48,285 nt of DNA. It comes from Candidatus Poribacteria bacterium. Its GTDB lineage: Bacteria > Poribacteria > WGA-4E > WGA-3G. Shown here in pieces: positions 1-48,285 of the stretch. The stretch is taken from assembly GCA_022825665.1 (NCBI GenBank), contig JAJDWI010000092.1:1-48285 (forward strand). Reading direction: 5' to 3'. Within the stretch, counting starts at the first letter, position 1; each line of letters starts with the position of its first letter. The notes below the pieces were generated by a model. It saw only the letters and a program-made list of their open reading frames with translations. It was not told the DNA's origin and made no database searches. Position numbers and translations under genes: made by a program.

Positions 1-238
1 TGACATTTTCCTTGACCCATATTTTACTATAACCGATTGTGCGGGACAAAGTCCGTAGCAGTTCAGCATTGACTTCCTCACACAAAGTATACAAAAAACC
101 TTATGTGTCGTTTGTTTCTACAAAAACTGGGGGTAAATCAGAATCAAATTTAACTTGACATACCGATATGTTTATGTTGTCATTATTACATTATAAGTTT
201 TCCATAAAAAGTAAAGATATAGCAAAAGAGGAAAATAT
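1..238. other. Left-edge non-coding or unresolved stretch
   Basis: No gene can be assigned. On the plus strand a short open frame runs in from the left edge and stops near base 57, which could be the tail of an upstream gene. On the minus strand another frame (starting near base 95) is open to the left edge and could be the start of a leftward gene. Neither is long enough to identify. A TTGACA hexamer lies at 155-160 with a poor -10 (TGTCAT) 17 bases downstream, a weak promoter candidate for the peptidase at 239. Confidence 0.3.
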
Positions 239-1819
239 ATGCTACAGATAAAACATCTTACAGTAGCATGTCTGTTTGTGTTTTGTCTTATCCTTAGGGT
301 ATCAGCAGACAGAGGCGCGGAACTTATAGAAAAGGTACAAACCGAATCATTGATGTCTTATGTATCTGATCTGCAAGAAAACACCTCATATCATACGAAT
401 GAGCAGAGATTTAGAACACGCAACATGCATCATCACAAGGCAACAGAGAATATTGTTAATTACATTACAACAAAATTTCATAGTATTAGAAGGTTAGAAG
501 TATACGAACAGAACAATGGTGGAGTTAAAAACGTAATTGCAGTTCTTCCACCCAAAGAGAATTCATCCAGTAAACGCGTTTTTATTATTTGTGCACATTA
601 CGATACCAAAGCAGATCGTGAACCAGATTGGAATCCGTTAGCATCAAGTGCCCCTGGAGCAAATAAAAATGGGACAGGTGTAGCAGCGATGCTTGAGATA
701 GCGAGAATCTTAAGTCAGTATGAATATGACCATGAAATAAAATTCATCGCATTAGGAGGAGAGGAAATCGGATTTCTTGGGAGTAGAAACTATATCCAAA
801 CAGCAATAAACGATAAACAATCTCTTAGTTCTAACCCATCAACGAAACGCACATCAGAATCCGAAAAAATAACTGCTGTTTTCAATTTAGATATGATTGG
901 ATTCAACTGGAAAAGTGATCTCGTTGAAGTAATTGCAAACAGAGAGTCAATCTGGATAAGTCGCTCGCTCGCAATTTCTAACACTTGGCACAACATTGGA
1001 TTGAAAATACGACGCACTCAAGACGAATTTATAGATATTTCATCACACAAACCATTCTGGGAGTCAGGATATTCAGCAGTCACCCTAATTGAGAGTTCAA
1101 CCCCATGGCGTGATTCGCAAAACTATGATGCCAATCCATTCTATCATACCTTCAACGATACAGTTGACAAGATAAACTTTCGTTTAGTTACTAAAGTTAC
1201 ACAATTATTGTTAGTGACAGTGGATAGTTTACTCACAGATATGTTTAATTCTGAACGTGAGATTCCAAAAATTACACTTGAACTACCCCAAACTGTTAAA
1301 CAGAATCCACTACATATCTCTGGTACATTTCACTCAAATTATCCGATTGATATAGTTGTTCATCCAAGCAATGTTGAGGCAAACTTGGACAAAGAAAACC
1401 AAACTTATGAGGCTACCATCCCATTGTCTCCTGGTAACAATACACTCATGGTAGTCGCACAGTATCCACTTGGAGCTGTTTCAGTCAAGCGAAATGTTGT
1501 TTTAGAAGAAGGCTTCATTTGGAAGGATGTGATTATCTCTCCCAATCCTGTCAGATTCAACGCACGCACAGAATTCCGGGTTGAGGGAAATTTGGAAATC
1601 ACCGGTATGCATGTTAATGTCTACGACGTGCACGGAAGTCTAATTCAGAGAATTGAAGGGGTTGACGACAGACTTAACAAGCAGCTTTGGAGAACATGGT
1701 GGAATCAACAGACCGTTTACGGATTAGCGGTATCAGCGGGGATTTATATCTGCTACATTTCAGTTGTTTCGAAAGGTGAAACATACACTATCGTCAAAAA
1801 GTTAGCAATCATACGGTGA
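239..1819 (+). CDS. Secreted M28-family peptidase-like protein with C-terminal FlgD/T9SS-like domain
   Basis: 526 residues. A hydrophobic signal peptide (about residues 1-23, ending VSA) suggests export. The central domain resembles zinc aminopeptidases of family M28: His120 in AHYDT, the Glu pair 175-176 in GGEEIGFLGS, Asp218 in NLDMIG and His303 in FYHTFND match four metal or catalytic positions. The Asp that normally bridges both zinc ions (usual PGANDN motif) is Lys143 here (PGANKNGTG), so activity is uncertain. The C-terminal ~95 residues (SPNPVRF ... SAGIYIC) look like an FlgD Ig-like or type-IX-secretion-type sorting domain. The ATG follows AAAAGAGGAAAA, an acceptable Shine-Dalgarno site. 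It stands alone before rpsT. Family assignment is fairly safe; catalytic status is not. Confidence 0.85.
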   Translation: MLQIKHLTVACLFVFCLILRVSADRGAELIEKVQTESLMSYVSDLQENTSYHTNEQRFRTRNMHHHKATENIVNYITTKFHSIRRLEVYEQNNGGVKNVIAVLPPKENSSSKRVFIICAHYDTKADREPDWNPLASSAPGANKNGTGVAAMLEIARILSQYEYDHEIKFIALGGEEIGFLGSRNYIQTAINDKQSLSSNPSTKRTSESEKITAVFNLDMIGFNWKSDLVEVIANRESIWISRSLAISNTWHNIGLKIRRTQDEFIDISSHKPFWESGYSAVTLIESSTPWRDSQNYDANPFYHTFNDTVDKINFRLVTKVTQLLLVTVDSLLTDMFNSEREIPKITLELPQTVKQNPLHISGTFHSNYPIDIVVHPSNVEANLDKENQTYEATIPLSPGNNTLMVVAQYPLGAVSVKRNVVLEEGFIWKDVIISPNPVRFNARTEFRVEGNLEITGMHVNVYDVHGSLIQRIEGVDDRLNKQLWRTWWNQQTVYGLAVSAGIYICYISVVSKGETYTIVKKLAIIR

Positions 1820-1852
1820 ATGTGTGAAAAAAATTGGCAAATTGTAATAAAG

Positions 1853-1881
1853 TGGACAAAGACCTTTTTTTGTGGTATCAT
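1853..1881 (+). promoter_or_regulatory. Predicted sigma-70 promoter of rpsT
   Basis: TGGACA at 1853-1858 and TATCAT at 1876-1881 are separated by exactly 17 bases. This is a good match to the housekeeping consensus, lying about 45 bases before the rpsT start. It probably also serves rsmB and thiE. Confidence 0.6.
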
Positions 1882-1925
1882 TAAGGCAGATAAAATACTG
1901 AATTATGATTGAGGAGTAATAAGAG

Positions 1926-2198
1926 TTGAACAGACAATCTGCAAAGAAACATGCACGCGCGGATCTGAAAAAACGGAATAGAAACAGACACCGCAAAGCA
2001 TCACTAAGAACATCGCTCAAGAATGCCGAATTAGCATTGCAAGAAGGTGATTTAGAAACTGCACAAGCATTGTGCAAAACAACGTCGAGTTTGCTTGATA
2101 GAGCTGCAGGCAAAGGTGTTATCAAAAAAGGCACCGCGAACCGACAAAAATCACGGATTGCTCGCAAATTACACACGCTTACAGCACAATCCGCCTAA
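1926..2198 (+). CDS. rpsT: 30S ribosomal protein S20
   Basis: 90 residues, highly basic, with the S20 pattern NRQSAKKHARADLKKRNRNR at the N-terminus and VIKKGTANRQKSR near the C-terminus; length is normal for the family. S20 binds 16S rRNA early in 30S assembly. The start is a TTG at 1926, nine bases after a strong GAGGAG (1911-1916); no ATG or GTG in this frame would keep the conserved N-terminus. In E. coli rpsT also starts with UUG, and the weak start is part of its autogenous control, so similar feedback is plausible here. First gene of a run with rsmB and thiE. Confidence 0.96.
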   Translation: MNRQSAKKHARADLKKRNRNRHRKASLRTSLKNAELALQEGDLETAQALCKTTSSLLDRAAGKGVIKKGTANRQKSRIARKLHTLTAQSA

Positions 2199-2268
2199 TT
2201 CACACCATAACTTTTACCCCGCCTTATCAAAATGTAGGGTGAGATCCCTGTAACTCATTAGGTTCTGG

Positions 2269-3645
2269 GTGACAAAAATGAACCCTCGCGAAGTCGCATT
2301 GACATGTCTTATACAACTATCAAAGGAAGATGTGTCAATTTCGTCTGTCGTAGATGATGCATTTAACCGATACACACTCAATAGTCGTGACCGTCGGTTC
2401 GTAAATGCTTTAGTCTATGGGATTGTCCGTTGGAAACAACAACTCGATTGGGTTCTTGGTCAATTTGTCAATCCTAACTTTCGGTTAGATTCCAAGCATC
2501 GTGCTATCCTAAGACTTGGAGCATTTCAACTGTTACATTTAGATGGTATTCCTTCGCATGCTGCAATCTATGAAACCGTCCAACTGGCAAAAAAGAATAG
2601 AAAGACAGCAGGTTTTATCAATGCTGTTTTACGCTCAGTACAACGTAAGGAAGCAGAATTAGTATACCCCTCGCTTGATACCCATCCCGTAGACCATATA
2701 GCGTACTCAATGTCATATCCCAAATGGTTGGTAAAGAGTTGGATTCAATCGCGTGGTCTACCTTGGACATTAGCTTTCTGCGAAGCAAGCAACAATATAG
2801 CTCCATTAACACTTCGTATAGATATCAACAAAATAGATCGTGATGAATTCTGTGAATATCTAAGGTCTATAGGACTGTCTCCTAAAGTTTCAAGATTCGC
2901 ACCTGATGGAATTGCGTTAGAAAACATTGCAATTTTGGATAAAGATAAAGAAACAACTTTGGACAAAGAAAATAATCTAAAAGACATAATTACTCGTGAT
3001 AATGTTTATGTACAAGACGAGAGTGCGATGTTAGTTTCATACCTTCTCATGAAAGATGCTCTAAAGTTGGTTGTAGACCTATGTGCAGCACCGGGTGGAA
3101 AGACTACACACATTGCGTCTATGATAGGTAATACAAGAAAAGTGGTTGCAGTTGATATTACTGAGAAAAAACTTGCTTCGTTAAGAGAGAATTGCAGGCG
3201 ACTTGGTGTGAAAAACGTAGATACCCTAACTATTGATGCAACAAGTGCTGATCTCAGTTTTATCAAATCCGCAGATGCTGTGCTGATTGATGTTCCATGT
3301 TCAGGTTTCGGCACACTTCGAAGACATCCAGATGTTCGTTGGAATAAGACAGCTAAACAACTTCTTGCCCTAAATGATTTACAATACAAACTATTAGAAA
3401 ATGCTGCCAAACACATCAAATCTGGTGGTATTTTAGTTTACAGTACCTGTACTGTTGAACAAGCAGAGAATCAAGGTATAGTAAGTCGTTTTTTGAAGAA
3501 TTTCCCAATGTTTATAGTTGAAAATGCAGGAGATTGTCTTCCAGAAATTCCTAACAATGCCATTACACCCGAAGGTTTTCTCCAGACATTTCCTCATGAA
3601 CACGGGATTGATGGTGCTTTTGCAGCAAGACTCCGTCGACTATAA
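2269..3645 (+). CDS. rsmB: 16S rRNA (cytosine-C5)-methyltransferase, RsmB type
   Basis: 458 residues. The N-terminal ~140 residues form a NusB-like helical RNA-binding domain; the rest is a Rossmann methyltransferase. Visible motifs: SAM-binding DLCAAPGGKTTHIA, motif IV DVPCSGFGTLRRHPDVRW with its Cys, and YSTCTVEQAENQ carrying the catalytic Cys. RsmB makes m5C967 in 16S rRNA. The start could be the GTG at 2269 or the ATG at 2278, which is preceded by GGGTGA; the difference is three residues. It follows rpsT by about 70 bases and ends 9 bases before thiE, consistent with one transcript. Confidence 0.93.
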   Translation: MTKMNPREVALTCLIQLSKEDVSISSVVDDAFNRYTLNSRDRRFVNALVYGIVRWKQQLDWVLGQFVNPNFRLDSKHRAILRLGAFQLLHLDGIPSHAAIYETVQLAKKNRKTAGFINAVLRSVQRKEAELVYPSLDTHPVDHIAYSMSYPKWLVKSWIQSRGLPWTLAFCEASNNIAPLTLRIDINKIDRDEFCEYLRSIGLSPKVSRFAPDGIALENIAILDKDKETTLDKENNLKDIITRDNVYVQDESAMLVSYLLMKDALKLVVDLCAAPGGKTTHIASMIGNTRKVVAVDITEKKLASLRENCRRLGVKNVDTLTIDATSADLSFIKSADAVLIDVPCSGFGTLRRHPDVRWNKTAKQLLALNDLQYKLLENAAKHIKSGGILVYSTCTVEQAENQGIVSRFLKNFPMFIVENAGDCLPEIPNNAITPEGFLQTFPHEHGIDGAFAARLRRL

Positions 3646-3654
3646 TATGAGATA

Positions 3655-4296
3655 ATGATAGATTTCAACCTCTATGTCATTACTAACAGACATCTTTGTT
3701 CCCCTAAACCTTTATATTTAGTTATATCAGAACTATTAGATGCTGGAATCACAGCAATTCAGTTGCGAGAAAAGGATTTAGGTGATGATGCATTGTATAG
3801 ATTAGCGACACCTATATCAGAATTATGTAATTCATACAAAGCACAATTGTTTATTAACACGAATGTCAAAGTAGCGGCTGATGTTGGTGCTGTAGGAATA
3901 CACCTACCAGATAATGAAACTTCCATATTAGATATAAGATCCCAAGCAGATACCAGTTTATTAGTCGGATGTTCAATACACGGAGTTGATACTGCCAAAA
4001 AACGGGAGAATGAAGGTGCTGATTTTCTAACATATAGTCCTATCTATCAAATAACAAGCAAACCTAACTATGGACCAGCAGTTGGTATAGCAAACCTTGA
4101 AGCATTAGTAAAACAGGTGAAGATACCTGTGTTTGCACTGGGAGGGATAACACCGGAACGTGTTCCTGAATGTTTAGAAGCGGGTGCGTCTGGTGTTGCA
4201 GTGATGTCTGGTATTATGTCTCCGACAGATGCAGCAAAACAGGCAAAAGAGTATTTAAATGCGTTGGATCGATACAGTAAAATGTTGTTATTATAG
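3655..4296 (+). CDS. thiE: Thiamine-phosphate synthase (ThiE/TenI family)
   Basis: 213 residues, usual length for ThiE. It condenses hydroxymethylpyrimidine diphosphate with thiazole phosphate to give thiamine monophosphate. Visible signatures are LYVITNRH at the start, AIQLREKDL (pyrophosphate-binding), FINTNVKVA, GIHLPDN, SIHGVDTA, SPIYQITSK and FALGGITPERV. The INDR-type motif common in ThiE reads INTN here, and the usual GxHLGQxD reads GIHLPDN, so a TenI-like isomerase role is an alternative. No other thiamine gene and no TPP riboswitch is visible nearby. Convergent with the TonB receptor gene, 31 bases away. Confidence 0.8.
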   Translation: MIDFNLYVITNRHLCSPKPLYLVISELLDAGITAIQLREKDLGDDALYRLATPISELCNSYKAQLFINTNVKVAADVGAVGIHLPDNETSILDIRSQADTSLLVGCSIHGVDTAKKRENEGADFLTYSPIYQITSKPNYGPAVGIANLEALVKQVKIPVFALGGITPERVPECLEAGASGVAVMSGIMSPTDAAKQAKEYLNALDRYSKMLLL

Positions 4297-4327
4297 ATTA
4301 TATTTTGATATATCAGTGATAATTAGA

Positions 4328-6550
4328 TTAAAACTGATTACTAAATCCTACTTGTATATTCAATGGATTACCTGGAGTAAAGTGTATCTCAGATACAGGT
4401 TCTGCCTCATCCCTTAAACGTGATTCCGTATCAAATTGTGCTTCATTCCAGTCGACATTAAACAGGTTTTCTAAATTTATGAAATACTTGTTATTACCGT
4501 TCGTGTAGGAAAGACCAAGATTCACAACGGTGTAACCTTCTGCTGTTACACTGTTGTCTTCATTAGCGGGACGATCCCCGATATGACGATAACGTATACT
4601 GGTGCTGAAACCAGAAGGATGGTTTGCAGTCAATCCACCGGTTGAGGTAACACGGGGTGCAAGAGGAATTTGATTTGCATCGGATGGTTCATCAACAAAT
4701 GTCCCTCTTGAAAGGTTTACGTCTACATCTGCCCATAGCCATGAAAGAATTTGTCCCCGTCCTTCAATGTCAATTCCAATCCGCTGTGATTTACCGCTAA
4801 TTTCTGTTTCGCCCGCATCTCCAACGAAAACTAATTCTTCATCTAATTCTAACCACCAGAAAGCAACCCCAAAACTTAATCTGTTCCAAAAACTGTGTCG
4901 TGTGCCTATTTCTGATCCGATGGCACGCGGCAACGTGCTAATTCCAGCATGTTCAAGGTTGAAGTTCATTTGACTCAACTGTTCAGAAATTTGGCCGCTA
5001 TCCAATCCTTGACGATTATATGTTCGTTCCAAGTCTGAGATGGTTTTCTCAATTACAACATCCCGAGCATCGTTAGAGTGGAAACCAGTTCCGAAATTCA
5101 GAAATACATCTGATGATGCAAAAGGACTATAGACTATGTTGAATTTGGGATTTAGCATTGCTTCCTGAGCATATCCTGATGCATGCGGTAAGATGTTTGT
5201 TTCGTTCATAACAGTATCAAGATGGTCTTCAACATTAAAGGTGAAGTAATCTCCGCGCAAACCGATTTGAAATCTTAGTTTTGGGTTTATTATTAGTTCT
5301 TCTTGTGCCCAAAGATACAGGTTACGTTCAATTATTCCGGAATTTACACTTTGTGTTAACCTTCTGCGGTTCGGACTGTGCCAGAGACTGACTGCAATGT
5401 CGTCGGATCGGAAACCACCTCCAACGGATGTGGTGGATTGTATAGAAAAGATGGTTCGTTTGTATTGATATTCAGAGTTCAGTCCAAGAACAGTACGATC
5501 GTCGGTTTGCTCAATCATATCACCATTTTCAGGATCTGAAAGAAAAAAAGTAAAGTTTGAGAAAAGTTTGAAATTATAACGACTGAAATAGGGTCGAAGC
5601 AAAAAAAGACTATTGTCTTGACCAATTAAAGTATAGGTTAGATTGAGATTTTGTCTTCCAGTTTGTCCTCCCTCAAGGTCATCAATTGCACCGAATCGTG
5701 TAATAAGATCGTTATCAATGGCACGTTGTGGAATCTGTCCGGATGCGTCCCATGCAGAACTAAATGAACTTGCAGAAAATGAGAGTTTGCTAATTTCATT
5801 CAGACGGATATTGAATTTACCGAATAGATTAAATCGTTGAAAATCTTGTTCGCTTTCAACAGCCCCATCCGTAGTATAATACTGACCTGCAAAATAAGCA
5901 TTTTGACTTTCACTGATAGTGGGAATTTGGAACATTCCGGTAAATCTTTGTGTGTTAAACGCGCCTCCTTCGACTTTCATTAGGTTTCCATCAATACGGT
6001 CTTTAGTACGGTACATAACAGAACCAGCTGTTGAGAAATTACCATGTCTGGCGAAATAGGGACCTTTAAACACATCAATTGAATCTACTAATTCAGGTAT
6101 GGTAAAATGAAGGTCAGCATATCCTTGTCCGTGTCCATGTGAGACCATATTCACGGGAATACCATCAGATGATATGGCGACATCTGTGCCATGGTCAGCA
6201 TCAAACCCACGTATAAATATCTGTTCGGCTTTCCCTCCACCGGCATGCTGTGCAATTACAAGTCCAGGAGCGAATTGTAGCATATCTTGTGCTGTGCTGA
6301 CTGGACGCACGTTCAGGTCAAAATCTCGAATTATCCTTGATGATGCTGTAGAATAGACCCTTTCACCTTCGATTAAGATTTTATCAAGTTCATATATATC
6401 CTTTGTTGGTGCTGATTCGGTTTCAGTTTCTGCATCTTTTTTTTCGTTTGGTTCTTCCTCTGCGTGGGTTATACCTGTAAGTTGTAAAAACAGTAAAACA
6501 GACAATAGTGAAATTGATAGATTAACAAATATAAAAATGTTTTTTTTCAT
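4328..6550 (-). CDS. TonB-dependent outer-membrane receptor
   Basis: 740 residues. A signal peptide (about 1-30, basic start, long hydrophobic core, cleavage near HAEE) is followed by an acidic linker and a TonB-box-like stretch (YELDKILIEGERV). The plug domain (about 65-180) has QDMLQFAPGLVI, IFIRGFDADHGTDV and VDSIDVFKGPYFARHGNFSTAGSV; a His/Gly-rich loop HGHGQGYADLHF lies inside it. The rest is a 22-strand-type barrel ending in Phe (VGFSNQF), as expected for Bam insertion. The substrate cannot be read from sequence. It lies 110 bases downstream of an alkaline phosphatase on the same strand, so a phosphorus-related role is possible but unproven. Confidence 0.92.
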   Translation of the reverse strand: MKKNIFIFVNLSISLLSVLLFLQLTGITHAEEEPNEKKDAETETESAPTKDIYELDKILIEGERVYSTASSRIIRDFDLNVRPVSTAQDMLQFAPGLVIAQHAGGGKAEQIFIRGFDADHGTDVAISSDGIPVNMVSHGHGQGYADLHFTIPELVDSIDVFKGPYFARHGNFSTAGSVMYRTKDRIDGNLMKVEGGAFNTQRFTGMFQIPTISESQNAYFAGQYYTTDGAVESEQDFQRFNLFGKFNIRLNEISKLSFSASSFSSAWDASGQIPQRAIDNDLITRFGAIDDLEGGQTGRQNLNLTYTLIGQDNSLFLLRPYFSRYNFKLFSNFTFFLSDPENGDMIEQTDDRTVLGLNSEYQYKRTIFSIQSTTSVGGGFRSDDIAVSLWHSPNRRRLTQSVNSGIIERNLYLWAQEELIINPKLRFQIGLRGDYFTFNVEDHLDTVMNETNILPHASGYAQEAMLNPKFNIVYSPFASSDVFLNFGTGFHSNDARDVVIEKTISDLERTYNRQGLDSGQISEQLSQMNFNLEHAGISTLPRAIGSEIGTRHSFWNRLSFGVAFWWLELDEELVFVGDAGETEISGKSQRIGIDIEGRGQILSWLWADVDVNLSRGTFVDEPSDANQIPLAPRVTSTGGLTANHPSGFSTSIRYRHIGDRPANEDNSVTAEGYTVVNLGLSYTNGNNKYFINLENLFNVDWNEAQFDTESRLRDEAEPVSEIHFTPGNPLNIQVGFSNQF

Positions 6551-6660
6551 TAGAATCTCCTTATATTGTTTATATATAGTTTGATTGGATTGGTGGATGT
6601 TACGAGAATAAGATTATTATTTCTCAAGCACAACGCGATTGATAATAGTGGGTGCATAGA

Positions 6661-7719
6661 TTACAAAAGACTTAGCTGCACTTCAGTGAAATCACTATTA
6701 CCTAACACTATCTTAATCAAGTCAGTATTATTTAGTACCCCTTCAACGTGCTCTGCATTCTTTCCCCAACCGTATAGTGGAACGTTATTGACGGTATGTC
6801 CACCGGTTGTCCAATTGATTGTAGGTATTTCTCCCTGTCCGTTGTTTTTCTGTACTTGCAGCCCGCCTGTTTCATGGTCTGCCGTGACAAGAATAATGGT
6901 GTCTTCATCATCTGAAATCCGTTCATATACGGTTTGAACAGCCTTAGAAAACTCCATCGTCTCTAATAGTTGGCGTTCAATATCGTTGGAATGACCAGCA
7001 TGATCAATGCGACCACCTTCCAGTAGTAAGAAAAACCCGTCTTCGTTCTTAGTGAGTATATCCAATGCTATGGTCACCATCTCCGACAATTGTGGTAGAT
7101 TGTCAGATCCGTCAAACACATACGGTATGTTGGTTTGTCCAAACTGTCCTGAAACATAGGTTTCTGTTGGAGTATTCAGTTCTAATAACTCCTCGCGATT
7201 AGTTACAACAGTATAACCGGCAGATTCAGCACTGTTTTCAGTGATTCCGTTGCCGCCACCACCCAATAGGACGTTTGGACGAGTTAAATGGAGGTAATCA
7301 TGTGCAATCTCACCGAGATTATTTCGTTGGGGATTATGTGCTCCGAAGCAGGCAGGTGTAGCGTGGGTAATGTAAGTTGTAGAGACAAGTCCAGTTTTTT
7401 TGTTCAGGTCTTTCGCAATTTCTAAGAGCGTTTTTAATGGTGTTCCACTGCCAGGAATCTCCATACTAATTACACCGTTGTTAACTTTATGTCCTGTAGC
7501 CATTGCAGTCGCAGCAGCGGCTGAGTCAGTCATTGGAGTGTTCGCAGCATGGGTTGCTATTTCCGCATGGTATGGAAACTTTTCAAAACTCAGATGACCT
7601 GTTTCACCATAGGCATAGTATCCTGCCGCTTTAACCGCTTCAAAACCCATTCCATCCCCAACACAGATGACAATATTCTTCGGAATACCGGGACCTAAAG
7701 ATGACGAATCTGAAACCAT
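6661..7719 (-). CDS. Alkaline phosphatase (PhoA superfamily)
   Basis: 352 residues from the preferred start. Metal-site and nucleophile motifs are intact: CVGDGMG near the N-terminus, the nucleophile Ser in TDSAAAATAMATG, EGGRIDHAGHSND, VTADHETGG, and a late His in TTGGHTVNNVPLYGWG. An ATG eight codons upstream (7743) is possible, but GGAGGT sits four bases before the ATG at 7719. Oddly, neither start gives a signal peptide, although this superfamily is normally periplasmic. It is also shorter than typical family members (~450). Located between glnE and the TonB receptor gene on the same strand. Confidence 0.88.
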   Translation of the reverse strand: MVSDSSSLGPGIPKNIVICVGDGMGFEAVKAAGYYAYGETGHLSFEKFPYHAEIATHAANTPMTDSAAAATAMATGHKVNNGVISMEIPGSGTPLKTLLEIAKDLNKKTGLVSTTYITHATPACFGAHNPQRNNLGEIAHDYLHLTRPNVLLGGGGNGITENSAESAGYTVVTNREELLELNTPTETYVSGQFGQTNIPYVFDGSDNLPQLSEMVTIALDILTKNEDGFFLLLEGGRIDHAGHSNDIERQLLETMEFSKAVQTVYERISDDEDTIILVTADHETGGLQVQKNNGQGEIPTINWTTGGHTVNNVPLYGWGKNAEHVEGVLNNTDLIKIVLGNSDFTEVQLSLL

Positions 7720-7815
7720 CAATACCTCCATAATAGATACCATAACAAATTCAAATATTATTGAATGAAACAGTATTTATAGTGGATTTTAGAAATACTG
7801 ACATACTATACAAGC

Positions 7816-7831
7816 GAGGTTAGGAAACCTC
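7816..7831. repeat. Small GAGGTT hairpin repeat
   Basis: GAGGTT (7816-7821) pairs with AACCTC (7826-7831) around a four-base loop in the 148-base gap between glnE and the phosphatase gene. It is followed by GAATGTAAGAG, the same lead-in as the repeat at 11968, so it looks like a member of the dispersed short repeats in this genome rather than a terminator. Confidence 0.45.
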
Positions 7832-7867
7832 ACCTACTACCGGTGAATGTAAGAGACGACAAAACAT

Positions 7868-10800
7868 TCATTTTACCAAAATTTCATTGAAAAGAGCGCG
7901 AGTTGTCTCTGTCCACTTCCCATAGTCTTGTAAAAATGCCTCTACGAGAGGTGTTTCTTCAGTATCCTCGTATCCGAGTCTACGTGCCAAGTGTGCCAAT
8001 TCCGTACGATTTGTAGGCAAGGCATCTAATGCACGATCATGCACAATCCGTAAAGCATTCTCAACGCGACGAAGGAATTGATACGCCTCGGATAATCCTG
8101 TGCGCTGCTTTTCTGTGAGAACTCCAATTGAATGTAGTCTATCAATTGCGAGTAGGGTATTTGGGACACGGACAGATGAGATTTCTGTTCCATGGATAAG
8201 TTGAAGCGTTTGAACTGCAAATTCAATATCAACAAGTCCACCATAACCAGACTTTACATTTGCCGTAGGTTTTTGAGTCCTTCCACTCCGTCTTCTGCGT
8301 GATTTAGGCTTTCTTATTGCTTGTGCCTCCTTGCGTTGCCGTGTATGTACGATCTCAGCAATTCCTTCAGAGGTAAGTGGTTCCGAATAGCAATATGTAT
8401 GAGCAATCTTCATATATTGATTTCCCAAGTTTTCTACATCTCCTGCTATCACCCGTGCGCGTGTAAGTGCTTGCCGTTCCCAAATTTCTGCAGAATTGTC
8501 GTAGTAATTCTGATAGCCTTCAAGTGGTAATGCTATTGCTCCACCAGTTCCATAAGGTCGGAGTCGTAGGTCCAGTTCATATATACTCATTCCGTGATTT
8601 CCACTAAGTTGATTCACTAACTCTAATCCAAGTGTTGAGAAAAATTCTGAATTAGGCATTCCTTGTGATGTCTTTCCATCGGATGTATAGACATACATAA
8701 CATCTAAATCTGAACTGAAGTTAAGATCACGACCGCCAAATTTACCCATTGCTATGACTGCAAAGGTCACTGGAGTTCCATCTTCACTTAGTGGAGTTCC
8801 GTGTTCTTCTCGTAACTGAGCATCAATCTGTTGATAGAGGGCATGTAATATTGCCTCTGCTAAATCAGAGAGTTCTTCAGTAGTAGTTGGTAGGTCGGCA
8901 TTACCGATGATGTTTCGCAAAGCAATACGCCATATCTCATCGTTCTTATACCTTCTAATTGCCCTTAGAACATGCTGGTCAGGAGTATTCGCAAGGATCT
9001 GTATCACCTCGTCCTGTTTTTCTTTAAGTGTCTTAGGGAATTCGGTGAAAGTTGGCACTGTCAATAGGTCAAAGAGTTCCGGACTTGTAATGAGTAAATC
9101 AGCTAAATAAAGGCTTGAACCACAGACACTTGTAAGTGCTTCAAGTGCTCCCTGCCTCTCCATGAACATCGTATAGTAGCTGCTCCTTGCACCGACCTTC
9201 GCGGCAAATGCATCAAAGTACCTTAGTGCCATGTCTGGATCGGGAGCTGCACTCAAATGTTTTAATAGAGTCGGTGCGAGTTTAAAGAAAGTGTGTCTGA
9301 CTGCGGGTGAAAACTGCTGTCCATCTGCACCGTTAGCGAGTTGACGAAGTAGGCGGTGTGCCTCACGTACATTCTCAAAACCATACTTTCCCAATTTCTT
9401 CTCAATCTCTTCAGGATTATCTTGGTTAATCAGTACCGCTATATCTAATTGATCCGGATCACTAATATTCATTATTTTTTCAAAAATATCTCGGACGCGT
9501 GATTTATGGGTTTGATAATCTTGCCTAAATTTTTCAAGTGATTCATCGTAATATCTTAATCGTCTGGCGAGTTGAATTTCCTCATTTTCTTTTGCTGGTA
9601 CTGAGTATCGTTGTTGGTCAGCCTCTATTTGGATACAGTTTTCTAATCTTCTTAGAAACCGATATGCATCCGACAAAGCATCTACGTCTTCCGCGTGTAA
9701 CAGTGCGTTCTCCTTCAATGCAGCAAGCGTTTCCAATGTGTTTTGTGAACAGAGAGACTTTCGCTGACCCCCATGTATCATTTGAAGACATTGTACCGTA
9801 AACTCAATATCACGAATTGCACCAGGACCAAGTTTAACGTGTTTATCAAGATCTACTCTTTCTCCTACAAGCCGTTCTTCTATACGGGCTTTTGTATTGC
9901 GAATGTCTGCCTTTATCTCGTTGAGTGTAACACCATCTAAGTAACGTTGATAAACAAAGGGTTGGATCATACGGAGGAATTCATCACCAAAAGCTATATC
10001 ACCTGCGACTGGACGTGCTTTGATTAACGCTTGGCGTTCCCATAAGTCGCCCCATCCTTCATAGTAGCTTTCGTAACTTTCCATAGAACGAATGATCACT
10101 CCTGCACTGCTCTCTGGTCGTAATCGAATATCCACACGAAAAACATAACCATCTGCGGTTACCTCACTCATTGAATTAATGATAAACTCACACAACCTTG
10201 AATAATATTCGCTATTGTCGACTCCTTTATCGGTCTGTCCTTCATCGGAATAAACAAAAATTAAGTCAATATCAGAGCTGAAGTTGAGTTCATAACCACC
10301 AAATTTTCCCATTCCGATAATAGCGAATCGGCATGGAGCATTGCTTTCCTCATTGAGTGGAACCCCATATTTTGGTTTCATGATTTGGTCTCTGCCAATT
10401 TCATAACAATGCTGCAACGTAGCTTCAGCTAAGTTACTCATTTCCAATGTAGTAGTTTCAACTTGTTCCACTTGAAGCAGATCGCGTAATGCTATGCGTA
10501 GACTTTCACGCCGTTTGTATCTCCGAATGATACGAAGTTTCTGGTCAATATCTCGGTATCTATCAAGAGAATTGGCAAGTTCGTTGTACATCGTATCGCT
10601 TGTCTTCGTACATTCCATCACGTTTGCATCAATGATGTCGTAAAAATAGATAGGATTCCGGATTAGTATTTCTGACAGGTATGAAGAGGCACCAAAACTG
10701 AGCAGGACTGTATCCATCAGAAAAGGTGCATCATGTAGGAGTTGGTAGATCCATTTACGATTGAAAGCTACATGAGCAAAGCGAGAAAAATTATTTATTG

Positions 10801-11017
10801 CTGCTTCAGGATTAGGTGTGTTTAGGCAGGATTTAAACAACGAGACAACGATGTCAGCAAAGCATATTTGTATTTCTACATCGTCGGTGGAGAGTTCTTG
10901 TATACTTCGCAGTATAGATTCAGAGTTTAGGTATCCATATTTATCGGATGCACTGGTTAATAATTGATGAATTTCTTCTCTCTGATGTTGTGGGAGTGAT
11001 AGTTCTTTATTTGTCAT
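7868..11017 (-). CDS. glnE: Bifunctional glutamine synthetase adenylyltransferase / adenylyl-removing enzyme
   Basis: 1049 residues with the duplicated nucleotidyltransferase layout of GlnE. The first catalytic core (deadenylylating half) has GKFGGYELNFSSDIDLIFVY near residue 240. The second (adenylylating half) has GKFGGRDLNFSSDLDVMYVY near residue 750. Each is followed by a GlnD/PII-uridylyltransferase-type helical region with YRFLRRLEN or YQFLRRVEN. The enzyme tunes glutamine synthetase to nitrogen status. A short Arg/Lys-rich insert (RKPKSRRRRSGRTQK, around residue 905) just before GYGGLVDIEFAVQ is unusual. No glnA or glnB is nearby. Confidence 0.96.
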   Translation of the reverse strand: MTNKELSLPQHQREEIHQLLTSASDKYGYLNSESILRSIQELSTDDVEIQICFADIVVSLFKSCLNTPNPEAAINNFSRFAHVAFNRKWIYQLLHDAPFLMDTVLLSFGASSYLSEILIRNPIYFYDIIDANVMECTKTSDTMYNELANSLDRYRDIDQKLRIIRRYKRRESLRIALRDLLQVEQVETTTLEMSNLAEATLQHCYEIGRDQIMKPKYGVPLNEESNAPCRFAIIGMGKFGGYELNFSSDIDLIFVYSDEGQTDKGVDNSEYYSRLCEFIINSMSEVTADGYVFRVDIRLRPESSAGVIIRSMESYESYYEGWGDLWERQALIKARPVAGDIAFGDEFLRMIQPFVYQRYLDGVTLNEIKADIRNTKARIEERLVGERVDLDKHVKLGPGAIRDIEFTVQCLQMIHGGQRKSLCSQNTLETLAALKENALLHAEDVDALSDAYRFLRRLENCIQIEADQQRYSVPAKENEEIQLARRLRYYDESLEKFRQDYQTHKSRVRDIFEKIMNISDPDQLDIAVLINQDNPEEIEKKLGKYGFENVREAHRLLRQLANGADGQQFSPAVRHTFFKLAPTLLKHLSAAPDPDMALRYFDAFAAKVGARSSYYTMFMERQGALEALTSVCGSSLYLADLLITSPELFDLLTVPTFTEFPKTLKEKQDEVIQILANTPDQHVLRAIRRYKNDEIWRIALRNIIGNADLPTTTEELSDLAEAILHALYQQIDAQLREEHGTPLSEDGTPVTFAVIAMGKFGGRDLNFSSDLDVMYVYTSDGKTSQGMPNSEFFSTLGLELVNQLSGNHGMSIYELDLRLRPYGTGGAIALPLEGYQNYYDNSAEIWERQALTRARVIAGDVENLGNQYMKIAHTYCYSEPLTSEGIAEIVHTRQRKEAQAIRKPKSRRRRSGRTQKPTANVKSGYGGLVDIEFAVQTLQLIHGTEISSVRVPNTLLAIDRLHSIGVLTEKQRTGLSEAYQFLRRVENALRIVHDRALDALPTNRTELAHLARRLGYEDTEETPLVEAFLQDYGKWTETTRALFNEILVK

Positions 11018-11051
11018 TATTCTTCTCTATATGCCATGCCTTTCTGTTATT

Positions 11052-11080
11052 ATTTTAGCATGTATTATTTGTCATAGCAA
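11052..11080 (-). promoter_or_regulatory. Candidate sigma-70 promoter of glnE
   Basis: On the minus strand TTGCTA (11080-11075) and TAAAAT (11057-11052) are 17 bases apart, ending about 35 bases before the glnE start. The -10 matches 5 of 6 and the -35 4 of 6 consensus positions. Confidence 0.4.
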
Positions 11081-11089
11081 ATTAATACC

Positions 11090-11122
11090 TTATACCCTTT
11101 CTATAAATTATTGTCTCATTTA
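11090..11122. repeat. 33-bp direct repeat, copy 1
   Basis: The segment beginning TTATACCCTTTCTATAAATT is repeated without mismatch at 11592-11624. This copy lies just outside the left end of the inverted-repeat element at 11155-12029, the other copy inside it. Confidence 0.85.
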
Positions 11123-11198
11123 CGGTTATTCTGGTTGTAATCTTTCAGGACATCATAAGCGTCAATTTAGTGATTCTTACCTGTCTGAATTGCTTGTT

Positions 11199-11260
11199 GT
11201 CTGAACCAGGATTTACATGATTATAGGATTTTCAGGATTAGTTTATTCTCAGATAAATGT
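11199..11260. repeat. 62-bp GTCTGAACCAGG repeat, copy 1
   Basis: Starts GTCTGAACCAGGATTT and matches 11800-11861 at 58 of 62 positions, same orientation. The repeated AGGATT word gives it a simple-repeat look. Confidence 0.8.
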
Positions 11261-11591
11261 GTTTTCTCAGTATAGATGTAATCTTCAATCCAGTAGATAT
11301 GCAGATTTTTTGTCTGACGGTTATTCCAAACTATAGGGTTGGAAGATGTCCTATTATGAATTAAATTGCTTTGGAAAAAACGCACTAAAAAAGGGTGTTT
11401 TTCGCACATTGGTGCGTTTTGGTTTTCGGGGTTGTACCAGTCTGAAACTGGGTTTATAGGGTGGTACTATTTTTTTGAAATTTTCATTTTGGTGCGTTTT
11501 TCCTTTTCGGTATTTTTTCATATTCAGTCGTTAGTATTCGGACTATAATGAAAATAATGGTATTAAATTTGTCTGTCCAATAAGCGTCATT

Positions 11592-11624
11592 TTATACCCT
11601 TTCTATAAATTATTGTCTCATTTA
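11592..11624. repeat. 33-bp direct repeat, copy 2
   Basis: Exact copy of 11090-11122, directly preceded by a partial element end (TAAGCGTCATTT at 11581). Confidence 0.85.
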
Positions 11625-11636
11625 GATGGAATGTCC

Positions 11637-11661
11637 GAGGCGCAATGAATTGCGCGACTAC
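11637..11661. repeat. 25-bp GCGCAAT palindromic repeat, copy 1
   Basis: A 25-base segment containing the palindrome GCGCAATGAATTGCGC, identical to 11975-11999. A diverged copy in the opposite orientation lies near 28221-28246 inside the smaller element. Confidence 0.75.
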
Positions 11662-11799
11662 GAACGCGTTTTTTTGTAAATGAGAAGTTATTATTTCCAA
11701 ATGATGATATATTTTAACGGATGAAGGGTTGTGGTGGGCAGGTTATCAAGGAGGTGGAACAATATATATCCAATATGTTTTATGTGGGTTTGGTTTTTA

Positions 11800-11861
11800 G
11801 TCTGAACCAGGATTTGCAGGATTTTAGGATTTTCAGGATTAGTTTATTCTCAGAAAAATGT
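11800..11861. repeat. 62-bp GTCTGAACCAGG repeat, copy 2
   Basis: Second copy of the segment at 11199-11260, four mismatches, same orientation. Confidence 0.8.
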
Positions 11862-11936
11862 ATATTTCAGTGTACACATACACTTTCAAAGACCAACGTG
11901 CGTCCTATCTAATAACGACATATCTACTCAAATATG

Positions 11937-11999
11937 TCGTAGGTCGCTGTGCTCGCTCCGACCTACGAATGTAAGAGGCGCAATGAATTGCGCGACTAC
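11937..11999. repeat. GTAGG-headed hairpin plus second 25-bp palindromic repeat
   Basis: TCGTAGGTCG (11937-11946) pairs perfectly with CGACCTACGA (11959-11968) around a 12-base loop. It is followed by the second copy of the 25-bp GCGCAAT repeat at 11975-11999. The format resembles bacterial REP-type intergenic repeats. Confidence 0.7.
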
Positions 12000-12029
12000 A
12001 AACTATCTCGTCCTTAAATTGACGCTTAT

Positions 12030-12758
12030 TTGAATGCTGTGGATAAGGTCATAGAGGAATATGTTCAACAAACACCTAATCTGCAAGAAAGTCGTTTTGG
12101 GAAGGGAGCCTTCACCATAATTCGTGCGATTGAACGGACAGATGTGTTGGATCCACTGACTGACCATCCTAATACATTTGGAACAATACTGTCCCTGATG
12201 AGACCTTATCTGCAAATTATGGGAACGCAGATCTATGTCCGTCATTCTGACACAGAGGCATTGATGGGTTTTCATACAGATGCTGGACCATCACTACAAC
12301 GTATCCATCCACATACTGACAGTCTTCCATTACAATTCAAAATCCAATTTTTCTTGACCGACCTATCTGAGCCTGACCAAGCCAATTTTATGTGTGTTCC
12401 GGGTAGCCATAAGAGACGGTTTCCAGATAATCGGCTTGATAAGGGAACATATCCTGATGGTGCAATCCAAGTGCTTGCTGAGGCTGGTGATGCTGTTATT
12501 TTTCCATGGGCATTATGGCATGGTGTCGGACCGAATCGAACTGAGCGGATACGGAAAAGTGTTACATTTCGGTACGGTCAGATGTGGTGCCGACCTTATG
12601 ATTACGATAGGCTTCCTGTAGATGTGCTTGATCGTATGACCTCTCGGCGTCGTAGACTCTTCGGAGATATGGGAGAGAATCCTCATCCTACCGATTATTA
12701 CAAACCTAAAGACCAAATTGAGATAATATGCAGCGATGAATGGCAACTATTCTCTTAG
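12030..12758 (+). pseudogene. 5'-truncated phytanoyl-CoA dioxygenase family gene
   Basis: 242 codons from a TTG at 12030 with no ribosome-binding site. The remaining part is a normal PhyH-type Fe(II)/2-oxoglutarate dioxygenase: His82 and Asp84 in FHTDAG, His164 in LWHGVGPN, and an Arg shortly after for 2-oxoglutarate. The N-terminal ~30-60 residues that family members carry before a VDKVIEEY-like helix are missing. In frame, the sequence upstream runs straight into the inverted-repeat terminus (12015-12029), whose TAA at 12015-12017 closes the frame. The simplest reading is that the element replaced the 5' end. It could still be translated from TTG or GTG. No other frame break is seen in the remainder. 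Confidence 0.75.
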
Positions 12759-12767
12759 AATCTATTT

Positions 12768-12872
12768 AGGACTTACGCACTTTTCACGATTTTTCAATAA
12801 TTATGACTAAAACGGTGTATTTTTTAGCAGTATTCTGAGTTTCCAGCGCGCTTACCACTTTGCGTAAGTCCT
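12768..12872. mobile_element. 105-bp MITE-like element with 12-bp perfect ends
   Basis: AGGACTTACGCA (12768-12779) and TGCGTAAGTCCT (12861-12872) are perfect inverted repeats bounding 81 bases with no gene. The inner right part (AGCAGTATTCTGAGTTTCCAGCG) is echoed at 32013-32035, indicating a dispersed family. It lies in the 124-base gap between two convergent genes. Confidence 0.6.
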
Positions 12873-12882
12873 GTCTGTTGAA

Positions 12883-13800
12883 TTAATTCGCTTGTTGCAG
12901 CTTTAGGAATAGGTCTCTGAAGATTGCATCACGATTCACGCTTGTTGCTACACGCATCAGGTGACGATTGTTGTCAAAACTCCATGTTACAGCATCTGTC
13001 AGGATAGGACTGTGGACTACTTCAGTTGGTACCCAACTACTATTGACAAGATAAGCAGTTGCTGATATATCCCATATTACTTTTGACCAACCGAAGTGGT
13101 CTTTGTGATAATCTTTGAATATTTCAACCAAATAATCGCCAATTTTTCCTTTTCCTTGAACATGACGTTCCATCTCGGGAACGGTAGTGTGCAGATGTGA
13201 GACAACACCGCGGGCAGGGAGATGGACAAACGGCACACCACTATCAAGAACTACACGTGCGGCTTTAACATCTTGTGCAAGATTGAACTCTCTTGTATGA
13301 GACCAATACAGTGGATTGCCACCAAGCCAGACTACGACTATGTTTTTGATGATTTCAGGTTCAAGTAATAGTGCTGATGCGACATTTGTAATTGCACCAA
13401 TAGCGACAACATAGAGTGGCTCATCGGTGTTTGCCATAGCACGATCAACCATATCTGTTGCTGCATTACTCTGTATCGGTGTTTCCTCATCAGAAAGAAA
13501 TTCTGTTGAACCACGGTAGGCAAAACCGTCATGTCCTACATTGAGGAAATCCAATAGTCTCAAAATTTCATCGTAACTTTTTTCCATGCCATCACTGGGA
13601 TCTGATGAACGGTTGTTGTGAAAGGGGGCAGCATATATCGCTTCAAGGTTAAGTTGTTCTGGTGAGAGTATCGCATGGACGACAGCAAATTGGTCATCAA
13701 TTTCGTTATATGTATCTGTATCAAGGACCATCCGTACACGTTTTTCTGGGGGTTGTAGCATCTCTATACGTTTTGATTCAGACAGGATTGGGAAGTTCAT
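12883..13800 (-). CDS. Inosine/uridine-preferring nucleoside hydrolase family protein
   Basis: 305 residues. The calcium-binding N-terminal motif of the family appears as LDTDTYNEIDDQFAVVHA, slightly longer than the usual DTDPGxDDA. Other family marks: AIGAITNVASALLLEP, VVWLGGN, FNLAQDVKAARVVLDS, and the late WDISATAYL. The family cleaves the N-glycosidic bond of ribonucleosides in salvage. No signal peptide. Start at 13800; an internal Met14 is possible. Convergent with the truncated dioxygenase gene. Substrate cannot be decided. Confidence 0.85.
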   Translation of the reverse strand: MNFPILSESKRIEMLQPPEKRVRMVLDTDTYNEIDDQFAVVHAILSPEQLNLEAIYAAPFHNNRSSDPSDGMEKSYDEILRLLDFLNVGHDGFAYRGSTEFLSDEETPIQSNAATDMVDRAMANTDEPLYVVAIGAITNVASALLLEPEIIKNIVVVWLGGNPLYWSHTREFNLAQDVKAARVVLDSGVPFVHLPARGVVSHLHTTVPEMERHVQGKGKIGDYLVEIFKDYHKDHFGWSKVIWDISATAYLVNSSWVPTEVVHSPILTDAVTWSFDNNRHLMRVATSVNRDAIFRDLFLKLQQAN

Positions 13801-13967
13801 ATATTATATAGCCTTCAAATTGAAATTTAATGAATTTATGTATAGTTTATCATAAATAATTTATCATTGGAATTAATTTGCGTGAAGAGATAATATGCTT
13901 TTATGTTAATATTAAATTAGAAAATCGCAAAGTTAAAGTGATATTGTATGTATTCAGATATGTGAAA

Positions 13968-14038
13968 TAATATTACGATATTGAGACTCATTATTATTAA
14001 TAATATATGGTATTGAGTTTCAGTATCAAGTAATATTA
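13968..14038. repeat. Long imperfect inverted repeat
   Basis: Within the 438-base gene-free gap 13801-14238. TAATATTACGATATTGAGACTCA (first arm) pairs with TGAGTTTCAGTATC plus GTAATATTA (second arm, two extra bases between) around a ~23-base AT-rich loop. There is no T-tract typical of a terminator. It lies between divergent genes, about 120 bases upstream of the promoter at 14155. Confidence 0.55.
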
Positions 14039-14154
14039 TATTTTACTTTTATGTATTTATATACATTAGGGTGTTATGATTATATTATATTGTGAAGTAT
14101 AGCAAACTTTTGAAGTTTGTATACCATTTCATATATGTCTAATTTTATTAACGG

Positions 14155-14184
14155 TTGACACATATATCGTTTTTGTAGTATAAT
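14155..14184 (+). promoter_or_regulatory. Strong sigma-70 promoter for the DUF368 gene run
   Basis: Perfect TTGACA (14155-14160) and perfect TATAAT (14179-14184) with an 18-base spacer. Predicted transcript start is near 14191, giving a ~48-base leader before the ATG at 14239, which lacks a clear Shine-Dalgarno site. Confidence 0.75.
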
Positions 14185-14238
14185 TTTTGACAGTATTTAA
14201 CACTAAACAAGCATAATTATGGATAAATATATCTAAAT

Positions 14239-15237
14239 ATGAATATACTCCGTCTATTTGTAAACGGCTTCCTGATTGGTATCGCTAACATTATTCCGGG
14301 TATGAGTGGTGGAACGCTTGCATTAGTTTTAGGAATTTATGAACGTCTCATCACAGCATTACGAAACATTGGTTTACAGACTATAAAACGGATACTTGGT
14401 ATATTCACTTTTAGAAAACAATCTGTTGGGACATTTTATGCTGAATTACGTCGTATTGATTTCGGTTTCCTAACTATATTAGGAGTTGGTGCAGTTGCAG
14501 CGGTGTTGGTATCAACAAAGCTCATTGTTTATTTATTAGATTCTCAACATGATGCAACTTACGGTTTCTTTTTTGGTTTGGTGTTAACCTCTATTCTTAT
14601 ACCGGTTCGGATGTTAAAGGGGTTTAGTTGGCGTGAACTCGCGGTCTTATTAATGGCAGCGACACTTCTTGTATTCACTGAAGAATTGAAGAAAAATGCA
14701 GCTGGAACAGCATCTGTTACTGGTGATAATTTAGAGATGTCAATTGGGACGTTAGCGTTCTTTTTTGGTTGTGGTGCTTTGTCTATTTCAGCAATGATTC
14801 TTCCCGGTGTCAGTGGCTCATTTCTATTACTTGCATTCGGAGTCTATTTTCCATTATTAACGGCTATAAAAGAATTTATGGAGGAGGTCCCAGCGACTTT
14901 CAGTGGAGAGATAAGTCAGTTATTTCTTAACAATTCTCTGACACTTGTTGTATTCACACTTGGGTGTTTATCAGGATTATTAGTTTTTACGAGGTTACTT
15001 AACTTTCTACTGGACCGGTATCGTAATCTGACTATCTCATTTTTGATTGGATTGATGGTGGGATCTTTATATGGGTTGTGGCCGTTTAGACATACTGTGA
15101 AAGTCGGTGAAAAATCTTATGATACAAGTCATCTACTACCCAAACTTGATATGAATTTACTCATAACGGTGTGTATCTTTCTCATAGGATGTGGGGTAAT
15201 TTTAGGGTTTTCTCGATTGGAGAAGGAGACCGGATGA
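14239..15237 (+). CDS. DUF368 membrane protein (undecaprenyl-phosphate translocase family)
   Basis: 332 residues, about 8-9 hydrophobic segments. The duplicated signature is clear: GIANIIPGMSGGTLALVLGIYE near residue 15 and SAMILPGVSGSFLLLAFGVY near residue 187. DUF368 proteins have been shown in other bacteria (PopT) to recycle undecaprenyl phosphate across the inner membrane for peptidoglycan and surface-polymer synthesis; the role here follows by family. First gene of the run; its stop overlaps the nadK start (ATGA at 15234-15237), implying translational coupling. Confidence 0.88.
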   Translation: MNILRLFVNGFLIGIANIIPGMSGGTLALVLGIYERLITALRNIGLQTIKRILGIFTFRKQSVGTFYAELRRIDFGFLTILGVGAVAAVLVSTKLIVYLLDSQHDATYGFFFGLVLTSILIPVRMLKGFSWRELAVLLMAATLLVFTEELKKNAAGTASVTGDNLEMSIGTLAFFFGCGALSISAMILPGVSGSFLLLAFGVYFPLLTAIKEFMEEVPATFSGEISQLFLNNSLTLVVFTLGCLSGLLVFTRLLNFLLDRYRNLTISFLIGLMVGSLYGLWPFRHTVKVGEKSYDTSHLLPKLDMNLLITVCIFLIGCGVILGFSRLEKETG

Positions 15238-16097
15238 CGAAAAAAGTTGGTTTTTTTGTCAATACCCGTAAGGAAAATGCCCCACAAGTCGTTGCTGACG
15301 TTTCGGATTTGCTAAAGAAAGCAGGTGTCGTACCGGTAGTATCTGATGAACAAGCGGAGGATCTTGGACTTAAACTCACGGGTATTGGGACAGCACAAAT
15401 GGTAGAAGATGTTGATATACTTCTGGTTCTCGGTGGTGATGGAACGCTTCTAAGTGCTGCACATTTACCAAAAATTGAAACTGTACCTATCCTTGCAATC
15501 AATATCGGCACTCTCGGTTTTTTAACAGATGCTTCGTTGGATGAACTCAAACCATCTTTACGAGCAACTTTGAGAGGGGATTATCGGATAGAACATCGGA
15601 TGATGTTGGAGGTATTTGTCAACAGTCAGAGTCCGGAACCTTTTCATACATTTGCTCTTAACGATGTTATGATACGTCATTATACAAGATTAATTGAACT
15701 AAATGCTTATGTAGATGGTGAGTTGTTTATTCCGTATAATGCGGATGGACTGATAATTGCCACGCCAAGCGGTTCAACAGGATACTCACTGTCGTGTGGT
15801 GGAACTATAGTAGCCCCACAGTTAGAGGCGATTTTGTTGACACCTATTGCACCCCACAGTCTCACAGTAAGACCTTTTATTGCACATGGTGATGCCGAGA
15901 TAAAGGTTGAGATGCATTCCACCTATGAAAGTCTTGATCTTTTTATTGATGGACAACGTGAAACACATACTCTCACAAGAGAAGCCGAGATAAAGGTGCG
16001 TAGAGCAAAACGAACAATTCAATTAATTCGCTCTCGTAGTCATAGTTATTACAAAGCATTACGTGAAAAGCTTATGTTGGGAGAGAGAATAAAATGA
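15234..16097 (+). CDS. nadK: NAD kinase
   Basis: 287 residues from the ATG at 15234, preceded by AAGGAG (15223-15228) and overlapping the upstream stop by ATGA; an in-frame start at 15171 would add 21 unrelated residues. Family motifs: LLVLGGDGTLLSAA (GGDGT phosphate site), NIGTLGFLTD, FALNDVMI, and IATPSGSTGYSLSCGG. It phosphorylates NAD to NADP in the cytoplasm. Neighbouring recN is common next to nadK in many bacteria, supporting the call. Confidence 0.96.
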   Translation: MTKKVGFFVNTRKENAPQVVADVSDLLKKAGVVPVVSDEQAEDLGLKLTGIGTAQMVEDVDILLVLGGDGTLLSAAHLPKIETVPILAINIGTLGFLTDASLDELKPSLRATLRGDYRIEHRMMLEVFVNSQSPEPFHTFALNDVMIRHYTRLIELNAYVDGELFIPYNADGLIIATPSGSTGYSLSCGGTIVAPQLEAILLTPIAPHSLTVRPFIAHGDAEIKVEMHSTYESLDLFIDGQRETHTLTREAEIKVRRAKRTIQLIRSRSHSYYKALREKLMLGERIK

Positions 16098-16178
16098 GTT
16101 CTTCGGTTATCTTATCAGACTACAGTTGTCATGCACCTTGTAAGATTGAATTTGTAAATAAGCAACAAGGAAAGAACT

Positions 16179-17885
16179 GTGATAGAAGCGATCTCTATTC
16201 GCAATATTGCCCTAATTGATGAACTTGATTTAGAACTATCACCAGGATTAAATATATTTACTGGTGAAACAGGAGCGGGAAAATCGGTTATTCTAAAATC
16301 AATAGGGTTAGTCTTAGGTGAACGAACATCTCCTGATATTGTGCGTGAAGGCACAGATGCAGCATCCGTAGAAATTGGTGTTGTGCCTTCTATCTCGTTT
16401 CCATCTATGATGGATACGAATGACACATTGGTCCTTTCCAGACAAATAAGTGCAAACGGTAGAAGTCGATGTCGTATAAACGGAGAGTTGTCAAATTTGA
16501 AGCGGCTGGAAGAATTGGGAGCATTACTTGTTGATATTCATGGACAACACGAACATCAATCCTTATTTAGGACGGAAACACATCTTGAATTATTAGATGA
16601 TTTTGGAGAGAACGATAAAGAACGGGAACAGGTTAGCACACAATACCATCACCTTCTTGATTTACAAAGAGAATTGGACTCTCTATTGCATACATTGAGG
16701 ACATCTGAGCGAGAGAAGGAACTGCTTGAATTTGAGGTGAAGGAACTTGCGGCGGCAAATCTGCAAGAAGGTGAAGAGGAAGAACTAACTACAGAGATTG
16801 GTATCCTAAATAACGCTGAACAATTATATGAATCCGCTAATCTTGTATATGAACAACTTGATGGAGACGGAAGTTCAGCGTTTGGCACATCAGATTCTGA
16901 CGGAGGTTCTTCTGTGTTAGAGAGTTTAAGGGACTCTGCTAAAACCATTGCAAAGTTGACAGAAGTTGATACGAGTTTGTCGGAATTGTGTGAGAGAATA
17001 GAATCTTCTTTATATGAACTTGAAGATATTGCATCACAGATTCGTGAATATGCAGAAACTGTTGAATTCAATCCTGCACGACTTGCAGAGGTGACTGACA
17101 GACTTGAAACTATTTCAAAATTTAAGCGGAGATACGGTAACACTATCTCAGAGATGATTGAATATCATAGTGATGCTGAACGTAAGTTATCAGATTTAGA
17201 AATTGGATCCGAAAAAATAGATGAACTACAGTCCCAAATACGTGAAATCAAACAGACTATATGTGAATTGTGTATTACTTTGTCCGAAAAACGGAAAAAG
17301 GTTGCGGGACGACTTTCAGCGTTGGTAGAAAAGGAACTTCAAGAGTTGGGAATGGAAAAGGCTGAATTTTACACAGAAGTGCAGCCGATTGAAGATGAGA
17401 ATGGCTCACTCCTGATTGATGATAAAAGGTATGCTCTTCGTGAAAACGGGATGGACAAAGTTGAGTTTTTAATTGCACCTAATGTAGGTTCTGAGTCACG
17501 TCCTTTAACAAGAATTGCATCGGGTGGTGAAATTTCCCGTGTTATGCTTGCTTTAAAAACTGTGTTGATTAAGGTAGACAACATTCCAACAGTGCTTTTT
17601 GATGAAATTGATAGCGGTATCGGTGGTAAGGTCGCAGATGTCGTAGGTAAAAAACTAAAGGAACTATCGCAATCTGCACAAGTCATTTGTATCACCCATC
17701 TTCCGCAGATTGCACGTTTTGCCGATAGGCATTTTCTGGTTGAAAAAGATGTGGTAGGTGAAAGTACTCTGATTTCTGCCAAATCGTTGACTGACGCGGA
17801 GCGAGTAACAGAGATTGCTCGTATGCATGGTGGACAAGAGACCGAAGTCGGTCTTGCTCATGCCCGTGAACTACTGAATGGATAA
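16179..17885 (+). CDS. recN: DNA repair protein RecN
   Basis: 568 residues, normal length. SMC-like ATPase for double-strand-break repair: Walker A FTGETGAGKSVILKS near residue 30, HGQHEHQSLF near 125, a central coiled coil, and C-terminal signature ASGGEISRVMLALKTVL with Walker B VLFDEIDSGIGGKVA, then ICITHLPQIARFAD. Starts with GTG at 16179 after AAGGAAA. It lies 81 bases after nadK and 24 bases before the oxidoreductase gene. Confidence 0.96.
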   Translation: MIEAISIRNIALIDELDLELSPGLNIFTGETGAGKSVILKSIGLVLGERTSPDIVREGTDAASVEIGVVPSISFPSMMDTNDTLVLSRQISANGRSRCRINGELSNLKRLEELGALLVDIHGQHEHQSLFRTETHLELLDDFGENDKEREQVSTQYHHLLDLQRELDSLLHTLRTSEREKELLEFEVKELAAANLQEGEEEELTTEIGILNNAEQLYESANLVYEQLDGDGSSAFGTSDSDGGSSVLESLRDSAKTIAKLTEVDTSLSELCERIESSLYELEDIASQIREYAETVEFNPARLAEVTDRLETISKFKRRYGNTISEMIEYHSDAERKLSDLEIGSEKIDELQSQIREIKQTICELCITLSEKRKKVAGRLSALVEKELQELGMEKAEFYTEVQPIEDENGSLLIDDKRYALRENGMDKVEFLIAPNVGSESRPLTRIASGGEISRVMLALKTVLIKVDNIPTVLFDEIDSGIGGKVADVVGKKLKELSQSAQVICITHLPQIARFADRHFLVEKDVVGESTLISAKSLTDAERVTEIARMHGGQETEVGLAHARELLNG

Positions 17886-17909
17886 ACCATTCAAAGGATA
17901 ACATACATC

Positions 17910-20900
17910 ATGGATGAAAGGTTTACACAATCAGAAGGTACTAATGTCTATACTGGCTGTGAGTTGCTTGTTAAAGGTTCTTTGGAGAGTGGTGTAAGTC
18001 TGCTGACAGGATATCCAGGTTCACCAATTTCTGAAGTATTTGACGTTTTGCAACGGAATTCGGATCTTTTAAAATCAAACGGTATTGTTGCGCAAATTGC
18101 TAATAATGAGGCATTAGGGATAGCTCGATTGAACGGTTCACAAATGGCAGAAATGCGTTCAATAGCATTTATGAAGAGTGTGGGGATGCACGTTGCATCT
18201 GATAGTCTTGCCATTAGCAATTTGGCAGGGACAACGGGTGGTGCGGTTGTTGTTGTTGGAGATGATACTTGGTCATATAGTACTCAAGTTCCAGCCGATT
18301 CACGTGTATTAGCCCGACATCTTTATATGCCGCTATTAGAACCATCTACTTGGCAGGAACTCAAAAATTGGGTCAATTATGCATTTGAAATATCAGCTGA
18401 AGCCAACCTTTACACATGTTATTTAACTACACAGAATCAAGCCGATGGCGGAGGAAATGTAGAGTTACTTCCCAATCGTTATCCTACCATAAGTAAAATA
18501 GCACAAACAGAATTAGACACAGATCTGATTTCAATAGATAATCGCGTTTTATTACCACCTGATACTGTTCGCATTGAAGTTGAAATGCTTAGTGAACGTT
18601 TTCCCGCCGCACTTGAAACTGCAAAACGGTTGGGTCTTAACCAAATCCTCTACCCTAATAGTGGTGAAGGAAAACCCCCATCTACTAAACATAAAATAGG
18701 ATTTGTGACCGCTGGTTTCAGTTACTGTTATTTAGAACATGCTCTCACTGAACTAAACCTTAGTGATACCGTTCCCATACTAAAACTCGGTATGACACAT
18801 CCGATTGATCAGGACATAGTTTTTGAATTTGCACAAATGGTGGATGAGATTTATGTTGTTGAGGAAAAACGTCCTGTGATAGAAAATGAAATCAAGGCGT
18901 TCCTCACACAAAAGTTTCAAGAAGAAGAGCTTGAGGATTATGTAAAAGTGTGGGGAAAACAGTTTCCAAATGGATTACAAGGGATTCCTGTCGTAGCAGG
19001 ATTAGATACATCTATTCTTATCCAGCGATTGATACCATTATTCTCAAACGATAATGAAACAGAAGTGTTTTCGTATGATTTTCCGATAGATAACGATCAT
19101 CTGGAGGAAGAAGCTAAGTTACAGCAGGAAGTTTCAGATATTAAGGCAGACATTCCAGCACGTACACCTACTTTCTGTCCAGGTTGTCCACACCGAGATT
19201 CTTCAAGTGTTCTTCTTGAAATGACAGATCAATTTATGGATCCTGCCTATATGCAAAAACACCACGATTCATCCCCCGTTGATCTTGTTTTCCACGGGGA
19301 TATCGGGTGCTATTCTATGCTCAAATACGAACCTTTCCCGCGTCTGATGCATAACCTTTCAGCAATGACTCTCGGTGGCGGAGCCGGTGCTGGTATTGAT
19401 CCTTTCATCGTGAATAAGCAGGTTGTATTCATGGGTGACTCGACCTTTTTCCACGGTGGCATGTCTGCTATTTCTGACTCTATAAAGAATAACCAAGATA
19501 TTACATACATCATTTTAGATAATCAGACGACAGCGATGACAGGACACCAACCGACACCAGCCGATGAATTGGATATTCTTGGTAATCCAACATTTGCCCA
19601 AGACATAGAGAAGGTAGCACGCGGATTGTCAGGTGGTTCTGAAATTAGTGTTGTTCGTGTAAACCCAGAAGACCGATTGAACTATAAAAAATATCTTGAG
19701 AAATCCATACTGAAGTCGGGTGTGAAAATAATTATTGCTGACAAGGAATGTGCGATTACCCTCCACAGACGACTCCGAAGAGAACAACAATCAATAAAAG
19801 AAAAAGCAGGTTTCTTAAAAGTCGAAAAACATATCAACATAACACCAGAAGTATGTGAATTTTGTTTAGAATGCACAAAATCTACCGGGTGTCCTGCTCT
19901 AAAAATAATAGATACAGACTACGGAAACAAAATTGCAGTTGATCAATCTAACTGTGTAACAGATGGTGCTTGTGCTCGCATTAAATGGGCATGTCCTTCA
20001 TTTGAAGAGGTTGTTGTCACGCGAAAACGTCCACCCCGTAAGCAGCAACCGATTCAACAAATTACACGACCGAAAGATAAAAGTGATGACATAGGAAATG
20101 AGTGGGAGGAGTCCGGAATATCGGGTTTATTATCTCAACTTGGTTTGAATGAGGGACATACCTTACCACCTCCGCCACCACAACCATTCGATGAAATCTG
20201 GAGTGTTTATGCAGCGGGTGTAGGTGGCATGGGTATTGGGACAATATCAAAAATTCTTGTTGTTGCTGGATATCTTCAAGGGTATGATGTGCATTTCTGT
20301 GATAGAAAGGGTTTGGCGATACGAAATGGCGGGGTCTATACACATGTAACGTACACAAATTCTGGACAAAAGATTTCACCAATAATTCCCTATGGTAAGG
20401 CGGACCTTGTTTTGGGACTTGATATATTAGAAGCAGTTCGTGGTATTTCTGCCGAGTCGGTATTCCGTGTTGCTTCATCGGGACGGACAGACTCTGTTGT
20501 CAATACTGCTAAAACTGATACGATAAGATCGCTCATAGGAGAAGATAATTTTGAGATAGATGACTTAGAAGATACTATAAAAGAGAATACAAAGACTTAT
20601 TTTGGTGTAAACCTATTTGATGTGTCAGAACAGTTATTTGGAACTAAACTATATGCGAATATAATGCTTTTAGGTGTAGCGTTTCAACGTGGTTTGATGC
20701 CGATTGCACTTGAACCTATACAAATCGCTTTAAAGCAGATGGTTAGGCGTTCAGATTTACAACAGAATATGAATGCGTTTGAGGTAGGTAGATACCTTGC
20801 TGTAAGTGAGAATGCGGACATTGTACAATCTAATATTAAATCAGATGCCTTGAACCAGACATATCAACAGACACTGGAAGAGAAGAAAAGCATACTTTCG

Positions 20901-21587
20901 AATAAATTTCGCGGTAAGCATCTTGCCAATTCCTATGCTGGTTTAATCGAAAATATTGTTAATAAACTAAACCTTGATGAAACGACAAACCGTAGCATTG
21001 CTATATATATATACGATCTGATTCAATTCGAGCATCTCAAATATGCTCAAACATACATTGAAAAGATAGAAAACGTCTATGAGAAAGACCATGGGGAATA
21101 CAATGCAACGAAAGCTGCGATTAAATATCTACACAAGGTTATGCTAATTAAGGACGAGGTATATGTATCACACCTTCTAACAAGTAAAGAGAAGTTGGCT
21201 CGTGATAAGGTTCGCTATAATATTGATGAGAAAAACGGAGATAAAATCCGTTATCTACACCTTAATCGTCCTCATTTCACCGTACTCGGAATTGATATAC
21301 AACATGATATTGATACCAGAAATTGGATGTTGCACGTGATGAAACGAATGAAGTTTCTAAGACGCTGGTTGTCACAATGGCACGCAAAAGAACGTGAATT
21401 CCGAGAATGGTATATCCGTGAAGTTATAGATACATTTTCGCCAGAAAATGATGAAGATTACGATAAACACTTACAGGCATTAGAATGTGCAGAAGATGTG
21501 CGTGGCTATAGACAGATTCGTTATCCAACAATGGAAGCGGCGAAACAAAAGGTTGAGAAATTACTTTCAAAAGCACATGATAATTAG
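17910..21587 (+). CDS. Fused indolepyruvate:ferredoxin oxidoreductase family protein
   Basis: 1225 residues. Order: pyruvate-oxidoreductase N-terminal domain (LLTGYPGSPISEVFDVLQ); TPP-binding domain (HGDIGCYSM, MGDSTFFHGGMSAISDSI, ILDNQTTAMTGHQPTP, about 465-555); Fe-S region around 640-700 with CEFCLECTKSTGCP; gamma domain (AAGVGGMGIGTISKILV, about 770); and a helical C-terminal domain of the DUF6537 type. The family oxidatively decarboxylates aryl-pyruvates (or other 2-oxo acids) to acyl-CoA with ferredoxin. The second Cys group reads CVTDGACARIKWACP, with only three Cys, so a second 4Fe-4S cluster may be missing or altered. Substrate unproven. Confidence 0.9.
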   Translation: MDERFTQSEGTNVYTGCELLVKGSLESGVSLLTGYPGSPISEVFDVLQRNSDLLKSNGIVAQIANNEALGIARLNGSQMAEMRSIAFMKSVGMHVASDSLAISNLAGTTGGAVVVVGDDTWSYSTQVPADSRVLARHLYMPLLEPSTWQELKNWVNYAFEISAEANLYTCYLTTQNQADGGGNVELLPNRYPTISKIAQTELDTDLISIDNRVLLPPDTVRIEVEMLSERFPAALETAKRLGLNQILYPNSGEGKPPSTKHKIGFVTAGFSYCYLEHALTELNLSDTVPILKLGMTHPIDQDIVFEFAQMVDEIYVVEEKRPVIENEIKAFLTQKFQEEELEDYVKVWGKQFPNGLQGIPVVAGLDTSILIQRLIPLFSNDNETEVFSYDFPIDNDHLEEEAKLQQEVSDIKADIPARTPTFCPGCPHRDSSSVLLEMTDQFMDPAYMQKHHDSSPVDLVFHGDIGCYSMLKYEPFPRLMHNLSAMTLGGGAGAGIDPFIVNKQVVFMGDSTFFHGGMSAISDSIKNNQDITYIILDNQTTAMTGHQPTPADELDILGNPTFAQDIEKVARGLSGGSEISVVRVNPEDRLNYKKYLEKSILKSGVKIIIADKECAITLHRRLRREQQSIKEKAGFLKVEKHINITPEVCEFCLECTKSTGCPALKIIDTDYGNKIAVDQSNCVTDGACARIKWACPSFEEVVVTRKRPPRKQQPIQQITRPKDKSDDIGNEWEESGISGLLSQLGLNEGHTLPPPPPQPFDEIWSVYAAGVGGMGIGTISKILVVAGYLQGYDVHFCDRKGLAIRNGGVYTHVTYTNSGQKISPIIPYGKADLVLGLDILEAVRGISAESVFRVASSGRTDSVVNTAKTDTIRSLIGEDNFEIDDLEDTIKENTKTYFGVNLFDVSEQLFGTKLYANIMLLGVAFQRGLMPIALEPIQIALKQMVRRSDLQQNMNAFEVGRYLAVSENADIVQSNIKSDALNQTYQQTLEEKKSILSNKFRGKHLANSYAGLIENIVNKLNLDETTNRSIAIYIYDLIQFEHLKYAQTYIEKIENVYEKDHGEYNATKAAIKYLHKVMLIKDEVYVSHLLTSKEKLARDKVRYNIDEKNGDKIRYLHLNRPHFTVLGIDIQHDIDTRNWMLHVMKRMKFLRRWLSQWHAKEREFREWYIREVIDTFSPENDEDYDKHLQALECAEDVRGYRQIRYPTMEAAKQKVEKLLSKAHDN

Positions 21588-21661
21588 CAGCCATTTATAT
21601 TGTACGAGCATTTACGTCGACACTGCTATCAACTACAGTAAGAGATTAGAAAACTAAGTAA

Positions 21662-22585
21662 ATGGGAAATCCACATACAATTACTGGACACACTCGTATC
21701 GTCGGAGTTATTGGGTCGCCGATTGCACATAGTCGTTCACCCCAAATGCATAACGCAGCACTTGCTAAAGCGGGGCTTGACTTCATTTATGTTCCGTTTC
21801 ATGTTCCTGTTGACGCAGTAGAAAATGCTATAAATGGTTTTAAGGCAATAAATGTAGTCGGAATAAATGTCACACTGCCACATAAGCAGTCTGTCATCCC
21901 TTTTCTCACATCTATTTCAAGAGAGGCAGAACTTATTGGGGCAGTGAATACACTTACTTTTACTGATGGAAAGATTCATGGTGAGAACACAGATGCACCA
22001 GGTTTTTTAAGAGCGATGGAGGAAACTGGAGTGTCAATTCCTATCGGTGAAGATGTTGTTGTCCTTGGTGCTGGTGGTTCCGCAAGAGCAATTGTGGTTG
22101 CTTTAGTTCTTGCAGGTGTGCGTTCAGTAATAATTGCAAATCGGACAGTATCTAAGGCAGTTACCTTAGCTGAAGAACTTACAAATAAGATTGGGTTACA
22201 GACAGATGAAGAAGATAGTTTACAGAAATCTGATTCTGACCAAGGTAGAAAAGAAAAAATTAAAACAGAATTAACAGGTATGGGGTTAGAGGATTCACGG
22301 TTGAAGGATGCAGTAAAACATTGTTCACTACTTGTAAATACATCCACATCCAGTATGGATATATCCCATCCGTTGTTGATTGATCCGAATTGGCTTCAAT
22401 CAAGTACTACAGTTTATGATATTGTATATACTCCACCGATGACATCTTTATTAATTATGGCAGCTGACAAACAATGTCCTATTGTTGGAGGACTTGGAAT
22501 GCTTGTACATCAGGGGGCAATAGCGTTTGAAAGGTGGACAGGTGTTAAACCTTGTGTGGATACGATGCGAGATGCCCTTTCATAA
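21662..22585 (+). CDS. aroE: Shikimate dehydrogenase
   Basis: 307 residues, longer than the usual ~275. Reduces 3-dehydroshikimate with NADPH. Motifs: VIGSPIAHSRSPQMHNAA (shikimate binding), GINVTLPHKQ with catalytic Lys, GENTDAPGF with catalytic Asp, VLGAGGSARA (NADP), IANRT, and GGLGMLVHQGAIAFERWTG. The extra length comes from a charged insert (roughly residues 180-215, ending at RLKDAVKH). Follows the oxidoreductase gene by 74 bases; zapA follows after 96. Confidence 0.95.
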   Translation: MGNPHTITGHTRIVGVIGSPIAHSRSPQMHNAALAKAGLDFIYVPFHVPVDAVENAINGFKAINVVGINVTLPHKQSVIPFLTSISREAELIGAVNTLTFTDGKIHGENTDAPGFLRAMEETGVSIPIGEDVVVLGAGGSARAIVVALVLAGVRSVIIANRTVSKAVTLAEELTNKIGLQTDEEDSLQKSDSDQGRKEKIKTELTGMGLEDSRLKDAVKHCSLLVNTSTSSMDISHPLLIDPNWLQSSTTVYDIVYTPPMTSLLIMAADKQCPIVGGLGMLVHQGAIAFERWTGVKPCVDTMRDALS

Positions 22586-22681
22586 GGAAGATACAATATA
22601 GACTGAATTCGTTCGTACGTCATGAAATGTAACCCATTCACATGAAAATATAATGGAGAATATCATCAGAAAGGAACAGAT

Positions 22682-22993
22682 ATGCAAGAAGAAGACATTA
22701 CTGAGCAGAAAGACGATTCTACTCAGGAAGGACAAGCGATTCGATTCGTTATCTTGGGTATTCCTTACTCTATCAGACCCTCTGATGAGTTAAGTGCCGA
22801 GGATATTGAAGTCCTTATTACCTATGTAAAAAGTCGGATTGAAAGTTATACACAAAAAGGTTATGATGAAGCAAGAATTCCGATTCTTGTAGCGTTTGAT
22901 ATTGCCAATGAGTTGCGTGAACTACAGAAGTTTTATGAATTACCGATCAACCGAGCTATTGACAAATTAAAATTTGTGCTTGAACCGGAGTAG
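22682..22993 (+). CDS. zapA: Cell division protein ZapA-like
   Basis: 103 residues. After an acidic leader, the ZapA pattern appears: IRFVILGIPYSIR, YVKSRIESYTQKG, ILVAFDIANELRELQKF and a terminal helix. ZapA stabilises FtsZ protofilaments at midcell. GAAAGGAACAG precedes the ATG. Small and divergent, so based on pattern and length rather than a unique motif. Confidence 0.75.
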   Translation: MQEEDITEQKDDSTQEGQAIRFVILGIPYSIRPSDELSAEDIEVLITYVKSRIESYTQKGYDEARIPILVAFDIANELRELQKFYELPINRAIDKLKFVLEPE

Positions 22994-23000
22994 AACTATA

Positions 23001-24371
23001 TCAAATCAAGAAGAACAATAACAGCACAACAGCACAGAATATCGGTAATAATATAAATAATAATTTTGCTTCAATCAGATAGTTTTGATACCGAGTTATC
23101 CTTGTTTCACCTTTTATAAAACGGTAAATAAATTCGACTCGACGATGTATTGAAGGATGTGTATTAAATAACTCGAAAATACGACGAACATACATAGGAA
23201 TACTGTTAAAAAGAGCTAGTCTTTCTAATGCCGCGATAAATGCGTCTGGTTTGTTAGTCAATGTAACAGCATATAGATCGGCTTGGTGTTCAAAACGGCG
23301 TGACACATAACGAAACCCGAATATAAAATACGAAAGAAAAAATAGCATTGAACCAACAGAGGATATAAAAGGATATTTTTCGAGCATATTCACAGGTAGT
23401 AATTGTAAGATTGGATTCTCAACAAAAATAAGAAATAAGGGATAACTGAATAAATAAAGACAAGAAAAAAGGATATATGTAGGAATATGTTTATAGCGGA
23501 TATGTCCAAGTTCATGTGCCACAATAGTCTCAATTTGATCATAAGTAAAATAGTTTAGAAGCGTATCGGTCAAAAAGATTCTCCTATTCCATTTAAGAGT
23601 TCCTGCCACTGCAGCATTAGCAATTAATAACGAACCTGTTTGCCAAACACTTATACCACGATATTTCAGTTTACTTTTAATTGTCAAATTTTCCAACTTT
23701 TCCTTCAATATGTCATCAGATAGAGGAACAGTTTTCCACATAAACTGCATCAATAACGGCGCGAAGATGTATGCCCCTGCCAACACTGGTAATAGTAAAC
23801 CAATCAATAAATAAGGATGTTTTATCAGATACAACTGAATATTTTCTGGTAACCTTACAAGTATATCCAACATAGACAGATAAATTATCAGTGGTGCAAG
23901 TGGTAGGAGTAGGAACTTTAGATGGAATGACAGCAATTCCGTATATCGTACTTCACTTGCCCGATTTGAATTGTGGGATACCAATCGAACACCAATTAGA
24001 CTGATGATGAGCGGTAATATACCAAAGCTTTGTCGCAATTCCACAAATGGGAAGAAGGAAAACAGATAATTTATGAATACCGGTAAGTCTAACTGGTATA
24101 GACCAAATAAGAATGTACCTAAACATAATACCTCAAACACCAAACGGAAATGTCTGAAGTTTAAGAATACACTCTCTGTAAGTGATTGATATGATTTAAG
24201 GAGGCGTGGTATAACGGTTGTTACAATGTAAGCAAGTAATATTGGAGCAATTGTAAGTATCAGGTAGAAAATAGCCGTTTGTATTGTATATATTGGACCG
24301 ATGTCTTCTGGGGGTTCATAAGCGAATAGACAGAGGAAACCAACAATTAGAATAATACTCAATTGTCCCAT
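23001..24371 (-). CDS. M48-family membrane metalloprotease
   Basis: 456 residues. About six hydrophobic helices occupy the first ~210 residues, then a zinc protease core with IVAHELGHIRYKH (HExxH, near residue 285) and the third ligand Glu in FEHQADLYAV. A final hydrophobic segment ends the protein. The layout recalls Ste24/HtpX-type proteases that act on membrane or prenylated substrates; the substrate here is unknown. Convergent with zapA (7 bases apart) and divergent from the OmpA lipoprotein gene. Confidence 0.88.
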   Translation of the reverse strand: MGQLSIILIVGFLCLFAYEPPEDIGPIYTIQTAIFYLILTIAPILLAYIVTTVIPRLLKSYQSLTESVFLNFRHFRLVFEVLCLGTFLFGLYQLDLPVFINYLFSFFPFVELRQSFGILPLIISLIGVRLVSHNSNRASEVRYTELLSFHLKFLLLPLAPLIIYLSMLDILVRLPENIQLYLIKHPYLLIGLLLPVLAGAYIFAPLLMQFMWKTVPLSDDILKEKLENLTIKSKLKYRGISVWQTGSLLIANAAVAGTLKWNRRIFLTDTLLNYFTYDQIETIVAHELGHIRYKHIPTYILFSCLYLFSYPLFLIFVENPILQLLPVNMLEKYPFISSVGSMLFFLSYFIFGFRYVSRRFEHQADLYAVTLTNKPDAFIAALERLALFNSIPMYVRRIFELFNTHPSIHRRVEFIYRFIKGETRITRYQNYLIEAKLLFILLPIFCAVVLLLFFLI

Positions 24372-24551
24372 TCAGATATTTTATAGCACTTTACTTGAAT
24401 TTTCAAGTTTTATCATCTCATAACTATAGAAAAAGACCTATTTTACAAATTTTTTTGAATTATAATCTGAATTGTGTTAAACTATTAAGACACATACAAT
24501 GTGAAATCAATATATTACTCAGTTTACGCATCAATTTTTTGGAGGAATTCC

Positions 24552-25427
24552 ATGAAAACCAGAGGAACACTTATTGTCGCTGCTTTTTTGGTTGTTAGCA
24601 TTGCCGTCATTGGTTGTGGTAAGTTAAGCCAAGAAGAGTTTAATATGTGGAAAAATGAACACGTTGCACATATTGACCAATCCACTACAGAAATAAAGAA
24701 TCAGATTTCAACACTGGATGCAAAGGTTGATCAGAATAATAAGGATACAATGGAGGCTATCTCTAAAGCGAAGGATGAGGCAATTGCCGCATCACAGCAA
24801 GGGGATGCTGACACAATCGCTGCTGCGAATCAAAACACTAAAGAAGAAAACGCGAAACTTCGTGCTGACTTGTCAAAAGTTATTGATGAGCAGGGAAAAG
24901 AATCTAATGATTTTGCCAAAGCCGAAGATGCTAAGATCAAGAAAGAGGTAATGGATCTTGCCAAAAGCTTGAATACACAAGGAATGGATTTGAAGAAAGC
25001 CATGGCACAAATTGCTTCTATCTTAGAGGACATCACCGAGCTAAAAGCGGAGGCAGCATCGAAACCATCGTTATTGGTTACAGTTTCATTTGGCAGTGGG
25101 CAAACAGGTCTATCAAGTAAAGGGAAAGAGATGCTTGATGGAATCATCGGTCAGATTATGGAAAATCCAGATGCAGAGATTCTTGTTGAAGGACATGCAG
25201 ATGGAACACCTGTTTTACGGGGTGGATTCCGTAGTAATTGGGATCTATCACAAGCACGCGCAAATTCTGTAGTCAAATATCTCACAAGCAAAGGCGTTGA
25301 CGCTGCAAGAATCAAAGCAGTTGGCAAAGCACACACTGACCCAGTTGCGTCGCAGAACACAACTGCTGGAAGAGCAATGAACCGTCGGGTAGAAGTTATT
25401 TTGAACCCATCCGGCTCCATGATGTAA
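24552..25427 (+). CDS. OmpA-family lipoprotein with coiled-coil spacer
   Basis: 291 residues from the ATG at 24552, which follows a strong GGAGGAA (24541-24547); a start 39 bases upstream would bury the signal peptide. The lipobox VIGC puts the lipidated Cys near residue 22. Residues ~35-165 are Ala/Lys/Asp/Gln-rich and read as a coiled coil. The C-terminal OmpA domain has ILVEGHADGTPV, NWDLSQARANSVVKYL and GRAMNRRVEVIL, which bind peptidoglycan. It probably tethers the outer membrane to the wall, like Pal. Followed by a clear terminator. Confidence 0.92.
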   Translation: MKTRGTLIVAAFLVVSIAVIGCGKLSQEEFNMWKNEHVAHIDQSTTEIKNQISTLDAKVDQNNKDTMEAISKAKDEAIAASQQGDADTIAAANQNTKEENAKLRADLSKVIDEQGKESNDFAKAEDAKIKKEVMDLAKSLNTQGMDLKKAMAQIASILEDITELKAEAASKPSLLVTVSFGSGQTGLSSKGKEMLDGIIGQIMENPDAEILVEGHADGTPVLRGGFRSNWDLSQARANSVVKYLTSKGVDAARIKAVGKAHTDPVASQNTTAGRAMNRRVEVILNPSGSMM

Positions 25428-25473
25428 ATTTGATCTTATGTGATTTGTCCCCACGAATTTCCGTCCAGTGTTG

Positions 25474-25508
25474 TTAGGATGTCCTGATTTGGGACATCCT
25501 AATTTTTT
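25474..25508 (+). terminator. Rho-independent terminator after the OmpA lipoprotein gene
   Basis: Perfect 11-bp stem TTAGGATGTCC / GGACATCCTAA with a 7-base loop followed by six T residues (25503-25508). Confidence 0.9.
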
Positions 25509-25588
25509 ACTACCTATGCATCATATATTTCGTGAACTACCTGATTAAGTTGAAATGAACGAATAAAATCTAAGAAAATAGTTGAATT

Positions 25589-26299
25589 ATGCGTTATCTG
25601 TTAGTAATAATGTTCATTTTATGCACGATATCAGGTATTTCACATGCACATCCCTCTGATGTTCAGGAAACAGATTCGTCACCATTCGTCCACAATATAT
25701 GGGAACAACACATCCAAACATCGTCACTACAGTTAGCGATCTATTCCTATAAACCGGGATTAGGTGATTTGAACAATGTTCTTCAGAATATTGGAATAAC
25801 AAATCCTCCTGTAGCAATGATGCCAACACTATCACTTGTTCTACAACATATACCAGAACTTGATTCTCGGTTGGAAATTGGGTATTGGAGTGCTGGACTT
25901 CAATCACCAGGACAAAATCCTCTATCTATCACTGCCACCCTTGTGCCAATTTCATATCAGTTAATCTATCGTCCTATCTTTCTATATCAATATCTTCCGA
26001 TCTATTTTGGAGCAGGGATTGGTATATTAAGAGCAAATTTTAGTGGTAATATGGTAGACTTACTTGAACAACAAGGCTTTGGGATATCTAATGGCGGTTC
26101 AAGCACAACTGGATATGTATTTACAGGTATAGAGTTATTCCAATGGAAACCTGATACTCACGCATCTATAGGGAATAACGCAACTATTACGATAGAATTC
26201 AAACGAATCCTGAAAACTATAGAAACCACAGGAACTCTCCCTCTGAATATAACTTTGGATGGAACTGCGATTGGACTTGGAGTCAAAACACAGTTCTAA
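25589..26299 (+). CDS. Probable outer-membrane beta-barrel protein, unknown function
   Basis: 236 residues. A signal peptide (about 1-20, ending ISHAHP) is followed by alternating polar/hydrophobic stretches typical of beta strands (LSLVLQHI, RLEIGYWSAGL, YLPIYFGAGIGIL, ATITIEFKRIL), ending in Phe after GLGVKTQF as many Bam substrates do. No known family is recognised. It ends 12 bases before the polymerase gene, so both may share a transcript linked to surface polysaccharide. Confidence 0.65.
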   Translation: MRYLLVIMFILCTISGISHAHPSDVQETDSSPFVHNIWEQHIQTSSLQLAIYSYKPGLGDLNNVLQNIGITNPPVAMMPTLSLVLQHIPELDSRLEIGYWSAGLQSPGQNPLSITATLVPISYQLIYRPIFLYQYLPIYFGAGIGILRANFSGNMVDLLEQQGFGISNGGSSTTGYVFTGIELFQWKPDTHASIGNNATITIEFKRILKTIETTGTLPLNITLDGTAIGLGVKTQF

Positions 26300-26311
26300 T
26301 CGTATGAATGC

Positions 26312-27712
26312 ATGTCCTTGAAGCAAGCAAACTTTATCTTACCATTTATCGTTTGCATCGTGTTCGGGGTAATCCTCGGGCAATATTCAGAAACTCCACT
26401 TGCTGTTTTATGTCTACTGGCTGCTGCTGCTGGTGCCTTCGTATGTATTGGAACGGAGTTGGCACTCTATATCCTGTTAATCTGCCTACCATTTTCCTTT
26501 CGGTATATTATCCCTCAACTCCTTGAAATTCAAACCCCAACAGAGCCTTTGTTAGGTATGCTTACTGTTGTGTATTGGTTGAAGAAGATAGTTGATTACG
26601 CGCTTGGAAAACAGGGAGATAAACCGTCATTTCCATTCTTACTACCCCTCATTTGTTTTATTCTCATTACGTTCCTGTCTGCAATCAATACACCGGATCT
26701 ATTTGGCACGTTGAAAGGTGCTTTGCGATATGCTACTTACACGATGTTTAGTTTGGTAGTATATGATCTGATACAGAATCGTCAAAGTTTGAAACGACTA
26801 TTTATATCTGCTTTTCCAAGTGCTGCGATAGCAGTTATATGGACAGTTGTCGTGTTGATTTTTCATATAGATCAGTGGCAGTGGACAAGTGCATATCGGA
26901 GTTCTCCATTCACAAATTACTCGGTTTATGGCTCGTTTACAGCAATCTTCTTCTTAATTTGCTTAAGTCGTCTACTATTTGACAATCAACGTTATGACCG
27001 GGTCTTATGGATAGGTTTGTTTGTCTGTTTCGGTTTGGGTCTAATTATGTGTTTCTCACGCGGTGTTTGGGTCTCAGTTATTGTCGCTGTAGGATTTATG
27101 TTAGTCCAATTAGGTAAAGGGGTAACACAAAAAAAGGTGTTGTTTATCGGTGCAACCTGTCTCGTATTGTTGATTTGTTTAAGTCTACCGGGTGTTTATA
27201 CTTCAGTTGTGGAACGTGTATCAACATCTATAGATCTTAACTATGCATCCAACAGGGCACGACTGCTCCGTTGGGGACAAGCCATTACAATGTTCCTTGA
27301 TAATCCTATTTTGGGCAAGGGATATGGTGCTTTTGCGATGCTGTATGAAGAGGACGTCGCACTTGTCGGTAGTTATGTCGCACAATATCAGTTAGGCGCA
27401 CATAGCGAATATCTACAGGTAATGGCAGAACTTGGAATAGTTGGATTAGGAGTGTGGATATGGCTCAATTTTGCATTTCTACGATACGGTTTCCATGCAC
27501 TCAAAAGAATTGAAGATGGTTTTTTCCGATCCATTATCATCGGTATTATGGCAGCTGAAATCTCATTGATGGTGCATTTTATCGTCAATAATCTTTTGAA
27601 TGGTGATGCAATTGGAGTACCGTTCTGGTGTATTTTTGGGTTATTGCCTGCTATCGTTCAAATCGCAGACCGAGAAAGAAATATAATACATGAAAGTGAT
27701 AATACGCTATAA
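26312..27712 (+). CDS. O-antigen ligase / Wzy-type polysaccharide polymerase family protein
   Basis: 466 residues with 10-12 hydrophobic segments. The Wzy_C region is recognisable: NYSVYGSFTAIF, CFSRGVWVSVIVAV, then RLLRWGQAITMFLDNPILGKGYGAF and GAHSEYLQVMAELGIVGLGVWIWL. Family members join lipid-linked glycans to lipid A-core or polymerise O-units at the periplasmic face. No glycosyltransferase is adjacent, so ligase versus polymerase is undecided. An ATG at 26304 is out of frame with it; start 26312 has no obvious ribosome site. Confidence 0.82.
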   Translation: MSLKQANFILPFIVCIVFGVILGQYSETPLAVLCLLAAAAGAFVCIGTELALYILLICLPFSFRYIIPQLLEIQTPTEPLLGMLTVVYWLKKIVDYALGKQGDKPSFPFLLPLICFILITFLSAINTPDLFGTLKGALRYATYTMFSLVVYDLIQNRQSLKRLFISAFPSAAIAVIWTVVVLIFHIDQWQWTSAYRSSPFTNYSVYGSFTAIFFLICLSRLLFDNQRYDRVLWIGLFVCFGLGLIMCFSRGVWVSVIVAVGFMLVQLGKGVTQKKVLFIGATCLVLLICLSLPGVYTSVVERVSTSIDLNYASNRARLLRWGQAITMFLDNPILGKGYGAFAMLYEEDVALVGSYVAQYQLGAHSEYLQVMAELGIVGLGVWIWLNFAFLRYGFHALKRIEDGFFRSIIIGIMAAEISLMVHFIVNNLLNGDAIGVPFWCIFGLLPAIVQIADRERNIIHESDNTL

Positions 27713-28181
27713 TCTTATATAACGACTTGTACTATTTTTATTTTTTGACCACTGAAAACTGAAAAGGACATCAAACATATTGGATATATATTGTTATCAA
27801 ACGCAATAACACTACAAAACCAAACGACCATCAAGTATAATATAACCCAACATCCAACACACAACGGACAAAATAGAGGAACACCGATGACAATATACCC
27901 AAACACAAAAACCGAAAAAACGGCAAAAAAAAACTTGCTTTTAGTTGTTTTTTTTAATTTTCGTCAACAAAAAAAGTCTACTTAAACCCTTACTACTACA
28001 GGATCGAGAACACCTAAACAAAATTTAAAAAAAAACAACTAAAAAACAACTAAAAACAACTAAAAGTATGTTTTATGCTGTTACGCAGGTAAGAAAATGT
28101 ATTAGAAATACCGAAAACTAAATAACGTAGGTTCGATAATTAAATCCAATTACCACTGTAGGTTGGTTGAGGGCGAAGCCC
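27713..28181. other. Gene-free stretch with A/T-rich inverted and tandem repeats
   Basis: No credible gene. The segment 27939-27961 (TTTTAGTTGTTTTTTTTAAT...) is roughly the reverse complement of 28021-28043, and the heptamer ACAACTA recurs at 28035, 28046 and 28056. A GTAGGTTGG repeat fragment (28158-28180) leads into the inverted-repeat element. Confidence 0.6.
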
Positions 28182-28352
28182 ATAAGCGTCAATTTAAGGA
28201 AGAGATGCGTTTATAGTCTCACAATTCATTGTACCTCGGACATTTCGTAGGGCGAGGTCTCCTCGTCCGCATGCTCACATATAGTCCTAAAGCCCCAGCG
28301 GGGCGAAAGGTGTATCATAAGCACTAAGGTCACACACTAAATTGACGCTTAT
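28182..28352. mobile_element. 171-bp inverted-repeat element, same ends as the 11-kb element
   Basis: ATAAGCGTCAATTTA (28182-28196) and TAAATTGACGCTTAT (28338-28352) are perfect 15-bp inverted repeats with TA at each outer edge, identical to the termini at 11155-11169 and 12015-12029. Inside are a diverged inverted copy of the 25-bp GCGCAAT repeat with AATGTCCGAGG, a GTAGGGCGAGG hairpin (CGAGG-TCT-CCTCG) and a CCCCAGCGGGG palindrome. No coding capacity. Confidence 0.7.
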
Positions 28353-28353
28353 G

Positions 28354-28377
28354 GTTGGGTTGAGGAAGAAACCCAAC
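28354..28377. repeat. GTTGGGTT hairpin repeat
   Basis: GTTGGGTT (28354-28361) pairs with AACCCAAC (28370-28377), immediately outside the right end of the 171-bp element. A related GGTTGG segment lies immediately outside the left end, so the element may sit inside a second repeat. A further GTAGGAGCGATCTCCGAATCGC hairpin-type repeat follows at 28427-28448. Confidence 0.5.
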
Positions 28378-28594
28378 AGAGAATACTATATATAGTGAAC
28401 TTTGTAGATAAACGGACTTATCTTCTGTAGGAGCGATCTCCGAATCGCAATGATACTCACGGATAGCCGGGAATCGGAGTTTCCTCTTATATCTCTAAGT
28501 GTCACATTAATTCTAAAGTCCACCATAATTAATTTTATATTTCATCATAGTAGCTCAAATTCTATGTCATTTATACACAATGAAGAGGAATTGT

Positions 28595-29953
28595 ATGAAC
28601 ATCATTCACATTATATCAGATACATTCAGACGAGATAATTTAGAAATATTTGGCGGAAAAGGCTATAGTCCTGCACTTAATGCTTTTGCTGAGAAATGCG
28701 TTGTTTTTAACAAAGCCTATGTCTGTAGTTTTCCTACAGTGCCTATTCGCGGTGATCTGGTGACAGGTGAGGTAGGTATATGTCGTCGGGGTTGGGAACC
28801 GCTAAAAGGAAACGTACCTGTCATTGCAAATGCACTAACAAAAGCCGGTGTTATTAGCATGATGATTGCTGATACACCTCACCATCTCAACAACGGATTT
28901 CTGTATAACAGAGGTTTTACAGGCTGGAAATGGATTCGTGGACAGGAAACCGATATATTAGAAACACAACCTTATGACTATGATTCTGATATAACATCAC
29001 GGTATCGTGAACACACGCGACCTCACCCAAACAAGTTGCCACCGGGGCTCGCTAACCATCTCAGAAATGCAGACTTCAGAAGGAATGAGGGGGATACCTT
29101 CGTAGCACAAACTATGCAAACTGCCTGCGACTGGTTGGAACGGAATTATAAACACGAAAACTTCTATCTTATGGTAGATACCTTTGACCCACATGAACCG
29201 TGGGATGTACCGGACTGGTATATTAGACGATTTGATTCTGAGGATTACGATGGTCCTGAACCAATATACCCGACATACGGTCCAAACAAAATGGATGAAC
29301 GCACAACACAAAGACTCAATGCATTATATCGTGCTGAAGCGAGTCTGGTGGATAATTGGATTGGACATTTGTTGAACAAAATTGACTATATGGGGTTGAT
29401 GGATAGTACAATGATTATCTTCATGGCAGATCACGGTTTCCTGTTGGGTGAACACGGACTAATCGCAAAAAATCTCAGTATGTATGAGGAAGTAGTGCAT
29501 ATACCACTCCTTGTGTACCATCCTGATGCAACACCGCGTCAGACTGATGCGCTCGCAAGTATTATTGACTTACCGGCAACTGTTGTTGACTATTTTGGTG
29601 CAGAGCGCGGAAATCAGGTTGAAGGTCATAGTCTATTACCGATAATCATGGGTGATACAGATAAAGGAAGAGATTATGCCATTACACACGGCGCGTGGGG
29701 TGGTGGATGGAGTCCTGACGGAGGTAGTCCTCACGGGAGTGTTACGGATGGCACTTGGTCATTACTATTAGAAAATCAAGGTGCTCCGAAAAGCTTATTC
29801 CATCTACCATCGGATCCGGACCAGATGAAGAATCGGTTCGAGACAGATACCGATGAGGCACGTCGTCTATATCAAGCATTTTTGGAGTTTTTGGGACAAC
29901 ACGGTGGTCCAGATGCAATGGTTGAACAATTTCAAAGTCGGTGGACTCGTTGA
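28595..29953 (+). CDS. Sulfatase-fold (alkaline phosphatase superfamily) hydrolase with Thr at the nucleophile position
   Basis: 452 residues from ATG 28595 (AGAGGAA upstream); an in-frame ATG at 28580 adds five residues. Metal site ISDTFRRDNL with Asp9, and late MADHGFLLGEHGLIAK with Asp, His and Lys, fit sulfatases. The signature normally C/S-x-P-x-R-x4-T-G reads TVPIRGDLVTG, placing Thr48 where a formylglycine precursor should be. It therefore cannot be a standard formylglycine sulfatase; a phosphodiesterase-type Thr nucleophile or a non-catalytic role are options. No signal peptide. The aquaporin gene follows after 16 bases. Confidence 0.85.
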   Translation: MNIIHIISDTFRRDNLEIFGGKGYSPALNAFAEKCVVFNKAYVCSFPTVPIRGDLVTGEVGICRRGWEPLKGNVPVIANALTKAGVISMMIADTPHHLNNGFLYNRGFTGWKWIRGQETDILETQPYDYDSDITSRYREHTRPHPNKLPPGLANHLRNADFRRNEGDTFVAQTMQTACDWLERNYKHENFYLMVDTFDPHEPWDVPDWYIRRFDSEDYDGPEPIYPTYGPNKMDERTTQRLNALYRAEASLVDNWIGHLLNKIDYMGLMDSTMIIFMADHGFLLGEHGLIAKNLSMYEEVVHIPLLVYHPDATPRQTDALASIIDLPATVVDYFGAERGNQVEGHSLLPIIMGDTDKGRDYAITHGAWGGGWSPDGGSPHGSVTDGTWSLLLENQGAPKSLFHLPSDPDQMKNRFETDTDEARRLYQAFLEFLGQHGGPDAMVEQFQSRWTR

Positions 29954-29969
29954 GTTAAATATTGGCTAT

Positions 29970-30644
29970 ATGAATTTACGGAATTTAGTTGCAGAGTTTA
30001 TCGGTACATTTACCCTTATCTTTATTGGTGCAGGTGCGTTGGCAATAAATGTTGGCGGTCTTTTAGAGGTTGCACTTGCCCACGGCTTTGTAGTGGTTGG
30101 TTTTATTTATGCTTATGGACATATTTCCGGTTCGCATATCAATCCTGCTGTAACACTTGGACTTTTGGTTGCTCAAGAAATCCAATTGACTGCTGCCATC
30201 GGTTATTGGCTTGTTCAGTTCGCAGGAGGAATTGCCGGTGCGTTCCTACTCAAAGTAATCCTACCGATGGAAACTGATCTTGGTGTGACGGTTTTAACAA
30301 CCGTGGAAACAGGTGGGGCATTTACAGTTACACCAATAATGGGTATGTTTGTTGAAATTATACTTACATTCTTACTTGTCAATATGATTTTCAATACTGC
30401 AGTCAGTGGCAAAGCGGGGAACTTTGCAGGATTAGCAATTGGATTAACTCTAATATTTCTAATCCTAATGGGTGGACCATTGACACGTGCGTCTCTCAAT
30501 CCAGCACGGACGTTAGGACCTGCAGTCGCATCGGGGAATTATTCTGATTTATGGCTCTATATTGTCGGTCCGTGTGGTGGTGGTGTGCTTGCTGCACTTG
30601 TTTATATCGGTGTATTTAAAGATAATAGTTCTGGAACTGAGTAG
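29970..30644 (+). CDS. MIP-family channel (aquaporin type)
   Basis: 224 residues, six hydrophobic helices with both half-helix motifs: SGSHINPAVTLG near residue 55 and RASLNPARTLGPAV near residue 175. The residue after the second NPAR is Thr, not the Asp typical of glycerol facilitators, favouring a water-type aquaporin. The ATG at 29970 begins a normal MIP N-terminus (MNLRNLVAEFIGTF); an extension upstream overlaps the sulfatase-like gene and is not family-like. Confidence 0.92.
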   Translation: MNLRNLVAEFIGTFTLIFIGAGALAINVGGLLEVALAHGFVVVGFIYAYGHISGSHINPAVTLGLLVAQEIQLTAAIGYWLVQFAGGIAGAFLLKVILPMETDLGVTVLTTVETGGAFTVTPIMGMFVEIILTFLLVNMIFNTAVSGKAGNFAGLAIGLTLIFLILMGGPLTRASLNPARTLGPAVASGNYSDLWLYIVGPCGGGVLAALVYIGVFKDNSSGTE

Positions 30645-30666
30645 AAAGATATTTATACAAAAAAAC

Positions 30667-30692
30667 AGGCTGGTGCTTTATGGCACGAGCCT
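30667..30692. terminator. Probable bidirectional terminator between aquaporin and hsp20 genes
   Basis: AGGCTGGTGC (30667-30676) pairs with GCACGAGCCT (30683-30692) with one mismatch, preceded by an A-run and followed by TTTATG, between two convergent genes. Confidence 0.65.
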
Positions 30693-30737
30693 TTATGTTG
30701 TCCTATTGTATTCATTATACGGTTTGTGACAGCAGTA

Positions 30738-31358
30738 TTATGATTCAACGTTGATCGGGATTTCTGTAGGTTTAGCATCCTCAGATTTAGGAATCACAAT
30801 TGACAACACACCATCCTTAAATTCTGCTTTTATACCATCAGCATTAGCATGCGGTGGTAATGGAAGCATGCGTCTGAACTTTCCGTATCTAAGTTCTGAT
30901 CTACGAAACTTATGATTTTCATCAGTTTGTTTCCGTTCTTTTTCACCTTTTACTTTCAAAAGCCTATCGGTTACAGAGATATTGATACTGTCTTGGGATA
31001 CTCCAGGTAGTTCAAACAATACCTCAAACTTATCTTCCAGAACAGTCAACTCAATAGGTGGATTCCAAACCGATTTCCCTTTTCCTCCTCTTCCCCTTCG
31101 GGAATCAAATCTTCTATTGAAAAATGGATGACGGGATCTAAATCCTGCTTGTGCCGGTCGTTGTCGATTTCTCCTCCGTCTTGGGGAATGATCATTGTCC
31201 GATCCTCTTTCAAATGGACGGTTCCGTCTATTTCCTCTTGCTTGTGCGCGTGGTCCTTGTCTCCTGCCTTCAGTAGGTCTGTTAGGTCTTCTTCCTCTAC
31301 CTTCTCGCGGACGATGCCCTCTTGGACCTCTGGGACCTTGTTGCGGTGAATTTCTCAT
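30738..31358 (-). CDS. Small heat-shock protein (Hsp20) with long Arg/Gly/Pro-rich N-terminus
   Basis: 206 residues. Residues 1-95 contain 30 arginines plus many Gly, Pro, Gln and Asn, including RGPRGHRPREGRGRRPNRP-type stretches and an RRRRNRQR block, and look disordered and nucleic-acid-binding. Residues ~98-206 are a normal alpha-crystallin domain (ELTVLEDKFEVLFELPGVSQDSINISV, GEKERKQ, FRRMLPLPPHA, KAEFKDGVLSIVIPK). Hsp20 proteins hold unfolding clients; this tail suggests RNA or DNA partners, which is inference. AAGGAGAATTG precedes the start. Third gene of the hsp20 cluster, behind a terminator. Confidence 0.9.
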   Translation of the reverse strand: MRNSPQQGPRGPRGHRPREGRGRRPNRPTEGRRQGPRAQARGNRRNRPFERGSDNDHSPRRRRNRQRPAQAGFRSRHPFFNRRFDSRRGRGGKGKSVWNPPIELTVLEDKFEVLFELPGVSQDSINISVTDRLLKVKGEKERKQTDENHKFRRSELRYGKFRRMLPLPPHANADGIKAEFKDGVLSIVIPKSEDAKPTEIPINVES

Positions 31359-31449
31359 TTCAATTCTCCTTGTTATTTATAAATAATTGTTTTATTCTTC
31401 GCTTCTTTAGACAACTATCCTAATGAAATGTTCGTGATTAGGATTAAAA

Positions 31450-31492
31450 CAACAATGGGGTTGGCACAATTGACATGCCAACCCCATTGTTG
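31450..31492 (-). terminator. Strong terminator after the middle hsp20 gene
   Basis: AACAATGGGGTTGGCA (31451-31466) and TGCCAACCCCATTGTT (31476-31491) form a perfect 16-bp stem (17 with the flanking C-G) and a 9-base loop; on the minus strand it is followed by GTTTTAAT. It should separate the Arg-rich hsp20 gene from the two upstream ones. A second small hairpin (ATCCTAAT/ATTAGGAT, 31417-31444) follows. Confidence 0.85.
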
Positions 31493-31504
31493 AATATATA
31501 ATGT

Positions 31505-31960
31505 TTAGTTTTCCTGTGTCCCACTTACTTCTGCCTGAACGGTGATTGGTATCTCTTTCGGTTTTACCTCTTCAGCTTTTGGGATAGACAGGGATAAAAC
31601 ACCATCGGTGAATTCGGCTTTGATGCTGTCTGTATCAACTTTCGGAGGAAGCGAAAACCTACGCTCGAAACTACCATAACGTCTTTCTACCCGTTTGTAG
31701 TTATTAGAATCGTCAACATTTTCCTGACGTTTTTCACCTTTGATTGTTAAATAGTCATCTTTGACAGAAATGTGGACATCTTCCGATGGTATACCGGGCA
31801 GTTCTGCACGCACCTCATAACTGTTATCCGTTTCAGAAATATCTGTTGAGGGTGTCCATGTATAGTTCTCCCTCACAGGAACTGTCTGTCGTCCAGCAAA
31901 TGGAACATTGAAAAACCTAAACGGGTTTACTACGGGTCTACGTAAAGTCAAATAAGTCAT
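31505..31960 (-). CDS. Small heat-shock protein (Hsp20/alpha-crystallin)
   Basis: 151 residues, normal Hsp20 size. Starts MTYLTLRRPVVNPF, then an alpha-crystallin domain: WTPSTDISETDNSYEVRAELPGI, DVHISVKDDYLTIKGEKR, ERRYGSFERRFSLPP, IKAEFTDGVLSLSIPKAEE. The C-terminal IPITVQ matches the I-x-I tail used in oligomer assembly. GAAGGAGAAG lies before the ATG. Probably cotranscribed with the upstream hsp20 gene at 32076 and ended by the strong terminator just downstream. Confidence 0.95.
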   Translation of the reverse strand: MTYLTLRRPVVNPFRFFNVPFAGRQTVPVRENYTWTPSTDISETDNSYEVRAELPGIPSEDVHISVKDDYLTIKGEKRQENVDDSNNYKRVERRYGSFERRFSLPPKVDTDSIKAEFTDGVLSLSIPKAEEVKPKEIPITVQAEVSGTQEN

Positions 31961-32009
31961 TTTTCTTCTCCTTCTATGATTGTTATACTTTTCAGATAAA
32001 TTGTGTGAT

Positions 32010-32069
32010 TTACAGCATTATTCTGGGTTTCAAGCGCGCTTACAAAGCGCGCCTGCTGTGTGTAAGTCC
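32010..32069. repeat. Degenerate copy of the 12.8-kb element's right half
   Basis: AGCATTATTCTGGGTTTCAAGCG (32013-32035) parallels 12826-12848, and the segment ends in GTGTAAGTCC like the element end TGCGTAAGTCC. A GC-rich hairpin GCGCGCTT/AAGCGCGC (32034-32052) lies in between. The left end is not recognisable. Confidence 0.5.
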
Positions 32070-32075
32070 ATCGTG

Positions 32076-32525
32076 TTAAGAGTTTACCGAGATTTGAATT
32101 TCTTTCGGTTTTGCTTCTTCAGCTTTTGGGATTATTAGGCTTAAAATACCATCCTTAAATCCTGCTTTGATGTCAGAGGTATTCACAAGACGTGGTAACG
32201 TGAAACTTCTTTGGAAAGTACCATATCGTCTTTCTACACGATGAAAGTTTTTGTCCTCAGTTTTCTCTTCAACATGTTTTTCACCTTTGATAGTCAGTAA
32301 GTTATCGGTTACTGATATGTTGACATCGCTTTCTGAAACACCAGGAAGTTCTGCTTGGATTTCATAACTATTTTCCGTTTCGGCAATGTCAACCGTTGGT
32401 GTCCAAGAAGTAGTTTCAGTATTCACATCACTGTCTTGAGAGGAAAGAAGATCACCGAAAAGCCTTCCCATCTCATTATGAAGGTTGAAAAGATTTCCTA
32501 TTGGTTTGCGTGTTAAATATGTCAT
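32076..32525 (-). CDS. Small heat-shock protein (Hsp20/alpha-crystallin)
   Basis: 149 residues. N-terminal arm MTYLTRKPIGNLFNLHNEMGRLFGDLL, then WTPTVDIAETENSYEIQAELPGVSESDVNISV, LLTIKGEKH, ERRYGTFQRSFTLP, IKAGFKDGVLSL-like IKAGFKDGILSLIIPKAEE, and the I-x-I tail IQISV. Closely related to the gene at 31505, indicating duplication. AAAGGAGAAG precedes the ATG. First gene of the cluster, directly downstream of two sigma-54-type promoter matches. Confidence 0.95.
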   Translation of the reverse strand: MTYLTRKPIGNLFNLHNEMGRLFGDLLSSQDSDVNTETTSWTPTVDIAETENSYEIQAELPGVSESDVNISVTDNLLTIKGEKHVEEKTEDKNFHRVERRYGTFQRSFTLPRLVNTSDIKAGFKDGILSLIIPKAEEAKPKEIQISVNS

Positions 32526-32570
32526 TGTTCTTCTCCTTTTATCAGATGTTTGATGTATACTATAAGAAAA

Positions 32571-32585
32571 GCAATTTCCGTGCCA
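32571..32585 (-). promoter_or_regulatory. Sigma-54 (-24/-12) promoter match upstream of hsp20
   Basis: Minus strand TGGCACGGAAATTGC (32585 down to 32571): GG and GC separated by exactly 10 bases and nearly all consensus positions (TGGCACG-N4-TTGC) present. The expected start near 32560 gives a ~35-base leader to the hsp20 ATG at 32525. Confidence 0.75.
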
Positions 32586-32631
32586 AATATCATTAAACTA
32601 CGATTATGTTTTCTAACTGAAAATAATATAA

Positions 32632-32646
32632 GCAATTTATATGCCA
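32632..32646 (-). promoter_or_regulatory. Second sigma-54 promoter match, 61 bp upstream
   Basis: Minus strand TGGCATATAAATTGC (32646 down to 32632), again GG-N10-GC, same strand and orientation as the first. Two such matches in tandem make chance less likely. Confidence 0.6.
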
Positions 32647-32923
32647 AAACATGTTAAGACATGAATGATGTGTAAATATGCTTAGTTGGGGGCTGTGTTC
32701 GGACCGCAACTAACTGAAATGGCTATTAAAAACGCACATAAAAAATGTATATCCAATAGCTATTTAGAGCGACTTATAATGATAATTTGAAGGGAATAAT
32801 GGAGAAAACCTATCTGCTACAATGACAATACCGTGTCATTATGAAACGGTGTATATGTCAAATAGACATTATCAGAATTTTGTAAATAACGGGGTTAGAG
32901 AAAATGATTAAAGTAAGGTGGGA
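32647..32923. other. Gene-free upstream region of hsp20, possible activator-binding region
   Basis: No gene. An imperfect inverted repeat AAATGGCTATT (32717-32727) / AATAGCTATTT (32755-32765) lies 70-180 bases upstream of the sigma-54 matches, the distance at which sigma-54 enhancer sites usually occur; whether it is one is unknown. The rest shows nothing recognisable. Confidence 0.35.
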
Positions 32924-33571
32924 TTAGTTGTTTTGAGTGGTAAGTCGGGCGCGTATACCGGCAGCAATAGTTTGTAGTGCGATATGATTTTCATTAAGAT
33001 AAGGTATAATCATGTCAGCATATTGCTTACAAGGTTCAGTGTAGATAGGATAGTTTGGTAGGACATCACGTCTGTACCACTTGATTGCGGCTTCCAGATT
33101 CGCACTACGTGTGCCGACATCACGTTGCATGCGTCTAAGCACTCGTTCATGTGCGTCTACTTCTAAAAAAAGTTTGATATCAATTAAGTCTCGGAGTTGT
33201 TCGTTCCAATAGATTAAGTGTCCTTCTACAATTACCACACAACTTGGTTGTGTAACTTTCTTTTTATCACCCCGACTTGCTGCTCGTGTTCCGGGTGCTG
33301 GTGTCTCAATTGGACTATTTGAACGTAGTTTCTCAACATCTGCTATAAGTACATCCCATTGTACTGCATCGGGGTGATTGGCTGTTACTACCTTTTCCCG
33401 TTCTTCAGGTGTGAATTCTGACCAATCTCGAAAATATAAGTCTTGATTTAATATAATAGGAGTGTGTTCAAAGAGTTTCTCTGCAAGTGCTGCAGCGAAT
33501 GTTGTTTTGCCAGATGCTGAACCACCCATAATTCCAACGATAATTGGTGTCAGTTTGTCGTTTTTTGTCAT
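32924..33571 (-). CDS. udk: Uridine kinase family protein
   Basis: 215 residues, usual size. Walker A GIMGGSASGKTTFAAALAE near residue 12, NQDLYFRDW, NHPDAVQWDVL and VVIVEGHLIYWNEQLRDLIDIKLFLEVDAHERVLRRMQRD are as in uridine/cytidine kinases (pyrimidine salvage). Phosphoribulokinase-like relatives share this core, so the exact substrate rests on family resemblance. Divergent from the small ORF/AAA pair. Confidence 0.85.
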   Translation of the reverse strand: MTKNDKLTPIIVGIMGGSASGKTTFAAALAEKLFEHTPIILNQDLYFRDWSEFTPEEREKVVTANHPDAVQWDVLIADVEKLRSNSPIETPAPGTRAASRGDKKKVTQPSCVVIVEGHLIYWNEQLRDLIDIKLFLEVDAHERVLRRMQRDVGTRSANLEAAIKWYRRDVLPNYPIYTEPCKQYADMIIPYLNENHIALQTIAAGIRARLTTQNN

Positions 33572-33674
33572 AATTTATGTCATATACGATATATTGGGAG
33601 TTTATTTGACAGCAATAGAATAGCATATATTGATGTAATTGTCAATATAGAATCATTTGACTTAGGAGGAAATT

Positions 33675-33764
33675 ATGTGTTATTCTATAATAATATGTAT
33701 GTCTGATTTCATGCAGTGTGAAACGGAAAATTCCTTTACACATATAGATATTTTGGAGAAATAA
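33675..33764 (+). CDS. 29-residue small ORF coupled to the AAA gene
   Basis: ATG at 33675 follows a near-perfect Shine-Dalgarno AGGAGGA (33664-33670) at good spacing, stronger than most in this window. The frame encodes MCYSIIICMSDFMQC and 14 further residues (three Cys; a hydrophobic stretch near the start) and stops TAA at 33762-33764, one base before the ATG of the AAA gene. The AAA gene's own GGAGAAA lies inside this ORF, so translation is probably coupled. It could be a leader peptide or a real microprotein. No homologue recognised. A TTGACA at 33606-33611 is a possible -35. Confidence 0.5.
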   Translation: MCYSIIICMSDFMQCETENSFTHIDILEK

Positions 33765-33765
33765 G

Positions 33766-35613
33766 ATGTTTTGGGAGACAATTGAATCACAATTCAAAGT
33801 CGCAGCTGCACACCAATTTCTGTTACATTTTAATGTCGGAGACTTGCAGCATGATGAAAATTTTGGTTATATGCCAACTCTGGATTATTTGATGGAACAA
33901 TTAAATGTACTTGGGTGTCGATTGGTTATCGGATATAATGCCACCCAAGGATTTAAATGGCCAAGAGTCGGGGAATGGATAAGTACACAGAAAATATTAG
34001 GACTTATACCTAAAGAACAGGGACCACCAGCGGAAACTGAAGATAGAAAAAGAATCAACAGTCAACTATTACTCAATAAACTGCATGAAGATCCATTTTA
34101 CAGAAGTGATCCGTTGCCGACAAAGGACTTGGCAAACAAGATGCATGATCTCTTGAAGCAAGACAGAGTCAGAGTCGGTATGGTTATTGATAGCCTTGAA
34201 CAGATTGCACCGAATGATCCTATGTTTGAGGCAGGTGCGCATGACAACCAACAATACTTCTTCTACCAACTCAAGAATTGGGCGTCAGATCTGGAAATTC
34301 GAAGAAAAAAGCATATTATCTTACTTCTCACACAAAATACTTACGATATCCATCCACAGTTTCTTGTGAATCAGGAAATACCTATCGTAGAAGTTCCATT
34401 TCCGGCTTATGATGAACGGTTGAAATTTATTGAGCACTTAAACAAAATTCCACAAGAAATAACACATCAGGATTCGCCGGATCAGAAAGTTCAAGTTCAA
34501 CTGAATCTTGGGAATGCGGGTGAAAGACAAAACTTAGCTCGTGAAACTGCGGGTTTAAATCTATTTGGAATACATGATTTAGTCAGACATGCTGCGTCTT
34601 TAAAGCAGAAAGTGGAGGGACCATTACTTGGGAACTATCGACGTCAAAGTATCAAGGTATTCAGTCATGGAATTATTGAAATTAATGAACCACTTACCAA
34701 TCCAAGACAGCACTGGTCAAGTCATGTTACAAGGGTCATAGAGGATGTTGCTGAAGGGTTAAAAGAAAATGATATGCGACGTGTTCCGCGAGGTATCCTA
34801 ATGCTTGGACCAACTGGTAACGGAAATATATTTGCTGCGCGTATGTTGGCTGGACAGACAAATATGGCATTTGTGCAACTTCGATATGCAAGTCAGGTCA
34901 GCGAAGTAACGATCAACCTTAATGATAGCGGTTCTGGTTACGAAAGAAACCTGAATTCTGCTATTAATTTTATCCGTGGACTTGCCCCGGTAGTTGTATT
35001 TATGGATGAAGTTGAACGTGCCTCACCGCATACTGGGATGCAGCAGGGAGGGGATCACGGTTTTCCTGTACTCTTGACAAATGCTATTAGTGATGCGTCC
35101 TTACATGGTCAGGTGATATGGGTTGGTACATCCAGTCGTCCCGATTTAATGCCACCGATATTCAGACGTCCAGAGATATTTGGTCATAAATTAGTGCTTT
35201 TACCTCCTATGCGGGAAAGTCGGGCAGGTATATTACAGTTCTTTTGCCGATTCCACACACAAGAACAGATAAACTTTCAAGAGATTGCAAGAGACCAGAA
35301 GCTACGTGGTGTGAGTGTTGGTGATCTTATGCAGATAGCACAACGAAGCCATAACATTGCTAAACGCAAGAATAGAAATGCCTTTGTTGAAGAAGATTTG
35401 CGTGAGGCAGTAGCAGATTATATGCCAGATCATTCTGCTGAAATGCAGATGTTTATGTCTTTGTTAGCATTGCAAGAGGCGAATTCTCGTCAAATGATAC
35501 CTGACAGACTTCCACGTCCATACGTGGAATTCGTTGCTGATAACCGAATTGACAAAACAAAGATTAACAACCGGTTGATGGAGTTGAGTAAGGAACTTGG
35601 GTTGAGTGCTTGA
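33766..35613 (+). CDS. AAA-type ATPase-like protein with degenerate Walker A
   Basis: 615 residues. The C-terminal AAA module (about 330-540) has PRGILMLGPTGNGNIFAARML, where the Walker-A Lys is Asn354 and the following Ser/Thr is Ile, then Walker B PVVVFMDEVERA, a sensor-like VIWVGTSSRPDLMPP and RRPEIF in the arginine-finger region. The N-terminal half contains another Walker-B-like VGMVIDSLEQIAP and a sensor-like IILLLTQNT, suggesting a second, degenerate AAA fold, a layout reminiscent of Ycf46-type proteins. Nucleotide binding is doubtful without the Lys. No known pathway. Nothing else shares its strand nearby except the small ORF. Confidence 0.75.
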   Translation: MFWETIESQFKVAAAHQFLLHFNVGDLQHDENFGYMPTLDYLMEQLNVLGCRLVIGYNATQGFKWPRVGEWISTQKILGLIPKEQGPPAETEDRKRINSQLLLNKLHEDPFYRSDPLPTKDLANKMHDLLKQDRVRVGMVIDSLEQIAPNDPMFEAGAHDNQQYFFYQLKNWASDLEIRRKKHIILLLTQNTYDIHPQFLVNQEIPIVEVPFPAYDERLKFIEHLNKIPQEITHQDSPDQKVQVQLNLGNAGERQNLARETAGLNLFGIHDLVRHAASLKQKVEGPLLGNYRRQSIKVFSHGIIEINEPLTNPRQHWSSHVTRVIEDVAEGLKENDMRRVPRGILMLGPTGNGNIFAARMLAGQTNMAFVQLRYASQVSEVTINLNDSGSGYERNLNSAINFIRGLAPVVVFMDEVERASPHTGMQQGGDHGFPVLLTNAISDASLHGQVIWVGTSSRPDLMPPIFRRPEIFGHKLVLLPPMRESRAGILQFFCRFHTQEQINFQEIARDQKLRGVSVGDLMQIAQRSHNIAKRKNRNAFVEEDLREAVADYMPDHSAEMQMFMSLLALQEANSRQMIPDRLPRPYVEFVADNRIDKTKINNRLMELSKELGLSA

Positions 35614-35706
35614 TATATTAATTATATCTGGTATGGACGATTTCACAACAACCTGAATTTTAATAATAAATTCTTAGGTTTCTATATAAATCCCTTTAAA
35701 TGCAGG

Positions 35707-35735
35707 ATGCTCCTGTTGGCTTGCAACAGGAGCAT
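35707..35735. terminator. Hairpin between AAA and RRM genes
   Basis: ATGCTCCTGTTG (35707-35718) / CAACAGGAGCAT (35724-35735), perfect 12-bp stem, 5-base loop, between convergent genes. No T-tract on either side, so terminator function is likely from position but not certain. Confidence 0.55.
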
Positions 35736-35792
35736 GAGTATTCCGCTAAAGGTTATCTAAACAATTGCAGGTATTTATCCTACATCGAGCGA

Positions 35793-36086
35793 TTACTCTT
35801 CTTCGTAGCGGCTTTGGCTTTGGTATCGGGGTTCAGAGCGACGTTCGCGTGGACGTGCGGGATTGACCTTCAAGGGGCGTCCCATCAACTCTTGACCGTC
35901 AAGAGCTTCAATAGCGCGTTCACCGTCTTCTTGGTTTTCCATCTCAACAAACCCATACCCTTTTGAGCGACCATCGTAGCGGTCACGAATAATCGTTACC
36001 GATGTCAGTGGTCCATGCGGCTCAAATATTTCTTCCAAGTCAGTTTCTGTGGCTGCATAGGGCACATTGCCAACGTAGATGTTCAT
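35793..36086 (-). CDS. RNA-binding protein with a single RRM domain
   Basis: 97 residues. RNP2 appears as IYVGNV at the start and RNP1 as KGYGFVEM near residue 43; GRPLKVNPARPRERR closes the RRM and a short Arg/Gln/Glu tail follows. This is the common bacterial/cyanobacterial-type glycine-poor RRM protein, often cold- or stress-induced; that role is not shown here. AAAGGAGAAACGAG precedes the ATG. Stands alone between two convergent/following genes. Confidence 0.95.
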   Translation of the reverse strand: MNIYVGNVPYAATETDLEEIFEPHGPLTSVTIIRDRYDGRSKGYGFVEMENQEDGERAIEALDGQELMGRPLKVNPARPRERRSEPRYQSQSRYEEE

Positions 36087-36378
36087 CTCGTTTCTCCTTT
36101 TGAAATTGAAATAACGGGAATGTGAGAAAACTGAGTACTGTCAGCATGTTCTATTGGCAGGCATTTGGCAGTGCAAAGATTGGTAAAAATGAACTCGGGA
36201 TTCTCATCAATCTTTTTCGGAAGCCGCATCACAATCTACAAGAATGCTACTGGTTCCAAACCGTAAAACTGTCAAAATACTACGCATAACGTTGTTCGCA
36301 GACACCGTCACATTTCCCAAACGTAAACATGATACAACAATTTAATCAAATTGTCAAATTTGATTGTACTATTATTAA

Positions 36379-39207
36379 TTATTTTGCATCCATCCAATTA
36401 TCACCGATTCCTGTCTCAGTGAGTAGAGGAACATTAAGTTCTAATGCATTTTCCATTTCCTCGGATACAATTGCTGCATGTTCTTCTGCTAAATTAATCG
36501 GTGTCTCCAGCACGAGTTCGTCGTGTATCTGCAATAATAATTTCATCTGTAAATCATCTCTATCAATCCTGTGTTGAACTTTGACCATAGCTGCTTTGAT
36601 GAGATCAGCTGCTGATCCCTGAATAACGGTATTGATTGCTAAACGTTCTCCAAGACTTTGCCTGCTTCGGGAACGTTCAAAGAGTTCCGGAATGGCGCGC
36701 CGCCGACCTGTTAGTGTAGACACATATCCTTGGTCTAATGCCTGTTGAACACATGATTGGAAGAATTCGTTGATACCGGGGAATCTTGCTTTGTAATTTG
36801 TAATCAAATCTCTTGCTTCATTGACATCCATACCTTGAATTCTGCGTGCTAAACCGGAAGGAGACACACCGTAAATAATACCGAAATTTACGATTTTTGC
36901 TTTGTCTCGTAGATCGCGAGAGACATCTTCCGGGTCAACTTTAAAGACTTCTGCAGCAACGGATGTATGGATATCCAAACCGGTTGTAAAAATCTCAGTA
37001 AGTATAGGGTCCCTACTAAAATGGGCAAGGACACGGAGTTCAATCTGTGAATAGTCTGCACATATCAACTTATGTCCTTCTGGTGCAATAAATACGCGTC
37101 GTAACTGTCTGCCAATTTCTGATCTGACTGGTATATTCTGTAGATTTGGACTATCAGATTTTAATCTTCCTGTTGCGGTGGTTAGTTGGTAAAGATGTGT
37201 GTGTATCCGTTTTGTGTCTTCATTTACTGAGTGCCTTAAATGACCGAGATAGGTACTTTGTAGGTTTCGGCATTGACGATATTCAATAATGAGACGTGGC
37301 ACACTCGTTTTAGGGGTGTTTATATCCTCTTGTGCAGCGAGTGCTTCAAGCACATTTGCATCCGTTGAATTCTTTCCCGTTTTGGTGCGTCGTACTGGCT
37401 TGAAACCGATGTCATCAAACAGAACTTCCGCGAGTCTACTTGGCGAGTCAATATTAAATTGGTAACCAACTAACTCATGTATCACTTTTTCACATTCCAC
37501 AACCATTTCTTCTACGACTTCGGTTTGTTTTTTTAATTCCTCAGTGTCACAGACGATTCCATTGAACTCCATGAGTGCAAGTATGGGTCCAAGTGGGGAT
37601 TCTATGTCTCTAACCAATTCGTTGGTTTCTGTCTCTACGAGTTTCGGTTTGAAATAGTGATATAGTTGGAGAACTATATCTGTATCCTCTGAAGCATATT
37701 GTGTTACCTCATCAAGCGGAATCTTATCAATAGAAGTGGAATCGTCCTCATCACCAATTAAGTTTGAGAGCGGGATCATTTTATGTTTTAGGTGAAGCAG
37801 CGCAAGATTATCCAAGTTGTGAGAGGGTTGTCTTGGATCTACAAGTTGACTTGCTAACATAGTATCAAACACAACACCTCGCAGTTGAACACCATGACGT
37901 ATGAAGATGCTTGTATCAAATTTCAGGTTGTGTCCACATTTTGGCAGTTCAGCGTTTTCCAAAATTGGCTTAAGTTTTGAAATTACTGTTTCTTGATCCA
38001 AATGGTTCTCCGGATTTGGAGTTCGGATTGGAACATATACTCCCTGCTGTGGTTTCCAAGAAAAACTAATACCACACAAATTAGAGTTGCGATTTAAACC
38101 GTCTGTTTCTGTGTCGACAGCAATGAGTGATTGCTTTGATAGTGTTTCAACAAGGGCATCTAACTGCTCTTCAGTCGTTATTGCAGTATAGTCCCCTGTT
38201 TCTGCGGTCGTAAATTTTCCTTCCTCCAGTATTGCATCCTTTTCTTGCTCCATTGCTTCCAAGCGTTCTTTTCTGGTAGTTTTGACTTCTGTTTTCACCT
38301 GGTCTGATTCAGTGTTTCCGGAAGCGAGTTCTGCAAGCGGTTTGTAAAAACGTTTAAGTTCAAGTTGATCTAACAAAGGGTTGATTTTACTAAGTTCAGG
38401 TGGCTTGAATCGTGCTTGTTCCAGAGAGAAATCCAAATCTGCATCCCGTTTGAGTGTTACAAGTTGCTGTGAAAGCGATATGTAGTCTTGTGCTTTCTCT
38501 AAATTTTCACGGCGTTTTCCCTTAATCTGGTCAATATTCGCATAGATATTTTCTATTGAACCGAACTCCTGTATCAATTTCGCTGCGGTTTTCAATCCAA
38601 TACCCTCAACTCCCGGTATGTTGTCGGAGGTATCCCCCATTAAAGCAAGTGTATCTATGACTTGGTCAGGAGTAATTCCTTTATTTTCTAATAAATGGGC
38701 TTCATCTATTGTAACTTCATTACGTAGATCAAACATCGTAACTCGGTCACAGAGTAGTTGTTCAAGGTCTTTGTCTTTTGAAATGATGCAAACATGCACA
38801 TCTTGCGTATCTGGAGAATCGAGAATGTATTGGGTGACAGACGCAATAATATCGTCTGCTTCCAGTTTTGGTTTGCCTATGACAGGTATTTGAAGGGTTT
38901 CAAGTAGTTGTTGTATACGAGGAATCTGTGTAACAAGATCATCTGGCGGAGTTCGACGATGCCCTTTATATTCCTTATACATCTCATTTCGGAAGGTATC
39001 ACCGGGCATATCAATAGCGGCAATAATATATTGAGCCTTGTAGTCAGTTAAGAGTTTGAGGAGTGTTGTCGTGAAACCGTAAATAGCGTTTGTCGGTTCA
39101 CCTGTAACGGAACTCACCAATCTGGTTTGAATTGCGTAAAATGAACGGAATATCTCAGCGAGTGTATCAATGATATAGAGCGTTTTTGAGTTGTCGTTTT
39201 GTGTCAT
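36379..39207 (-). CDS. polA: DNA polymerase I
   Basis: 942 residues, full length. 5'-nuclease domain (1-~290; DMPGDTFRNEMYKEYKGHR, ALMGDTSDNIPGVEGIG). 3'-5' exonuclease with all three motifs intact: AVDTETDGL, GHNLKFDTS, YASEDTDI. Polymerase motifs A (ICADYSQIELRVLAHFS), B (AKIVNFGIIYGVSPSGLARR) and C (LLLQIHDELVLE). So both exonucleases and the polymerase look active. AAGGAAC precedes the ATG. Last gene of the leftward run from 47.4 kb. Confidence 0.98.
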   Translation of the reverse strand: MTQNDNSKTLYIIDTLAEIFRSFYAIQTRLVSSVTGEPTNAIYGFTTTLLKLLTDYKAQYIIAAIDMPGDTFRNEMYKEYKGHRRTPPDDLVTQIPRIQQLLETLQIPVIGKPKLEADDIIASVTQYILDSPDTQDVHVCIISKDKDLEQLLCDRVTMFDLRNEVTIDEAHLLENKGITPDQVIDTLALMGDTSDNIPGVEGIGLKTAAKLIQEFGSIENIYANIDQIKGKRRENLEKAQDYISLSQQLVTLKRDADLDFSLEQARFKPPELSKINPLLDQLELKRFYKPLAELASGNTESDQVKTEVKTTRKERLEAMEQEKDAILEEGKFTTAETGDYTAITTEEQLDALVETLSKQSLIAVDTETDGLNRNSNLCGISFSWKPQQGVYVPIRTPNPENHLDQETVISKLKPILENAELPKCGHNLKFDTSIFIRHGVQLRGVVFDTMLASQLVDPRQPSHNLDNLALLHLKHKMIPLSNLIGDEDDSTSIDKIPLDEVTQYASEDTDIVLQLYHYFKPKLVETETNELVRDIESPLGPILALMEFNGIVCDTEELKKQTEVVEEMVVECEKVIHELVGYQFNIDSPSRLAEVLFDDIGFKPVRRTKTGKNSTDANVLEALAAQEDINTPKTSVPRLIIEYRQCRNLQSTYLGHLRHSVNEDTKRIHTHLYQLTTATGRLKSDSPNLQNIPVRSEIGRQLRRVFIAPEGHKLICADYSQIELRVLAHFSRDPILTEIFTTGLDIHTSVAAEVFKVDPEDVSRDLRDKAKIVNFGIIYGVSPSGLARRIQGMDVNEARDLITNYKARFPGINEFFQSCVQQALDQGYVSTLTGRRRAIPELFERSRSRQSLGERLAINTVIQGSAADLIKAAMVKVQHRIDRDDLQMKLLLQIHDELVLETPINLAEEHAAIVSEEMENALELNVPLLTETGIGDNWMDAK

Positions 39208-39294
39208 AAATAGTTCCTTATGATAGTGTAGTGTAAATAAATAGAAATACTAAACTCTATACATTAAAACGTAAAAACCTGCATTCTATTTTCA

Positions 39295-40371
39295 TTAATC
39301 AACACTTGGATAATGCCATTTTCGTAGTGAATCCGATGCAGATAAACCTGCTTCTTGACCAAGCGCAAAAGCAGTAGCAATTAGGTTTCGTTCGCCAGAA
39401 ATTATATCCCCTGCTGCAAATAGTCCAGGTATCGGTTCACCATTGCTATCCAGCATCTGCATATCCTCATTTGCAATTATCAATCCCTCTTCATCTTTCT
39501 GGTAGTTCCAACCGTCTAAAAATTTGGTATTTGGAATTAATCCTTCGTCAACAAGGAATCCGTGAAAGAACAGTTCAGTTCCATCCTCCATTTCAAAACC
39601 GAGTAGATTAGTTTTTTCACCAATGTGCCGCTTTATTTTTGTTTCGATTATGTTGATTTTCCGATCTTTGACCTGATTTAGAATTGGCGGTGACATCCTG
39701 TGAGGTCGTCCGTTTGTTAGGATTGTGATTTTGTCAGTGAAATCTTGTGCGCCAATGGCTGCTTCGTAGATATAGTCTCCTACACCGAGTAGTGCCAGAT
39801 GTTCATTCACATGTAAATGACCATCACAACGGATACACACATGCCACCCTTTACGATTACCTGCGTAACGGAACACAGTTGCATACTGTTTATACAACCG
39901 TTCAGCTTCTGGTTGGAATTCAATATTGGGCCATTTGTCGTCAAAACCTGCTGCAACAACGACTGTTCGTGATTTATATGTTTCTATATGCAGTGGTGTA
40001 TTTTTCTTTAGAACAGATGTAGATGCTTCTAACTCAAAGATGTCGTTGTTTCGTGTCAGTTTAGTTACGAGTCCGTCTCTGATGTCAATACCAGATTTAC
40101 GCTGTTCATCCCCAAGCATAAATTCTACTACGGGTCTGCTCTCCATCCACTTCATCAGTTCCTTAGCAAAGTTGGGACCGATGATACCTGGAAATACAGG
40201 TGCGTCTTCTATCTCAACAGATTTTGACCAATACGCTCTTCCACGACTAAAACTTACTTTGCCAGAGTGTAACACCAGCACATGACGCATTTGGTGGCTT
40301 GCTGATACAGCTGCTTGTGTGCCTGCTGGTCCAGCACCTATTACTGCTACATCGTAAATTGTTTCTGCCAT
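39295..40371 (-). CDS. Thioredoxin-reductase-like NAD(P)/FAD-dependent oxidoreductase
   Basis: 358 residues from the ATG at 40371, preceded by GAGGAGA; a start five codons upstream is less well placed. FAD motif VAVIGAGPAGTQAA at the N-terminus, a CIRCDGH sequence matching the CATCDG redox pair of low-Mr thioredoxin reductase, then LLGVGDYIYEAA as a modified NAD(P) motif, and a final PIPGLFAAGDI FAD motif. Whether thioredoxin is the partner is open; no trx gene is adjacent. Between polA and the UbiD gene on the same strand. Confidence 0.85.
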   Translation of the reverse strand: MAETIYDVAVIGAGPAGTQAAVSASHQMRHVLVLHSGKVSFSRGRAYWSKSVEIEDAPVFPGIIGPNFAKELMKWMESRPVVEFMLGDEQRKSGIDIRDGLVTKLTRNNDIFELEASTSVLKKNTPLHIETYKSRTVVVAAGFDDKWPNIEFQPEAERLYKQYATVFRYAGNRKGWHVCIRCDGHLHVNEHLALLGVGDYIYEAAIGAQDFTDKITILTNGRPHRMSPPILNQVKDRKINIIETKIKRHIGEKTNLLGFEMEDGTELFFHGFLVDEGLIPNTKFLDGWNYQKDEEGLIIANEDMQMLDSNGEPIPGLFAAGDIISGERNLIATAFALGQEAGLSASDSLRKWHYPSVD

Positions 40372-40438
40372 GTTATCTCTCCTCATACATTAGAATGTAA
40401 ATGGATGAAATATATAACTACAGAAACAGTAATAATGT

Positions 40439-41884
40439 TTACAACCCATATTTCTTCCACCGTTCATTTACGAGTTCAACAATTTCCTCAGACATCTGAA
40501 TTTCGGGGGGCCAATCACGGTGATAGCCTTCTTCTTTCCATTTGGTTGTCGCATCAATTCCCATCTTTGATCCAGCACCAAGTAGCGGTGCAGCATGATC
40601 AAGTACATCAACTGGACCTTCAACGATTGTAACATCACGTTTCGGGTCAACATTGCTTCCAACATAGAATAGAACTTCCTCAACATTTTGAACATCTACG
40701 TCTTTATCAACCACGATAATGATTTTACTAAACATCAGTTGTCCAAGTCCCCAGAAACTGTGCATCATTTTCTTTGCTTGGAATGGATAACGTTTGTCAA
40801 TTGATATTAGTGCAAAGTTGTGGAACACCCCAAATAATGGCAAATTCATATCAACAAGTTCGGGAAGTTGCGTTTTAATCAACGGCATAAAGATACGTTC
40901 GGTTGCCTTACCCATATAGCAATCTTCCATTGGAGGTTTGCCGACAATGATCGTTTGATATATTGGGTCTTTACGATGTGTAATCGCTGTGATTCGGAAT
41001 ACTGGATATTCATCAGGTAGGGAATAGAATCCCGTATGGTCACCAAAAGGTCCTTCAATACATGTCTCATCAGGTTCAATAAACCCTTCAATTACAATGT
41101 CTGCATCAGCTGGTACCATCATATCTATGGTTTTTGCTTCTACCATTTCCACATTTGCTTTTCGTAGGAATCCTGCAAATAGGAGTTCATCAATCCCCGA
41201 TGGTAACGGTGCAGTACCAATATAGGACATTATTGGGTCACCACCGATTGCAATTGCCACTGGCATCTGTTCTCCTGCCTGTTTGTATTCTCTGTGATGT
41301 GCTGCGCCATCATGGTGAATTTGCCAATGCATCGCTAATGCATACGGGTTGAGTTTCTGCAATCGATATGTTCCGACGTTACGTTGACCTGTTTTCAAAC
41401 TATGGGTGAAGACTTGAGGTAAAGTAATATATCTGTCAGCATCCATAGGCCAACACTTTATCAACGGCAATGTATCTAACGAGGCATTTTCACCTGTTAA
41501 AACGACATCTTGAGAAGCACCTTTCTTGACAGTTTTCGGTGGAAAATTGGTGAGTTGGGATAGGATACGTAACATTTTTACCTTATCAAGAAGGGACTCA
41601 GGTGGACCGATTTTTATCATACCTTCAATTTCATAAGCGATTCGGGAAAGGTCGTCTACACCGAGTGCCATTGCCATCCGGGAATAGGATCCGTAGGTAT
41701 TGATAAGCAAGGGCATATCACTACCTTCAACGTTTTCAAACAACAAAGCAGGACCGCCTTCCTTGCTGACACGGTCGGTAATTTCACTGATTTCAAGGTC
41801 AGGAGATACCTCTGTCTTTATCCGTTTGAGTTCTCCTGCTCGATCAAGTGCTTTTACAAATTCTCTAAGACTGGAATAAGCCAT
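40439..41884 (-). CDS. UbiD-family decarboxylase
   Basis: 481 residues. UbiD hallmarks: LLFENVEGSDMPLLINTYGS near the N-terminus, QIHHDGAAHH (metal/prenyl-FMN region), AIGGDPIMSYI, and EGPFGDHTGFYSLPDEYPVFRI with the active-site Glu. UbiD enzymes use prenylated FMN for (de)carboxylation in ubiquinone or menaquinone synthesis or aromatic acid use. No ubiX or other quinone gene is in view, so the pathway is undecided. Ends about 70 bases before the flavoprotein gene. Confidence 0.9.
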   Translation of the reverse strand: MAYSSLREFVKALDRAGELKRIKTEVSPDLEISEITDRVSKEGGPALLFENVEGSDMPLLINTYGSYSRMAMALGVDDLSRIAYEIEGMIKIGPPESLLDKVKMLRILSQLTNFPPKTVKKGASQDVVLTGENASLDTLPLIKCWPMDADRYITLPQVFTHSLKTGQRNVGTYRLQKLNPYALAMHWQIHHDGAAHHREYKQAGEQMPVAIAIGGDPIMSYIGTAPLPSGIDELLFAGFLRKANVEMVEAKTIDMMVPADADIVIEGFIEPDETCIEGPFGDHTGFYSLPDEYPVFRITAITHRKDPIYQTIIVGKPPMEDCYMGKATERIFMPLIKTQLPELVDMNLPLFGVFHNFALISIDKRYPFQAKKMMHSFWGLGQLMFSKIIIVVDKDVDVQNVEEVLFYVGSNVDPKRDVTIVEGPVDVLDHAAPLLGAGSKMGIDATTKWKEEGYHRDWPPEIQMSEEIVELVNERWKKYGL

Positions 41885-41933
41885 AATTAACCTCTATCCA
41901 CATGTAAGATGAATGTTGTGTGTTTCTGTTTCA

Positions 41934-43760
41934 CTATTTTGAAGGCAATTTCGCTAATATTGCTTTTAATCCTTCTTGATAGTTTTGGTTATTGGGTTCC
42001 AATGATATTGCTTTTCGTATAGATCGTTCAGCGATATTATATTCACCCAATCTAAATGCAATCAGAGCAAGTGTGTTGTGATGACTTGCTGTGTTTGGAT
42101 CTAATAGGATTGCTTTTTCTGCATACGACGTTGCCATGTCCATTTTTTTATCTCGTCCAATCGGATTTTCAATAGTACTTGCTTGCTTGGCAGTGAGTTG
42201 GGCTAACGCATTATAGGCTTTTGGCAAACCAGAGGAAAGGTAGGCAGATTCTGCTTTAGCATAACTTTGCTGAAGTACGTGTAATTCACCTATAAGGTAG
42301 TATGTATCCGGAAGAAATGAGGGTTGAAATGAATTGGTTGTATCGGATTTATTTGAGTTCTGAGGTATTGCTGCAATTTTAACTGCCTTTTGAAGTGCAG
42401 ACAATGCTTTATCTGTTTTTTGTTGATGTGCATAGCAGACACCTAAGTTATGATATGCTTCAGCATTGTCTTGATTGAGTTCAATGACCGCTTGATATGC
42501 TGAAACCGCTTCAGAATACCGTTTATGTTTAAGTAAAATAAAACCAATTTTCAGATTTACTTCTTCTTCAAACTTATTCTTACGGGTTTCGTTCCTTTTT
42601 TGTATTAGCATCAATGTCTGTTTATAATGTTTGAGAGCCAATTCATCTTTTTTCTGTGTGAGGTATACCAAACCGAGTCCTGCATGTGCTTCGGCAAAAT
42701 CTGGTTGAAGTTTCAGGGCATGTTGTTGTGCATCAATCGCTTCAGAAAACCTGTTGCGCATGGTATAGGCAATTCCAACACCGTTATATGCTTCAACAAC
42801 TTGCGGATTTAGTGCGAGTGCCTTTTCGTACTCCCAAATTGCCTTCTCATAATTCTCACTTTTGAGATATAATCTTCCAATGTTGGCAAGAATTTTTGCC
42901 CTCTGTATCGGTTCCCGTGTTCGTTGTAATGTGCCGCGTAACTCCTGTATTGGTTTGACAACCACTTTTCGTCTTTCATACAGTTGCATCTTATTGCGTG
43001 CTTCTTGTCTATTTCCATTGCGGACCTGGGTTTGGGCAAGGTTGTAGAGTGCTTCAATAAGTTCTGGATCATTCTCATACGCTATTTCATAAGAAGAGAT
43101 TGCCTCATCTAATCGGTTTTCTTGTGAATATAGTAAGCCTAATTGGTAGTGTGCTGCTGCTAAATTTGGAGATAATGCAATTGCCTTTTGATGATGGATT
43201 ATTGCATTTGAGCGTTTACCACGTTTACTATATATATTACCTAATTGGTGGTGAATCATTGCGTCATCAGGCTGAAGTTTGTTGGCTTCTTTGTAAGAGT
43301 CAAGGGCATTTTCATATTGATGTAGACTCGCATAAGCTGAACCTAAAGCTGCATGTATATGTGCCCGTTCAGGTGCAGATTGAAGTGCACGTTTAAATGC
43401 TTCAACAGACTTGTCAAATTTCTCAAGACTCACATAAGCCAATCCTAATCCATAGAAACCGTCGGGTAAGGCATAAGCGTATTTTGACATAGCATCTACA
43501 GACGATATAACTTCACGATATTCGACAATTGCCTGATCGTATCCCTCAATTTGCAAATATATCTTAGCCAATTGTAGTCGGATATCAATCCTTGTAGCAT
43601 CAGCAGCAAGTTGTTTCTGATAGGATTCAATTTGCTCACTTAGAGACATCTCGGTATCAGTCTGGCACAATCCGATGGGAACAAGCTGCATGCAAATATA
43701 TAGACAACCAATTACGACAATTAATGAATTAATGTAATATATGTTAAATGAATATTTCAT
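41934..43760 (-). CDS. Secreted or membrane-anchored TPR-repeat protein
   Basis: 608 residues. A hydrophobic N-terminal segment (about 11-33, ending IGLCQ, possibly a lipobox-like CQ) precedes 11-12 tetratricopeptide repeats in two blocks, e.g. FYGLGLAYVSLEKFDKSVEAF, AHYQLGLLYSQENRLDEAISSY and AYHNLGVCYAHQQKTDKALSAL, separated by a charged linker around residues 255-285. TPR arrays are protein-binding scaffolds. Its neighbour, an ASPIC/UnbV protein, is often paired with TPR proteins in other genomes; a joint extracytoplasmic role is inference. Confidence 0.85.
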   Translation of the reverse strand: MKYSFNIYYINSLIVVIGCLYICMQLVPIGLCQTDTEMSLSEQIESYQKQLAADATRIDIRLQLAKIYLQIEGYDQAIVEYREVISSVDAMSKYAYALPDGFYGLGLAYVSLEKFDKSVEAFKRALQSAPERAHIHAALGSAYASLHQYENALDSYKEANKLQPDDAMIHHQLGNIYSKRGKRSNAIIHHQKAIALSPNLAAAHYQLGLLYSQENRLDEAISSYEIAYENDPELIEALYNLAQTQVRNGNRQEARNKMQLYERRKVVVKPIQELRGTLQRTREPIQRAKILANIGRLYLKSENYEKAIWEYEKALALNPQVVEAYNGVGIAYTMRNRFSEAIDAQQHALKLQPDFAEAHAGLGLVYLTQKKDELALKHYKQTLMLIQKRNETRKNKFEEEVNLKIGFILLKHKRYSEAVSAYQAVIELNQDNAEAYHNLGVCYAHQQKTDKALSALQKAVKIAAIPQNSNKSDTTNSFQPSFLPDTYYLIGELHVLQQSYAKAESAYLSSGLPKAYNALAQLTAKQASTIENPIGRDKKMDMATSYAEKAILLDPNTASHHNTLALIAFRLGEYNIAERSIRKAISLEPNNQNYQEGLKAILAKLPSK

Positions 43761-44138
43761 TTGAGAGTTCGATTAATGATTAGTATTGTGTGACAGAATG
43801 AGAACCCTTTTATATGATGATAATTACATTACTGACGTTCTAAAGATTCAGAGTTTTCAGAGTCAGAGGGAAATTTGCACAATTTTATCATGTGCTATGA
43901 ACCTATATTCAGTAAGGTTTTATAGGGCTATTATGACTTATTTAGTCAAGAATGACTCTGAAAATTCGGATTATTCTACCAAAGACAATGACAACGGAAT
44001 TTAGGATGTGGATTAACTGATTCCAAAAGTTACTTATCCCGAATTCACGTTAAGATAATATAAAGGGAGGCAGTTCCTGATGACTGAAACACCTCCCTTG
44101 AATTAGGTATCTATATTATTGTTCACTGAATCATAGAA
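43761..44138. other. Gene-free gap with terminator
   Basis: A 72-codon open frame (43786-44004, plus strand) begins with GTG, has no ribosome site and resembles nothing, so I do not call it a gene. The only clear feature is the hairpin at 44063-44099. Confidence 0.6.
44063..44099 (-). terminator. Terminator after the 44.1-kb concanavalin-like gene
   Basis: AAGGGAGG (44063-44070) pairs with CCTCCCTT (44092-44099); an inner CAGT/ACTG pair closes the loop. On the minus strand a TTTATATTA tract follows. Located 40 bases after the gene's stop. Confidence 0.75.
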
Positions 44139-44804
44139 CTATTGACGACCTTTGATACGTCCCCAGGTAGTTGCTAATTTATCCTTTGGTTCAACAGGCG
44201 TACCACTATCTTCAATATCATCACTTGTTACCCTGAAATCATCAAAACTGACAGCAGTTTGCCATCCCCAGACACCTACTTGTCCCGCATCGTAGGAAGC
44301 ATCCGTATTGTCGCTTTGTTTTTCACCGTTGATATGTAGTGTAAATGTATCCCCTACAACCTCTACCATCATATCAATCCATTCCCCGTTTTTTATCTCA
44401 ACACCTCCAGCAGCAGGGATTTGAGCAAGATTTTGGCGGTTTGTCCATGCTCCGGCTGTGTGTTTCCAGAATTCGGTTTTGTTATCTGGCACATTCAAGT
44501 AGTAGACGTAATACTCCATTTCACTTTTAGCACGGAATGCAATACCTGCCCAATTTCCATCATCAACCCGTATCCTTGCTTCGATGGTATAATCAGACCA
44601 TGAGGATTCGCCGGCAAGCGTGTGTTCAGCGGCACCACCTCTCGCAAGTTGATAAACTCCGTCAGCAACACTCCAATTACCGTTAGCAACTTTCCAATCA
44701 TCTGAATCGGAGTCAAATTCCCACAATTGTTCACCAGCAAACGCTGTTGAGATAGACATTGCGAGGAAACACATTCCGAATATAACTGATAATACAAACT
44801 TCAT
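44139..44804 (-). CDS. Secreted concanavalin/LamG-like domain protein, paralog 2
   Basis: 221 residues with a signal peptide (about 1-23, ending AFA). The body is a single beta-sandwich of the LamG/DUF1080 kind: WEFDSDSDDWKVANGNWSV, AEHTLAGESSWSDYTIEARIRV, AGIAFRAKSEMEYYVYYLNVPDNKTEF, NGEWIDMMVEVVGDTFTLHINGE, VGVWGWQTAVSFDDFRV. Such domains bind or cleave glycans; no catalytic residues are evident. After a short linker it ends LATTWGRIKGRQ, nearly the same as its paralog. Very similar to the next gene upstream (roughly 70 % by eye), a tandem duplication. Confidence 0.8.
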   Translation of the reverse strand: MKFVLSVIFGMCFLAMSISTAFAGEQLWEFDSDSDDWKVANGNWSVADGVYQLARGGAAEHTLAGESSWSDYTIEARIRVDDGNWAGIAFRAKSEMEYYVYYLNVPDNKTEFWKHTAGAWTNRQNLAQIPAAGGVEIKNGEWIDMMVEVVGDTFTLHINGEKQSDNTDASYDAGQVGVWGWQTAVSFDDFRVTSDDIEDSGTPVEPKDKLATTWGRIKGRQ

Positions 44805-44860
44805 ATAAAACTCCTTAAATCCATTGTTTACCCAAACCGTGTTTGGATTTAATTGATGTT

Positions 44861-44887
44861 AAGAGCGTACATTAATAGTACGCTCTT
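44861..44887. terminator. Hairpin between the two paralogs
   Basis: AAGAGCGTAC (44861-44870) / GTACGCTCTT (44878-44887), perfect 10-bp stem and 7-base loop, 13 bases beyond the stop of the 44901 gene. It lacks a long T-tract, so it may only reduce read-through. Confidence 0.6.
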
Positions 44888-44900
44888 TCATCAATGATTT

Positions 44901-45584
44901 TCAATTAATTCGTTTCAGTCGTCCCCAAGTTGTAGTCAATTTTCGGTTGGGATCAACAGCAAGTGTATGTTCAATGTTATCACCTTCAACGGTAAAGTCA
45001 TCAAAACTTGCAGCAGTATTCCATGCCCAGACACCGACTTGTCCAGCGTCATAACTGGCATCACTATTATCACTTTGTTTTTCACCATTTAAATGTAATG
45101 TAAAATCGTCTCCGTCTACCTCTACCATCATCTCAATCCATTCTCCGTTCTTTATCTGGACACCGCCAACAGCAGGGATTTGAGCAAGGTTCTGTCTATT
45201 CGTCCATGCTCCTGCGGTATGTTTCCAGAGTTCGATTTTGTTATCTGGAACATTCATATAGTAGACGTAATATTCCATTTCACTTTTGGCGCGGAATGCA
45301 AGTCCTGCCCAATGGTGCTCATCTATACGTATCTTTGCCTCTATGGTGTAGTTGTCCCAATTCTTTTCCCCAACGAGGGAGTGCTCAGCTTCAGCCCCGC
45401 GACTAACTTTATACACACCATCTTCAACTGTCCAATTGCCGTTAGCAACTTTCCAGTCATTTGCATTATTATCAAATTCCCACAATTGGGTGCCAGCGAA
45501 CAAAGGTTGCGATACAAATACACAGAAAAGCGTTAGAAAACTCAAAACGACGAGTCTTCGTAATATAATAGTACTCATATCCAT
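44901..45584 (-). CDS. Secreted concanavalin/LamG-like domain protein, paralog 1
   Basis: 227 residues: signal peptide (about 1-30, ending LFAG), one concanavalin-like domain (WEFDNNANDWKVANGNWTV, EHSLVGEKNWDNYTIEAKIRI, AGLAFRAKSEMEYYVYYMNVPDNKIEL, FTLHLNGEKQSDNSDASYDAGQVGVWAW) and the tail LTTTWGRLKRIN. AAAGGAG five bases before the ATG fixes the start. Function unknown; glycan binding is the family-level guess. Confidence 0.8.
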   Translation of the reverse strand: MDMSTIILRRLVVLSFLTLFCVFVSQPLFAGTQLWEFDNNANDWKVANGNWTVEDGVYKVSRGAEAEHSLVGEKNWDNYTIEAKIRIDEHHWAGLAFRAKSEMEYYVYYMNVPDNKIELWKHTAGAWTNRQNLAQIPAVGGVQIKNGEWIEMMVEVDGDDFTLHLNGEKQSDNSDASYDAGQVGVWAWNTAASFDDFTVEGDNIEHTLAVDPNRKLTTTWGRLKRIN

Positions 45585-45662
45585 TGAAACTCCTTTTTTA
45601 TATGTGTTTTCGGTGATGTGGGTAATAACATACCTATCTTACATCGGGTGAATCTTGTATAT

Positions 45663-45691
45663 AGCATACGACTTAAGTTAAAAAAAGTCAA
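45663..45691 (-). promoter_or_regulatory. Candidate promoter of the paralog pair
   Basis: Minus strand TTGACT (45691-45686) and TATGCT (45668-45663) separated by 17 bases, about 80 bases upstream of the 45584 start. Confidence 0.4.
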
Positions 45692-45764
45692 TCTTAAAAT
45701 AGGACATATTAGAGTAATTTGATTGTCAATTTAATCACATATTGATAGGATGGTGAATTAATAA

Positions 45765-47420
45765 TTACCTCTTTTCCTTTATAATAAGATGTTGATTCAC
45801 CAATATATCATTGATACTTTCAATATCTCCACATGTCCATCGGACTATCACTTTATCAACTTTCGTGACATCTGACAAACCGAAATGTAGACGCATATCG
45901 TTTTGGCTAAGGTATCCGGATCCGCTCTTGACTTCTCGGATCTGTTTCGAATTTCCTATGATAACAGTAACCCGCGCTCCTATTGCATCGTGGTTACAAT
46001 GATTTCCAATCAATTTCACGCTAAGCCAATTATTGGAATTTCCTTCAACATTTCGTAGAACAGTGGGAGATGCTTTCAGATTAGTTACAACAATGTCTAT
46101 ATCCCCATCGTTGTCAATATCACCAAATGCAGCACCACGACTAACTTTATGTGTACCTCCAACTTCAGCAAGTTCAAATTTAGATTCCTGTTTATTCCAA
46201 AATATATGATTTGGTTGTTCATATTTGCCGACTGGATCTATCTCCGCAATGTTATTGTCTAAATGTCCGTTACATACGAACAGATCAAGTAAACCATCGT
46301 TGTTAAAATCAGCAAAATCTACACCCCACGCCAAGTACGGTAAACTCTTTTCCCCAATACCTGTGACATAACTTACATCGTTGAAGAACCCATTTTGCGC
46401 GTTGTTGTAAATGCTATTAACTTGATCTTGGAAATTGGTAATTACAATATCCAGAAATCCGTCATTATCATAATCCCCGAGGTTTGCACCCATACTGCTA
46501 AATGCACGTCCATCTTCACTTAGTGCAACACCTGCAAAGAGCGCGTCTTCTGTGAATGTTCCGTTTCCGTTGTTAAGGTAGAGAAAATTCGGTGTTGTAT
46601 CGTTTGCTACAAAAACATCAACATCCCCATCGTTGTCAACATCCCCACAAACAACTCCAAGTCCTTTTCCTGCGGGGGCAGTTATCCCTGCGATCTCTGT
46701 CACATCGGTGAATGTTCCGTCTCCATTGTTACGATAAAGAATATCTGCTTCAGCAACAAGTGCTTCAGGGGTGCAATAGGTTGGAACTCCTTTTCGGGAG
46801 CATACTGGATTTTCATTTGTATCGAATTTGACATAGTTGACAACAAAAAGATCTAAGTGACCATCAGCATTATAATCTAAAAAAGCACAACCACTACTGA
46901 GTTGATTTCCTCCAACACCCATCTGGTCGGTTTCATCTGAAAATGTTCCGTCTCCATTGTTTTTGTATAGAACATTTTGACCATAATTAGTAACATAGAG
47001 GTCTTTATATCCATCGTTATTATAGTCACCTACACAGCAACCTAAGCCGTATCCAGTGTCTCCTATAGATGCCATATCTGTAACATCAACATAAACGCCA
47101 TTGTCATTGCGATATAGTATATTCTTTGGAGAGATGTCAGATTTCTTTCCGGGTAAATTGCTGCCATTGACGAAATAAAGATCCAAATCATCATCGTTGT
47201 CATAATCAAAGAGAGCAAGACCTCTACCCAATGGTTCGATGAAGTACTTCTTCCCACTTTCCCCATTTTCATCAAGAAATCGGATACCTACTTCTTTAGT
47301 TACATCAATGAACCGTACATTTTCATTTAAGATTTGTTGCTGAGTTTGACTTAGCTCAACATTAGTCACTAATAGTAGCACAGATATTATTATGATTGTT
47401 TTTATATTAAAAGTACACAT
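45765..47420 (-). CDS. CRTAC1-like secreted protein with FG-GAP/VCBS repeats and ASPIC/UnbV domain
   Basis: 551 residues. A signal peptide (about 1-25) is followed by VGIRFLDENGESGKKYFIEPLGRGLALFDYDNDDDLDLYFVNG, the typical start of CRTAC1-like proteins. Six or seven beta-propeller repeats each carry a calcium-loop motif of the DxDxDGxxD kind (DYNNDGYKDLYV, DYNADGHLDLFV, DVDNDGDVDVFV, DYDNDGFLDIVI, DFNNDGLLDLFV, DIDNDGDIDIVV). The C-terminal ASPIC/UnbV domain includes GARVTVIIGNSKQIREVKSGSGYLSQND. Likely an extracellular adhesion-type propeller. No clear ribosome site at the 47420 ATG. Confidence 0.92.
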   Translation of the reverse strand: MCTFNIKTIIIISVLLLVTNVELSQTQQQILNENVRFIDVTKEVGIRFLDENGESGKKYFIEPLGRGLALFDYDNDDDLDLYFVNGSNLPGKKSDISPKNILYRNDNGVYVDVTDMASIGDTGYGLGCCVGDYNNDGYKDLYVTNYGQNVLYKNNGDGTFSDETDQMGVGGNQLSSGCAFLDYNADGHLDLFVVNYVKFDTNENPVCSRKGVPTYCTPEALVAEADILYRNNGDGTFTDVTEIAGITAPAGKGLGVVCGDVDNDGDVDVFVANDTTPNFLYLNNGNGTFTEDALFAGVALSEDGRAFSSMGANLGDYDNDGFLDIVITNFQDQVNSIYNNAQNGFFNDVSYVTGIGEKSLPYLAWGVDFADFNNDGLLDLFVCNGHLDNNIAEIDPVGKYEQPNHIFWNKQESKFELAEVGGTHKVSRGAAFGDIDNDGDIDIVVTNLKASPTVLRNVEGNSNNWLSVKLIGNHCNHDAIGARVTVIIGNSKQIREVKSGSGYLSQNDMRLHFGLSDVTKVDKVIVRWTCGDIESINDILVNQHLIIKEKR

Positions 47421-48161
47421 TAGAGAAATACAAAACCGAATGTTGAAAATAGAAATTATGATAATTTATACAAATGATGTGAAACAAATTATACACGGTA
47501 TGTGATTTTGTAATTTGACCAACAGAAAAATTAAATTGTTCGGATAAAGAAAATTGTTGAAATTCGCTAAAAATATTAATGCTCACGTTGGCGTATAACG
47601 CATTTTTTTACTGTTTCCGATATAATATACCTATAAAATCCGTTTGGGGCAAATTGACTGTCTATATCTGTCTATTTAATGATTTAGTTTCCTTGATCAA
47701 GCAATCTGTACGTAGTTTCATACCACTTCCGAAGTTAATTGGCATTTGCTATCATATAGATGGTTATTGTGTCTAAACTTGATTGTGCAAATGCATTACG
47801 AATAAATCTGATGGATTTATTGTAACACGCAGTGTTGACCACGTCAACGGATTAATGTTCGTTCTTGTGCAATTCAGTTTGAGATTTGCTATTACCATAA
47901 TTTGGATAAAAGTTAATACTTACTTTGTTTGAGTTATAGACACTAACAAAAATTAGAGTAATACCTTAAATCCGCGCTGTACACCTGCTAAAAGATGTTA
48001 ACAGCCTATTACATACCTCATAATTCTATAGTGTTGTATAAGCACGATTATACAACACTATTAATTTATCCCGTAATTGTGCGTATTTAAATTAATTTTT
48101 ACATTTGTTAAACACCTTGGATTGTCTGTAATAGAAATATAGAAATCAGGGTTATTTAGTT
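47421..48161. other. Gene-free AT-rich region
   Basis: No gene with coding character. A small palindrome GTTGAC-CAC-GTCAAC (47834-47848) could be an operator-like site, with no gene to assign it to. The orphan hairpin at 48028-48061 is listed separately. The left end of an insertion sequence may lie near 48100, beyond the transposase stop, but I cannot identify its inverted repeat. Confidence 0.5.
48028..48061. repeat. Orphan 14-bp hairpin
   Basis: ATAGTGTTGTATAA (48028-48041) / TTATACAACACTAT (48048-48061), perfect 14-bp stem with a 6-base loop. Only a weak T-rich tail follows on either strand. It is about 100 bases beyond the stop of the partial transposase gene, so it may be a terminator for that strand or part of the element's end. 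Confidence 0.65.
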
Positions 48162-48285
48162 TTAAAAACACTCAGTTATCAAGTTAACTGCGAGTAAAGG
48201 TTTTGAAGCATAATATTTTATCTTATCAGCTATACTTGTAACTCCAGCAAATCGGAATACTGCTAATGCGGTATTTCGTAATGCA
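48162..48285 (-). CDS. Partial transposase C-terminus, ISAs1-type (cut by window edge)
   Basis: On the minus strand the frame is open from the right edge to a TAA at 48164-48162 and encodes 40 residues, including ALRNTALAVFRFAGVTSIA and later YYASKPLLAVNLI. The pattern A-L-R-N-x-A-L-x3-R-x-A-G-x-T-x-I-A followed by a P-x3-A helix is what I recall at the C-terminus of ISAs1-family (H-repeat-like) transposases. The rest of the gene lies outside the window, so the catalytic DDE residues cannot be checked. Confidence 0.55.
   Translation of the reverse strand, partial: ALRNTALAVFRFAGVTSIADKIKYYASKPLLAVNLITECF

Follow-up and report, generated by a model that had tools for sequence, protein, structure and literature searches.

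The window analyzed here, a stretch of 48,285 nucleotides from Candidatus Poribacteria (contig JAJDWI010000092.1), encodes an unusual Hsp20 variant that is both real and conserved, in which a long arginine-rich arm precedes an alpha-crystallin domain (ACD). Our sequence comparisons indicate that this armed protein is a third Hsp20 paralogue of single origin, confined, as far as we searched, to one genus of these uncultured Poribacteria. It is defined at the sequence level by the arm and the constraint acting on it, a single clade, its place of insertion in the gene cluster, the retained ACD and C-terminal IXI anchor, and a promoter-like element of its own. The arms of small heat shock proteins (sHsps) are usually pictured as catching unfolded clients through hydrophobic residues; if our reading holds, a bacterial paralogue with a polycation in place of the hydrophobic arm would mean that arms can take on a targeting role, and would allow a test of the idea that RNP-directed chaperones evolved in bacteria independently of animals.

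The armed gene and its product

The gene comprises the following features:

30738–31358, minus strand: armed Hsp20 gene, 206 aa (open reading frame and translation; Pfam HSP20, E = 1.4e-22)
31068–31358, minus strand: Arg-rich arm, residues 1–97, with 30 Arg and a net charge of +26 (composition, AlphaFold2 pLDDT, dN/dS)
30741–31067, minus strand: ACD and C-terminal tail, residues 98–206 (Pfam, pLDDT, Foldseek)
30753–30761, minus strand: IXI anchor, I200-P-I202 (alignment)
31366–31371, minus strand: ribosome-binding site AAGGAG, 7 nt 5' of the ATG (sequence; conserved in the genus)

The coordinates given by the initial annotation are exact; the strand is minus, and a plus-strand reading of the same interval is interrupted by stops. 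Translation also bears out its count of 30 Arg among the first 95 residues and the ordinary ACD behind them, with Pfam HSP20 (PF00011) matching residues 107–203 at 80.1 bits against a cut-off of 20.8. AlphaFold2, supplied with 16 relatives, assigns a pLDDT of 84–89 to most of the ACD fold and of 40–47 to residues 1–90, predicting a disordered arm. Solved sHsps are matched by Foldseek (best E = 6e-9) essentially over the ACD part, and likewise by phmmer, in which a few alignments begin at residue 68–86. I200 and I202 are invariant in a 16-row alignment, the anchor being IPI in 14 of 15 proteins scanned and ISI in the other. The ACD and IXI anchor identify the armed protein as an Hsp20, or sHsp; under the NCBIfam equivalog models it is neither IbpA (15.1 of 212 bits) nor IbpB (19.4 of 207 bits).

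We conclude that the arm is genuine coding sequence whose translation is well supported, because the gene has a good ribosome-binding site and no alternative start (the next Met falls within the ACD), the arm recurs in other genomes of the genus, and its dN/dS is below 1. An AGGAG-type site precedes the start in 16 of 16 genus members in the upstream alignment. Homologues that start at the ACD, which would have spoken against a translated arm, were not what the genus holds: 16 of its 18 genomes have the arm. The ribosome-binding site, the start, the constraint and the conservation across 16 genomes together rule out a frameshift or non-coding artefact. Neither Rfam nor tRNA scanning gave a match in the window.

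Residues 1–95 contain, besides the 30 Arg, 14 Gly, 11 Pro, 7 Asn and 6 Gln. Against the 5.1% Arg of the other open reading frames in the window, this Arg content has a binomial P of about 3e-16, and the second-richest 95-residue stretch among the 29 frames kept has 14 Arg. The ratio R/(R+K) is 0.94 in this arm versus 0.51 in the background of the window, which has about 40% GC; across 15 arms of the genus it ranges from 0.73 to 0.97, and the Arg codons are mostly AGA. Two of the most divergent members are richer in Lys (0.73 and 0.80), so a strict preference for Arg is not universal. The pI is 12.0 for the arm and 11.6 for the whole protein, and the residues ILMFVWY make up 7% of this arm and 6–14% of the 15. 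The GPRGPRG stretch is specified by a short tandem repeat in the DNA, 2.3 copies of a 9-nt unit.

Pfam recognised no RNA- or DNA-binding domain in the arm, a search of the PDB with the arm alone gave no match at E up to 1, and the same query against its own genome found only itself, with no second copy. Inspection of the armed protein sequence showed no hydrophobic segment resembling a signal. Arg-rich tails were also sought on RNA helicases; in the eight of 12 DEAD matches inspected, none exceeded 9 Arg per 60 residues. The initial annotation called the N-terminus RGG-like. An RGG box is built of RGG motifs repeated at close spacing (di- or tri-RGG), and a motif count over 15 arms rejects that label: each arm has zero or one RGG, di-RGG, tri-RGG and tri-RG occur in 0 of 15, and di-RG occurs in 7.

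For seven close genome pairs, the dN/dS of the arm is 0.37, 0.58, 0.40, 0.21, 0.56, 0.45 and 0.48, and that of the ACD is 0.09–0.25. The bootstrap 95% upper limit for the arm lies below 1 in four pairs, neutrality being still compatible with the other three, and constraint is weaker on the arm than on the ACD in six pairs, with G007/G013 the exception (arm lower). Since dN/dS is below 1 and Arg is kept over Lys, the composition of the arm, more than its exact sequence, appears to be selected, a pattern that would be expected of a functional disordered region.

Distribution and origin

Within the genus, the armed protein is encoded in 15 tabulated genomes and in G015. The tabulated arms are 77–131 residues long with 22–32% Arg (21–36 Arg) and a net charge of +18 to +31, and the sixteenth, from G015, has 28% Arg. 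There are many indels among them; sequence and length drift while the Arg share is held, and these natural arms form a ready series for separating the effects of composition and sequence. Of the two remaining genomes, G004 (81% complete) has no match to the armed protein at all, and G011 has the two ordinary paralogues only, the armed gene and the neighboring aquaporin gene being absent between paralogue A and a sulfatase gene; this gap (L058:5893-7706) is consistent with a single deletion of both.

The search for other Hsp20s with Arg-rich arms that the initial annotation proposed succeeded inside the genus; outside it, the Hsp20s examined all have ordinary arms. Hsp20s from other genera of the family have arms of 35–43 residues with 5–17% Arg (23 genes). 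A profile search of 84 genomes gave no armed match, among the matches listed, in the 66 Poribacteria genomes of other genera; the deepest-reaching of the matches opened, apparent long arms in G053, G055, G056 and G057 with alignments extending to profile positions 6–36, proved to be open frames preceding ordinary arms of 44–45 residues. Full-length matches in the collection searched (6 of 10 loci) belong to Candidatus Poribacteria. Beyond the phylum, the armed profile was run against 199 genomes from the phylum of a Planctomycetaceae genome and the three behind L010–L012 (one of which is the Planctomycetaceae genome itself); among 52 Hsp20 frames at the best loci, with starts chosen by a ribosome-binding-site rule and one frame having no start in reach, no arm of at least 60 residues exceeded 8% Arg. 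None of the 1762 plasmid records that matched, and none of the 8 phage records, covered 80% of the query, although low-complexity masking may hide arms in both sets; of 39 stretches in viral contigs that fit the pattern, none encodes a relative. Together with the search of its own genome with the arm alone, these searches gave no sign of a horizontal or mobile origin. Our literature searches found nothing linking Hsp20 with Poribacteria, and those on Arg-rich or nucleic-acid-binding sHsps brought up no bacterial Arg-rich arm among the papers listed.

Three Hsp20 genes stand in tandem, the armed gene being the last of them, and its neighborhood includes:

31505–31960, minus strand: ordinary Hsp20 paralogue A, 151 aa, with a 35-aa hydrophobic arm
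32076–32525, minus strand: ordinary Hsp20 paralogue B, 149 aa, with a 40-aa arm
29853–30644, plus strand: convergent aquaporin-family gene (MIP; Pfam MIP, E = 1.6e-50)
35793–36086, minus strand: RRM-domain protein, 97 aa, with a short tail bearing Arg and Tyr

Both paralogues are acidic (A, pI 5.2 and net charge -4; B, pI 5.0 and net charge -7), and ILMFVWY make up 43% of the arm of A and 33% of that of B, in keeping with the earlier statement that bacterial Hsp20 arms are normally short and hydrophobic. Because the MIP gene as listed overlaps the sulfatase gene, its true start probably lies further downstream.

The ACDs of the 16 armed proteins form one clade (support 97/99; 98% of bootstrap trees) in a tree of 66 ACDs and 109 columns, which gives the clade and not its point of attachment. 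In the genus, the armed gene is flanked by paralogue A on one side and the convergent aquaporin gene on the other (L004, L006–L009), whereas in the three sister-genus genomes read (G034, G023, G024) a uridine kinase gene is followed by Hsp20 genes and then the aquaporin gene, without the armed gene. The single clade, the gene order of these sister-genus genomes and the position beside A fit a scenario in which an Hsp20 gene was duplicated locally and the copy then gained the arm. MIP adjoins the armed gene in L004, L006–L009, L057 and L059–L061, and the pair is preserved in genomes with a broken cluster (G008, G006, G009, G015); in G008 the two are found together at a different place. The arm is kept in G006, G012 and G015 without an A-type gene in the Hsp20 loci examined. 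In G015, the Hsp20 upstream of the armed gene (L057:7250-7588) lacks its N-terminal part, its 112-residue frame beginning inside the ACD, and is likely a pseudogene.

The RRM protein, whose gene lies at a distance of 4.4 kb from the armed one, is the sole RRM found in the whole genome. The cluster includes this gene in the window as well as in G014, G002, G017, G003, G001, G007, G009 and G011, and is absent from the stretches read in three sister-genus genomes, one g3 genome and G005. That G011 keeps this neighbor without the armed gene, and that none was seen in the stretch of G005, counts against a specific link between RRM and arm. Between the RRM and uridine kinase genes in the genus lies an ATPase gene (33766–35613, plus strand; 615 aa), in whose product only an AAA domain was recognised.

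The promoter-like element and a candidate sigma factor

Two further features separate the armed gene from paralogue A:

31410–31434, minus strand: candidate ECF-sigma-type promoter, CGAAC-N17-GTC (position and motif test)
31450–31492, minus strand: intrinsic terminator between paralogue A and the armed gene (17-nt perfect inverted repeat; 19 pairs and a T tail in the scan)

A single conserved island, GAAC-N17/18-GTC, lies 64–95 nt before the start of all 16 armed genes. The looser form GAAC-N15-19-GTC is likewise present in 16 of 16 armed upstream regions, which holds by construction, since the motif was discovered in them; the test lies in its presence in 0 of 46 upstream regions of unarmed Hsp20 genes (two of these fall short of 200 nt) and in 4.7% of shuffles. 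ECF-sigma promoters generally have a -35 element with AAC and a -10 element with GTC at a spacing of about 16–18 nt, and the candidate element has this form. It also resembles the promoter determined for RpoE1 of T. tengcongensis, reported as tGTTAC-N16-CGTC with GTC as a determinant (PMC3397946).

Single matches to the motif mean little, because the looser form also stands upstream of 3 of 31 window genes, the armed gene included. A genome-wide regulon was rejected: the stricter motif CGAACAW-N14-16-GTC is commoner in reversed controls than in forward scans (25 versus 39 in the control for G000, 26 versus 46 for G014). One exact match to the stricter motif lies at 47517–47542 (minus strand), upstream of a gene for a repeat protein (45765–47420), and is identical in the close relative G014.

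Another stricter-motif match precedes an ECF sigma gene (G000:C111:14572-15210; L119, L153), whose product has Pfam Sigma70 regions 2 and 4. All 18 genomes of the genus have this gene, and GAAC-N17/18-GTC occurs upstream of 15 of the 17 orthologues that could be read, being absent in G008 and G011; among 12 sigma paralogues at a greater distance, 3 have it upstream. Because the element precedes the sigma orthologues as well, an autoregulated ECF sigma factor that controls the armed gene is a good candidate, not proof; in G008 the armed gene has the element and the sigma gene lacks it. Directly downstream of GAAC-N17/18-GTC at the sigma gene is a second conserved element, GGAAC...TGTA.

Possible roles of the arm and comparison with known systems

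As a conserved polycation predicted to be disordered, the arm could, at a reasonable guess, bind some polyanion. The explanation that we tentatively prefer is a stress-induced sHsp whose polycationic arm steers the ACD to such a target, RNA or RNPs being the likeliest, by a logic like that of human HSPB8. An ECF-type sigma factor would switch the armed gene on under stress; the subunits would co-assemble, with each other or with acidic A and B, through ACD and IXI anchor, and so display many arms; and the arms would bind RNA or RNPs as the most likely polyanion and deliver the ACD to aggregation-prone proteins there, possibly condensing with RNA. RNA or RNPs are our first choice because of two precedents, HSPB8 and E. 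coli IbpA; the RRM gene nearby is a suggestive neighbor. A more specific version, which we consider doubtful, makes the armed protein an independent bacterial counterpart of HSPB8 under ECF-sigma control, whose arm carries the ACD into RNA/RNP condensates with the RRM protein as a candidate client.

It is also conceivable, if unlikely, that the arm coats DNA in the manner of a protamine and brings the chaperone to the nucleoid under stress. A high Arg content, accompanied by Gly, Pro, Asn and Gln, and a scarcity of acidic residues would suit that role, DNA and RNA are inseparable as polyanions from sequence alone, and the nucleoid proteins HU and Dps are described in a review as forming coacervates with DNA and RNA alike (PMC10534466); against this, no DNA-binding domain was recognised, and the sole nucleic-acid-binding neighbor kept beside the cluster has an RNA-type domain, the RRM.

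An arm that binds acidic membranes, or another polyanion such as polyphosphate, during envelope or osmotic stress would agree with the ECF-type element in all 16 armed genes and with the persistence of MIP beside them in broken clusters. We find this rather improbable, since the arms have very few hydrophobic residues and no signal-like stretch, and since MIP lies beside Hsp20 in the sister genus as well, where the arm is absent, so that the MIP-Hsp20 neighborhood is older than the arm. About equally improbable is a loosely constrained, low-complexity tail without a specific ligand, which would serve to keep oligomers small or soluble: the variable length, the many indels, a dN/dS mostly above that of the ACD and the tandem unit underlying GPRGPRG are what such a tail might produce, yet the Arg share is held, mostly with AGA codons, dN/dS is below 1 in seven of seven pairs, the gene persists in 16 of 18 genomes, and such a large share of a single residue is not what one would expect a neutral tail to retain. 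Least likely of all, a basic arm might hold acidic A and B in mixed oligomers and tune release, as the tandem genes and opposite pI values could suggest, but the armed gene differs from A and B in its promoter, a terminator lies in between, three genomes keep the arm without an A-type gene in the loci examined, and ACD pairing alone would suffice.

The preferred reading, delivery of the ACD to RNA or RNPs, draws its closest parallel from human HSPB8, which is reported to enter FUS condensates via Arg residues of a disordered region, such that changing 10 Arg to Gly abolishes entry (PMC8510580), and whose ACD is reported to protect an RRM within these condensates (Boczek et al. 2021, PMC8510580; reviewed in PMC13287201). 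Both proteins join an Arg-bearing disordered region to an ACD. The lineages differ, as do the numbers of Arg, 10 in the predicted disordered region of HSPB8 as described there and 21–36 in the Poribacteria arms; the likeness is one of architecture. E. coli IbpA is a bacterial sHsp reported to bind the 5' UTR of its own mRNA through a single ACD Arg (Cheng et al. 2023, PMC10474464), whereas the Arg residues of the armed Hsp20 sit in an added arm. Drosophila Hsp27 is cited as carrying an Arg-rich stretch (reference in PMC5433770), but there it is a eukaryotic nuclear-localisation signal and not a 100-residue arm. With ordinary bacterial Hsp20s (PF00011), such as paralogues A and B, the armed protein has in common the ACD fold, the C-terminal IXI anchor and the tandem gene arrangement; it differs in that its arm is Arg-rich, some two to four times as long and nearly devoid of hydrophobic residues, and in that its gene has its own promoter-like element.

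Follow-up and report, generated by a model that had tools for sequence, protein, structure and literature searches.

Tandem predicted sigma-54 promoters at an hsp20 locus and a palindrome shared by chaperone genes in Poribacteria

Two sigma-54 sites in tandem precede an hsp20 gene pair

The stretch of DNA analysed (48,285 nucleotides; hereafter the window) corresponds to contig 49 in a Poribacteria genome of 4.53 Mb that is 95% complete. Three HSP20-family genes were found in this genome, all at one locus in the window: hsp20-1 (32076–32525, minus strand; PF00011, E = 4e-26), hsp20-2 (31505–31960, minus strand; PF00011, E = 1e-27) and hsp20-3 (30738–31358). A terminator hairpin lies 3′ of hsp20-2 (31450–31492, minus strand), with a 19-bp stem followed by TTTT. 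A terminator-like site was also sought in the gap between hsp20-1 and hsp20-2 and none was seen, thus the two genes are probably co-transcribed on one RNA, with hsp20-1 as the first target gene. The same gap holds a perfect 8-bp hairpin, GCGCGCTT-TGT-AAGCGCGC, that has no T run (32034–32052) and might act in RNA processing or stability. The product of hsp20-3 carries, before its alpha-crystallin domain, an Arg/Gly-rich N-terminal extension of ~100 residues that is probably disordered.

Between hsp20-1 and a uridine-kinase-like gene (32924–33571), the minus strand harbours two exact sigma-54 matches, the proximal TGGCACGGAAATTGC (32571–32585) and the distal TGGCATATAAATTGC (32632–32646). As the original prediction had it, they stand in tandem 61 bp apart, each with strict GG-N10-GC spacing, and both agree with the sigma-54 consensus TGGCAY-N5-TTGC; they are the only exact matches to TGGCAYNNNNWTTGC in the window. 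Relative to the hsp20-1 ATG at 32525, the proximal site ends 45 nt and the distal site 106 nt before the gene, and their spacing predicts transcription starts at ~32559 and ~32620, respectively. From the density of a reversed control pattern, we infer a chance of roughly 1 in 10 million for two right-strand sites to fall within 300 bp of a given start codon. A third near-match (31466–31480) was rejected as a promoter, since it sits within the 19-bp terminator hairpin after hsp20-2. The proposal that the tandem sites drive the hsp20 cluster thus holds at the sequence level for hsp20-1 and hsp20-2, but not for hsp20-3, which lies past the strong terminator and lacks its own sigma-54 site.

Sigma-54 machinery and sites genome-wide

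The genome encodes RpoN (E = 2e-60) and at least eight enhancer-binding proteins (EBPs), eight of them strong matches, so the components on which the original prediction depended are present. The genome-wide scan that it proposed returned 37 exact sites versus 12 for the reversed control pattern. About two-thirds of the 37 are positioned outside long reading frames, and, judged by sequence similarity, the genes shortly 3′ of them include glnA, a response regulator gene, dnaK and clpB. Two genes for large predicted exported proteins (L033 on C114 and L158 on C163), one of which resembles alpha-2-macroglobulin by eye, are preceded, 77 nt from the start codon, by the same sigma-54 sequence, TGGCACGAAAATTGC.

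The hsp20 promoter sites are conserved

Twenty-two Poribacteria hsp20 loci were taken from named genomes, and the upstream region was readable in 21. All 21 harbour at least one sigma-54 site and 16 harbour two or three, with variable spacing between sites and diverged flanks; the distal site is kept more regularly (20 distal versus 14 proximal at the profile threshold). When the loci were aligned on the sites, strong conservation peaks coincided with TTGGCA and TTGC and no comparable −10 box was seen; therefore, a sigma-54 promoter fits the pattern, and an overlapping sigma-70 promoter does not. Outside the phylum, 58 Hsp20 relatives were examined, including those of Bacteroidetes, KSB1, Zixibacteria, Ignavibacteria and others, and a −24/−12-like site was present within 350 bp upstream of 43 of them (4.4 expected from shuffles). 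The counts across loci and genomes given here and below are not independent, because many of the loci are mutually related.

The same arrangement at dnaK, clpB and groESL

For a survey of the Poribacteria family, 58 genomes were drawn. A sigma-54 site was found in 26 of 29 dnaK and 26 of 28 clpB upstream regions, nearly all scoring 0.98–1.0, and before every groES-linked groEL (21/21). Orphan groEL2 genes serve as a natural negative control within the same family: none of their 27 upstream regions carries a site. Sites are thus present at groESL, dnaK and clpB, as in a Flavobacterium-like sigma-54 regulon for protein quality control. The original prediction, which described the arrangement at hsp20, was right there but had missed these three further operons.

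Classical heat-shock controls were searched for in parallel. HrcA was detected in none of the 58 genomes by a search that was positive in seven of 14 control genomes. As had been noted from the sequence, no CIRCE element is visible: none was found in the window at up to 3 mismatches, nor before groEL. No RpoH was recognisable in the window genome, as the two full-length sigma-70 proteins scanned score at most 144 (RpoH cut-off, 323) and resemble RpoD/RpoS; the other sigma loci inspected, which are part of ~50 matches, are ECF-like, ECF fusions or a divergent sigma-70-like protein. These ~50 Sigma70_r2 matches in the window genome (G000; for example, L170, L174 and L180–L191) include many ECF-type domains at the N terminus of long frames (~400–1050 aa), which are apparent sigma-factor fusions. 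The main chaperone response of Poribacteria, as far as sequence can tell, appears to be an activator-driven sigma-54 switch that replaces the textbook sigma-32 and HrcA controls.

A palindrome upstream of the chaperone promoters

Inverted 4- and 5-mers were sought, with no prior model, upstream of the promoters in 93 regions. A palindromic core, TGYCA-N3-TGRCA (consensus GTGTGYCAAWTTGRCACAC), was found upstream of the chaperone sigma-54 promoters: TGCCA-N3-TGGCA is present in 32 of the 93 regions (shuffle maximum, 3) and the related TGTCA-N3-TGACA in 13. A symmetric 19-bp profile matches at 26/26 clpB, 24/26 dnaK, 21/21 gro and 17/20 hsp20 promoters; some loci have no palindrome above threshold, and the distance to the promoter differs between genes. 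The palindromes lie ~20 to 290 bp upstream of the −24 element, usually 45–215 bp and often in two or three spaced copies. Their positions are largely typical of the gene (at ~113 and often 73 bp for groESL, at ~91 and 46 bp for most dnaK, and variable for clpB), and at hsp20 there are usually two or three copies ~20 bp apart, 130–260 bp before the upstream −24 element.

To exclude circularity, hsp20 sequences were left out and the profile was trained anew on dnaK, clpB and gro alone. At 7 bits, this hsp20-free profile matched 17 of 20 Poribacteria hsp20 promoters (0.95 expected) and 32 of 42 sigma-54-type hsp20 promoters of other phyla (1.55 expected), yet none of 39 control windows and none of the 27 orphan groEL2 upstream regions. 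It also matched five of 16 hsp20 upstream regions with no recognised sigma-54 site (0.65 expected), in some of which a site was perhaps overlooked.

In the window, three putative enhancer copies were located on the minus strand: copy 1 (TAATGTCTATTTGACATAT, 32853–32871; score 10.9), copy 2 (CCGTTTCATAATGACACGG, 32831–32849; score 10.7), whose centre is 22 bp from that of copy 1, and the weak copy 3 (TATTGTCATTGTAGCAGAT, 32812–32830; score 7.0), whose counterpart scores higher in relatives. An element picked by eye, AATGACA-N6-TGTCATT (32821–32840), was discarded, as it overlaps two adjacent copies and is not a conserved unit. When the 37 exact sigma-54 sites of the genome are compared, hsp20, dnaK and clpB alone have palindromes of at least 10 bits; glnA and the remaining sites have no strong palindrome, with two weak matches (8.7 and 7.1 bits). 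Exact palindrome matches genome-wide number nine, four at chaperone promoters and five within reading frames, versus six for a control pattern; taken by itself, the exact pattern therefore lacks specificity. Of the five reading-frame matches four were scanned, and none of these has a sigma-54 site at promoter distance. The palindrome is a putative activator-binding site. Together, site conservation and the shared palindrome lend sequence-level support to the tie to an AAA activator that had been predicted for hsp20.

A receiver-less EBP as candidate activator

At the hsp20 loci examined no clear EBP gene is nearby; three weak matches (E ~1e-11) most likely represent AAA+ proteins of other kinds. 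Across the Poribacteria genera compared, five or more EBP groups are retained. Among the EBPs, L003 (G000 C23:5135–6565), which is located downstream of secDF, consists of AAA+, lid and Fis-type HTH domains with no receiver, and occurs in each of the six Poribacteria genomes compared, where it is preceded by secD-secF plus one to several unassigned proteins of ~200–280 aa. One of the latter, the 255-aa protein between secF and L003 (L312:4389–5156; relatives L393–L396 and L400, ~200–280 aa and in one to several copies), was scanned and had no Pfam or NCBIfam match. A second receiver-less EBP, L007 (C70:419–1549, minus strand), is related to L003 but has a different HTH helix, with close relatives in some only of the Poribacteria genomes compared.

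A tree of AAA+ domains places L003 together with EBPs of other phyla, most of which lack a receiver (support 0.894), and three EBPs of this clade sit in miaB-EBP-lptE clusters. In Flavobacterium psychrophilum, the sigma-54 regulator adjoining lptE is locus tag 0733, with groES and groEL at 0729 and 0728 (PMC9723704). We infer that the EBP of the miaB-EBP-lptE clusters and this regulator are the same gene. By this circumstantial chain the PspF-like L003 is the best candidate for the activator, a reading that we hold to be evenly balanced between right and wrong.

Discussion

It is likely, in our assessment, that both sites are real sigma-54 promoters and belong to one dedicated heat-shock (protein-quality-control) regulon of hsp20-1/hsp20-2, dnaK, clpB and groES-groEL, with one EBP acting on the upstream palindromes. 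Sigma-54 RNA polymerase would wait in the closed state at each chaperone promoter until the EBP, bound to the palindromes, opened the promoter by ATP hydrolysis; at hsp20, the tandem promoters would give two start points served by one enhancer cluster, and hence more output. The signal is presumably heat or misfolded protein. Because L003 lacks a receiver, its control would fall to a partner, perhaps through chaperone titration as in PspF-PspA or DnaK-sigma-32.

The main rival keeps the regulon but assigns it to L002, a two-component NtrC-type EBP that would work like the HsfB-HsfA phosphorelay of Myxococcus. L002, judged from its sequence, begins like a receiver domain, is retained, with an unchanged ERSNLYKKM helix, by most of the Poribacteria genera compared, and is directly preceded by an ORF for a 643-aa membrane sensor-like (kinase-like) protein; moreover, HsfA activates the heat-shock gene lonD, as related in PMC9109919. 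Yet nothing was seen to connect L002 with chaperone genes, while for the receiver-less clade there is the lptE/groESL neighbourhood in Flavobacterium, and we consider this assignment unlikely, if worth keeping in view. A different role for the palindrome, that of a repressor operator at the chaperone genes with some other EBP activating the promoters, is improbable. HrcA/CIRCE is a precedent for palindromic chaperone operators, and symmetry alone cannot separate an activator site from a repressor site; however, the palindrome, often as two or three spaced copies, is found on the upstream side of the −24 element and does not overlap the promoter, and it accompanies the sigma-54-type hsp20 promoters of other phyla too.

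The remaining alternatives concern the promoters themselves. That they answer nitrogen or another general signal, through an EBP of the remaining sigma-54 regulon, would accord with the other sites in the genome that precede glnA-like and response-regulator genes. Those other promoters lack the strong palindrome of the chaperone promoters, a difference that suggests a separate activator, and we rate this explanation a little lower still than the repressor. Hardly credible is the view that the sigma-54 match is accidental and that hsp20 is driven by an overlapping sigma-70 promoter, TTGGCA-16-TATAGT. A promoter scan did return a 10/12 sigma-70 match overlapping the proximal site, but sigma-70-like sites are about as frequent as in shuffles (7 versus 6.5), the conservation peaks include no comparable −10 box, and the second hsp20 site and three further chaperone operons carry the same sigma-54 motif.

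A comparable case is E. coli ibpB, a small heat-shock gene for which sigma-32 as well as sigma-54 promoters have been reported; there, however, sigma-54 is additional to sigma-32 and a single gene is concerned. L003 resembles PspF, an EBP which answers stress, in its AAA+ and Fis-type HTH domains and in having no receiver, but PspF has other target genes and L003 scores 262 bits against a PspF family cut-off of 443.55.

Sigma-54 control of chaperones as such is already known (PMC9723704; PMC12316311). In F. psychrophilum, sigma-54 (SM4) starts were mapped at groESL, dnaK, clpB, grpE-dnaJ, htpG and lon (PMC9723704). Groups shared with our set are groESL, dnaK and clpB, known here from sequence and there from mapped starts; the Flavobacterium case differs in that it concerns another phylum, the selection of promoters shown does not extend to hsp20, no activator or activator site is assigned and no doubled promoter is described (PMC9723704). 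A scoring-matrix survey reports that, in Planctomycetota and Bacteroidota, sigma-54 sites are enriched at the GroEL, IbpA, GroES, GrpE, DnaJ and DnaK COGs; it is statistical, its main text has no Poribacteria, and its passages on chaperone genes tie no activator or enhancer to them (PMC12316311). In Myxococcus xanthus, the NtrC-like EBP HsfA belongs to the HsfB-HsfA pair (PMC9109919, citing Ueki and Inouye 2002); unlike the receiver-less L003, it is a response regulator paired with a kinase, and its targets are different. The main text of a paper on the Desulfovibrio sigma-54 regulome does not mention hsp20. In the open-licence literature searched, we found no description of sigma-54 chaperone control in Poribacteria, of a doubled hsp20 promoter, of the cross-phylum palindrome or of a link between this palindrome and a candidate activator, although an earlier description elsewhere is possible.

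More tentatively, and with slightly less confidence than in L003 itself, a single receiver-less EBP recognising TGYCAAWTTGRCA might govern the heat-shock response as master activator, both in Poribacteria and in many Bacteroidota-like phyla. Such a system would be of old origin and, in place of sigma-32 or HrcA, would rely on an enhancer: chaperone promoters would remain closed and be opened by ATP-driven remodelling. Chaperone control in bacteria without sigma-32 or HrcA has been little studied beyond model phyla. With a defined palindrome, a short list of targets and a named candidate activator, the proposed switch is directly testable in culturable relatives. The sigma-54 heat-shock switch suggested here may thus be an old and widespread solution, not a single-gene curiosity.
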